The notes below the pieces were generated by a model. The model had not been told where the DNA came from. It made no database searches and saw nothing but the letters and a program-made list of their open reading frames with translations. The position numbers and the translations under genes were made by a program. A DNA stretch of 41,808 nucleotides from Anaerolineae bacterium (GTDB taxonomy: Bacteria; Chloroflexota; Anaerolineae; B4-G1; SLSP01), in contig JALOOJ010000009.1 in the NCBI GenBank assembly GCA_025454475.1, forward strand, positions 1 through 41,808, read 5' to 3'. The stretch's first letter is position 1. Every line of letters begins with the position of its first letter. Shown piece by piece: positions 1 through 41,808 of this stretch.

Positions 1-24
1 GGCGGCTGGTCCGTCTCCGGTCCA

Positions 25-804
25 CTACCCGATCCGCACCGCCGCCATCGAGATCGAGCCCCCATCGAATCCCTCGACCGGGAAACTCACTGCCTCGTCC
101 TCGTGTTGCAGGGCGATCACGTAGAGCAAGGGCAGGTAGTGGTCCGGCGTTGGGATCGACAACTGCGCGTCGCGACCCAACGTCTGGTACGCGATAAGCG
201 GTGCGTGATCAGCCGCACCGAGCAGCGCCCGAGCCTGTTGGTCGAACCGGGCCGCCCAGTCATAGGGCTCAACACGCTGCTGGCCCCAAGCGTACGAATG
301 CAGGTTGTGCACGAGGTTGCCACTGCCCACGATAAGGACGCCCTCATCCCGCAGCGGCGCGAGGCGCCTCGCGAGCTCATAGTGGAAGGCTGCGGGCTGC
401 GTCTCATCGATGCTCAACTGCACGACCGGGATATCCGCACTCGGGAAGACGTGGCACAGGACAGACCAGGTCCCGTGGTCAAGGCCCCAACGCTCATCCA
501 GGCCGATCTGTGTCGGTGACAGCAACGCCTGCACCCGCCGGGCAAGATCGGGCGAACCTGGTGCGGGATACTCGACCTCAAAGAGCTGCCGGGGAAAACC
601 GCCAAAATCGTGGATGGTCCGCGGTACGGGCATCGCCGTCACCAGCGTTGCGGGCAAATACCAGTGGGCCGAGATGCAGAGCACGGCCTCCGGTCGTCCC
701 ACCGAGGCGCCGACCGCCGCCCATCCGCGTGAATAGGCGTTATCCGAGATCGCGTTCATCGGGTTGCCGTGCCCGAAGAAGATCGCAGGCATTCGTGTGG
801 TCAT
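25..804 (-). CDS. ygiD: YgiD-type extradiol ring-cleavage dioxygenase (4,5-DOPA dioxygenase family)
   Basis: A 259-residue protein of the class III extradiol dioxygenase (LigB/DODA) family, which opens catechol rings with a single Zn or Fe ion. Visible metal-site blocks are GHGNPMNAI near the N-terminus, SAHWY, HDFGGFP and SGNLVHNL, in the order and spacing of YgiD, and the length is normal for the family. I start it at the ATG at 804 rather than further upstream, because a strong AAGGAGGT ribosome-binding site lies just before it and the longer extension is only the shadow of the neighbouring gene. The ATG overlaps the stop of the upstream nucleotidyltransferase gene as ATGA, so the two are translationally coupled. 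The physiological substrate cannot be read from the sequence. Confidence 0.93.
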   Translation of the reverse strand: MTTRMPAIFFGHGNPMNAISDNAYSRGWAAVGASVGRPEAVLCISAHWYLPATLVTAMPVPRTIHDFGGFPRQLFEVEYPAPGSPDLARRVQALLSPTQIGLDERWGLDHGTWSVLCHVFPSADIPVVQLSIDETQPAAFHYELARRLAPLRDEGVLIVGSGNLVHNLHSYAWGQQRVEPYDWAARFDQQARALLGAADHAPLIAYQTLGRDAQLSIPTPDHYLPLLYVIALQHEDEAVSFPVEGFDGGSISMAAVRIG

Positions 805-1601
805 TCCCCGGCACCTCCTTGCGTTCCCAGCACATACCGGATAAACGCGAGCGTCTCGCGCACCGCGTCGGGCGCCGGCGGCCCATCGGGTCCGCGCCGC
901 CCTTCCCAGGCATTGTCGATCAGACGCGCCCAGCGAGCCCCCACCGTCTCGCGGGCCCACTCCACCGCGGTGGCCTTGGATACCACGTCTCCGTGCGCCA
1001 CCGTATACAGAATCCGGCACAGCGTGAGGACGATGTATGACTGGTAACCCCTGGATGCCATCTGACCAGGGTTGTCACGAAGTCCCCCCAGCCAGTCCGC
1101 GAACATCGTAACGGCCTGTCGTAGCTCATCGGGCGTGACCGGTTCGACAAGCTTGCGCGGATCGGGTCCCACCACCGTGATCCCGTGCTCGTGCAGGACG
1201 TGCCGGTGGATCGTCCAGCCGAGGTCAAGGTCCACCCACTTGAGCCGCTCGCCCAAGCCCCGCTCCAGGTTCGGGCAGCGGGTGCGCGACGGGTCGCCGC
1301 GCCTGAGAGCTGAGGCAGGAACGTAGAACCCCTCTAGTTGGATCGCGAGGGGGACGTCGATCGTGGATATCCGGTCGTGCAACGCCCGAAGGGCCACGAA
1401 GTCATCCTCCGCCGCAGCGCGATCGACTACAACGACGAAGTCGATGTCGCTGGCCTCGTCGAAGCCACCCGCCGCCAATGACCCGTCGAGATACATCCCG
1501 ATCAGGCGCTCGCCGAGTATCGCCTGCGCGCCGGCCAGCACCTCGGCGACCAGCATATTCACTTCAGGCAGAGGGGTCAGGTTCTCGAGCATGACGAGCA
1601 T
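801..1601 (-). CDS. AadA-like nucleotidyltransferase (DUF4111 C-terminal domain)
   Basis: About 266 residues. The N-terminal half is a minimal nucleotidyltransferase fold: GSLAAGG followed by SDIDFVVVVD gives the GS...DxD signature that binds Mg-ATP. The C-terminal half is helical and resembles the AadA C-terminal domain (DUF4111). Relatives adenylylate aminoglycosides such as streptomycin or spectinomycin, but many environmental members are uncharacterised, so resistance is only a possibility. The start is uncertain: ATG at 1601, ATG at 1592 or a TTG at 1628. None has a good ribosome-binding site, and a 12-bp perfect hairpin lies immediately upstream of 1601 and overlaps the TTG. It is coupled by ATGA overlap to the dioxygenase gene downstream. 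Confidence 0.85.
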   Translation of the reverse strand: MLVMLENLTPLPEVNMLVAEVLAGAQAILGERLIGMYLDGSLAAGGFDEASDIDFVVVVDRAAAEDDFVALRALHDRISTIDVPLAIQLEGFYVPASALRRGDPSRTRCPNLERGLGERLKWVDLDLGWTIHRHVLHEHGITVVGPDPRKLVEPVTPDELRQAVTMFADWLGGLRDNPGQMASRGYQSYIVLTLCRILYTVAHGDVVSKATAVEWARETVGARWARLIDNAWEGRRGPDGPPAPDAVRETLAFIRYVLGTQGGAGE

Positions 1602-1607
1602 ACTATC

Positions 1608-1639
1608 GCGCCCAAGGCTATTAGGCAAGCCTTGGGCGC
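1608..1639. promoter_or_regulatory. 12-bp perfect inverted repeat before the nucleotidyltransferase
   Basis: GCGCCCAAGGCT (1608-1619) and its exact reverse complement (1628-1639) flank an 8-nt loop. The hairpin sits in the divergent spacer, just upstream of the likely start codon of the minus-strand nucleotidyltransferase gene. No T-tract follows it, so it looks more like a leader structure or operator than an intrinsic terminator. Confidence 0.6.
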
Positions 1640-1655
1640 AGCAGAGGCCGGTTGT

Positions 1656-1683
1656 TTGCCGCGCCTGCTGCTGGCGCTATACT
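1656..1683 (+). promoter_or_regulatory. Promoter for the NUDIX gene
   Basis: TTGCCG at 1656-1661, a 16-bp spacer and TATACT at 1678-1683. Transcription would start near 1690, about 26 nt before the GTG start at 1716. Confidence 0.55.
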
Positions 1684-1715
1684 GCGCACGCACCATTCGG
1701 ATCTTGAGGTGATCC

Positions 1716-2567
1716 GTGGCCGTGGACGCACACCCCATACTCGCGCTTCGCCAGACCGTCCGCGCCGACGACGGGCGTATGACCGACGCCGCCTTCCGGG
1801 CAACGACGCACCTCTTCGCCGAAGCCCAGCGCGATCCGAAGCTCCTGGAGGCGTTCGGCGCAGAGTACGAACGCGTGGAAGCGCTGCTGTGCGTTGACCG
1901 GACCGGCGAGCCGGTCGCCGTCAATGCTACGACGCTCGCGGACTTGCGCCGGGCTGTCCAGAAAGCGCCTGAACTGGGCCGCTGGTTCCGCGAGGCGACG
2001 CTGCCTGACGGGCGCCGAGCCGTCCTCATCTCGCGCTGGCTCTGCCACGCCGCGGGCTTCCGCCACCGTACGGTCCACCTCCTCCTCGACCACCCGACGC
2101 TGCTCGACCACACCGTGTTGCAGGTCCGCGGCCTCAATAGGCCCGAGGCGCCCGGCCTCTTCGACCTTCCCGCCGCGGGTCACGTGGCGGGCCTCGAAAC
2201 CGTTGAGGATGCGCTGCGCAAGGAGCTCAGAGAGGAGCTCAACGTGAGTCTGAACGCGGTCGAGGATCTGACGTGCCTGGGCAGCTATACCTATGCCGAC
2301 CTAGACGGAGTTAACGTCGAGTATCGCACGGTCTTTCGCGGACGCCTGAGCGAAGTCGATTGGATGCGGCTTGGCGCGAGCGACGAAGAGCTGTTGGCGA
2401 TCGTCTTCCTCCCCGTTCACAAGCTGGCGGCGCTGATCACGGCGCACCCCGAGCGCGTCGCGTCAGGCCTGAGCGGCTCGTTGGGGCGGTACCTGCTCGC
2501 CCGGAACGGTGAACGGAGCGCCTCAGACCCCGCGCCGCTGGGCGCCGACGGCCTGGCTGACCGCTGA
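1716..2567 (+). CDS. NUDIX hydrolase
   Basis: A 283-residue protein with a Nudix box near residues 155-177. The pattern Gx5Ex7(K)ExxEE is intact, with K replacing the usual R and N replacing the last G (KELREELNV), so the metal-binding glutamates are present. The region before it, with a tryptophan- and arginine-rich block, resembles the isopentenyl-diphosphate-isomerase/YfcD branch, but the substrate cannot be assigned. The GTG start is chosen because GAGGTGAT lies at good spacing upstream and a TATACT promoter precedes it. It stands alone, about 100 nt before a methyltransferase gene on the same strand. Confidence 0.85.
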   Translation: MAVDAHPILALRQTVRADDGRMTDAAFRATTHLFAEAQRDPKLLEAFGAEYERVEALLCVDRTGEPVAVNATTLADLRRAVQKAPELGRWFREATLPDGRRAVLISRWLCHAAGFRHRTVHLLLDHPTLLDHTVLQVRGLNRPEAPGLFDLPAAGHVAGLETVEDALRKELREELNVSLNAVEDLTCLGSYTYADLDGVNVEYRTVFRGRLSEVDWMRLGASDEELLAIVFLPVHKLAALITAHPERVASGLSGSLGRYLLARNGERSASDPAPLGADGLADR

Positions 2568-2647
2568 AACGTGCCTTGTCGCCACATACGCGTGCCTATC
2601 GCTCGAATCCTGACATCATCCCAGCGTCGGACTGTGCCACTTTACCA

Positions 2648-2662
2648 CTCACTGATAGTGAG
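2648..2662 (+). promoter_or_regulatory. Small hairpin overlapping the methyltransferase ribosome-binding site
   Basis: CTCACT, loop GAT, AGTGAG forms a 6-bp stem whose 3' arm contains the first bases of the GTGAGGA ribosome-binding site of the TTG-start gene at 2669. It could dampen translation. The stem is short, so this is tentative. Confidence 0.3.
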
Positions 2663-2668
2663 GAATGA

Positions 2669-3526
2669 TTGACCACACATGCGAAGGAACGCGCCGGACT
2701 GGGTGCGGGCCTCGTAGCGCTCCTCTACGCCTACTCGTGCAAGCAATGGCCCGCATTCCGGCGGGCCTCTCGTCACGCGATGTACTCGCTGCTTGCGCGT
2801 TTCGCGCCGCGCCAGGACTGGACGTTCATGAACTACGGGTACGCCCCGGTCGACCCAACCGAGCCGGTTCCCATACTTGATCCCAGCGATGAGCCGAACC
2901 GCTACTGCATCCAGCTCTATCGCCACGTCGTCGGCGCTAACAACCTATCTGGACGAAAGGTACTGGAGGTGGGCAGCGGGCGCGGCGGTGGCTCAGAGTA
3001 CCTCTTACGAGCGATGCAGCCGGCGGAGATGGTGGGCCTGGACTACTCCGAGCCAGCCGTGGCGCTGTGCCAACGGATCCACACCGGCGCCGGGCTGCGC
3101 TTCGTGCACGGCGATGCTGAACAGTTACCGTTCGACGATGCCAGCTACGACGCAGTGGTGAACGTAGAATCCTCCCACTGCTACGGATCGATACGGAGCT
3201 TTTTGCTGGAGGTCGTGCGCGTTCTGCGTCCCGGTGGGCACCTGCTGTTCGCGGACTTCCGGAGGCGTAGGGATCTGGACGCGCTGCTCGCAGCGTTCGA
3301 CGCAGCAGGCCTGCAGTGCCTCAGTCAGACCGACATCACGCACAACATCATTGCCGCGCTGGTGTTGGACAACGCGCACAAGCTCGCGCAGATTCGCGCG
3401 TCGGCCCCACGTTGGCTCACGAGAATGCTGGGTGAGTTCGCGGGTGTGCCGGGCTCTCGAATCCACGAGCAGTTCACGAGCGGCAGCACCGTATACCTGA
3501 GCTGCGTGCTCCGTAAGGCCGTGTAG
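2669..3526 (+). CDS. Class I SAM-dependent methyltransferase
   Basis: A 285-residue Rossmann-fold methyltransferase. Motif I is VLEVGSGRGGGS (around residues 98-109), followed by GLDYSEPAV, then HGDAEQLPFDDASYDAV and VLRPGGHLLFADF. The N-terminal WTFMNYGYA block is typical of the branch containing the mycobacterial phthiotriol/phenolphthiotriol methyltransferases and other lipid or polyketide O-methyltransferases. A lipid-like acceptor is therefore plausible but unproven. The start is TTG, with GAGGA just upstream and partly inside a small hairpin. The neighbouring epimerase gene has its own promoter, so they need not share a pathway. Confidence 0.88.
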   Translation: MTTHAKERAGLGAGLVALLYAYSCKQWPAFRRASRHAMYSLLARFAPRQDWTFMNYGYAPVDPTEPVPILDPSDEPNRYCIQLYRHVVGANNLSGRKVLEVGSGRGGGSEYLLRAMQPAEMVGLDYSEPAVALCQRIHTGAGLRFVHGDAEQLPFDDASYDAVVNVESSHCYGSIRSFLLEVVRVLRPGGHLLFADFRRRRDLDALLAAFDAAGLQCLSQTDITHNIIAALVLDNAHKLAQIRASAPRWLTRMLGEFAGVPGSRIHEQFTSGSTVYLSCVLRKAV

Positions 3527-3665
3527 CCCGGCTCGGTTGGACCGTGGCGCTAGGGACCACTGGTGAATCGTGCGCTCTGTTCTGCCAGGTCAGAGCGCTG
3601 ACAAGCGACGATCCGGTCTACATCCTCGCCGGAGCGTGCCGGCTGTCCGCATTACACCGGTGCTG

Positions 3666-3674
3666 TGTTATACT
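3666..3674 (+). promoter_or_regulatory. Extended -10 promoter, leaderless start of the epimerase gene
   Basis: TGTTATACT ends 8 nt before the ATG at 3683, so the predicted transcription start falls on or next to the start codon. No recognisable -35 and no ribosome-binding site are present. This is the pattern expected of a leaderless mRNA. Confidence 0.55.
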
Positions 3675-3682
3675 TGGCAGCT

Positions 3683-4672
3683 ATGGACGAACAGACACAC
3701 ACCTACCACACGCTGATCACCGGCGGCGCCGGGTTCATCGGATCGCACCTCGCCGAAGCACTGCTGGCTCGCGGTGGGACGGTCACGGTCATCGACGACC
3801 TGTCGACCGGACGCTTCGGGAATATCGCCCCCCTCACCGACCATCCCCGTTTCCGCTTCGCGATCGATACCATCACGCACGCGCTGGTGATGGATCGCCT
3901 GGCAAGCGAGTGCGACGTCATCATCCACCTGGCAGCGGCGGTGGGCGTTGAGCTGATCGTCCACGACCCCGTCCGCACGATCGAGACCAATGTGCTGGGA
4001 AGCCACAGCGTGTACCAGGCCGCAGCGCGCTATCGCCGGAAGGTGTTGATCGCCTCGACCTCCGAGGTCTACGGAAAAGGCGTGAGGGTCCCTTTCGCCG
4101 AAGATGACGACCGGCTATTGGGGCCGACGACGAAGGCGCGCTGGAGCTACTCCGACTCAAAGGCCATCGACGAGTTTCTGGCCTTTGCCCATCACAAGCA
4201 GCACGGGCTGCCTGTGGTGATTGCTCGGCTCTTCAACACGGTAGGCCCGCGACAGTCGGGGCAGTACGGCATGGTGATCCCACGCCTGGTGGCCCAGGCA
4301 CTCGCGGGCAAGCCGCTCACCGTTTACGGTGACGGACAACAGACGCGCTGCTTCTGCAATGTCCGCGACGTAGTCGCGGCACTCATCGGCCTGGTCGAGA
4401 GCCCCGAGGCGGTGGGTGAGGTGTTCAACGTGGGCTCGACCGACGAGGTGAGCATCTTCGCCCTCGCGCAGCGCATCCTGGCCCTCACAGGTCGCTCCCC
4501 TGAAGACATCACCCTTATTCCCTATGCCGAGGCCTACGAGCCCGGTTTCGAAGACATGCAGCGTCGCGTCCCGGATATCACGAAGATCCGGCAAACAACC
4601 GGCTGGGCGCCGGGCATCCCATTAGATGAGACGCTGCAGCAGGTGATCGCGGATCAGCGCGCGAGACTGTAG
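3683..4672 (+). CDS. NAD-dependent epimerase/dehydratase (extended SDR, sugar nucleotide)
   Basis: A 329-residue extended short-chain dehydrogenase. The NAD-binding GGAGFIGSHL lies near the N-terminus, followed by the acidic VIDDLSTG loop, the catalytic STSEVYG serine region, YSDSK (Tyr-x3-Lys), and RLFNTVGPRQ with IPRLVAQAL. It resembles UDP-glucose 4-epimerases, UDP-glucuronate decarboxylases and dTDP-glucose dehydratases, and acts on a nucleotide sugar in the cytoplasm. The exact reaction is not decidable from motifs. I choose the ATG at 3683 rather than the GTG at 3665, because the -10 box lies between them and the Rossmann strand begins soon after. Confidence 0.9.
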   Translation: MDEQTHTYHTLITGGAGFIGSHLAEALLARGGTVTVIDDLSTGRFGNIAPLTDHPRFRFAIDTITHALVMDRLASECDVIIHLAAAVGVELIVHDPVRTIETNVLGSHSVYQAAARYRRKVLIASTSEVYGKGVRVPFAEDDDRLLGPTTKARWSYSDSKAIDEFLAFAHHKQHGLPVVIARLFNTVGPRQSGQYGMVIPRLVAQALAGKPLTVYGDGQQTRCFCNVRDVVAALIGLVESPEAVGEVFNVGSTDEVSIFALAQRILALTGRSPEDITLIPYAEAYEPGFEDMQRRVPDITKIRQTTGWAPGIPLDETLQQVIADQRARL

Positions 4673-4691
4673 GGACGGAGCATCCTGCGCC

Positions 4692-5648
4692 CTACGAGCC
4701 GATGCCGCAGAACCAGCGCTCCTGTGAGGCCCGCAGCGCTGCCGCCTCGGAAGCCTCCTCGGCATAGGGCATATGGCCCGCGCTGAGGAGGAAGAGCTCG
4801 CGGTGACGCAGCGCGTTCGCGACGGCGAACTGACCCGGCGGAGGCACAGCGGGGTCGGCCAGTGCCGGGGCGACCAGGACCGGGATGTCTATGAACGACG
4901 CCGCTGTCGCCGCGTCGTAGTAGGTGAGAACCCACTCGATCTCAGGATGCGCCGCGTGGTAGCGGCGCACCGCCTCCCCGCTTCCCACGCTCGAACACTG
5001 CAGCCGGATCGGATGATGCCCAAAGGTGGGCACGACCAGATGCCCCCGTACGAAGCGCCGGTTCCACGGCAGCGCCAGCGCTCCAAGTCCGCCGCCGAAG
5101 CTCCCGCCGATATAGACAAGTCCCTCCTCCACGCCAGGATAGAGCGTGAGTAGCGCCGTGGCAGCTGACCAGAGCGCGGCGACCGAGGGCCGCAGAATAT
5201 AGGTGTCGCGCGAGGCAATGCCGTGTGTAACGTGACGGTCGGACGTGGCGGGCAGGTCGGGCCGCGCCGAGAGGTTGAACCCGGGCGCGCACGGGAAGAT
5301 CGCGGCGACACGGTCGAGCGGCAGGTCGAAGTCCGGCGCATCGCGCCCACCATAGCCGTGCCCTACAACAGCGCCGCAGAGCGGCTCACCCTCTGCGGGT
5401 GAGACAAGCCAGGCGCCGATCCGGTAACCACCCCACGTGTCGAAGTCAACCCGCTGCAGGCGCTGCCGTGCATCGGAGCCCTCCAGCGACGTCACATCCA
5501 GGCGCAGCGGGACACGCGCCGTCTGCTCAGCCGTGTCCCGCCAGAACTCCTCGAAGTCTCTGGGCCGTGGCGGAAGGCCGACCGCTAGCAGCGCATCCCG
5601 ATCGTAGCCGTAGGTCGGGTCGAAGCCATAGGTCGCCGCAGCGTCCAC
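4692..5648 (-). CDS. Acetylxylan esterase / cephalosporin-C deacetylase family hydrolase
   Basis: A 318-residue alpha/beta hydrolase of the AXE1 family. GHGYGGR forms the oxyanion-hole region, the nucleophile is Ser in GGSFGGG, and the late DPAVPP and SAGHMPY blocks supply the Asp and His. Relatives remove acetyl groups from xylo-oligosaccharides and other esters, and no signal peptide is visible, so it should act in the cytoplasm. The GTG start lies one nucleotide after the stop of the rhamnulokinase gene. It is therefore the last gene of the sugar-catabolic operon running from 12454. Its 3' end faces the epimerase gene with only 19 nt between them. Confidence 0.87.
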   Translation of the reverse strand: MDAAATYGFDPTYGYDRDALLAVGLPPRPRDFEEFWRDTAEQTARVPLRLDVTSLEGSDARQRLQRVDFDTWGGYRIGAWLVSPAEGEPLCGAVVGHGYGGRDAPDFDLPLDRVAAIFPCAPGFNLSARPDLPATSDRHVTHGIASRDTYILRPSVAALWSAATALLTLYPGVEEGLVYIGGSFGGGLGALALPWNRRFVRGHLVVPTFGHHPIRLQCSSVGSGEAVRRYHAAHPEIEWVLTYYDAATAASFIDIPVLVAPALADPAVPPPGQFAVANALRHRELFLLSAGHMPYAEEASEAAALRASQERWFCGIGS

Positions 5649-5649
5649 C

Positions 5650-7134
5650 CTACTCCCCGCGAATCTGCAGGTAGCGAGCGTAGACGTCGTCCCACCGCGC
5701 CGTGTCGCGCGGCTCGAACGTCTTCAGCTCAAACGACGCCTTCACCACCTCGCGTCCCTCGGCGATCGAGCCGATGTGGCCCAGCGCCTTGGCCTGGACG
5801 AGCACATTGCCCAGCGCCGTCGCCTCGATTGGCCCGGTCACCACGGTGCGCCCGGTTGCGTCGGCTGCCAGTTGGTCAAGCAGCTCGTTCTGCGCGCCGC
5901 CGCCGATGATGTGGATCGTGCCGAGGCGCTTGCCTGTGAGCTCATCGAGCCGCTCGGCGACCCAGCGGTACTCCAGCGCCAGGCTCTCCAACGCACAGCG
6001 CAGGATTGCGCCCTTTGACTCGGGAGGCGCCTGGCCCACATCCCGGCATGCCGCCCGGATGCGCGAGGTCATGTCGCCCGGGGCGAGGAATCGCGAGTCG
6101 CTTGGTGACACGATCGGGCCAAAAGCCGGCGCCGCCGCCGCCATCTCGACCATCTCTCCATAGTCATAGTCCTCGCCGGTACGCTGCCACTCACGACGGC
6201 ACTCCTGCACCAACCACAGGCCCATGATGTTCTTGAGGATGCGGAACGTGCCATCCACGCCGCCCTCGTTGGTCAAGTTCCAGGTGAGCATCCGGTCGTC
6301 GATGATCGGGGCCTTCGACTCGACCCCCATCAGCGACCAGGTACCCGAGCTGAGGTAGATGGCGTTGTCGGGGTCCATCGGCACAGCCGCCACCGCGGAG
6401 CCGGTGTCGTGCGTCGCCGGCGCAATCACGGGCACTGCGCCCAACCCCGTCTCCGCCGCCACCGACGCCTGCAGCGGACCTAGCACCGTGCCCGGCGGCA
6501 CAATGGCGCCGAACAATCGCGTGGGAATCCCCAGCTTCTCCAGCATCCCATAGGCCCAATCGCCGGCCCGCGGGTCGTAGCACTGCGTCGTTGTCGCGAT
6601 GGTGAACTCGTTGGCCCTGCGACCTGTGAGCCAGTAGTTGATCAGGTCGGGCATCGTCAGCAGCGTCTCGGCAACGTCGAGGACCGACGACCCGGCCTCT
6701 ACCATCGCCACGAGCTGAAACAGCGTGTTGAGCTGCATGAACTGGATGCCCGTCCGTGCAAAGACCTCACCGCGGGGCACTCTGCGGAACGCCGCTTCCA
6801 TCATCCCATCGGTGCGACTGTCGCGGTAGTGATACGGGTTTCCGAGGAGCGTGCCGTCGCGCCCCAGGAGCCCATAGTCCACGCCCCAGGTATCGAGACC
6901 GATGCCCACGATGCGGTCGCCGTACTCCGCCGCGGCCTTACCCAGGCCAATCTTGATGTCACTCCAGAGCCGCAAGACGTCCCAGAACAGCGTCCCCTGC
7001 ACATCAACAGGCCCATTCGGGAAGCGATGCAGAGGCTCGAGAGCGATGCGCTTGCCGTCGAAATGCCCCGCGACGACGCGCCCACTCTCGGCGCCGAGAT
7101 CGACGGCCAAGTAGACGTTACCCGCACTGATCAT
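5650..7134 (-). CDS. rhaB: Rhamnulokinase-like FGGY carbohydrate kinase
   Basis: A 494-residue FGGY kinase. The N-terminal DLGAESGRVV phosphate-1 motif, GLDTWGVDYGLL, YHYRDSRT and the late GGGAQNELLDQ adenosine motif are the signature set of rhamnulokinases. These phosphorylate L-rhamnulose to L-rhamnulose-1-phosphate. Aldolase cleavage of that product would give dihydroxyacetone phosphate and L-lactaldehyde. No isomerase or aldolase is present in this window. The start ATG has a strong AAGGAGGAA ribosome-binding site. It follows the Ldh_2 dehydrogenase gene after 24 nt and precedes the esterase by 1 nt. A related ketose (for example fuculose or ribulose) as substrate cannot be excluded. Confidence 0.88.
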   Translation of the reverse strand: MISAGNVYLAVDLGAESGRVVAGHFDGKRIALEPLHRFPNGPVDVQGTLFWDVLRLWSDIKIGLGKAAAEYGDRIVGIGLDTWGVDYGLLGRDGTLLGNPYHYRDSRTDGMMEAAFRRVPRGEVFARTGIQFMQLNTLFQLVAMVEAGSSVLDVAETLLTMPDLINYWLTGRRANEFTIATTTQCYDPRAGDWAYGMLEKLGIPTRLFGAIVPPGTVLGPLQASVAAETGLGAVPVIAPATHDTGSAVAAVPMDPDNAIYLSSGTWSLMGVESKAPIIDDRMLTWNLTNEGGVDGTFRILKNIMGLWLVQECRREWQRTGEDYDYGEMVEMAAAAPAFGPIVSPSDSRFLAPGDMTSRIRAACRDVGQAPPESKGAILRCALESLALEYRWVAERLDELTGKRLGTIHIIGGGAQNELLDQLAADATGRTVVTGPIEATALGNVLVQAKALGHIGSIAEGREVVKASFELKTFEPRDTARWDDVYARYLQIRGE

Positions 7135-7158
7135 AGATTCCTCCTTGTGAGTCAGCGA

Positions 7159-8265
7159 TTAGAAGTAGGCCTCGTACCCCAGCACATTGAGCTTGTCGCG
7201 CAGGAAAACCAGCTCTTTGCGGAGGTTTGGATTCATAGGCACGCCCTTCTCGCGAACCGCGATCTCACGCTCGTATTCCTTCTCGCCGGCGACGTAGATG
7301 CGCTCCGCACCCGGTGCCTTGCGCGAATCATGGAGCGAGCGCGCCATATTCCCCACGATCGCCTTGAAAAGCTCTAGCGGTACGAAGTGCGTTACGTCGA
7401 TCGCCAGGAAGAACTGACCCAGCATATGCGGACGCTGCGACCCATCCTCGTTGATGCCCGTCAGCCCTTTCATGAACGGTCCGCCCGATAGCCCCGCCGA
7501 CAGAATCTCGACGATGACTGCCAGGCCATAGCCCTTGTACCCCGCAAGCAGCTCGCCCATCCCGCCCAACGGCAGCATCGACGCGAGATCATCGGGCAAT
7601 GCCGCGAGGATCGCCGCAGGATCCGTCATCGGGTTCGCCTTATCGTCAATCACCCAACCCGCGGGAACGGGCTTTTCCGCCCGCGCAGCCACTTCGATCT
7701 TGCCACGCTGGGCGATGGTCGTCGCTCCGTCATAGCAGAACGGAAAGGCCATATCGGAGGGCGCCGCGAAGGCGATAGGATTGGTTCCGAGCATCGGCTC
7801 GACGCCAAACGTCGGCGCCATCGAGGGTCGGGCATTGGTGAAGGCCATCCCAACCATCCCCTCCTTAGCCGCCATCAGCGGGTAGAAACCAGCAATGCCG
7901 AAGTGCGTCGCATTGCGCACCGCCACACCGGCTATCCCAAAAGCACGCGCCTTGCGGATTGCCAGCTCCATCGACCGGTAGGCGGTCGGGTGCCCCATCC
8001 CGTGGTGTGCATCCACCAACGCCGTCGTCTCGGTCTCCTTCACGATCTCCATCTGCGCCGCCGGAAACTGAATCCCCGCCTGGATGCGGTCGTAGTAGTA
8101 CTTGAGCCGGCCAATGCCGTGAGACTCGATGCCGCGGAGGTCCGATGTGATCAGCACCTCGGCGCAGATCGCCGCATCCTCCTCGCCCACGCCCTGCGCC
8201 CTGAACACATCAGTCATAAACCGCTGAAGAACCGCCACCGGAACCCGACTCACCTCGTTTGCCAT
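7159..8265 (-). CDS. Ldh_2-family NAD(P)-dependent dehydrogenase (malate/L-lactate/ureidoglycolate type)
   Basis: A 368-residue oxidoreductase of the Ldh_2/MDH2 fold, unrelated to classical lactate dehydrogenase. The family blocks SHGIGRL (catalytic His), ATHFGIAGFY and GTNPIAFAAPS (nucleotide binding) and GYKGYGL are all present. The family oxidises or reduces 2-hydroxyacids such as lactate, malate, sulfolactate and ureidoglycolate. In this operon, between a rhamnulokinase and a GlcDEF-like oxidase, a lactate or related 2-hydroxyacid is the sensible guess. The start has GGAAAGGA upstream. About 106 nt separate it from the fusion gene before it, so an internal promoter is possible. Confidence 0.88.
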   Translation of the reverse strand: MANEVSRVPVAVLQRFMTDVFRAQGVGEEDAAICAEVLITSDLRGIESHGIGRLKYYYDRIQAGIQFPAAQMEIVKETETTALVDAHHGMGHPTAYRSMELAIRKARAFGIAGVAVRNATHFGIAGFYPLMAAKEGMVGMAFTNARPSMAPTFGVEPMLGTNPIAFAAPSDMAFPFCYDGATTIAQRGKIEVAARAEKPVPAGWVIDDKANPMTDPAAILAALPDDLASMLPLGGMGELLAGYKGYGLAVIVEILSAGLSGGPFMKGLTGINEDGSQRPHMLGQFFLAIDVTHFVPLELFKAIVGNMARSLHDSRKAPGAERIYVAGEKEYEREIAVREKGVPMNPNLRKELVFLRDKLNVLGYEAYF

Positions 8266-8371
8266 AGCTCTATCCTTTCCTGGCTTGACTCACCTCACGC
8301 AAGGCCGCAGAGGCACGGAACTGCACATCGTGTGTACACCTCGGCCCGATTCCCTTGTCCCGACTCTGTCC

Positions 8372-11300
8372 TCACACAACGAACGCACCTTCGTTGAACC
8401 CGCCCATCGGGTCCCACTGCGCCTTGATCGCGCGCATCAGATCCAGTCCATCCGGCGCATCGCCCCACACATCCACGCCAAGCTGCGCCGCGCCCAGCAC
8501 CACGGCATATCCTCCCAAAGCCCGCGCCGCCGCTCGGACGCGCGTGAGGTCGAACCCACCACGCAGGTAAAGGTGCCCGTTGGGCGTATCTGCCAACATA
8601 CACGCCCGCCCGAGCTCGGGTAGGATCGCCCGCGCAGCGGTGGTGAAGTCCTTTGGCGCGACGCCAACGCGCATAAGCAGATCTTCGGGCCCGAAAAAGC
8701 CCGCCCCCACCCACCTCGCCCACAGTGCGTTGCCGTCGGTCGATATCATGTCCGGCTCCGGCGCTCCAGCCCGTTGCAGTATCGCCCTCACGCCGGCCAG
8801 CTCCGCCTCGACGTCCTCCGGCAGACCTTCAGCCGTGTACCATAGGCTGAGCCCATCGCGGGCATCCGGCTTCTGACCCACCAGGACCGCCGAGGCCACC
8901 AGAGCAGCCTCTGAGAGCATTCCAGCCCACCGCAGCCCCTCAACCCACGACGGGACCACCACAGACAGGGTCTGCGACTGCCTGGGCCGCGCCATCAGCT
9001 TGAACGTCACATCCGTGAGCATCCCCAGTGATCCATGAGACCCGACGAAGAGTTTCACCAGATCATAGCCGGCCACGTTCTTCATCACCGGGCGGCCCAC
9101 GTAGAGCGCACGTCCATCAGGTAGCACAACGTGGAGCGCCTGGACGAGATCGCGAATCCCCCCGTAACGCATCCGAAGCGGCGCATTAAGGGCGGTGGAC
9201 ACGATCCCGCCGATTGTCGCCTCGGGCCACGGGGAGACGAGCGGCACCCACATGCCATCGGGCGCCAGCGCAGCTTGCAGATCCGCAAGCCGCGTACCGG
9301 CGCCCACTGTCACATACAGATCGTCGCGCGCGTATGTCCGGATACCCGCGAGCGCCGCCGAGCTCAGCACGACGCCATCCACGGGCAAGTCGAGCGACTT
9401 CGCGCCACTTCCACGGACGCGAATCCGTCGTCCCGCCGCGCTCAGTCCGCATATCGCGGCGGATACCTCCTCAGCGCTCGCAGGCGTCACAACGTGCGAG
9501 GTCACGTCGAGCGGATGCGCCTCATCAATGAGCGTGCATGCACCGTAGGTCTGCCCTTTGGGAAACACCTTATCCGGGTTGAGCTGCTGAGTCGGGTCGA
9601 AGAGCGCCTTGATCTCGTGCATCGCGGCGAGCTCCTCCTCGCCATACATCAGCGCCATAAATTCCTGCTTCTCGATACCGACGCCGTGCTCGCCCGTGAT
9701 CGTCCCCCCGAGCGACACGAAGAGGGCCGCCATGCGGCGCCCGCCCTCGTGCAGCCGCGCCAGAAACTCCGCATCGTTCGGGTCCTGTACCAATACCATG
9801 GGATGCAGATTGCCGTCACCCGCGTGGACCAGGAACACGACCGGCAGATCGAGGTCATCGCAGATCTTGATCACCTCGCGCAGCGTCTCACCCAGCTTGC
9901 TGCGCGGCACCGACCCATCCACGGTGTAGTGGTCGAGAGCGACGCGGGCCAGGGCGCCCGCTGCGCTCTTCCGCGCGTACCAGATCTGCGTGCGCTCCGC
10001 CTCGGACTTGGCCACGCGGAGCTCCACCGCGCGGTGCGCACTCAGTACGGCGACGACCTCATCGATCTGAGCGCCCAGGCTCTCGGGATACCCGTCCATA
10101 TCGATGATCAGCACGGCCCCCGCCTCGACGGGCAGTCCCGGATGCGTGTAGTCCTCGACGAGGCGCATCATCTTCTGGCACATCATCTCCATCGTCGCGG
10201 GCACCAGCCCTGCGGCGATGACTGCCGACACCGCCTCCCCGGCTTGCTCGACCGAGTCAAAGGCCGCCAGGAGCGTCTTCGTCGCGGGTGGGTTCCGCAC
10301 CAGCCGCACTTCCGCCTCGGTAACTACGCCCAGGGTTCCCTCGGCCCCGGTGAACAATCCCACGAGGTCCAGCCCAGGTGCGTCCAGCGCGCGCCCACCC
10401 AGCTTCACCCGCCGTCCATCGGCAAGCACGACCTCCAGCCCCGTGACATAGTTGGTCATAACGCCGTATTTGAAACAGTGTGGCCCACCGGCATTCGCGC
10501 CGATGTTGCCACCGATCGTAGCGGCGCGTCCGCTCGCCGGATCTGGCGGGAAGTAGAGGCCCTCCCCCTTCACGATCTCATCAAGCGTCAGGTTGACGAT
10601 GCCAGGCTGCACCACCGCGCTCCGCCCTGTCACGTCCAGGTCGAGGAGCTGCTTCATATGCGAGAACTGCAGCAGGAGCCCGCCACGCAGCGCCACCGCT
10701 CCGCCGGCCAGCCCCGTTCCGGCACCGCGTGCCACCACGGGCACGCCGTGCTCGGCGCCCCAGCTCACCACGGACTGCACATCCAGGGTGGTATAGGGGA
10801 AAGCGACACCGATCGGCACGCCCTGGTCGAGCCCCCCATCGCCAAGGTAGGTCAGAAGCTCAACCGGATCATCGACGATCTGCCCAGGCTGCAGCACCGC
10901 CTTCAGCGAGGAAAGCTGCGCCCCATCGCGACGCGCACGCGCCAGGCGCTTTGCCTGCCACCCGAGCCATCGCTCGGGCAGCTTCGGTGCCGGCAGCAGC
11001 GGCTTGGGGTGCCGCACCGGCGCATCCAGCCGCGCCACCCGCTCCCGCCGCGGACTCCAGGTGTTCCGACGCCCGGCGACTCGCCCGCTCTGCGGCTGCG
11101 CCGCCGGCTTCAGAGCGCTCGGCGTCTGTGCCGCCCCGCCCTGTCGCTCCTCAGCCAGATAGGCCAGATCGAGCATCTCGGCGATATGCAGCACCTTGGC
11201 GTTGAGCCGCCAGCGCCGCACGCCGGCGACGAGCTGCATATGGCAGCCCGTGTTGCTGGTCACGATGATGTCAGCGCCGGTCGCGGCGATCTCCGCCATC

Positions 11301-12454
11301 TTCGCGTCCAACACCGCGTTTGCTGTCTCACTCTGAACGATATTGTAGATTCCGGCGCTGCCGCAACAGCGATCCGGGTGCTTGAGCTCGATCAGCGTCA
11401 GCCCGTCGATGCCACGCAACAGCTCCCGCGGCTGATCGATCACGCCCTGTCCGTGGCGAAGGTGGCACGAGTCGGAATAGGTTGCGCGGACCCGGAGCGT
11501 CCCTCGCGGCGGCTTGTGCAGATGCGGGTAGGCAAACTCGCTGAAGTCCTGCACCTTCGCTGCAAACGCGGTCGCGCGCTCAGCGTACTCGGGATCATCG
11601 CGTAGGAGGTCCGGATACTCCTTAAGCGTTGCACCGCAGCCGCCGGCGTTGTTCACGACGACGTCGTAGGGCGCGAAGGCTTCGATGTTCCGCCGCGCCA
11701 GGTCCTTTGCCAGCGACTCAGCGCCTGTGTGCCACTGTGCAGCGCCACAGCACGTCTGCGCCTGGGGGAAGTGCACCTCGTAGCCGTTCCGCTGCAGCAC
11801 GCGGATCGTCGCGGCGTTGACGCCCGCCAGGAACGCCTCCTGGATACACCCGTAGAAGAAGGCCACGGTGCCGCGCCGCTCCCCGATCGCGGGTGCAGGC
11901 TTGCTCGTGTCCGTGAAACGCGTCGTGATGGGCGGCAGGATACCCTCCATCGCGTTGAGCGGCTTGGGCAGCACGTTCACCGTGCGCACCAGCGTCTGCA
12001 AGCCTAGCGCCTGGTACAGCGCCATCAGCCGCGCCAGCAACTTCATCTGGCCCACGTGCGGCATGAGCTGGGCCATCCCCGCCCAGCGTGCTAACCGTTC
12101 GCCGATGCCGGGACTACGCAGGTCCTCCAGCGCAATCCGCGCACCCTCAATCAGCTTGCCGTACTGGACGCCGGAGGGGCACGCCGTCTCGCAGGCGCGG
12201 CACTCCAGGCACAACGTGATATGCTCCGCGAAGGTCGTGAGGAATGCTTGCTGGTCGATCTTACCATTCACCGCAGCGCGCATCAGCGCGATCCGCCCGC
12301 GCGGCGCGTCCATCTCCGTGCCGAACACGGCGTACGTTGGGCACGCTTCCAGGCATAACCCGCAGTGCACGCACTGCTCCAACAGATCATGGTACTCCTC
12401 GGTCATCATCTTGGGGATATCCGGCACGTTCACCGTAGCCGTAAACGTACGCAT
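8372..12454 (-). CDS. Triple-fusion glycolate/D-lactate oxidase: GlcF-GlcD-GlcE in one chain
   Basis: About 1360 residues combining three normally separate subunits. Residues 29-39 and 83-93 are two CxxCxxCxxxCP clusters binding [4Fe-4S], followed by two cysteine-rich CCG domains (QTCCGA, DRCCGSAG, with NNAGGCG and SNTGCH), to about residue 440: this is GlcF. A basic, proline-rich linker follows. From about 530 to 985 comes a GlcD-like FAD oxidase (GAGTGLAGGAV, GGNIGANAGGPHCFKYG, GDGNLHP, GEHGVGIEK). From about 995 a GlcE-like second FAD-binding half runs to the end (GIVSTALNAP, MKNVAGYDL). Such complexes oxidise glycolate or D-lactate and pass electrons to quinone. The start is the ATG at 12454 or a TTG directly before it at 12457; GGAGG upstream suits either. 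It is first in the operon. Confidence 0.92.
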   Translation of the reverse strand: MRTFTATVNVPDIPKMMTEEYHDLLEQCVHCGLCLEACPTYAVFGTEMDAPRGRIALMRAAVNGKIDQQAFLTTFAEHITLCLECRACETACPSGVQYGKLIEGARIALEDLRSPGIGERLARWAGMAQLMPHVGQMKLLARLMALYQALGLQTLVRTVNVLPKPLNAMEGILPPITTRFTDTSKPAPAIGERRGTVAFFYGCIQEAFLAGVNAATIRVLQRNGYEVHFPQAQTCCGAAQWHTGAESLAKDLARRNIEAFAPYDVVVNNAGGCGATLKEYPDLLRDDPEYAERATAFAAKVQDFSEFAYPHLHKPPRGTLRVRATYSDSCHLRHGQGVIDQPRELLRGIDGLTLIELKHPDRCCGSAGIYNIVQSETANAVLDAKMAEIAATGADIIVTSNTGCHMQLVAGVRRWRLNAKVLHIAEMLDLAYLAEERQGGAAQTPSALKPAAQPQSGRVAGRRNTWSPRRERVARLDAPVRHPKPLLPAPKLPERWLGWQAKRLARARRDGAQLSSLKAVLQPGQIVDDPVELLTYLGDGGLDQGVPIGVAFPYTTLDVQSVVSWGAEHGVPVVARGAGTGLAGGAVALRGGLLLQFSHMKQLLDLDVTGRSAVVQPGIVNLTLDEIVKGEGLYFPPDPASGRAATIGGNIGANAGGPHCFKYGVMTNYVTGLEVVLADGRRVKLGGRALDAPGLDLVGLFTGAEGTLGVVTEAEVRLVRNPPATKTLLAAFDSVEQAGEAVSAVIAAGLVPATMEMMCQKMMRLVEDYTHPGLPVEAGAVLIIDMDGYPESLGAQIDEVVAVLSAHRAVELRVAKSEAERTQIWYARKSAAGALARVALDHYTVDGSVPRSKLGETLREVIKICDDLDLPVVFLVHAGDGNLHPMVLVQDPNDAEFLARLHEGGRRMAALFVSLGGTITGEHGVGIEKQEFMALMYGEEELAAMHEIKALFDPTQQLNPDKVFPKGQTYGACTLIDEAHPLDVTSHVVTPASAEEVSAAICGLSAAGRRIRVRGSGAKSLDLPVDGVVLSSAALAGIRTYARDDLYVTVGAGTRLADLQAALAPDGMWVPLVSPWPEATIGGIVSTALNAPLRMRYGGIRDLVQALHVVLPDGRALYVGRPVMKNVAGYDLVKLFVGSHGSLGMLTDVTFKLMARPRQSQTLSVVVPSWVEGLRWAGMLSEAALVASAVLVGQKPDARDGLSLWYTAEGLPEDVEAELAGVRAILQRAGAPEPDMISTDGNALWARWVGAGFFGPEDLLMRVGVAPKDFTTAARAILPELGRACMLADTPNGHLYLRGGFDLTRVRAAARALGGYAVVLGAAQLGVDVWGDAPDGLDLMRAIKAQWDPMGGFNEGAFVV

Positions 12455-12489
12455 CAACGTCAGGCCTCCACGCTATAGATTCGGGCAGG

Positions 12490-12495
12490 ATTGTA
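12490..12495 (-). promoter_or_regulatory. Possible -10 box for the GlcFDE operon
   Basis: TACAAT on the minus strand, about 36 nt before the start codon, preceded by GG in ATGGTACAAT. No convincing -35 is seen at 16-18 bp, so support is weak. Confidence 0.35.
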
Positions 12496-12538
12496 CCATC
12501 GGGAGGGCTTGAGCGCCATCCAGATGTCCAACGCCAAC

Positions 12539-12566
12539 TTGCCCTCTCCCCTTCCTATCGTATCAT
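12539..12566 (+). promoter_or_regulatory. Promoter for the ATP-grasp gene
   Basis: TTGCCC at 12539-12544, a 16-bp spacer and TATCAT at 12561-12566. Transcription would start near 12573, 30 nt before the GTG start. Confidence 0.45.
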
Positions 12567-12602
12567 TGACCTGTTGCGCCCATCCCACTGACAGGACATG
12601 CC

Positions 12603-13631
12603 GTGCGGTTTACGAAACTTGCCATAGACCCCGACGCCACCCTCCCAACAAGCGTGGGTATCGCCTACAGCGATGTCCACCGCGAGGATTTCCCCACTGA
12701 GCAAGAGTACATCACCGAGAAGGACGCCGAGATGGATGCGGCGCGCATCGGCGACACCCTCGCATCGCTGGGCGTCGCCGTGCAACTCCATCCAGGCAAC
12801 GCCGAGCTGCCCGAACGGCTGCGGCGCGACGCCCCAGGAGTTGTGCTCAACCTCGTCGACTCAGTGAAAGGCGAAGAGAGCCTGGCCTCGGCGATTCCTG
12901 GCGTACTGGAACTGCTAGGAATACCCTACACTGGCGCGGGGATACTGGGACTCTCGTTGGACACAAACAAGTTCGTAATCAAGAAGCTGCTCCAGGAGCA
13001 CGGCGTGCCCGTGCCTTACTTCCAGCTCTTCAGCACCCCTGAGGACCGCCTGGACCCGCTGCTCCGCTTCCCGCTGATCTCGAAGCTCAACGCGATCCAT
13101 GGCTCGGTGGAGATCACCGACGATGCCGTCTCGGAGAACGTCAAGCACCTGCGTCGCCGGCTGCGCTACCTCATCGGCACCTACAGACAGCCGGTGCTCG
13201 TGGAGGAATTCATTAGTGGGCGTGAGATCACTGCCATCGTGCTGCAGGACCGTAGAAAACGCGTCTTCCTCGCCGAGAAGGTGTTCAACAAGCCCAAGAG
13301 CCGCTATGTCTACCTTACCTTCGCGGACCAATGGCTCACCGAAGGGAGGAGCGTCTTCCGGTACAGACGCTGCAGCGACTCCGTGCTCAAGAAGTACGTA
13401 CGCAAGGCCTTCTCCGTGGCCAAGATGGTCGACTACGGCAAGTTCGATATCCGCGTCGACCACTCAGGGCGCTATCACTTCATCGACTCGAACTGCAACC
13501 CCGCCTTCGGCCCAGTCGAACATGACGTCGCACTCTCGGTCATCCTCGATATGTACGGCATCCCGTTCGAGGACATCCTGCGCCGGCTCCTCCTGAACGC
13601 AGTCGGTGCCCCCCCGCCCACAGTCGCCTGA
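12603..13631 (+). CDS. D-alanine-D-alanine ligase-like ATP-grasp protein
   Basis: A 342-residue ATP-grasp ligase. Recognisable parts are the N-terminal Rossmann-like half with VLNLVDSVKGEES and GIPYTGAG, then the ATP-grasp half with VLVEEFISGREIT (adenine-binding hinge) and FDIRVD...FIDSNCNPAFGP (metal-binding Asp and Asn residues near the end). True Ddl enzymes usually end this block as E-x-N-T-x-P-G. Here it is D-S-N-C-N-P, which suggests a relative that joins other amino-acid or peptide substrates rather than the cell-wall enzyme. The GTG start is preceded by AGGA at 7 nt. It diverges from the GlcFDE operon and is followed by tatA. Confidence 0.85.
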   Translation: MRFTKLAIDPDATLPTSVGIAYSDVHREDFPTEQEYITEKDAEMDAARIGDTLASLGVAVQLHPGNAELPERLRRDAPGVVLNLVDSVKGEESLASAIPGVLELLGIPYTGAGILGLSLDTNKFVIKKLLQEHGVPVPYFQLFSTPEDRLDPLLRFPLISKLNAIHGSVEITDDAVSENVKHLRRRLRYLIGTYRQPVLVEEFISGREITAIVLQDRRKRVFLAEKVFNKPKSRYVYLTFADQWLTEGRSVFRYRRCSDSVLKKYVRKAFSVAKMVDYGKFDIRVDHSGRYHFIDSNCNPAFGPVEHDVALSVILDMYGIPFEDILRRLLLNAVGAPPPTVA

Positions 13632-13777
13632 CGATCTCCGGGCCGCGACATGCGGGCAAGCGTCCTGGCCCGAGCGCTCGGTCCCACATGGCCCGTCCCC
13701 GCCGACCGCTTGCCTTTCCAGCAATCCCCGCTACACTCGGCACACCTGACGGAAGCCCGTTTGAGGAGGAGACTGCT

Positions 13778-13972
13778 ATGCTGTTTCGCAACCTGGGTGT
13801 CCCCGAGCTGATTCTGATCCTGGTGATCGCCATACTGATCTTCGGTCCCGGTCGCATCGGCAAGATCGGCGCCGAGCTGGGCAGAGGCATTCGCGGGTTC
13901 AAGGAAGGCGTCGCGACTGACGAAGACAAGAAGGGCGAGGGCGACGAGGAATCTGAAGCCAAGCCTGAGTAA
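13778..13972 (+). CDS. tatA: Twin-arginine translocase subunit TatA/TatE
   Basis: A 64-residue protein with the TatA layout: a short N-terminus, one hydrophobic helix (about residues 8-22), the hinge FGPGRIG, an amphipathic helix (KIGAELGRGIRGFKEG) and an acidic, charged tail. TatA oligomers form the pore that exports folded proteins carrying twin-arginine signals. I start at the ATG at 13778, because GAGGAGGA lies 7-8 nt upstream and the TatA helix begins there; the longer frame before it has no family similarity. No tatB or tatC is nearby. The 225 nt after it hold a few weak stem-loops (for example around 14005-14018) but nothing I can name. Confidence 0.93.
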   Translation: MLFRNLGVPELILILVIAILIFGPGRIGKIGAELGRGIRGFKEGVATDEDKKGEGDEESEAKPE

Positions 13973-14197
13973 TCCGCTGCGCAGAGGATTATGACCGCAG
14001 AAACCCCGTGAGCACGGGTGGGACGCTCCGGGGTCCGGCATCACGCCAAATGGGCGGTGACGACGCACCCCCTCGTCGACAGTTGGTTCCGTCCGCATCT
14101 CTATGGGCCCAAACGGACGAGGCAGCGAATCTGGGCTTGGCAATCGGGCCCGTGACGAGGGCGTGTTGCGCTGGTTGTCGCTAGAGAGAGCGCCTAG

Positions 14198-14482
14198 ATG
14201 ATCATCGTTGCCTGCACCATCCACCTCTATCTGCCCGGCGTTGCCTCCCTCAAAGAGAAGCGCGCGTCGCTCAAGCCGCTGCTCAACCAGCTCCGCCGGA
14301 AGTTCGAGATCGCGGCTGCCGAAGTCGATCACCACGATGTGTGGCGGTCGTCTGACGTTGCCCTTGTGACCGTCACCACGGAGGCGAGCCACGCCTACAC
14401 GGTCCTGGAGAATGCCGTCCATTGGATAGAGGACACCTGGCCTCAGGTCGAGGTCACCGGCTGGGAAACGGAGTTGCGCTAG
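14198..14482 (+). CDS. DUF503 family protein (YlxP-like)
   Basis: A 94-residue small protein with the DUF503 pattern: an initial beta strand, then LPGVASLKEKRASLKPLLNQ, then a short beta-alpha-beta unit ending in a Trp- and Glu-rich tail. YlxP relatives sit in translation or ribosome-maturation operons in Firmicutes, and some have been linked to ribosome-binding-factor function, but the biochemical role is unknown. Here it heads the operon, 7 nt before dnaG. The ATG is preceded by a weak AGAGAG element. Confidence 0.85.
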   Translation: MIIVACTIHLYLPGVASLKEKRASLKPLLNQLRRKFEIAAAEVDHHDVWRSSDVALVTVTTEASHAYTVLENAVHWIEDTWPQVEVTGWETELR

Positions 14483-14489
14483 ATCCCGT

Positions 14490-16352
14490 ATGAGCGTCAT
14501 CGATCAGGTCAAGGAGCGGCTGGACATCACCGAGCTCGTCGGGCGACACGTGCGCCTACAAAAGTCGGGCCGCTACCTCAAGGGACTGTGCCCGTTCCAC
14601 ACGGAGAAGACGCCCTCGTTCTACGTCTTCCCGGACGATCAGCGGTGGCACTGTTTCGGCTGCCAGCGCGGCGGCGACATTTTCAACTTCGTGATGGAGA
14701 TGAACGGGTACGACTTCCGCACCGCCCTTGAGGAGCTTGCCCGCCAGGCGAACGTGACGCTGCGCGAGCAGTCGCCTCAGGAGGCCCAGACCGAGAGCGA
14801 AGCCGAGCGGCTGCGAGCCCTCCTCACCGCAGCAGTGACCTATTACCACACGCTGCTCATGACCGCGCCTCAGGCCGCCCACGCCCGTGCTTACCTGCGC
14901 GACCGCGGATTCACCAAGTCCACGGTCGAGACCTTCCAGTTGGGCTATAGCATGGATGCCTGGGATGCCGGGCGGACCCATCTGATCGGCCAGGGGTACA
15001 CCGTCGAGGAGCAGGTCAAGGCCGGGATGCTCATCGAGCGTGACGACGGCAGCACCTACGACCGCTTCCGGGACCGCATCATGATCCCGATCCACGATCG
15101 GCGGGGGCGCCCGATCGCTTTCGGTGGACGCGTGCTACAGTCCGACCAGCAGCCCAAGTACCTAAACTCGCCCCAGACGATCCTCTTCGACAAGGGCCAG
15201 GTGCTTTTTGGCTACCACCTCGCCAGCCGCGCCATCAGGGATCAGGACGCTGCGGTCATCGTCGAAGGCTATATGGATGTGATGATCCCACACCAGGCCG
15301 GATTCCGAAACGTGGTCGCGCCGATGGGCACCGCGCTCAGTGAGGCGCACCTCGCCCAGTTGCAGCGACTGACCCACCACTACATCCTCGCGCTCGACCC
15401 GGACGCCGCGGGCGTCCACGGGACGCTGCAGGGCCTGGAGACGGCACGGCAGACCCTCGATCGAAGCTGGGAGGCGGTGTTTGATCCGCGTGGCCTGGTA
15501 GGCTATGAAGGTCGGCTCAAGGCCGATATCCGCGTGATGACGTTGCCTGCGGGGCTCGACCCCGATGAACTCGTGCTACAGGACCCGGCGCGTTGGGAGG
15601 CGCTTGTCGCGGCATCGCAACCTGTGGTGCGCTTCTACTTCAACCACATGTTGGCCCAGGAGAAGCCCGACGAGCCCAAGGCTAAGTCACGGATCATTGA
15701 TGCGATGCTGCCGCTGCTAAACGACATTGGAGACAGCATCGAGCGTGAAGCCTACACACAGGAGATTGCTCAGCGCCTTGGCGTTGATGCGCGAGGGCTC
15801 CTTGACCGGCTGCGGGCGATGGATCGTGCCGAGGCTGTGAAGACACAGGTCGCTGTGCGGGGCACCACGCCGGCGCGGACACCCACCGACCTTGAGGCGC
15901 ACGTGCTCTCGCTGCTGATACGCATGCCCGACCTCAAGTCGAGGGTTGACGCGCTGCTAACTCAGATGGACCTGGAACCCCTCGGCGAAGACGACTTCCC
16001 ACCCGAGTATCGCCTCATCTGGGTCGTCTGGGCTCATCAGGCTGAACACCCCAATCTTGAACTTGCTGATTCGCTGCCATCGGATATGCTAGAGCTTGTT
16101 GAGGCGTGGCATACACAGGCCCTGCCTGACATGACACCGGCACAGTGGGAACGTGACATCGCGCGTACGGTGCTGCGGATGCGGGATCGTCTGCTGCGGC
16201 AGGAGTTGCAGCGAGCCAACGGCAACCTCGGCGCGGCAAAACTCGACAACGAGCTGGAGGTCGTGGCCGGCGAGAAGCAGACGGTGATGCGCATTTCGGA
16301 TGCGCTGCGCAAGGTGCAGTCTGCGCTAGCGCGGCGTTCGGCTCTGGGCTAA
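14490..16352 (+). CDS. dnaG: DNA primase
   Basis: A 620-residue DnaG. The CHC2 zinc finger is complete (C34, H37, C55, C58), followed by the DnaG N-terminal core ([23 protein letters not shown]) and the TOPRIM domain with EGYMD near residue 258 and DPDAAG near residue 302. The C-terminal region is the DnaB-interacting helical part. It makes the RNA primers for both strands at the replication fork. A stretch of about 25 residues after the DPD motif contains [16 protein letters not shown], a lineage-specific insertion in the TOPRIM fold. Adjacent dnaG and rpoD genes recall the classical macromolecular-synthesis operon, with DUF503 in place of the usual rpsU. Confidence 0.97.
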
Positions 16353-16360
16353 GGAGAGGT

Positions 16361-17977
16361 ATGGCGAGACCGAAGATTACTGCACCCGGCTCGGGACCCG
16401 CAGACGACGAGCTGTGGAACGGAGACGAGGGCGAGATCTCCGACGATCTGGAAGATGAAGGTGTCGACATCGAGGAGACCGAGGAGGAGATCGAGCCGGT
16501 CGGGCAGGGCAACGGTGATCTGCTTCCCGACCTAGAGTGGGATGATGAGCCTTCCGCCGATGACCTCAGCGAGATCGAGGTCCAGCTCATTGAGTCGGGC
16601 ACCGCTTCGGACATGGTCGATGACCCGGTGCGTATGTATCTGCGCGAGATTGGCCGGGTCGACCTTCTGGAGCCCTCGCAGGAGGTCTGGATCTGCATCA
16701 TCCGTGAAGCGGCCTCGCGGCTGGAGCAGATGGTGGCGACCATCAATATGCTTGACGCAGCCCCCGACGCGCTCGAGGCTCAGCTCCTCACCCTCTACAC
16801 GGACGCGCGAACGGCTTGGGGTGACGCAGCACGCCTGGCCGGACGCGCCAACCTGGAGGTGCCGGAGGCGTCCGACTTTCTGGCAGAGATCCAGGGACAG
16901 CAACAGGCCCTGATCTCGGACGTGCCGTCGCACCTCTACCGCTTGATGGGGCCTAACCAGTGGGGCGACGACCCACAGTGGCGCCCGATTGTGACCGAGA
17001 TGCTCACCGTAGCCACGTCGATGTACCTGATGCGTCCGGAGTTCGTGGCGTTCGTCCAGCAAAAGACCCTTACGAGCCCACGGTGGCCCACGGTGGCCCA
17101 CGTCCGCGAGTACCTGCCGGAGGCGGAGGACGTCTACGACTGGTGGAAGCATGTTGCCGTCGTCGCCGCTGAGGCACAGCAGATGCTCGTCCGAGCGAAC
17201 TTGCGGCTGGTGGTCAACATCGCCAAGCGCTACATTGGTCGCGGCGTCAACTTCCTCGACCTTATCCAAGAGGGCAATATTGGCCTACTGCGTGCGGTTG
17301 AGAAGTTCGACTACATGCGCGGCTACAAATTCTCTACGTACGCCACGTGGTGGATCCGCCAGGCAATTAGCCGCGCCATCGCGGACCAGGCGCGCACGAT
17401 CCGCATCCCCGTGCATATGGTTGAGACGATCAACCGGCTTATGCGCATCCAACGTCAGATGATGCAGACGCTGGGCCGTGAGCCCACGCTTGACGAGATC
17501 GCCCTGGAAATGGATGTGCTCGACGCAGTGGACGTGCGAGCCATCCGCGAGGCTCGAGCAGCCCACGTCCCGCTGAACGCCCCGTTGGAACGCCGGCTGC
17601 GGCGCGCAATGGCAAAGGTCCGGCGCATCATCAGCATCTCACAGGAGCCAATGTCGCTTGAGAGCCCCGTGGGCAACGAGGAGAACAGCGAGCTCTCAGA
17701 CTTCATTGAGGATGAGAACCTGCCCGGGCCGATGGATGCAACGTCGATGCACATGCTGCGTGAGCAGCTCCAGACGATTCTGGACGAGTTGGGCAAGCGC
17801 GAGCGCGAGGTCCTGGAAATGCGGTTCGGCTTGCGCGACGGGCGCCCCCACACGCTGGAAGAGGTCGGCCAGGCGTTCAACGTGACCCGCGAGCGCATCC
17901 GGCAGATCGAGTCCAAGGCTCTGCGCAAACTGCGCCATCCCGGGAGAAGCCGCAAGCTCCGCGATTTCCTGACATAG
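16361..17977 (+). CDS. rpoD: Primary RNA polymerase sigma factor (RpoD/SigA)
   Basis: A 538-residue sigma-70. After an acidic, low-complexity N-terminus (about 85 residues) comes region 1.2 ([12 protein letters not shown]). Then follows a helical insert of roughly 150 residues where most primary sigmas have a short link. Region 2 starts at about residue 275 ([27 protein letters not shown]-type block, [14 protein letters not shown]), followed by region 3 and a region 4 helix-turn-helix ([19 protein letters not shown]) at the C-terminus. It directs transcription of housekeeping genes. It follows dnaG by 8 nt with an AGGAG ribosome-binding site. The extended -10 elements seen elsewhere in the window would be its targets. 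Confidence 0.96.
17081..17100 (+). repeat. Perfect 10-bp tandem duplication inside rpoD
   Basis: CGGTGGCCCA occurs twice back to back in the part of the gene encoding the non-conserved insert. Ten is not a multiple of three, yet the frame stays open through to the conserved regions, so any length change must have been compensated or the repeat is ancestral. Confidence 0.7.
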
Positions 17978-18018
17978 CGGCGGCCTGCCTGCGCAGACGG
18001 ATTCCTTGAAAGGACCCT

Positions 18019-18429
18019 ATGTTTATACGTCTCGACACACAGACGCGAAGCAAGGTTGACCTGATCGACATCACCGAGCAGGTGAAAGCGGCGATCGCCG
18101 AAGCCGGCGTGGGTGACGGCATCTGCTTCATCTACTGTCCACACACCACCGCCGGCATCGTCCTCAACGAGGACTGGGATCCTACGGTTGAGGCTGACGT
18201 GGCGATGGTCCTGGACCGCATCGTGCCGGACACGCTCCCCTACCGGCACGGCGAGGGCAACAGCCCAGCGCACATCAAGGCAGTGCTGGTGGGTAACGAT
18301 CACTTCATCTTTGTGCACGGGGGCGAACCAGCCCTGGGCCAGTGGCAGGGGATTTTCCTCGCCGAGTTCGACGGCCCTCGACATCGCAGCATCTGGATCA
18401 AGGTCGTGAGTGACGCTGACACGTGCTAG
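18019..18429 (+). CDS. yjbQ: YjbQ family protein (UPF0047)
   Basis: A 136-residue YjbQ protein. The family signature is present: YCPHTTAGIVLNEDWDP, the later PYRHGEGNSPAHIKAVLVG with conserved His residues, and LGQWQGIFLAEFDGPR. E. coli YjbQ has weak thiamine-phosphate synthase activity in vitro, but its main role is unknown. The ATG has GAAAGGA upstream, 41 nt after rpoD. Its stop lies just before the next ATG, so it belongs to the same operon. Confidence 0.93.
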   Translation: MFIRLDTQTRSKVDLIDITEQVKAAIAEAGVGDGICFIYCPHTTAGIVLNEDWDPTVEADVAMVLDRIVPDTLPYRHGEGNSPAHIKAVLVGNDHFIFVHGGEPALGQWQGIFLAEFDGPRHRSIWIKVVSDADTC

Positions 18430-18446
18430 CTCAGCGCGGTGAGACC

Positions 18447-20342
18447 ATGCGCTCGGGGGCCCCGATACCCTGGGAACGCGTTGAATCGATTCTGCACCTG
18501 GTCCAGAAACCCGGGCGCTACGTGGGCGGTGAGTACAACGCCACCAGCACGCCCTGGGATGCAGCGGACATCCGCATCTGCCTGGCTTTTCCAGACCTCT
18601 ACGACATCGGCATGTCGAATTTCGCGCTGATGATCCTGTATGACCTGCTGAACGGGTCTCCAGGCATGTTGGCGCACCGTACGTACCTGCCCGCGCCGGA
18701 CATGGTCGCGCAGATGCGCGCCGCGGGGATCCCGCTGTACGCACTGGAGGACTACCGGCCCGTTGCGGACTTCGATATCCTGGCGATCAGCACCGCCTAC
18801 GAGCAACTCTTCGTGAACGCCCTGAGCCTGATGGATCTCGCGGGCATCCCGGTGCGCGCCGCGGACCGCGATGAACGCCACCCGCTGATCGTCGGTGGGG
18901 GTCACGGCACGTTCAACCCCGAGCCGATCGCGGACTTCTTTGACGTCTTTGTGATCGGCGAGGCCGAGGCCGTGCTGTTGGAGCTCGTCGACGTGATGCG
19001 CGCCAACCGCAACATGCCGCGCCGGGCGCAGCTTGAGGCTCTGCTCGACGTCTCCGGGCTCTACATCCCGCGCTTCTATGAGTCGAGTTCCACGCCACCT
19101 GACGCTGTTCAGGCTGTCGTCCCAACTGACGGTCGGGCACCCAGCCGCGTGCTGAAACGTATGCTCCCCACCCTTCCCCCGACGCCAGTGCGGCAACTGG
19201 TGCCCAATATCAGCACTGTGCACAGCCGGGCGCTCGTGGAAATCATGCGTGGCTGCACGCGCGGCTGCCGCTTCTGCCAGGCCGGCGCGATCACCCGCCC
19301 GGTCCGCGAACGCCCCGTGGCTGAGGTGGTCGACGCCGCCATCGCCGCGCTCGATGCGACCGGGTTCGAGGATGTCTCGCTGCTGTCACTATCATCGGCC
19401 GACTATTCGCAGATTCATGAGTTGGTCCCTGGCCTCTTGGCACGCCTCGAGGGGCGCCACGTCACGATCTCGCTGCCCAGCCTACGGCTCGATGCCTTCT
19501 CCGTCGAAATGGCCGACACGCTTTCCGGCGGTCATCGATCGGGGTTCACCTTTGCACCTGAGGCTGCAACCGACGCGCTCCGTCGCCGGATCAACAAGGA
19601 CATCACTACTGCCGATCTCCTCGCGGTGGCTGAACAGGTCTTCAGGCGTGGCTGGCGCACCATCAAGCTCTACTTCATGATTGGCCTGCCGGGCGAGACG
19701 GATGACGATGTGACCGCCATTGGCGACTTGGCGCGCAGGGTGCGCTCGCTGGGCCACCGCATCGTCGGGCCGCGCGCCGAAGTCCACGTAAGCGTCGGCA
19801 CCTTCATCCCCAAACCCCAGACCCCGTTTCAGTGGGAGCCCTTCGCCGACGAGGCCACGATCGAGCGTCGGCAGGAGCTCCTGCGCCAGGGAATACGCGG
19901 TCGAGGATTCACCCTCTCGTGGAACACCTACGCGATGTCGCAGCTCGAGGCACTGCTGGCACGGGGCGATCGCCGGCTCGGGGCGATCGTCGAGCGTGCA
20001 TGGCAGCTCGGCGCCGGGTTCGATGGTTGGGACGAGTGGCAGAATGCCGACGCCTGGAATCAGGCAATCGCTGAGCTACCCTCCGATACGTTGCGCGCCG
20101 ATTTCGCCACGCCCGCGGCGTTGCTAGACGCCTTCGTCTACCGCCGCAGGAAGGAGGACGAGGCCCTGCCCTGGGATCATCTGGAGAGCGGCATCGCCAA
20201 GCGCTTCTACCTGCAGGAGGCACAGCGCAGCAGGAATTCCGAGCTGCTAGCCGATTGCCGAGAGGGCTGCCACGGCTGCGGAATCCAGCAAGCGTACGCG
20301 GGCCAACAGACCGAGGATTGGCGATGTCCGGTCCTGAGATGA
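18447..20342 (+). CDS. B12-binding-fold radical SAM protein (TIGR03960 family)
   Basis: A 631-residue protein. The N-terminal part (to about residue 250) is a B12-binding-like Rossmann domain (CLAFPDLYDIGMSN, GGGHGTFNPEP, FVIGEAE). The central radical-SAM barrel starts with RGCTRGCRFCQAG, giving the CxxxCxxC iron-sulfur motif, and contains the TFAPEAATD and FMIGLPGETDDD blocks. The C-terminal tail has CREGCHGCGI, a second cysteine cluster. The family almost always sits beside a DUF2344 protein and is sometimes fused to it; the reaction is unknown, and RNA or translation-linked modification is often suggested. I use the ATG at 18447 rather than the GTG at 18423, which overlaps yjbQ. Confidence 0.92.
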   Translation: MRSGAPIPWERVESILHLVQKPGRYVGGEYNATSTPWDAADIRICLAFPDLYDIGMSNFALMILYDLLNGSPGMLAHRTYLPAPDMVAQMRAAGIPLYALEDYRPVADFDILAISTAYEQLFVNALSLMDLAGIPVRAADRDERHPLIVGGGHGTFNPEPIADFFDVFVIGEAEAVLLELVDVMRANRNMPRRAQLEALLDVSGLYIPRFYESSSTPPDAVQAVVPTDGRAPSRVLKRMLPTLPPTPVRQLVPNISTVHSRALVEIMRGCTRGCRFCQAGAITRPVRERPVAEVVDAAIAALDATGFEDVSLLSLSSADYSQIHELVPGLLARLEGRHVTISLPSLRLDAFSVEMADTLSGGHRSGFTFAPEAATDALRRRINKDITTADLLAVAEQVFRRGWRTIKLYFMIGLPGETDDDVTAIGDLARRVRSLGHRIVGPRAEVHVSVGTFIPKPQTPFQWEPFADEATIERRQELLRQGIRGRGFTLSWNTYAMSQLEALLARGDRRLGAIVERAWQLGAGFDGWDEWQNADAWNQAIAELPSDTLRADFATPAALLDAFVYRRRKEDEALPWDHLESGIAKRFYLQEAQRSRNSELLADCREGCHGCGIQQAYAGQQTEDWRCPVLR

Positions 20343-21019
20343 CGCTGGAGACCCCGGCGCGACGTTACCGGATGACTTTCCGCACGGTGCGCAGTCTGGC
20401 CTACGTATCGGTGATCGAGCTCGGGACCGTCTGGGAGCGAACCCTGCGCCGCGCGCGCATTCCCGTGCGCTACAGCCAGGGCTTTACGCCGCGCCCACGG
20501 ATGCACTTCGCGGCGCCATTGCCGGTGGGGTGTGGCACGGAAGCCGATCTCCTCGACGTGACGCTGACCGAGCCGATGACGCCCGACGCCCTGCTCGCGG
20601 CGCTAGAAGGCGCGGCTCCGCGCGACCTGTACATCGTTGCCGCGACGCCTGTGGACGAGGCCGAGCCCGCGCTCTCGGAGCAACTCGTCGCGGCTGAGTA
20701 CGACGTATGGCTGCGGGAGGTGGACCGCGATGTCGTGCAGTCCTCCGCAGAACGCGTCCTGGCAGCCGAGACGCTCGACCTTCCGCGGCGCGGGAAGGAT
20801 GGCAAGACTTACGACCTGCGCCCGCTCGTCCTGGCAATGGACCCGATTCCCGATCTGCCGGCTCCCTGGTCCGGGCTGCGCATGCTGTTGCAGGCGCGAA
20901 CCGGTGCCACCGGCCGACCTGATGATGTCCTGACCGCTCTGGGCTTTGACACAGCGCCCCGACGCTGCACGCGTACCCGGCTGATCCTCGAGACCGGCCA
21001 TAGCGAGGAGGAACGATGA
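20324..21019 (+). CDS. DUF2344 (TIGR03936) partner of the radical SAM protein
   Basis: A 231-residue protein with the DUF2344 N-terminal block RYRMTFRTVRSLAYVSVIEL, a twin-arginine RRARIPVRYSQGFTPRPRM loop and SADLLDVTL-like strands. The family is the obligate companion of TIGR03960 radical SAM proteins and presumably supplies substrate or partner binding. The start at 20324 has GAGG 8 nt upstream and overlaps the preceding gene by 19 nt. An alternative ATG at 20339 overlaps that stop as ATGA. Either way the two genes are translationally coupled, which fits a fixed-ratio complex. Confidence 0.9.
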   Translation: MSGPEMTLETPARRYRMTFRTVRSLAYVSVIELGTVWERTLRRARIPVRYSQGFTPRPRMHFAAPLPVGCGTEADLLDVTLTEPMTPDALLAALEGAAPRDLYIVAATPVDEAEPALSEQLVAAEYDVWLREVDRDVVQSSAERVLAAETLDLPRRGKDGKTYDLRPLVLAMDPIPDLPAPWSGLRMLLQARTGATGRPDDVLTALGFDTAPRRCTRTRLILETGHSEEER

Positions 21020-21405
21020 ACAAGCCTAAGGATGTTGGGGAGAGCGAAGCGATTCTGCCGCAGCCGCTGAAGGACGAAGGATTCGAGGTCCCTTCCGGTG
21101 GGAGGGAGACCTTCCGCGCCAACGGCCTGGATGTGACCGCGCTGGGCGCCCTGGCCAGCGGCCTCCTGGTCCTGGTCACCTGCATCACGTGCGGACAAGC
21201 TTCCTACTGCCTGCCCCTGCTCCCGCTGGTGCTGGGCTTCGCCGGACTGGTTACGGCCAAAGATGCGGTGGATCCCAAGCGAACGCGGCTGTGGTCGTGG
21301 CTGGGCATCGGCAGTGCCGCCGCCACGATCCTGCTCATCGCCCTGGCGATCGCCGCCTACCTCAGCTTCGTCTTGCTGCTGATCGTGTTCAGCGACGCCG
21401 GCTAG
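21016..21405 (+). CDS. Small membrane protein of unknown function
   Basis: A 129-residue protein with a hydrophilic N-terminus (about 35 residues) followed by strongly hydrophobic segments: about 40-60, 63-80 and 95-125. It thus has three or four transmembrane helices with a KDAVDPKRTR loop. It resembles DUF4190-type small membrane proteins in layout, but I cannot assign a family. The ATG overlaps the DUF2344 stop as ATGA, with GAGGAG upstream, so it is the last gene of the operon. A hairpin follows. Confidence 0.75.
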   Translation: MNKPKDVGESEAILPQPLKDEGFEVPSGGRETFRANGLDVTALGALASGLLVLVTCITCGQASYCLPLLPLVLGFAGLVTAKDAVDPKRTRLWSWLGIGSAAATILLIALAIAAYLSFVLLLIVFSDAG

Positions 21406-21414
21406 CGCTCTCCC

Positions 21415-21442
21415 GCCCAAGGGCGTTCTTGAGGCCTTGGGC
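21415..21442. terminator. Hairpin between convergent genes
   Basis: GCCCAAGG (21415-21422) and CCTTGGGC (21435-21442) with a 12-nt loop, lying between the convergent ends at 21405 and 21453. No T-tract follows, so terminator function is plausible from position rather than proven. The stem core is the same as that of the hairpin at 1608-1639. Confidence 0.5.
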
Positions 21443-21452
21443 TGTCCGGATT

Positions 21453-22178
21453 CTACAGACTCGCTGCCAGCCACTCGGGGAGCGACGCGAGCAGCCGCGC
21501 CATCATCACGTCAGCCCTCTCCCGGAAGAACGTAAGTGTCCCGTCGTAGGCCTCTCCACCGCCGGGGCCTACCAGATCGGTGACCCCCCGTAGGATGAGG
21601 CAGCGGGTGCCATTCCGCGCCGCCACGTGCGCGATCGCTCCCGATTCCCAGTCTCCAGCCACAGCTCCAAACCGTCGCCTCAGCTCAGACACTTCATCCA
21701 CGACCAGATCGCGGTCAGCCGATAGCAGGAGCCCGGGCTGCACCGGAAGCGGATATGGCGTCTTGAGCCACGAAAGGTCCAGATCGACGGCATAATGAGC
21801 CAGCGCCGCGGCGGGATCACTCATCTGCTCTACGATGTCGTAGACGAGCGTGCGCGTGACCAGGATCACGGTGCCGCGCTCGATTGCGCCCTCGAACCCG
21901 CCGCACGTTCCCAGATTAACAAGCAGCGACGGTGCCCAGCGGTCGATCGCGTGTTGCGCGGACGCAGCGGCGTCGATCTTGCCCCAACCGCCGTGCGTGA
22001 AGCGCAGTGGCACCCCGCCGGCGGCGGTCTCCGCGGCACCCACCATGACCGCACCGTACGGCGTCGGAGCGGCATCGGCCGCCCCAAACCGGTCGATCAG
22101 CCGGGGTCGGGCCACTTCCCATTCGACATCAGCTGAGATGACAACAACGACGGGCGACCCAGACTGGGCAACGGTCAC
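21453..22178 (-). CDS. MTA/SAH nucleosidase-like phosphorylase-superfamily protein
   Basis: A 241-residue PNP/UDP phosphorylase-superfamily protein. Visible are an early ISADVEWE strand, HGGWGKIDAA, LVNLGTCGGFEG, and the late GDWESGAIAHVA and RGVTDL blocks, where Glu and Asp match the nucleobase-recognition and catalytic sites of 5'-methylthioadenosine/S-adenosylhomocysteine nucleosidases. It probably cleaves a purine thionucleoside, though futalosine hydrolase or a related specificity is possible. I start at the GTG at 22178, because GGAGGT lies at ideal spacing and GTGA overlaps the stop of the preceding HD gene. The longer frame lies inside that gene. Confidence 0.83.
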   Translation of the reverse strand: MTVAQSGSPVVVVISADVEWEVARPRLIDRFGAADAAPTPYGAVMVGAAETAAGGVPLRFTHGGWGKIDAAASAQHAIDRWAPSLLVNLGTCGGFEGAIERGTVILVTRTLVYDIVEQMSDPAAALAHYAVDLDLSWLKTPYPLPVQPGLLLSADRDLVVDEVSELRRRFGAVAGDWESGAIAHVAARNGTRCLILRGVTDLVGPGGGEAYDGTLTFFRERADVMMARLLASLPEWLAASL

Positions 22179-22813
22179 GGACGACCTCCGGCTGGCTCGC
22201 ACAGACCGCAATAGGCTGCGGCCATCCACGGATGGACCACCATTAGCGCGGCGCGCCGCTCCCAGAGGAAGCCAAGGTAGACGCAGACTGCCGCATCCAA
22301 CGAACCTGCCTCCAGCGCTCGCGCCAGATCGTCAAGATACGGCGGCTGACCGACCTGATCCCAGCGGATCTTGTCCGCAAGGAAGACCACTTTGGCCAGC
22401 AGGTCGGCATCGGGATGGAGCGTCGTATGGTAGCGCACAGCATCCAGAACCCTAGCATCGTCGATGCCAAAGATAGCTTCGGCAAGGACCGCCGAGAGCT
22501 TCTGATGCAGGATCACCGGAGCTGCCTGTTCTTCGGGAAGCACAGGAACGCCTAGTCCCTGCGCGATCTCGATCCGCCGCGCTCTTGGAATCACCGCGCT
22601 GACGTCGTGCAGCCACCCGGCAGCCTCGGCCCGCGCGGGGTCGGCCCCATAGGAGCCGGCCAGGGCGCGCGCTTCTTCGGCCACGTCCGCGCAGTGCGCC
22701 GCTGTGAACGCACAACTGAGCGCATCCAGGTAGCGTGGAACGTCGAACGCCAGCACACCCGTCAGTGGCACTGGGCTGTGCCACGGGGCAAGCAAGCGAT
22801 CTCGAGCGTTCAT
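22175..22813 (-). CDS. yqeK: YqeK-type HD-domain phosphohydrolase
   Basis: A 212-residue HD-domain protein. The metal ligands fit YqeK: the first His in AAHCADVAEEA, His-Asp in GWLHDVS, a His in HQKLSA, and YHTTLHPDADLLAKVVFLADKI near the end. YqeK proteins hydrolyse diadenosine tetraphosphate symmetrically to ADP. Usually yqeK follows nadD; here it is coupled by a 4-nt overlap to an MTA/SAH-type nucleosidase gene. The start at 22813 is chosen because an extended -10 box ends 8 nt upstream, which suggests a leaderless message. An ATG at 22831 is a less likely alternative because it overlaps that box. Confidence 0.82.
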   Translation of the reverse strand: MNARDRLLAPWHSPVPLTGVLAFDVPRYLDALSCAFTAAHCADVAEEARALAGSYGADPARAEAAGWLHDVSAVIPRARRIEIAQGLGVPVLPEEQAAPVILHQKLSAVLAEAIFGIDDARVLDAVRYHTTLHPDADLLAKVVFLADKIRWDQVGQPPYLDDLARALEAGSLDAAVCVYLGFLWERRAALMVVHPWMAAAYCGLCEPAGGRP

Positions 22814-22821
22814 CGCGCGCC

Positions 22822-22830
22822 AGTATACCA
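22822..22830 (-). promoter_or_regulatory. Extended -10 promoter of yqeK (leaderless)
   Basis: TGGTATACT on the minus strand ends 8 nt before the ATG at 22813. The spacing is the same as at the epimerase gene at 3683. No -35 or ribosome-binding site is seen. Confidence 0.55.
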
Positions 22831-22854
22831 TGTGCGACGGCGCGGGGGGAGCTT

Positions 22855-23013
22855 GGGACGCCTTCCAAGGCATGTCCCCGGCACCCAGAGGACGACAGAG
22901 AGCAGGGCTCTCGCATACGGCCGCCGCCTACGTGCGCCCGGAGAACTTGTTAGGGTCCTGGGACCCTTGCAGGGACAGCGTCCGAGAGTCGCCCTCTGGC
23001 GTGTTGACGCCAG
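22855..23013. other. Structured intergenic region with four near-perfect hairpins
   Basis: Between the divergent yqeK and CYTH-CHAD promoters lie four stem-loops: 22855-22878 (GGGACGCCTT arm with a 2-nt bulge), 22898-22912 (GAGAGC/GCTCTC), 22952-22967 (AGGGTCC/GGACCCT) and 22996-23013 (CTGGCGT, loop GTTG, ACGCCAG). No open reading frame of recognisable family covers them. This could be a small RNA or a cis element, but neither strand shows a clear promoter-terminator pair. Confidence 0.4.
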
Positions 23014-23065
23014 TTGCGACGGCCTGGTAACGCGAATTTGGGATTCGAGATCGGGGGATCGGCCA

Positions 23066-23074
23066 TGGTATAAT
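23066..23074 (+). promoter_or_regulatory. Extended -10 promoter of the CYTH-CHAD gene
   Basis: TGGTATAAT, a consensus extended -10, 37 nt before the ATG at 23112. No good -35 at 17 bp. Confidence 0.55.
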
Positions 23075-23111
23075 CAGACGAGGGGTGGCAGCGGACTGGC
23101 ACAGAGGCGTC

Positions 23112-24734
23112 ATGGAGATCGAAGCCAAGTTCTCGGTCCTCAACGAGGCGACGTTCGTCGCGCTCAGGTCGTTGGTGCATCTGGGCGAGTATGACCTCAC
23201 GCCTGGCGAGACGATCCACCTGGTTGACACCTACCTCGATACCTCCGACGGCTCGATCTATGGCGACGGGCACGCCTTTCGCCGGCGGCTCCAGGATGGC
23301 GCCGCGCTCCTGTCGCTCAAGAGCCTTGGCACCGTCGTCGGCGGCGTGCACCATCGTGAGGAACTTGAGGTTCGCGAACCCGAGGGGCTTGCAGGTCTAG
23401 CTCCGTGCGACTGGCCTGAGGGACCGGTCCGTGATGAGATCTGCGCCATAGCGGGCGACGAGCCGCTCGAACCCTTGTTCACGGTCGAGCAGGAGCGCCT
23501 GCTGCGCCACATTGTAGATGCCTCGGGCGCCAGAGTCGCCGACATGGCGCTGGATAGCGGCGTGCTCACGCTAGCCGGCGGTCGTGGGCGCCAGCAGTTC
23601 ATGGAGCTCGAGATCGAGCTGAGTCCACGGCGGACCGAGCGAGACCTCGATGGCTTGTTGGTGGCACTCGCAACGATGCCCGGGCTCATTCCCCAGCCCA
23701 CAAGCAAATTCGAGCGCGGCCTGGCATTCGCCAGCCGTGGTGGCGCGGAAAAGCCCAAGAGCCAGAAGGTGCGTGCGAACGACACCTTTGGCAGGGCGAT
23801 GAGCAGGATCCTGACGCCACTGTTCCTGAGGATGCAGGACCACGAGCAGGGCAGCTACGATGGCACCGACCCCGAGGAACTGCACGCCATGCGGGTCGCC
23901 ACACGCAGGATGCGTACGGCCCTCTGGATCGCTGAACCCTACCTGAACCTCAACGCCCTGAAGCGGGTGACCAAGGGCCTATCTGCTACGGCGAACGTAC
24001 TCGGTGCGGTTCGCGATATGGACGTGTTCCGCGAGTACACAATGGCCTACATGGCGGAGGCTGGCGCTTCGCCCGTCGACTTCGCGCTGCTATTCCGGGT
24101 CTGGGACGTGGAGTACATCGGCCGGCGGAACGCGATGCTTGAGCACTTGGGCAGCAAGTCGTATGCCAAGTTCAAGAAAGCCTTCTGGGATCACCTGCGC
24201 GTGGGCATGCCTGAGCGGAAAGCCGTACACCGCGTCGTCGAGCTCGTGCCCACGATCGTTCGCGAGCGGATCACCCAGGTGCTCGACCACGGCGAGCTGC
24301 TCAGGTCGGAGGGGCTCCCCCTCGCCACATACCATGCCCTGCGCATCGATGTGAAGCGGCTGCGCTATACACTGGAGTTCTTCCGAGACATCCTCGGTTC
24401 AACAGCCCGCGAGGCGATTGCGGCGATGGAGGGTCTGCAGGATTTCTTCGGCGCCCTTCAGGACGCGCGGGTTGCCGCCGCGCATCTGAGCGCGGTGATC
24501 GGCTTCGGGACGTGGGAGGCCCCGGAACAGGCTCACACGCTCTGGAGTCCAGGTATGGCGGCTTCGTCAGCCCTCTCCGCCTCTGGCGGCGTGTCCAACG
24601 GTGCGCTGGCAGCTTACCTGGCGGCGCAGAGGTCCAGGATCGATTTCCTGCTCTCGGAGGCGCCGACGATCTGGCAAGGCTTCCTCGACGCCGAGGTTCC
24701 ACGGCTGGTCGAAGAAGCAGTCTGCGCGATGTAG
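23112..24734 (+). CDS. CYTH-CHAD domain protein
   Basis: A 540-residue two-domain protein. It opens with the CYTH signature EIEAK (ExExK) at residues 2-6; this tunnel fold binds triphosphate or polyphosphate with Mg. From about residue 225 a CHAD domain follows, with two conserved His/Arg/Lys blocks, HAMRVATRRMRTAL and HALRIDVKRLRYTLEFF, which bind polyphosphate. CYTH-CHAD proteins are thought to hydrolyse or sense inorganic polyphosphate. The location fits: adenylate kinase follows on the same strand, and polyphosphate kinase lies convergent to it. The start at 23112 is fixed by the ExExK motif, which must be at the very N-terminus. Confidence 0.92.
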   Translation: MEIEAKFSVLNEATFVALRSLVHLGEYDLTPGETIHLVDTYLDTSDGSIYGDGHAFRRRLQDGAALLSLKSLGTVVGGVHHREELEVREPEGLAGLAPCDWPEGPVRDEICAIAGDEPLEPLFTVEQERLLRHIVDASGARVADMALDSGVLTLAGGRGRQQFMELEIELSPRRTERDLDGLLVALATMPGLIPQPTSKFERGLAFASRGGAEKPKSQKVRANDTFGRAMSRILTPLFLRMQDHEQGSYDGTDPEELHAMRVATRRMRTALWIAEPYLNLNALKRVTKGLSATANVLGAVRDMDVFREYTMAYMAEAGASPVDFALLFRVWDVEYIGRRNAMLEHLGSKSYAKFKKAFWDHLRVGMPERKAVHRVVELVPTIVRERITQVLDHGELLRSEGLPLATYHALRIDVKRLRYTLEFFRDILGSTAREAIAAMEGLQDFFGALQDARVAAAHLSAVIGFGTWEAPEQAHTLWSPGMAASSALSASGGVSNGALAAYLAAQRSRIDFLLSEAPTIWQGFLDAEVPRLVEEAVCAM

Positions 24735-24808
24735 CGCTGGCGCCCGCAGCGCGTAGCTCGCCGTGGCTATTTCCGCACAACAACAGCAATACGAAAAGGA
24801 GTCACACT

Positions 24809-25474
24809 ATGACACGACACCCCACTTACGTCATTCTCATGGGCCCACCCGCATCAGGAAAAGGTACCCAGGCAGACCGGCTGCAGGAAGGTCTTGCGCT
24901 CCCGCATGTCGCCAGCGGCGATCTCTTCCGCTACAACCTTAAGAACCAGACTCCGCTGGGCCTGGAGGCGAAGGGCTATATGGACCGGGGCGAACTGGTC
25001 CCGGATGGGCTGACCATCGCGATGGTGCTTGACCGCCTGGCGCGGCCCGACTGCGCAAATGGCGCGCTGCTCGACGGCTTTCCCCGCACGCTGGCGCAGG
25101 CCGAGGCCCTCGACCAGGCCCTGGCAGACCAGGGCTACGGGATCAACCTCGTGCTCGACGTGCAGGTTCCCCGCGATGAGCTGATCTCGCGTGTCACGGG
25201 ACGGCGCCTGTGCCGCGCGTGTGGCGCGTCGTACCACATCAAGTTTGCGCCTCCGGCAGTGGATGGGGTCTGTGACAAGTGCGGCGGCGAGCTCTACCAG
25301 CGAGATGACGATACCGAGGCCACAGCCGGCAAGAGACTCGAGGTCTACGATGCGCAGACCAAGCCGCTCATCGAGTACTACCGAAACAAGGGATTGCTCG
25401 CGGGCATCGACGGCAACCAGCCGATCGACGCAGTCACGGCCGCGCTCAAGGAAGCGATCGAACAGAACCTGTAA
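24809..25474 (+). CDS. adk: Adenylate kinase, zinc-LID type
   Basis: A 221-residue adenylate kinase. The P-loop GPPASGKGT is at residues 12-20, with ASGDLFR and DGFPRTLAQAE as AMP-binding blocks. The LID carries two Cys pairs, CRAC and CDKC, that should bind structural zinc. It interconverts 2 ADP with ATP plus AMP. The start at 24809 is set by AAGGAG 8 nt upstream; the longer upstream frame is only the shadow of the CYTH-CHAD gene. In most bacteria adk sits in the ribosomal-protein operon beside secY. Here it stands between polyphosphate genes, where it could recycle the ADP or AMP of polyphosphate metabolism. Confidence 0.96.
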   Translation: MTRHPTYVILMGPPASGKGTQADRLQEGLALPHVASGDLFRYNLKNQTPLGLEAKGYMDRGELVPDGLTIAMVLDRLARPDCANGALLDGFPRTLAQAEALDQALADQGYGINLVLDVQVPRDELISRVTGRRLCRACGASYHIKFAPPAVDGVCDKCGGELYQRDDDTEATAGKRLEVYDAQTKPLIEYYRNKGLLAGIDGNQPIDAVTAALKEAIEQNL

Positions 25475-25480
25475 GTCGAT

Positions 25481-25515
25481 GACCTACGGGGAGGCTTCCG
25501 GCTTGCCCGTAGGTC
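25481..25515. terminator. Bidirectional terminator between adk and ppk1
   Basis: GACCTACGGG (25481-25490) pairs perfectly with CCCGTAGGTC (25506-25515) around a 15-nt loop that can itself pair weakly. It fills the 42-nt gap between the convergent genes. T-tracts are short. Confidence 0.7.
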
Positions 25516-25516
25516 T

Positions 25517-27715
25517 CTAGATGTCCGATACCTCCCGGTCCCAGATACCCCGATGCTCCAGCATCCACAGTTGTGAGTTGAGCGGGGGCTCGCCCGCCGC
25601 CGGGCGCCGTCGCACATAGGTCCCGTCGGACTTGAGCTCCCAGGCCTGGGCCGTGTCCTGCAGGTGCACGCGCAGGATCCTGTCGCGGATCGAGCGCAGC
25701 AGTGCAGGTTCTTCGACCGGGAACAGTGTCTCGACCCGGCGATCCAGATTGCGCGGCATCAGATCTGCGCTCCCCAGAAGGGCCTCTTCCTCGCCATTGT
25801 TATAGAAGTAGTAGATTCGCGGGTGTTCCAGGAACCGCCCAACGACCGAGGTTACCTGAATGTTGTCGCTGACACCAGGCAGACCGGGTCGGATGCAGCA
25901 CGTGCCACGCACCTGCAGGTCGATCTTAACGCCGGCCCGGGATGCGCGGTACAGCGCCTGGATGCAATCCTCGTCCACAAGCTGGTTCATCTTGAAAGCA
26001 AGGTAGCCATTTCCGTGATCGCGGTGCTGCGCGATTTCGCGATCTATGCGCATAATGATCCGCTCGCGCATGGTACCGGGCGCGACCAGGAGCTTGCGGT
26101 ACTCCTGCTTCCGCGAATACCCCGTCAGCGCGTTGAACAGATCCGCAACGTCGTCGCCGATCTCGGGATCGATCGTGAAGTAGCCAAAGTCTGTGTAGAT
26201 CCGTGCCGTTGCCGCATTGTAGTTGCCGGTAGCGAGGTGGACGTACCGCACCAGCCCCTCCGGTTCACGGCGGACGACCATGCAGAGCTTCGAGTGTGTC
26301 TTCAGCCCGATCAAACCATAGATCACATGGACCCCCGCGCGCTCCAGCGCCTTGGCCCACACGATGTTGTTCTCCTCGTCGAATCGCGCCTTGAGCTCCA
26401 CGAGCACCGCAACCTGTTTCCCGTTCTCCCTGGCCTCCAACAACGCCGAGACTACCGGTGCATTAGGTCCCACGCGGTAAAGCGTCTGCTTGATCGCCAG
26501 AACCGCCGGATCACGAGCGGCCTCAAGCAGGAAATCCACGACGGGTGTGAAGCTGTCGTAGGGATGATAGAGCAGGATGTTCTTGCGGCGTCGGATCGCG
26601 GCAAAGATGCTCTTTCCGCTCGCAAGCGACCGTGACGTGTACGGGATGAAGGGCGGGTCCTTGAGATCGGGGTTGCTGACCTCGGTGAGCTCCATCACCT
26701 GGGCCAGTCCAATGGGACCGTCCACCGTATAGAGCAAGTACGGCGCGATCTCCAAGTTCTGAAGCAGGATGTCGCGAATGTCTCGCGGCATCGCTTTGTG
26801 TACCTCGAGTCGAACCGCTGACCCGAACTGCCGGTTTCCGACGCTCTCCTCGATCGACTCGAGCAAGTCCGAGGCCTCGTCTTCCTCAATCTCCAGGTCC
26901 GCATCGCGGGTCACGCGGAAGGGATAGGCCGCGACCACGTGTAGCCCCGAGAAAAGCATATCTAGGTTCTCGGTGATCACGTCCTCGATCCAGACGAAGT
27001 TCGTGGCCTCCACTGAGTCGAGGCCAAGCGTCTCGTAGGACTCAGCCCGCTCCTCCGCGGGGATGCGCAGCAGCCGCGGGAACGACCCCGGGATCTTGAG
27101 CCTGGCAAACCGGCGCCGCCCGGCAGGATCCTCGACGACCACGGCGAGGTTCAGGCTCAGGTTGCTGATATGCGGGAACGGATGCCCTGGATCGAAGGCC
27201 AGCGGCGTAAGTACGGGGAAGATCTCACGCTCGAAGTGGCGACGCAGAAGCCGCCGCTGCTTGCCCTTTAGCTCCGCATAGGACAAGATGCTGATGCCCG
27301 CTTGCCTCAGCTTGGGCTCCAGATCCTCCCGCCAGCACTTCGTCGCTTCCTCAAAGATCGGCATCAGGTCGCGACGGATCGCCGCCAACTGCTCGGCAGG
27401 CGTCATCCCGTCCGGAGGCGCCTCGACCACGCCGGCGCCTAGCTGGCGACGAAGTCCAGACATGCGGATCATCGCGAACTCATCGACGTTGTTGAAGAAG
27501 ATCGCCAGGAACTTCACCCGCTCCAAGAGCGGATGGCGACCGGGTTCGAGCGCCTCCTGCAACACGCGGTAGTTGAACTTGAGCAGGCTCAGCTCGCGGT
27601 TGAAGTACAGGGAGGGTTCATCGAGGTTGATCGATGGGGGCACCACGGCAGGCAGAGGGGTAACGCTCGTCGTCAGGAGATCCGACTCCAGTGCCTTAAC
27701 TTGCTCCGTTGTCAT
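25517..27715 (-). CDS. ppk1: Polyphosphate kinase 1
   Basis: A 732-residue PPK1. It begins with the N domain (LYFNRELSLLKFNYRVL, FNNVDEFAMIRM), then the head domain, then two phospholipase-D-like catalytic domains. LKTHSKLCMVV near residue 473 holds the autophosphorylated His, and VHLATGNYN follows it. GRFLEHPRIYYF and GSADLMPRNLDRRVE come near the end. The enzyme reversibly makes polyphosphate from ATP. Start ATG with GAAGGAG upstream, behind a TTGCAT-17-TACAAT promoter. The gene is convergent with adk and the CYTH-CHAD gene, making a compact polyphosphate locus. Confidence 0.96.
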   Translation of the reverse strand: MTTEQVKALESDLLTTSVTPLPAVVPPSINLDEPSLYFNRELSLLKFNYRVLQEALEPGRHPLLERVKFLAIFFNNVDEFAMIRMSGLRRQLGAGVVEAPPDGMTPAEQLAAIRRDLMPIFEEATKCWREDLEPKLRQAGISILSYAELKGKQRRLLRRHFEREIFPVLTPLAFDPGHPFPHISNLSLNLAVVVEDPAGRRRFARLKIPGSFPRLLRIPAEERAESYETLGLDSVEATNFVWIEDVITENLDMLFSGLHVVAAYPFRVTRDADLEIEEDEASDLLESIEESVGNRQFGSAVRLEVHKAMPRDIRDILLQNLEIAPYLLYTVDGPIGLAQVMELTEVSNPDLKDPPFIPYTSRSLASGKSIFAAIRRRKNILLYHPYDSFTPVVDFLLEAARDPAVLAIKQTLYRVGPNAPVVSALLEARENGKQVAVLVELKARFDEENNIVWAKALERAGVHVIYGLIGLKTHSKLCMVVRREPEGLVRYVHLATGNYNAATARIYTDFGYFTIDPEIGDDVADLFNALTGYSRKQEYRKLLVAPGTMRERIIMRIDREIAQHRDHGNGYLAFKMNQLVDEDCIQALYRASRAGVKIDLQVRGTCCIRPGLPGVSDNIQVTSVVGRFLEHPRIYYFYNNGEEEALLGSADLMPRNLDRRVETLFPVEEPALLRSIRDRILRVHLQDTAQAWELKSDGTYVRRRPAAGEPPLNSQLWMLEHRGIWDREVSDI

Positions 27716-27792
27716 CCAGGGCTCCTTCGGCCGACGGTATCAGTGCGTGCAGCGACCGCCCCCCCTTGCGCCCGCCACGCGCCTATGCTTAC

Positions 27793-27821
27793 ATTGTACA
27801 GACATTGGCAGGACAATGCAA
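27793..27821 (-). promoter_or_regulatory. Promoter of ppk1
   Basis: On the minus strand TTGCAT (27821-27816), a 17-bp spacer and TACAAT (27798-27793), about 78 nt before the start codon. The promoter is framed by a 7-bp inverted repeat, GCCTATG at 27781-27787 and CATAGGC at 27832-27838, which could be a regulator site. Confidence 0.6.
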
Positions 27822-27892
27822 GGCTGCATATCATAGGCGGGGCGTGCGTCACGTTTTCGGTGCGCGGTGCACGCGCGCCGCGCACGGTCGCG

Positions 27893-27920
27893 TTGACAAA
27901 CGAGTGCCGCATGGTATACT
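27893..27920 (+). promoter_or_regulatory. Strong promoter of the serine tRNA pair
   Basis: Consensus TTGACA (27893-27898), a 16-bp spacer and TATACT (27915-27920), with TGG making an extended -10. Transcription would start about 45 nt before the first tRNA. Confidence 0.8.
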
Positions 27921-27970
27921 GCCCATCGCGTTCAGACGTAGCGCGTCCGAACGTGGTGCGCGAGAGCCGC

Positions 27971-28060
27971 GGAGGGATGGCCGAGCGGACGATGGCGGCG
28001 GTCTTGAAAACCGTAGTGGCTGTAAGGTCACCGTGGGTTCGAATCCCACTCCCTCCGCCA
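27971..28060 (+). tRNA. tRNA-Ser(TGA)
   Basis: The acceptor stem GGAGGGA pairs with TCCCTCC, and the G discriminator and CCA are encoded (28058-28060). The anticodon loop CTTGAAA gives TGA (28005-28007) for UCA codons. A long variable arm, typical of serine tRNAs, and a TTCGAAT T-loop are present. Confidence 0.96.
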
Positions 28061-28103
28061 AAGGCGCAAGGTAGCGGGATCGAGCGACTTAACAGGTGCA
28101 TAC

Positions 28104-28195
28104 GGAGAGGTGCCAGAGTGGACGATTGGGGCTGCCTGCTAAGCAGTTGTGGGGGTTAAACTCCACCCAGGGTTCGAATCCCTGCCTCTCCGCCA
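28104..28195 (+). tRNA. tRNA-Ser(GCT)
   Basis: The acceptor stem GGAGAGG pairs with CCTCTCC, with encoded CCA at the end. The anticodon loop CTGCTAA gives GCT (28138-28140) for AGC/AGU codons. The long variable arm is class II. It lies 43 nt after tRNA-Ser(TGA) and is likely co-transcribed with it. Confidence 0.96.
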
Positions 28196-28200
28196 CAGAT

Positions 28201-28231
28201 AAGCGTCCCGTGACACACGTCCGGGGCGCTT
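28201..28231 (+). terminator. Terminator of the serine tRNA operon
   Basis: AAGCGTCCCG (28201-28210) pairs with CGGGGCGCTT (28222-28231), one G-T pair, followed by CTGTTTGGTTCTT. The 3' arm GGGGCGCTT is shared with the terminator after tRNA-Arg at 38647-38677. Confidence 0.8.
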
Positions 28232-28297
28232 CTGTTTGGTTCTTCTCCCCGAGCATCCTGACGGGGAGTGACGCAGCCTTCCAGGGTACCTGTTGGG

Positions 28298-28633
28298 CTA
28301 GGTCTGTGGCTTGGCGTCCGGCACCTTGTCCCAGCTCACCTCGACCTTGTATTTGGCCACCCCAAGGAGCCAGTCGCCGCAGCGTGCCCAGCCAGCCTTC
28401 AGGTGTCCTTCACCATCACGGACAGCGATCCGGTAGACGAATTGGCCGCGGCCTGACCAGAAGAAGGGTCCTCGGTAGAACAAGGCCGGGCGCGCCTCGA
28501 CGATTACGTAGCCACTCGCAGCTGCCCACCGGGTAAGCAGGCTCTGTGAGCGCCGGACCATCGCGACGATGATCGCCATGATGCCAACCGCGAATAGCAG
28601 CACAATCCCGGCGCCAACCAGATCTCCGTTCAT
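28298..28633 (-). CDS. Small single-pass membrane protein, unknown function
   Basis: A 111-residue protein. Residues 6-27 form one strong transmembrane helix, followed by a soluble domain with RRGPFFW-like (YRGPFFWSGRGQFVYRI) and GWARCGDWLLG motifs. I have a sense that small proteins with this RGPFFW...YR...GWxRCG pattern occur in several phyla, but I know no function. ATG with GGGAGG very close upstream. It follows the winged-helix regulator gene by 36 nt on the same strand, so it is probably the last gene of that operon. Confidence 0.7.
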   Translation of the reverse strand: MNGDLVGAGIVLLFAVGIMAIIVAMVRRSQSLLTRWAAASGYVIVEARPALFYRGPFFWSGRGQFVYRIAVRDGEGHLKAGWARCGDWLLGVAKYKVEVSWDKVPDAKPQT

Positions 28634-28669
28634 ATCCTCCCTAACTGAAACGGACGATGGCGTACTATG

Positions 28670-29284
28670 TTAACCAGGCAGCACCTCGACGACCTCATGC
28701 TCAGCCAGGACGGTGACGATATCCAGGATCTCTGGGGCCAGATCGCGATCGAGCCCTGCCTTGCACATTATCTCGGCGATGGTCAGAGGCTCGGCATCGG
28801 GGAACGGTAGATGGAACAGGAAGCGCCCTTGCGGATCTGTGAGGCTGATGCGGTGCTGCTTGCGCTCGCGTCCGTTGCCCGACCATAGCGTAACGTTGCC
28901 GATCAAACTATCACCGCGGGCAGCCACGAAGTCGGCTCGGGCGTGCAGGCGTTCGCGGACACGTGCGTCCAGTGCATCTCCAGAATGCGGAACGCGGAGC
29001 GACGTTAGGTCGAGAGTCAGCATCAGCGACTCGGCAAGAAGCGTGTAGCGGAAGTAGGGCCGTTTGCCCTCATGGACTTCGGTCTTGCCCGCGATGCCGA
29101 GGACGGCAAGCCCCTCCAGGAAGTCTTGCGCCGTGCGAATGTGAAGCCCCAAGCGTGACGCTGCCTCCGAAGCTGACACGTCCTGATAGGTTGCCAGCAA
29201 AGCCAGAAACGGTCGGGCGTACTCCCTAGCAAGAAAGCTCCCGAGCTGAGCCACCGTCTCGGGATCCGACGTAGACCAGATCAT
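28670..29284 (-). CDS. Winged-helix transcriptional regulator
   Basis: A 204-residue protein. Residues about 15-75 form a winged helix-turn-helix: FLALLATYQDVSASEAASRLGLHIRTAQDFLEGL carries the ArsR/MarR-like recognition-helix pattern, followed by a wing with KTEVHEGKRPYFRYTL. The rest (PHSGDALDARVRER..., a beta-rich middle with GNVTLWSGNG, and a helical end) matches no family I can name. The ATG overlaps the stop of the upstream membrane-protein gene as ATGA. A palindromic operator overlaps the operon promoter, so autoregulation by this protein is the simple hypothesis. Confidence 0.75.
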   Translation of the reverse strand: MIWSTSDPETVAQLGSFLAREYARPFLALLATYQDVSASEAASRLGLHIRTAQDFLEGLAVLGIAGKTEVHEGKRPYFRYTLLAESLMLTLDLTSLRVPHSGDALDARVRERLHARADFVAARGDSLIGNVTLWSGNGRERKQHRISLTDPQGRFLFHLPFPDAEPLTIAEIMCKAGLDRDLAPEILDIVTVLAEHEVVEVLPG

Positions 29285-30105
29285 GACATGATCCCCACGG
29301 GCATCGCGTTCAGCCGGTCGATGATGCGCACGTTATTGCCCTGTGCGAAGAGACCCAGGAAGTCGACGAATACCTGACCGAGCGAGACGCACAACTGGTC
29401 GAAGGATAGATCGTCGCGGTAGCGGAGGTAATCACGACGGGCGATGTGGGCGGTCACGTTGCCCTCCCGGTCGAAGGCGACCCAGGTGTCATCGGCGTAG
29501 TCTCGGTGGAGGCCCAGCACGACACCGTAGTCCTGCCCTTCTATGACCAGGGCAAGGACGACGCGGTTGGGCTCCACATACGGAACCGCGATCAGATTAC
29601 GGCGGCAGAAGTCGGCGAATGCGGCGAGTTCGCGCTCGGTGGTGTCGACTCTGCCTACCGGACGTGGACGGTCTGTATAGCCAATCGCTGCTGCCTCATC
29701 AACAGGCTGAGCAGCGAGCTCGAGCAGATCCCGCCCGCGCCACTTGAGCCGCTTACCAAAGGCCAGGACGCCCATCCATACACCGAAGAATAGAGTCAGG
29801 GCGACGAAGATCGCGGGAACTGCGTTAGGTTGGGGAGGCCTCGTGCCCAAGACTCCCGGATAGGACGCCGCGGTTGCGGCCGCAAAGGCTTGATAGAGGG
29901 CGACGATGAGCAAGCCGTTGCTACGCGTCCGTGAGTAGGCGACGAATGTGTAGGCAGAGAAACCGAAGAAGATGGCGGACATAGCGTAGTAAGCGGGACG
30001 AACACCAACGCTGAGTGTAAGAGCCAGGAATATCAGCAGCGCACTGATTGGCAGAAAGAGCCCCGGGAAAGGGCTATCCGGTTTCAGCCGACGCGTCCCA
30101 TACAT
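29281..30105 (-). CDS. Membrane protein of unknown function, first gene of a regulated operon
   Basis: A 274-residue protein. The N-terminal half has four hydrophobic helices (about residues 15-35, 40-57, 63-80 and 97-115). The C-terminal half is soluble, with ERELAAFADFCRRN and a beta-rich block (VVLALVIEGQDYGVVLGLHRDYADDTW). I recognise no family. The start at 30105 is chosen because GGGAGGT lies 7 nt before it. It is coupled by ATGA overlap to the winged-helix regulator. A consensus promoter with a palindromic operator precedes it, which suggests tightly controlled expression, perhaps of a sensor or stress membrane system. Confidence 0.72.
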   Translation of the reverse strand: MYGTRRLKPDSPFPGLFLPISALLIFLALTLSVGVRPAYYAMSAIFFGFSAYTFVAYSRTRSNGLLIVALYQAFAAATAASYPGVLGTRPPQPNAVPAIFVALTLFFGVWMGVLAFGKRLKWRGRDLLELAAQPVDEAAAIGYTDRPRPVGRVDTTERELAAFADFCRRNLIAVPYVEPNRVVLALVIEGQDYGVVLGLHRDYADDTWVAFDREGNVTAHIARRDYLRYRDDLSFDQLCVSLGQVFVDFLGLFAQGNNVRIIDRLNAMPVGIMS

Positions 30106-30139
30106 TGTGACACCTCCCACGGCCTAATAATGCATGTCG

Positions 30140-30168
30140 TGTATACTTCATTTCACATATAGTATACA
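30140..30168. promoter_or_regulatory. Palindromic operator TGTATACT-N13-AGTATACA
   Basis: Two perfect 8-bp inverted half-sites, 30140-30147 and 30161-30168, separated by 13 nt. One half-site covers the -10 box of the minus-strand promoter, and the other lies just after its transcription start. The A+T content is far above the surroundings. A dimeric repressor bound here would block initiation. Confidence 0.65.
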
Positions 30169-30189
30169 TCCAATGTGAGGCTGTGTCAA
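30161..30189 (-). promoter_or_regulatory. Consensus promoter of the membrane protein-regulator operon
   Basis: On the minus strand TTGACA (30189-30184), exactly 17 bp, then TATACT (30166-30161). It lies about 56 nt before the ATG at 30105 and is the closest match to the sigma-70 consensus in the window. Confidence 0.8.
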
Positions 30190-30347
30190 GACCCATGGGC
30201 CGAAATGCCTGATCTGGGTTGGTATCTTCCCTCCCGACCCTCCGTCCTGCAGGGAGCATCCCTGAGGGAGGCAGCATCCGACATTCGCGCCCCCTCTGCT
30301 CTACACCAGTCGAGGAAATGCGACGGGAACAGATGAGGGGTCCCAAA

Positions 30348-31937
30348 CTACCGAGCCGCCTCAATATCTCGCGGGAAGAGCGGTTCACCGGTGACGACGG
30401 CGTTCCCCGGCTGCAGCATTCCCCAGACGAGGTCCTCGCGTTGTTGAGGGTGTTCCCCCAACCCCAGCGATCGCTGTAGAACGGTCATCCGCTCGGGCAT
30501 TACCGGGTTCAGCAGCACCGACGCCAGCCGCAACGCCTCGGCTGCCGTGTAGAGTATCGTGGCCACGCGCGCTGTCTCGCCCGCCTTTGCGCGGAGCCAG
30601 GGCGCCGTGGTCTCCAGATAGCGGTTGATCTCACGCACTAGTTCAATTGCGAGCGCCAGTGCATCGTTGACCAACAACGCCTCTACCGCCTCAAGGGTGG
30701 GACCAATGACGGTCTCGGCCTTTGTCCGCAGCGCGGCATCCACGTCTGTCTCCGCGTCGGGTGTAGGAACCTGTCCGCCGCAGTAACGCCCTATCATCGT
30801 CACAAGGCGACTCAGCAGATTCCCAAGGTCGTTGGCGAGGTCGGATCGGTAACGCGACGCTATCAGGTCGAGGTTGAAACTGGCATCCCGCCCCGGCGTC
30901 ATCTCGCGCATCAGGAAATAGCGGAAGGCATCGACACCGTAGATGTCAGCCAGGTCCAGCGGTTTCACGACGTTGCCAAGGGACTTGGACATCTTGATAC
31001 CCTCCACGTTCCACCAGCCGTGGGCAAAGATCATCCGCGGCTGGGGCAGACCCAACGCATGCAGCATTGTGGGCCAGTACACGGCGTGCGTGGTCAGTAT
31101 GTCTTTGCCAATGAGGTGGACACAATGAGGCCATAGGGCAGCCAGACGGGAATCGCTCTCCAGGAGCCCCCTACCCCAGTCCTCCCCCTTGACCACAGGA
31201 ATGGGCAAAGGGGAGGGAGTCAGGGCTGCGGTGACGTAGTTGAGCAGCGCGTCGAACCAGACGTAGGTGACGTACTCCGGGTCGAAGGGCAAGGCGATGC
31301 CCCAGGAGAGACGATCGATCGGCCGGCTGATGCATAGGTCGCCGAGCAGTTGCCTGAGGAACCCAAGCACCTCGTTGCGGCGCGTCTCAGGCCGGATGAA
31401 CCCCGGATGGGCCTCGATGTAGTCCACCAGCCAGTCCTGATAGGCGCTCATTCGGAAGAAGTAGTTCTTCTCGGCGAGCCGCTCAACCGGGCGCCCGCAA
31501 TCGGGGCAGAGGCCATCGACGACGTCCTTGTCGGTCCAGAAGCGCTCGTCGGGCACACAATACCAGCCCTCGTAGACCCCGGCGTAGATGTCACCCGTCT
31601 CCCACAGCGCCTGCAGCGCGGACTGAACCACGCGGACATGGCGTGGTTGCGTCGTACGCAGGAAGTCATCGTTGCTGATGTGCAGTCGATCCCACGTCTC
31701 CTGAAACCGCATGACCATTGCATCAGCCTGCTGCTGCGGGGTGATCGCTCGCTCACGTGCCGCGCGCTCGACCTTCTGCCCGTGCTCGTCGGTCCCGGTG
31801 AGGAAGACGGTGTCATCGCCCCGCAGCCGGGCATAGCGAGCCAGCACATCGGCCAGCACAGTGGTGTAGGCATGGCCCAAATGCGGCTCGTCATTAACGT
31901 AGTAGATCGGCGTCGTGATATAGAACGGGTCGTTCAT
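30348..31937 (-). CDS. metG: Methionyl-tRNA synthetase
   Basis: A 529-residue class I synthetase that charges tRNA-Met. HLGH at residues 19-22 is the HIGH motif and KMSKS lies near residue 315. One CPDC zinc knuckle is seen in the connective domain (around residue 145). The C-terminus is the helical anticodon-binding domain, without the tRNA-binding EMAP-type extension. Between VWFDALLNYVTA and HLIGKDILTTHAVYW there is an insertion of about 20-25 residues (LTPSPLPIPVVKGEDWGRGL) at a place where relatives have a short loop. Its DNA is an imperfect inverted repeat. GGGAGGGAG precedes the ATG. Upstream lies a Met-rich leader open reading frame with a terminator and candidate antiterminator. Confidence 0.96.
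   Translation of the reverse strand: MNDPFYITTPIYYVNDEPHLGHAYTTVLADVLARYARLRGDDTVFLTGTDEHGQKVERAARERAITPQQQADAMVMRFQETWDRLHISNDDFLRTTQPRHVRVVQSALQALWETGDIYAGVYEGWYCVPDERFWTDKDVVDGLCPDCGRPVERLAEKNYFFRMSAYQDWLVDYIEAHPGFIRPETRRNEVLGFLRQLLGDLCISRPIDRLSWGIALPFDPEYVTYVWFDALLNYVTAALTPSPLPIPVVKGEDWGRGLLESDSRLAALWPHCVHLIGKDILTTHAVYWPTMLHALGLPQPRMIFAHGWWNVEGIKMSKSLGNVVKPLDLADIYGVDAFRYFLMREMTPGRDASFNLDLIASRYRSDLANDLGNLLSRLVTMIGRYCGGQVPTPDAETDVDAALRTKAETVIGPTLEAVEALLVNDALALAIELVREINRYLETTAPWLRAKAGETARVATILYTAAEALRLASVLLNPVMPERMTVLQRSLGLGEHPQQREDLVWGMLQPGNAVVTGEPLFPRDIEAAR
31181..31216. repeat. Palindromic insert within metG
   Basis: CCTCCCCCTT (31181-31190) and AAGGGGAGG (31208-31216) are inverted arms with one extra base in the first. 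The whole low-complexity patch spans about 31160-31230. It is translated in frame as SPLP-rich sequence, like small palindromic elements that insert into coding sequence in other bacteria. Confidence 0.55.
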
Positions 31938-31972
31938 CGCTCTCCCTCCCTAGTCACGTCAGATAACGGAAA

Positions 31973-31994
31973 GCGCCTCCCTTGCGGGAGGCGC
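31973..31994 (-). terminator. Attenuator terminator of metG
   Basis: On the minus strand GCGCCTCCC, tetraloop GCAA (a GNRA loop), GGGAGGCGC: a perfect 9-bp, mostly G-C stem followed by TTTCCGTT. It lies 36 nt before the metG ATG and 33 nt after the leader open reading frame stop. Formed in the transcript, it should stop polymerase before metG. Confidence 0.75.
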
Positions 31995-32042
31995 CTGGTA
32001 GTTCTCGAACATCCGAGCAGTAGACGGTCAGACCCACCCCAA
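31982..32042 (-). promoter_or_regulatory. Candidate antiterminator pairing in the metG leader
   Basis: Leader codons 26-28 (TTG GGG TGG, 32042-32034) can pair with CCTCCCGCAA (31991-31982), the 5' arm and loop of the terminator. This gives eight base pairs with one bulged G and one U-U mismatch. Pairing here would destroy the terminator. A ribosome at the leader stop codon would cover the first strand; one stalled at Met codons 11-19 would leave it free. Confidence 0.55.
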
Positions 32043-32117
32043 CGCATCACCGCCATGGCTCATCACCATGGCCCTGGGCATCATCATGGCAGTCCGGGCG
32101 ACCACGTAGGTGTTCAT
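32028..32117 (-). CDS. Met-rich leader peptide of metG
   Basis: A 29-residue open reading frame with ATG at 32117-32115 and TGA at 32030-32028. Met is found at positions 1, 11, 12, 13, 17 and 19: three consecutive ATG codons, then ATG GTG ATG. AAGGA lies 9 nt before the start, directly after the predicted transcription start. Codons 16-22 also form a 7-bp hairpin, GCCATGG/CCATGGC (32072-32066 and 32058-32052). The density of Met codons, the position right after a promoter and the terminator that follows are what an attenuation leader of a Met-responsive gene should show. The peptide itself probably has no function. It was too short to be called as a conventional gene. Confidence 0.75.
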   Translation of the reverse strand: MNTYVVARTAMMMPRAMVMSHGGDALGWV

Positions 32118-32137
32118 CCGTTCAGGTCCTTGCTCGT

Positions 32138-32146
32138 AGTATAGCA
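32138..32146 (-). promoter_or_regulatory. Extended -10 promoter of the metG leader
   Basis: TGCTATACT on the minus strand (32146-32138). Predicted start near 32131, only about 14 nt before the leader peptide ATG. The -35 region is weak but holds GTTTG-N6-CAAAC, a possible operator. Confidence 0.6.
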
Positions 32147-32253
32147 TAGTTTGCGTCGCCAAACGCGCTGGTTTCCACTGGTTCCATAGACAGCGATTGG
32201 GATCCCGGGATCTGCGGCATCACGGCAATCGGCGCCATCAGCAATACTGTTGT

Positions 32254-32281
32254 TTGACCCGCCCCAATATCGCTGTACTGT
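32254..32281 (+). promoter_or_regulatory. Promoter of the C_GCAxxG_C_C gene
   Basis: TTGACC (32254-32259), 16-bp spacer, TACTGT (32276-32281); transcription would start about 25 nt before the ATG at 32313. Confidence 0.45.
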
Positions 32282-32312
32282 GGTTCAGACAACGACCATG
32301 GAGGGCACCCTT

Positions 32313-32816
32313 ATGAGTTACGAATATCTTCGAGACCTCATCGCCAGCGAGGCTGAGGCCCGCATGCGCCAAGGTTTCCACTGCTCAGAGGCTGTGCTCA
32401 TGACTTTGGGGCCCTACGTGACGCAGCCCTGGAACCCGGCCTGCATCCGGCTGGCAACGGGGTTTGTCGCCGGCATGGGCGGCACGCGCCAGGATGTCTG
32501 CGGGGCACTGGTCGGCAGCGTGATGGTCCTCGGGGCAGCAGCGGGACGCAACACCGTGGCAGACGACGGCAGGTTGAGGCGCCTCGTGGCGCGTTGTCGC
32601 GATCGCTTCCTCGACGCCTTCGGCACGACACAGTGCGGGCAGATTCGAGAGGCGATCATCGAGATCGACGGTGGACCCGGTACGTGTGCACCGCTCGCGG
32701 GCCAGGTGGCGGGGATGTTGTGGGACCAGCTTGTCGAAGCAGGGCTTGTCATGCAGGATGGAACCGATCTCGGTGTCGATGAGCTAGGGAGAGGACAGCA
32801 ATATGACATCACCTGA
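32313..32816 (+). CDS. C_GCAxxG_C_C family redox-active protein
   Basis: A 167-residue protein with the signature of this family: an early CSEAVL, GFVAGMGGTRQDVCGALVGS carrying the CGAxxG core, then spaced single Cys residues (ARCRDRF, TTQCGQI, PGTCAPL). The family was named for these conserved cysteines, is thought to bind a metal cluster or act in thiol redox chemistry, and has no proven substrate. The start at 32313 follows GGAGG at about 8 nt; the longer upstream frame has no similarity. Its end overlaps the start of the next gene by 14 nt, so the two are co-expressed. Confidence 0.82.
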   Translation: MSYEYLRDLIASEAEARMRQGFHCSEAVLMTLGPYVTQPWNPACIRLATGFVAGMGGTRQDVCGALVGSVMVLGAAAGRNTVADDGRLRRLVARCRDRFLDAFGTTQCGQIREAIIEIDGGPGTCAPLAGQVAGMLWDQLVEAGLVMQDGTDLGVDELGRGQQYDIT

Positions 32817-33291
32817 GGCACAGCCGGAGACCGAGTTTGACAGCGAACAGGCGCAGCGGTTCTACTCGCGGCTGCGGGGAAGGGTCACGGCGTGGTTCGC
32901 TCGTAAAGGCCCAGCGGCAGGGAAGGTCGGAGACATCCTCATCGTGCTGCCTGATCTCTTCGCATTGGTGCTCCGCTTGATGCGCGATCCCCGAATCGGC
33001 GGGCGCACAAAGCTGGAACTGGCGGCGGTGACAGCTTATGTAGTCTCGCCGATCGATCTGGTTCCCGACTTTCTCTTCCCAATCGGCTTTGCGGACGACG
33101 CAGTCGCGCTCGCGCTGGTGCTGAGCCGCGTCGCGCAGCTACTGGGCGAGGCGGGCGACGCGGTCCTGGAGGAGCATTGGGAAGGCGAATCCGCTGCGTT
33201 GCGGACGATCACTAACGTGATGAACGCCGCCGACGCCGTGCTCAACAAGCGAATCTTGGGCCGACTCGGTCGCCGCTTCGGCGCCCAGTAG
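32803..33291 (+). CDS. DUF1232 (YkvA-like) membrane-associated protein
   Basis: A 162-residue protein with the DUF1232 core: KLELAAVTAYVVSPIDLVPDFLFPIGFADD, in which the SPIDLVPD motif and following hydrophobic helices are diagnostic. The function is unknown; relatives are small integral or peripheral membrane proteins. The ATG lies inside the end of the preceding redox-cysteine gene with AGGACAGC upstream. Such overlap suggests that the two proteins are made together, but no shared pathway is known. Confidence 0.85.
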   Translation: MTSPEAQPETEFDSEQAQRFYSRLRGRVTAWFARKGPAAGKVGDILIVLPDLFALVLRLMRDPRIGGRTKLELAAVTAYVVSPIDLVPDFLFPIGFADDAVALALVLSRVAQLLGEAGDAVLEEHWEGESAALRTITNVMNAADAVLNKRILGRLGRRFGAQ

Positions 33292-33373
33292 GCACAGGGA
33301 TACGGCATGCCCGCTCCCGATCGTGCGCTTCTGCCCAAACCGGTTCGTGGGCTCCCATCTGCCTGAAAACCCA

Positions 33374-33622
33374 CTAAGCCTGCCCACGTCGAGCGCCGAT
33401 GCGGCGCATGCCCAAAAGCACGGCGCCGGTGTCGCGGATCCGGTCCAGGGTGCCGTACAGAGCAGACTGGTCAGCGATGGGCCCGACGAGCAGCGTCTTG
33501 CCGCTGCGGAGCGCCATCGCGCACAACCCCTCGAAGCGCCGTGCGACGCGAGCATCCAGACGGCCTTCCAGACGAAACTCGTAGATTCCGCTCGTGCCCG
33601 ACGCGCCTGATCCGAACTCCAT
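33374..33622 (-). CDS. Small conserved protein of unknown function
   Basis: An 82-residue protein. After a Gly/Ser-rich start it has YEFRLEGRLDARVARRFEGL, then GKTLLVGPIADQSALYGTLDRIRDTGAVLL. This pattern (a GxLD strand-helix, then LxGPxxDQxALxGxLxxIRDxG) is one I associate with a widespread small-protein family of unknown function, common in Actinobacteria and Chloroflexota. The start at 33622 is used because the conserved block begins about 12 residues later; there is no strong ribosome-binding site. It lies just downstream of a decayed baeRF gene on the same strand. Confidence 0.7.
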   Translation of the reverse strand: MEFGSGASGTSGIYEFRLEGRLDARVARRFEGLCAMALRSGKTLLVGPIADQSALYGTLDRIRDTGAVLLGMRRIGARRGQA

Positions 33623-33770
33623 CGTTTGCCCCCAAGGTTGCTTGCCAACCCGACTCGATGATCTCAGTATAGGAGAGGGAAGGATGGCAGTCACCTATCG
33701 AAGGATAGGTCAGGAAGAAGTAGAGGCGTACGCCGACAGCAGTGCAGGCGGGACGCACCAGGGGGGGGCA

Positions 33771-34095
33771 GCAGGTAGGCAAACTGTTGGGAGGGTCCGC
33801 AAAGGGCAGGTAGGCGATGCGCGCAAAGTCGTATCTGGCGAACAGCGCCAGCCCATCGGTCGTGTTCCGGAAGTCCACCTCACTAGCGAGCCAACCGAGT
33901 AGCACCTCGACATCCCGCCAAACTCATCGGGTAGTCGATTCTCGGCTTCGGTGACCAGGTTCCTGAGCCGCAGCGGGTCCTGACGATTCTCGGGCGAGGT
34001 CCGGTGCGTAGCCATCGCGATCGTAACGCGCGGGTACTGCCGGATCCGCTCAAGCAGCCGAATTTCGTGTCTGTTCGTAGCGGATCACCTGACAC
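33771..34095 (-). pseudogene. Frameshifted remnant of a baeRF-type (archaeo-eukaryotic release factor-like) gene
   Basis: Three minus-strand frames together give a coherent family N-terminus. One carries an ATG at 34095 with LRTDTKF. A second reads EIRLLERIRQYPRVTIAM followed by THRTSPENRQDPLRLRNLV. After a further one-base shift near 33915 it continues as VLLGWLASEVDFRN and DGLALFARYDFARIAYLPF, matching the N-terminal domain of bacterial release factor 1-like baeRF family 3 proteins. Past a run of eight G at 33761-33768 the similarity ends. No frame is intact, so this is a truncated, at least twice frameshifted gene, or, less likely, several assembly errors in one short region. Confidence 0.65.
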
Positions 34096-34108
34096 AGGGT
34101 AGCTGACC

Positions 34109-36847
34109 CTATGCTCTCCGTCGCCGTCGTTTCACGGCCTTGCGCAGCTCGTCGGCGACGAAAATCGTGCTCGAGACCAGCAAGATCAGGCCCCAGTCCG
34201 CCCACGTGAGCGGCACGGTACCGAGCGCGCGCTGCATGAAGGGCACGTACTCAGCCAGCAACTGCAGGATGATTGAAGCCGCGATCGCCCCGATCAGGTA
34301 ACGGTTGCGGAAGAAGCCCAACTGGAAGACCGATAGAGTCCGCGACCGGCAGTTAAGTGAGTTGAACACCTGGAACATCGCCAGCGTCGTGAACGCCAAG
34401 GTCTGTGCGCGTACAAGGCCGCCAGTCCGATCCGCGCGACTGAACATCCACAGAGTCCCTGCGGCCATGAACAGGGCCACAAAGACAATGTTGCGGACCA
34501 TCTCGCCGTCGATGATCCGCGCGCCCGGCCTACGAGGCGGTTCGTCCATCACATCGTTCTCCTTGGGCTCCATAGCCAGCGTGATGTCGAGGATCCCGTC
34601 CGTCACGAGGTTCACCCACAGGATCTGGACCGGCGTGATGATGAGCCCCTTAGAGGCGAAAAGCACTAACGAGGCCAACAGCGTGATGTCCTCACCTATA
34701 TTGGTTGCGAGGAGGAATTTGACGACCTTACGCACATTCTGAAAAATGACCCGCCCTTCTTCCACCGCGTTGACGATGCTGCTGAAGGTGTCGTCAGTGA
34801 GCACCATCTCCGCCGTCTCCTTCGTAACGTCGGTGCCGGTGACGCCCATCGACACCCCAATCTGGGCGGCCTGCAGCGCAGGCGCGTCGTTGACACCATC
34901 GCCGGTCATCGCGACGACGTGTCCCATACGTTGGAGCGATTCGACAATGCGATGTTTGTGCTCCGGCGCCACACGAGCAAAGACCGCTGTGCGCTCGATG
35001 ACGGCGTCGAGGGCAGCGTCGTTCATATGGCGCAGGTCCGGCCCCGTCAGCACACCGTCGCCCTCCTCCAGAATGCCCACCTGTTGGGCAATCGCGGCGC
35101 CGGTAACCTTGTGGTCGCCAGTAGCCATCATGACTTTGATACCGGCGCGCTTGCACCGGGCGACGGCCTCGGGAACCTCAGGGCGCGGCGGGTCCATCAT
35201 CCCTACAAGGCCAACGAAAACCAGGTCCGCTGCATGGCCGTATTCGAGCGCCTCCTTGAATGCGCTGACCGCCTCAGGCTCGATCACCTGGTAGGCCAGG
35301 CCCAGCACACGAAGCGCTCCGCTGGCCATCTGATGGTTCTCGGCCAGCACCCCCTCGTGGTCCTCAGGCGTGAGGGCCCGCGGTCTTCCGTTCTCGTGGA
35401 TGTGTGGGCAGCGCTGGAGGACCGTCTCCGGCGCGCCCTTGACGTAGACCCAGATCCTCCCCTCGGGCACGCGGTGAAAGGTCGCCATGAGCTTAGCCTC
35501 GGAGCTGAATGGCAGCTCATCCACACGCGGCATCTGGGACTCCAGAACGTGCTTCTGGTACCCGGACTTGGCGGCTGCCACGACAAGCGCGCCTTCGGTG
35601 GGGTCGCCGCGGATCTCCCAGGTATGGCTATCCTCGTGCTGATGCCGGACAAGGCGGGCATCGTTGCACAGCGCACCGATCTGAAGCGCCTTGCGCACGT
35701 CCGGGCCGCCGGTGGGATCGAAGCGCTTGCCATCACGCTCGAACTGCCCCACGGGCGCGAAGCCGACACCGGTCAGGTGGATCTTCTTGCCGCCCGCGGC
35801 GATCTGCTGGACCGTCATCTGGTTGGTCGTGAGCGTGCCGGTCTTGTCGGTACAGATCACCGTGGCAGCGCCGAGGGTATCAACCGCGGGCAGGCGCCGG
35901 ATGATCGCATTGCGCTTTGCCATCCGATTCACACCCACGGCAAGCGTGATGCTCATCACCGCCGGGAGCCCTTCGGGGATCGAAGAGACCGCGGAGGCCA
36001 GTGCAAACAGGAAGATCTCCTGGAATGGCAGCCCGCGGAGAAGGCCCAACGCTACCGTCAGGACCGCAACAGCCAGAGCGAGAAAGCCCAGTTTCTTGCC
36101 CAGGTCCGCCGTCTGGAGTTGCAGCGGGGATACGGCCCTGTCGGTCTCCTGGATCAGCGTGGCGATCTTGCCCATCTCGGTCCGCGCACCTGTTGCGTAG
36201 ACCACGGCCCGCCCACGCCCGTTGGTGACAACGGTGCCGCCATACAGAAGGTTCGTGCGCTCGCCCAGGGGCAGGTCCGCGCCGCTCAACGGCTCCACGG
36301 ACTTGCGCACCGCGAGCGACTCCCCGGTGAGCATCGCCTCCTCCACCTCCAGGTTCGCCGCCTCGACCAGCCGCGCATCGGCGGGCACCTTGGTGCCCGC
36401 ATCCAGCAGGATCACATCCCCGGGCACGATCTCGGTCGTGGGGACGCGCAGCTCCACACATTCCCCCACATCGGGGCAGTCGCGCACGACCTCCGCCTCG
36501 GGTGCGGCCTGAGCCTTGAGCGCCTCAAGCGCCGACTCGGCGCGATACTCCTGGAAGTAGCCGATCAGGGAATTGACGGCGATAACGACGCCGATGACGA
36601 CCGCGTCAGCGGTCTTCCCGGCAAGAACCGAGACCGCTGCTGCGCCGAGCAACACGTAGACGAGGGGGTTCTTGATCTGCGCCCACAGAATCGCCAGCTT
36701 GCTGACTCTGTGTCCGCTCTGAACCTCGTTGGGGCCAAACTCGGCGAGGCGGCGTCTGGCCTCGGCAGTGTCCAGCCCAGTGCTGGATGAACAAAGCGTG
36801 GAGAGCGTCTCGGTGATACTGAGGGTGTGCCATTGGCGGTCTTGCAT
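34109..36847 (-). CDS. P-type cation-transporting ATPase, Ca2+-ATPase-like (P2 type)
   Basis: A 912-residue P-type ATPase. The N-terminal cation-ATPase domain is followed by the actuator TGES near residue 172, the transmembrane SSIPEGLP (M4) near residue 294, phosphorylation site DKTGTLT near residue 334 and the hinge MTGDGVNDAPAL near residue 650. C-terminal membrane helices carry TNIGED (M5) and NLVTDGILD (M6). The M4 Glu, M5 Asn/Glu and M6 Asn/Asp correspond to Ca2+ ligands of SERCA-type pumps, so Ca2+ (or Mn2+) export is likely. Start chosen at 36847, where GGAGGA stands 7-8 nt before the ATG; the longer frame has no ribosome-binding site. Confidence 0.93.
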   Translation of the reverse strand: MQDRQWHTLSITETLSTLCSSSTGLDTAEARRRLAEFGPNEVQSGHRVSKLAILWAQIKNPLVYVLLGAAAVSVLAGKTADAVVIGVVIAVNSLIGYFQEYRAESALEALKAQAAPEAEVVRDCPDVGECVELRVPTTEIVPGDVILLDAGTKVPADARLVEAANLEVEEAMLTGESLAVRKSVEPLSGADLPLGERTNLLYGGTVVTNGRGRAVVYATGARTEMGKIATLIQETDRAVSPLQLQTADLGKKLGFLALAVAVLTVALGLLRGLPFQEIFLFALASAVSSIPEGLPAVMSITLAVGVNRMAKRNAIIRRLPAVDTLGAATVICTDKTGTLTTNQMTVQQIAAGGKKIHLTGVGFAPVGQFERDGKRFDPTGGPDVRKALQIGALCNDARLVRHQHEDSHTWEIRGDPTEGALVVAAAKSGYQKHVLESQMPRVDELPFSSEAKLMATFHRVPEGRIWVYVKGAPETVLQRCPHIHENGRPRALTPEDHEGVLAENHQMASGALRVLGLAYQVIEPEAVSAFKEALEYGHAADLVFVGLVGMMDPPRPEVPEAVARCKRAGIKVMMATGDHKVTGAAIAQQVGILEEGDGVLTGPDLRHMNDAALDAVIERTAVFARVAPEHKHRIVESLQRMGHVVAMTGDGVNDAPALQAAQIGVSMGVTGTDVTKETAEMVLTDDTFSSIVNAVEEGRVIFQNVRKVVKFLLATNIGEDITLLASLVLFASKGLIITPVQILWVNLVTDGILDITLAMEPKENDVMDEPPRRPGARIIDGEMVRNIVFVALFMAAGTLWMFSRADRTGGLVRAQTLAFTTLAMFQVFNSLNCRSRTLSVFQLGFFRNRYLIGAIAASIILQLLAEYVPFMQRALGTVPLTWADWGLILLVSSTIFVADELRKAVKRRRRRA

Positions 36848-36957
36848 CGGGTGTTCCTCCGGTGTATAGGGCCGCGCGCCATACGAGTGATGCCGCACGA
36901 TACTGCTATGACTGTTAGTGATCGAGAAAGGCAACTATACAGGAAAAAGTCAGAATA

Positions 36958-36998
36958 GCCAGGTCCGGCGGCGACTGGTTGCCTCCGCTGGACCTGGC
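36958..36998 (-). terminator. Terminator after the flavoprotein gene
   Basis: Arms GCCAGGTCC (36958-36966) and GGACCTGGC (36990-36998) form a perfect 9-bp stem with further pairing inside. On the minus strand it is followed by TATTCTGACTTTTTCC. It ends the transcript of the oxidoreductase at 37020 and precedes the P-ATPase. Confidence 0.75.
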
Positions 36999-37019
36999 CC
37001 ACAGATCGACTACGACTGG

Positions 37020-38255
37020 CTACGTGAGGTGCGCCAGATCAGCCCGTTCGTCGCCGAGCTGCGCACCAACATCGTCGAATGCCGGTCGGGCCTTCACGAG
37101 TGCCTGCATAGGATCTCGCTCTTCATCGGGACGGTTCATCGCCAACACCCCAACGAGGCGACCCTCGCTGAAGTAGTAGTAGGCGACGCTTCCCGTTTCG
37201 AGGTCGCCTCGCCGGACGGTCTGGTCCCAGGCGCTCAGGTCACCCCACACCTCGAAGCTGAGATCGAACAGGTCGGAGAAGAAGTAGGGGATGACGTCAT
37301 AGCGCTCGCCTGCGCCCGCCATGTTGCGTCCCGCCTGCAGCCCCTGAGCGCGTGCTACGTCCCAGTGCTCTACCCGCAGCCGCTTCCTGTACGTCGGGTC
37401 GGGCCACTCGGCGATATCGCCCGCGGCGTAGATGCGCTCGTCACTCGTCTGAAGTTGGCCGTTGACCACCACGGCCTTGTCCGCGGCGCGCAGCTCCAGA
37501 CCCGCCTGCAGGGCGATCTCAGTGTTGAGCACAACGCCGACGCCCATCACGACCAGGTCGCAGCGAATACGGTTCCCATCGCTCAGGTCGGCCCTCGAGA
37601 CGCGGCTCTCGCCCAGAAAACGCTGAGGCGTGGTGCCCGGGAGAATGCGCACCCCGTGGGCCGCATAGGCCCTGGACAGGAACGCGCTCATCTCCGCAGG
37701 GACGATGCGTTCGAGCAGCCTCCCCTCTGGGAAGACCATCGTGACATTGGCTCCCAGGGTCGCCAGGCCCGCCGCCACTTCGGAACCGATGAAGCTGCCA
37801 CCGAGAACCAGTGCCTGCGCATCTGGTCGGGCCAGTTCGCGGATGTGGCGTGCGTCCTCGATCGTACGCAACGTGAAGACGCCCTCGAGCGCATTCCCAG
37901 GGAGGGGCAGGCGGCGGGGCCGAGCGCCCGTCGCCAGGAGCAGCGCCTCATACCCCAAGACGCGTCCATCGCCCAGGGTCACCGTCCGCGACTCGCGGCT
38001 AATGACGGTGACCTGAGCACCAGTCAACAACTCAACGCCGTGCTCCGGATAGTAGGCCTCCGCGTTGAGGTAAACGACATCCTCAGCGCGCTTGCCCATA
38101 AGAACACCCTTGGAGAGTGGCGGTCGCTGGTAGGGGCGATGAGTCTCCTGGGTAACCAGCGCGATATCACCTTCGCCGTCAACATCCCGAATCCCTTCGA
38201 TGGCCTTGCCGCCGCTAAGGCCACCTCCCACGATCACGTATCTGTAGCTTGCCAT
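37020..38255 (-). CDS. FAD/NAD(P)-dependent oxidoreductase, ferredoxin/rubredoxin reductase-like
   Basis: A 411-residue two-dinucleotide-binding-domain flavoprotein. GGGLSGGKA near the start binds FAD, YQRPPLSKG and LLLATGARPRRLPLPG follow, VLGGSFIGSEVAAGLA binds NAD(P)H, and IYAAGDIAEWP is the second FAD motif. The order and EHWDVARAQG near the end match the ferredoxin reductase/BphA4/AIF group that passes electrons from NAD(P)H to a small iron-sulfur protein. The electron partner is not in this window. Start set at 38255 by AAGGAG 7 nt upstream. It is separated from the P-ATPase by a terminator, so it is a single-gene transcript. Confidence 0.9.
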   Translation of the reverse strand: MASYRYVIVGGGLSGGKAIEGIRDVDGEGDIALVTQETHRPYQRPPLSKGVLMGKRAEDVVYLNAEAYYPEHGVELLTGAQVTVISRESRTVTLGDGRVLGYEALLLATGARPRRLPLPGNALEGVFTLRTIEDARHIRELARPDAQALVLGGSFIGSEVAAGLATLGANVTMVFPEGRLLERIVPAEMSAFLSRAYAAHGVRILPGTTPQRFLGESRVSRADLSDGNRIRCDLVVMGVGVVLNTEIALQAGLELRAADKAVVVNGQLQTSDERIYAAGDIAEWPDPTYRKRLRVEHWDVARAQGLQAGRNMAGAGERYDVIPYFFSDLFDLSFEVWGDLSAWDQTVRRGDLETGSVAYYYFSEGRLVGVLAMNRPDEERDPMQALVKARPAFDDVGAQLGDERADLAHLT

Positions 38256-38389
38256 CGTCAACTCCTTGCCACTTGTCACCTATTCCACCGCAAATCGAAG
38301 CCCAGGCTCGAGTGAGCCCGCTTGCGTCTCGCCCGTATCGTAACGCAAAAAAACGATGGGGGTAGACTTATTCGGTGCCGCTCTCAGTG

Positions 38390-38488
38390 CCGGGGCTTTC
38401 TGCAGTCCCCGGAACTCCCCGCCGCAGGGCCTCCACGCAGCGTCGGGGGCGTGCCAGGTGCCGGGGACCCCGGAAGGTCCCCGGCACC
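38390..38488. repeat. REP-like GC palindromes in a gene-free stretch
   Basis: The 312 nt between the flavoprotein start and tRNA-Arg hold no gene. They contain two palindromes with a shared GTGCCGGGG core: an imperfect one at 38390-38412 (CCGGGG/CCCCGG) and a perfect 13-bp one at 38457-38488 (GGTGCCGGGGACC, 6-nt loop, GGTCCCCGGCACC). Shared cores and intergenic position suggest a dispersed REP-type element. Confidence 0.5.
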
Positions 38489-38514
38489 GAGATGCACCCG
38501 CCGCGTCGCCGATC

Positions 38515-38542
38515 TTGACAGAATCGGTGAACGTGGTATTCT
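38515..38542 (+). promoter_or_regulatory. Promoter of tRNA-Arg
   Basis: TTGACA (38515-38520), 16-bp spacer, TATTCT (38537-38542) preceded by TGG (extended -10). It begins right after the second palindrome. Confidence 0.75.
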
Positions 38543-38567
38543 TGCCGTTGTCAGCAGATACGAATCC

Positions 38568-38641
38568 GCCCCCGTAGCTCAATTGGATAGAGCGCCTGCT
38601 TGCGGAGCAGATGGTTACAAGTTCAAATCTTGTCGGGGGTA
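38568..38641 (+). tRNA. tRNA-Arg(GCG)
   Basis: Acceptor GCCCCCG pairs with CGGGGGT (first pair G-T), D-arm GCTC/GAGC, anticodon loop TTGCGGA with anticodon GCG (38602-38604) reading CGC, T-arm ACAAG/CTTGT. The first anticodon-stem pair is C-A. No CCA is encoded, unlike the serine tRNAs. Bacteria more often read CGC with an ACG anticodon modified to inosine, so this is unusual. Confidence 0.85.
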
Positions 38642-38646
38642 CAGAG

Positions 38647-38677
38647 AAGCGCCCTGGGGACCAACCTCGGGGCGCTT
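38647..38677. terminator. Terminator between tRNA-Arg and glmM
   Basis: AAGCGCCC (38647-38654) pairs with GGGCGCTT (38670-38677), followed by TCGT. It lies between the plus-strand tRNA and the minus-strand glmM 3' end and may serve both. Confidence 0.75.
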
Positions 38678-38709
38678 TCGTATCTACAGCCTAAGAGCGT
38701 GCTTGACCG

Positions 38710-40086
38710 CTATGCGTGTTCGAGCGCGATCTCCTCTTGCCCGATCTCGGCACGGATGGCGCCGGCGATCTGCTGGCAGTACGCCTCGATCACCTCCGCG
38801 CTCGGACCCTCCACCATCACTCGACACAGGTTCTGCGTGCCCGAATAGCGCACGAGGACACGTCCGGTGTCGCCGAGCTCGCTCTCTACCTGCCCGATGG
38901 CTTCCATCACCTGAGGCAAAGTGCTGATATCAGGCTTCCTCGTCACTGGAAGGTTCAACAGCCTCTGAGGATACACATCCATCTGGACGGCTAGCTCGGA
39001 CAGCGGTTTCCCCGTCTTCACCATCACCGAGATCAACTGCATTGCGGTCAAGATGCCGTCGCCGGTCGTGTGGTAGTCAAGGAATATCGTATGGCCCGAA
39101 TCCTCGCCGCCGATTACGCTCCCCAGGCGGAGCATATCCTCGAGGACATAGCGATCACCCACCTTGGTTGCGTGGTGCCTGAAGCCGTATCTCCTGCAGG
39201 CTATGGTGAGACCGAGGTTGCTCATCACGGTGCTGACAAGAAGGTCGTTCTTCAGCCTGCCCTCGTCCTTGATCATCTTGGCGCATGTGATGAGGATCTG
39301 GTCGCCGGTGATCTCGTGGCCCCTCTCGTCTACCGCAATCAGGCGGTCCGCATCACCGTCAAAGGCAAGTCCCAACGACGCGCCCGTCTCGACAACACGC
39401 TGCCTGAGATCACGCGTGTGCTGCGATCCGCATGCGTCGTTGATGTTGAAGCCGTTCGGCGAGTTGTGAATGACCTGAATGTCGGCGCCCAGCTCGGAGA
39501 ACGCCTGAGGCGCGACCTTATACGCCGCGCCGTTCGCGGTGTCCAGGACTACCTTCATTCCCTCCATAGAGAGTGTACGGGGAAAGGTGTTCTTCAAGAA
39601 AACAATGTACCTACCGAGTGCATCGTCCAAACGGTAGGCGCGTCCCATGCCTGCCGGACGTGGCACCATATCGGGCAGCCGCCCCTCAAGCACCAGTGAT
39701 TCGATCGTCTCTTCCTGTTCATCCGACATCTTGAACCCATTGCCCGAGAAGATCTTGATTCCATTGTCCTCAAACGGGTTATGAGAAGCAGAGACGACGA
39801 TGCCTGCGTCCGCGCGCATGCTCTGCGTGATATAGGCAATGCCGGGCGTCGGCAACACGCCCACCAGACGCGCCGTACCGCCCATAGAGGTGATTCCCGC
39901 CTCAAGAGAGCTCTCCAGCATGTAGCCGGAGATCCGCGTGTCTTTGCCCACGACGATCGCGGGGCTGCGATTGGGTGTCTTGAGCAGATAGGTGATGGCC
40001 TGTCCCACCGAGAAAGCAAGCGCCGAGGTCATCGGGTAGCGGTTCGCCTCACCCCTGATCCCATCGGTACCGAATAGCTGTCCCAA
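38710..40086 (-). CDS. glmM: Phosphoglucosamine mutase
   Basis: A 458-residue alpha-D-phosphohexomutase. It begins with LFGTDGIRG, has the catalytic phosphoserine in ASHNPFEDNG (Ser 101), the metal loop DGDADR, the sugar-binding GEDSGH and the phosphate-binding RYSGTQNLCRVMVEG. The FGTDGIRG opening and ASHNP spacing mark GlmM, which turns glucosamine-6-phosphate into glucosamine-1-phosphate for UDP-GlcNAc and peptidoglycan. The start codon is TTG, fixed by the family's N-terminal MGxLFGTDG; the ribosome-binding site is a G-rich AAGGGGGAGG close to it. It lies 39 nt after the ABC transporter gene and probably shares its transcript. Confidence 0.95.
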   Translation of the reverse strand: MGQLFGTDGIRGEANRYPMTSALAFSVGQAITYLLKTPNRSPAIVVGKDTRISGYMLESSLEAGITSMGGTARLVGVLPTPGIAYITQSMRADAGIVVSASHNPFEDNGIKIFSGNGFKMSDEQEETIESLVLEGRLPDMVPRPAGMGRAYRLDDALGRYIVFLKNTFPRTLSMEGMKVVLDTANGAAYKVAPQAFSELGADIQVIHNSPNGFNINDACGSQHTRDLRQRVVETGASLGLAFDGDADRLIAVDERGHEITGDQILITCAKMIKDEGRLKNDLLVSTVMSNLGLTIACRRYGFRHHATKVGDRYVLEDMLRLGSVIGGEDSGHTIFLDYHTTGDGILTAMQLISVMVKTGKPLSELAVQMDVYPQRLLNLPVTRKPDISTLPQVMEAIGQVESELGDTGRVLVRYSGTQNLCRVMVEGPSAEVIEAYCQQIAGAIRAEIGQEEIALEHA

Positions 40087-40125
40087 TCCCTCCCCCTTCT
40101 GAGATGAACACCGCCTACAGATAGC

Positions 40126-41808
40126 TCACGCGACCAAGTCCGCCGCCACCGCTCCCATCGCCTCCACGTACGCCAACGACTGGTGCCGGAAGTAGGTGTT
40201 GTACAGCTCCGAGTAGTGTCCACCCGCGTCCAGCAGCGCTTGGTGCGTGCCCTCCTCGACGATCCGACCCTCCCGCATCACCACGATCCGGTCGGCGCTC
40301 TTGATCGTTGAGAGTCGATGCGCGATCACGATCGCCGTCGTGTCTCGCATAATCGTCTCCAACCCTTCCTGGATCTGCGTCTCCGTAAACGGATCCACGC
40401 TCGCCGTCGCCTCGTCGAGGACGAAGATCGACGGCTTCTTGAGCACCACGCGCGCCAATGTTACAAGCTGACGCTGCCCCATCGACAGGTTCGAGCCACG
40501 CTCGCCCACATCCGTGTCCAGATCGTTCGCGAGGTCCGCAACCCAGTCGCCGCCGCTCACCGCCATCGCAGCCGCGCAGACCTCGTCGTCCGTCGCCGCA
40601 GGTTGTCCGTAACGGATGTTGTCGCGAACCGTGCCGGAAAACAGAAACGGCTCTTGCGGCACGACGCCGATATGGCGCCGATACGACTCGAGGTCAAACG
40701 TGCGCAGATCACGCCCGTCAACTAGCACTTCACCGGACTGGAACTCGTAGAAGCGCGCCACCAGCCGTCCCACGCTGCTCTTGCCCGCCCCGGTATGTCC
40801 CACAAGCGCCAACGTCTCGCCAGGCGCGATGTCCAGCGAGAAGTCGGGTAGCACGACCTCCTCAGGCGTATACGCAAAACGCACATGACGGAACTCGATA
40901 TGTCCCTCGACAGCGTCAACGGGCTCCGAGCCTGTCTGCACCACGCGCGGCTCGGCGTCGATCAACGCGAACACACGTTCGGCAGCGGACAGGCCGTCCT
41001 GGAACTGACTCCAGAACGACGCGATGCTGGTCATCGGCCACCAGAAGTAGCCCACAGCCTGCATAAAGAGGTACCAGGCGCCCACCGAGATGCCAGTCCG
41101 CGTCGCCAGGCCGCTGGCATACAAGAACACTGCGCTCACGAGCCCCGACGCCGTGTTAAGGATAGGGAAGATCGCGTTGAACGTGAGATCGCGCCGCAGC
41201 CCGATGCTATAGGACTGCTTGTTGTTCTCGCGGAAACTGTCGTAGATGGCGCGCTCCTGCCGGAATGTCTTGGCCACGACGATGCCGCTGATAGACTCCT
41301 GAATCTGTGCGTTGATCGTGGCGTTGATCCGCCGGGACTGGGTCACGACCTTGCGCGCCAGACGGCGGAAACTGAGCGCTACCATCCCCGCGAGCGGAGC
41401 GATGCCAATGAGCAGCAGCGTAAGCCAGAAGTTGAGCGCTCCAAGCCACACGACCAGGATCACCACCAGCAGGATCTGGCTGATCAGGTCGAGCACCAGC
41501 GTCACGACGCTAGAGAAGTCCTGGGTGTCGGACGTGACGCGGCTCACGATCCGGCCCGACGCCTGCTCATCGAAGAAGGAAAGGTCGTGACGGACCGTCG
41601 CGGCGAAGACATCCTCACGCACTTTGAGAACGACATCGCCGATGATTACGGCCCCGTAGATCCGGCGCACATAGTTGGCTACCCAGGCCACGAGACTCAG
41701 CACGAGTACACCACCGACCGCGAAGACGATGGTACGTTGCGCGGGATCAGTGTTCAGCCGGTCGAGCGTATTCGAGACCAGGATAGGCGCCGCCGTGCCT
41801 GCGGCTGA
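40126..41808 (-). CDS. ABC exporter, fused permease-ATPase (5' end beyond window)
   Basis: The reading frame stays open to the window edge, so the N-terminus is missing; 560 residues are visible. The first half holds exporter transmembrane helices with ASGRIVSRVTSDT. The nucleotide-binding domain has Walker A GHTGAGKSS, VVPQEPFLFSG (Q-loop), the signature LSMGQRQ (M instead of the usual second G), Walker B IFVLDEATAS and the H-loop IAHRLS. This is the MsbA/LmrA-like type that exports lipids or drugs as a dimer; the substrate is not readable. Such genes often occur as heterodimer pairs, so a second half-transporter may lie just outside the window. Confidence 0.93.
   Translation of the reverse strand, partial: SAAGTAAPILVSNTLDRLNTDPAQRTIVFAVGGVLVLSLVAWVANYVRRIYGAVIIGDVVLKVREDVFAATVRHDLSFFDEQASGRIVSRVTSDTQDFSSVVTLVLDLISQILLVVILVVWLGALNFWLTLLLIGIAPLAGMVALSFRRLARKVVTQSRRINATINAQIQESISGIVVAKTFRQERAIYDSFRENNKQSYSIGLRRDLTFNAIFPILNTASGLVSAVFLYASGLATRTGISVGAWYLFMQAVGYFWWPMTSIASFWSQFQDGLSAAERVFALIDAEPRVVQTGSEPVDAVEGHIEFRHVRFAYTPEEVVLPDFSLDIAPGETLALVGHTGAGKSSVGRLVARFYEFQSGEVLVDGRDLRTFDLESYRRHIGVVPQEPFLFSGTVRDNIRYGQPAATDDEVCAAAMAVSGGDWVADLANDLDTDVGERGSNLSMGQRQLVTLARVVLKKPSIFVLDEATASVDPFTETQIQEGLETIMRDTTAIVIAHRLSTIKSADRIVVMREGRIVEEGTHQALLDAGGHYSELYNTYFRHQSLAYVEAMGAVAADLVA

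Follow-up and report, generated by a model that had tools for sequence, protein, structure and literature searches.

On the minus strand of the window (the whole stretch of DNA that was analysed, 41,808 nucleotides), the methionyl-tRNA synthetase gene, metG, is preceded by an extended -10 promoter element, a putative ribosome-binding site, a short Met-rich open reading frame and a terminator hairpin (Table 1). The start of metG lies approximately 90 nucleotides from the stop codon of the leader, with the terminator in between. The terminator, GCGCCTCCC-GCAA-GGGAGGCGC at 31994-31973, has a perfect 9-bp stem, or 11 pairs when the outer A-T and G-T are included, and is followed by a poor T-tract, TTTCCGTT. 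The extended -10 element, the AAGGA sequence and the 29-codon reading frame with Met at codons 11, 12, 13, 17 and 19 that were given in the preliminary description were all read directly on the minus strand, and the pairing claimed between 32042-32034 and 31991-31982 is present, with eight pairs, one bulge and one mismatch. The perfect 9-bp terminator with a GCAA loop described just before metG was also found, but the tail, which had been called T-rich, is weak and imperfect.

Table 1. Elements of the metG leader and the downstream gene in the window.
Feature	Position	Strand	Basis
Extended -10 promoter element, TGCTATACT	32138..32146	minus	sequence
AAGGA, putative ribosome-binding site, ATG 9 nt downstream	32127..32131	minus	sequence
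Leader reading frame, 29 codons and TGA, peptide MNTYVVARTAMMMPRAMVMSHGGDALGWV, ATG at 32117	32028..32117	minus	sequence
First regulatory cluster, Met codons 11-13	32079..32087	minus	sequence; Met cluster at the matching place in all seven leaders
Second regulatory cluster, Met codons 17 and 19 (ATG GTG ATG), within the inner hairpin	32061..32069	minus	sequence
Strand 1, predicted partner of strand 2 (32051-32031) in protector helix 1:2	32097..32115	minus	duplex and MFE predictions
Inner hairpin, GCCATGG-TGATGAG-CCATGGC	32052..32072	minus	pairing and compensatory changes in metG leaders
Strand 2, GTTGGGGTGGG, antiterminator strand immediately 5' of the stop codon	32032..32043	minus	conservation, family covariation
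Strand 3, terminator 5' arm AGGCGCCTCCC and loop GCAA, complement of strand 2	31982..31996	minus	sequence, folding
Strand 4, terminator 3' arm GGGAGGCGCTT, then imperfect T-tract to about 31963	31971..31981	minus	sequence
metG, methionyl-tRNA synthetase, 529 aa, controlled gene	30348..31937	minus	NF008900 methionine--tRNA ligase, 664 bits

The listed anatomy upstream of metG is real and goes beyond chance. Only two of the 442 reading frames of 20-45 codons in the window have at least four internal Met, and the leader, with five internal Met in 28 residues, is one of them, while perfect GC-rich hairpins of at least 9 bp occur just twice on the minus strand in 41.8 kb. A consensus scanner called neither a promoter (there was no -35/-10 pair) nor a terminator at the leader. 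The divergent neighbour of the leader, at 32250-32816 on the plus strand, encodes a protein resembling the C-GCAxxG-C-C family, slightly under the NCBIfam cut-off.

Leaders of the same plan were present in six further Chloroflexi genomes, directly before metG in five and at the end of a contig in the sixth. Thus, the conserved Met-rich reading frame that the preliminary description had proposed to look for in relatives occurs at six loci with metG, the window included, and at one contig end. The nearest metG relative, L009 (Chloroflexi bacterium UR.bin234), has the leader MNAYTPVRTSMMMRRAMVMSHGHGALGRD, in which 24 nucleotides, AGGGCCATGGTGATGAGCCATGGC, are identical to the window. The other leader peptides are MNGSAYLNAMSMWSAMAMGHGFPALGSR in G015, (V)IHLHSLANGMMMRSAMVNSHGYSPLGRT in G049, MSRESTPMMAMVNAVAMRHGGLMLGRTL in L010/G551, a genome outside the class, MDKGQVSSSVLMMCSAMAIHHGYLALGRNRVS in G028, where the downstream metG was named by NCBIfam, and MKRSAALSFCMMMRSAEVVSLGCGALGGE in G006, where the contig stops 58 nucleotides past the model match and the downstream gene lies beyond it. 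The reading frames of the relatives have 28-32 codons, the C-terminal sequence SHGxxxLG is partly conserved across the metG leaders, and a GC-rich terminator stem of 9-11 bp lies 3' of the reading frame in 7/7 leaders, before metG wherever that gene is visible. The MetG proteins of the relatives carrying the arrangement are 57-78% identical to that of the window. The sequence TGnTATnnT was found 18-38 nucleotides 5' of the leader start in L009, G015, G049, G028 and G006, and in a weak form in L010. In G015 (L090) and G006 (L122) this extended -10 element is just 18 nucleotides from the ATG, so the RNA from which the leader is translated may be almost leaderless. A perfect long inverted repeat, CCATCCCGAAAGCT-GAG-AGCTTTCGGGATGG, lies between the terminator and metG of G015 (L090:1451-1482).

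G075 and G135, members of the class with this type of MetG (55-56% identity), have no such leader, and none was found upstream of metG in relatives from other phyla. An automated search upstream of 80 metG relatives found a Met-rich reading frame together with a terminator in L009 and L010 only, and a Met-containing reading frame without a terminator in three more. A covariance model, R1, built from five metG leaders, was used to search 396 genomes from the class and 301 from the phylum; its weak matches L133, L136 and L138 were set aside, being inside genes or without a fitting leader.

The seven metG-type leaders were aligned (alignment A3). The inner hairpin, GCCATGG/CCATGGC, was paired in all of them, with double compensatory changes at two base pairs (CCGTGG/CCACGG and CCGAGG/CCTCGG), and it stayed paired despite amino acid changes in the leader peptide. 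The covariation score of the hairpin and terminator together was reached by 3 of 500 shuffles. Helix 1:2 was predicted in 7/7 leaders, at -15.9 to -25.8 kcal/mol, with a marginal result when self and non-self pairings were permuted (331/5040). The complementarity of strands 2 and 3 was present in all seven as well: the sequence TTGGGG near the stop codon is invariant in the metG set and complements the 5' arm and loop of the terminator. The pairing extends to ten contiguous pairs in G015 and to twelve, with wobbles, in G049, while the window and L009 pair less well; the value for the window, -16.2 kcal/mol, is weaker than those of G015, G049, G006 and L010 (-19.6 to -21.0 kcal/mol).

Very probably, the arrangement attenuates transcription of metG by a ribosome-mediated mechanism in which charged methionyl-tRNA is sensed. 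Transcription would begin shortly 5' of the 29-codon reading frame, with a ribosome following the polymerase. When Met-tRNA is scarce, the ribosome would slow at Met codons 11-13 (or 17 and 19), disturbing helix 1:2 and the inner hairpin and leaving strand 2 available for pairing with the emerging strand 3, so that the terminator would not form and metG would be transcribed. When Met-tRNA is plentiful, the ribosome would reach the stop codon, directly past strand 2, and cover that strand, so that the 3:4 terminator would form. If the leader were not translated, the favoured end state would be helix 1:2 together with the terminator. This scheme is in essence that of the preliminary description, in which stalling at codons 11-19 leads to the antiterminator and a ribosome at the stop leads to the terminator, and the anatomy, the conservation, the covariation of the inner hairpin, the match between amino acid and gene and the predicted folding all argue for it. 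We infer stalling, termination in vivo, a response to Met and a kinetic win of pairing 2:3 over 3:4.

The effect of a ribosome on the leader was modelled by folding the nascent RNA to the end of strand 3, with the bases up to the leading edge of the ribosome barred from pairing. Placing any Met codon in the A site gave approximately 7.8 expected 2:3 pairs for the window leader, against none with the ribosome at the stop codon, where strand 2 ends. The same behavior was predicted in 6/7 leaders (window, L009, G015, G049, G006 and L010, with an exception at Met 23 of L010, which is close to strand 2), and in G028 pairing 2:3 formed only with the ribosome at the third Met. Folding with and without the ribosome-masked segment, as the preliminary description had suggested, is therefore consistent with the scheme in six leaders and, at the third Met only, in G028. 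A mask that reached 12 nucleotides past the first bases of the stop codon abolished pairing 2:3 in all seven. Once strand 4 was present, the terminator was favoured at equilibrium in every state of all the leaders, so antitermination must be kinetic. The untranslated nascent RNA of the window, G015, G049 and L010 also formed pairing 2:3, and the model consequently does not assure termination without translation, the default off-state.

R1 and a pattern search also located leaders of the same plan, rich in Leu or in Ile/Val, before ilvB, ilvD, ilvE, leuA and leuS, including the leuS of the window genome. The pattern search was positive in 83/396 genomes, while a reversed-pattern control gave approximately 20 genomes by our count; matches in C-rich repeats (e.g. 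G112 and G241) were disregarded. One gene each of ilvD, ilvB, leuA, serA, thrC and ilvE, two of leuS and the metG of G028 were named by NCBIfam, and the others by sequence resemblance to these. Examples of the leader peptides are MQHLTVTPSAIIISLILVGLLLVQELMAVGRNPI before ilvD and MTPKTLLNLLSNLLLLTRGHWRLGRYRS before leuA. The leuS leader of the window genome (L005:945-1107, G000:C28) encodes MTPNIDYSARLQRQLLLAGWSHCRVGRR, has TGnTATnnT 42 nucleotides before it, and contains CGTGGG, which complements CCCACG of the terminator 5' arm and loop. With leader start codons picked by eye and the leaders counted not being independent, metG leaders had 15.4% Met among their internal residues and the remaining leaders 0-1.5%, Leu made up 20-30% in leuS/leuA leaders, and Ile and Val together made up 25-26% in ilvB/ilvD leaders vs 5-7% in leuS/leuA leaders. 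As a control of amino acid specificity, this result favored the attenuator: leuS/leuA leaders are Leu-rich, ilvB/ilvD leaders are Ile/Val/Leu-rich, and Met is far commoner in metG leaders than in the others.

Strand 2 occurs in all three reading frames across the family, so it is not conserved for the sake of the peptide. The sequences of strand 2 and the terminator are nearly constant across the different amino acids; the searches selected for both, so attenuators with other terminators would have escaped them and the uniformity comes partly from selection. The preliminary description had looked to a covarying terminator and antiterminator. Across the wider family, strand 2 fits its own terminator loop better than those of other members (permutation p = 5e-5; 31 distinct family members), a value that is optimistic given the relatedness of the members and the choice, for each leader, of the TGGG that paired best as strand 2. 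Inside the metG set, pairing 2:3 is conserved and there is no covariation beyond conservation (permutation 4325/5040), so this expectation held for the family and not for the metG leaders by themselves. The preliminary description did not include the covarying inner hairpin, a possible protector helix 1:2 or the membership of a family that also lies before the leuS of the same genome.

A few leaders of the family were of other composition. Those at L227 and L228 (about 1480-1640), MAQRISMSMPTAPMAGPATRLGG and MALMPIPPMPIAPIPGLKARSGG, contain several Met and lie before threonine synthase or an apparent threonine synthase; they are candidate sensors of Met, Thr or Ile. A Thr/Ser-rich leader of the same plan, SVNGTTTTSSTTCRGR, precedes serA at L148:480-660 (G049:C72). 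At L229 and L232 (minus strand, about 1500-1625), Ala-rich leaders, NASAAAAPLPRLCVLGRT and NLTAAAALPGLCILGRT, with the same terminator plan precede a gene that had no NCBIfam match and resembles a methyltransferase; these two are possibly an Ala-specific attenuator.

Other accounts of the locus were weighed against the attenuator. A leader that is translated but acts in another way, by stalling of the ribosome on the nascent peptide or by re-initiation or translational coupling to metG, would be in keeping with the partial conservation of SHGxxxLG at the C-terminus. However, what is conserved in strand 2 is the RNA, which members of the family read in three different frames, the pairing of the inner hairpin survives amino acid changes, and the stop codon is separated from the metG start by some 90 nucleotides that include the terminator, all of which makes this account improbable. 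Slightly less probable again is control of metG by a metabolite- or tRNA-binding RNA (an S-box, another SAM riboswitch or a T-box), with the small reading frame being incidental. Such control is common for methionine genes in the case of S-boxes and T-boxes, and T-boxes are present elsewhere in the window genome, but Rfam gave no match in the leader to the T-box (RF00230), SAM riboswitches or other families, either at the gathering score or with E relaxed to 10. Moreover, conservation falls on the Met codon cluster, the inner hairpin, strand 2 next to the stop and the terminator, and the amino acids of the leaders track the downstream gene across the wider family.

The least likely account is coincidence, that is, the plain terminator of an unrelated transcript next to a short reading frame that happens to have several ATG codons. 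ATG-rich short reading frames do occur, as the second of the two in the window illustrates, and the T-tract is imperfect. Several observations stand against coincidence, 1) the same arrangement occurs in seven genomes, one of which (L010/G551) is outside the class, 2) the divergence among the relatives excludes copies of one sequence, 3) there is covariation, and 4) leaders with matching amino acids precede other genes. In addition, because the neighbouring gene upstream points the other way, no transcript arriving from upstream on the minus strand has an obvious need for a terminator.

Leader-peptide attenuators of synthetase genes have been described for trpS and leuS of Streptomyces (PMC1262725), for pheST (as cited within PMC1262725), for hisS in bacilli (PMC2965389) and for cysS in Rhodobacterales (uORFC-8-2; PMC8632094). 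Like the metG leader, they have a short reading frame rich in the cognate codon, and a terminator with an alternative antiterminator before the synthetase gene. In these systems stalling due to uncharged tRNA raises expression, and by analogy the metG leader would follow the same logic. In contrast to the metG leader, no such attenuator was found described with specificity for Met or in a Chloroflexi host; no sequence relation to the metG leader was apparent, and the Chloroflexi framework, unlike theirs, is common to synthetase and biosynthesis genes. The classical trp, his, ilv, leu and thr attenuators follow the logic proposed for the metG leader, with strand pairings 1:2, 2:3 and 3:4 and a stop codon positioned so that strand 2 is masked. 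However, the metG leader had no covariance-model match to the Rfam amino acid leader families (His, Leu, Thr and Trp), and the near constancy of strand 2 and terminator across amino acids, partly due to search selection, distinguishes the Chloroflexi family from the classical systems. The T-box (RF00230) responds to tRNA charging, as is proposed for the metG leader, and is a frequent regulator of synthetase genes, but the leader has no RF00230 match and its proposed sensor is the translating ribosome.

Attenuator motifs have been named for His, Leu, Thr and Trp, as well as Ile/Val and Phe (PMC3766115), no conserved RNA structures were seen before methionine operons in Actinobacteria (PMC1262725), and T-boxes were reported in Chloroflexi (PMC3766115, PMC2494555). 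According to PMC2965389, no leader-peptide system was known outside Proteobacteria and Actinobacteria before its own case. Searches of the open-access literature gave nothing relevant on Met leader peptides or Chloroflexi attenuators, and earlier reports may exist. The evidence thus supports a known mechanism with a new amino acid specificity, in a phylum where a leader-peptide attenuator was not found described. If this is correct, methionine joins the amino acids sensed by leader-peptide attenuation, and such attenuation extends to the Chloroflexota, where only T-boxes and riboswitches were found described.

The shared framework with its swapped codons adds to the interest of the Met attenuator. 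It is conceivable, with a chance that we put somewhat below even, that one ancestral attenuator cassette was copied within the Chloroflexota and re-coded for each amino acid. The strand 2 sequence TTGGGxAG and the terminator GCCTCCC-loop-GGGAGGC would have been kept, while the sensing codons were replaced by those for Met, Leu or Ile/Val and strand 2 came to lie in another reading frame. The cassette would share amino acid sensing with T-boxes in one cell, and its Met version would be the first example of methionine sensing by a leader-peptide attenuator. Similar switches with different sensed amino acids and different frames through the strand amount to natural experiments, which can be used to test the rules that govern codon position and RNA pairing and to re-code the sensors.

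The window genome has a second MetRS gene, beside a sigma-70-like gene (G000:C242), with no such leader, an observation in favour of the attenuator. This second type of MetRS was present in 13/18 genomes tested, including G000, G045 and G006, and had no match in G015, G049, G028 and G551, of which G028 and G015 are only 81-88% complete. These results do not support the view that the attenuated MetG always serves as the spare of two enzymes. In the window genome the switch, being on one of two MetRS genes, may provide an inducible supplement, while other genomes seem to have the attenuated enzyme only. All seven genomes with a Met leader also gave T-box matches, which exceeded the gathering score in five of them; leader peptides and T-boxes thus occur side by side.
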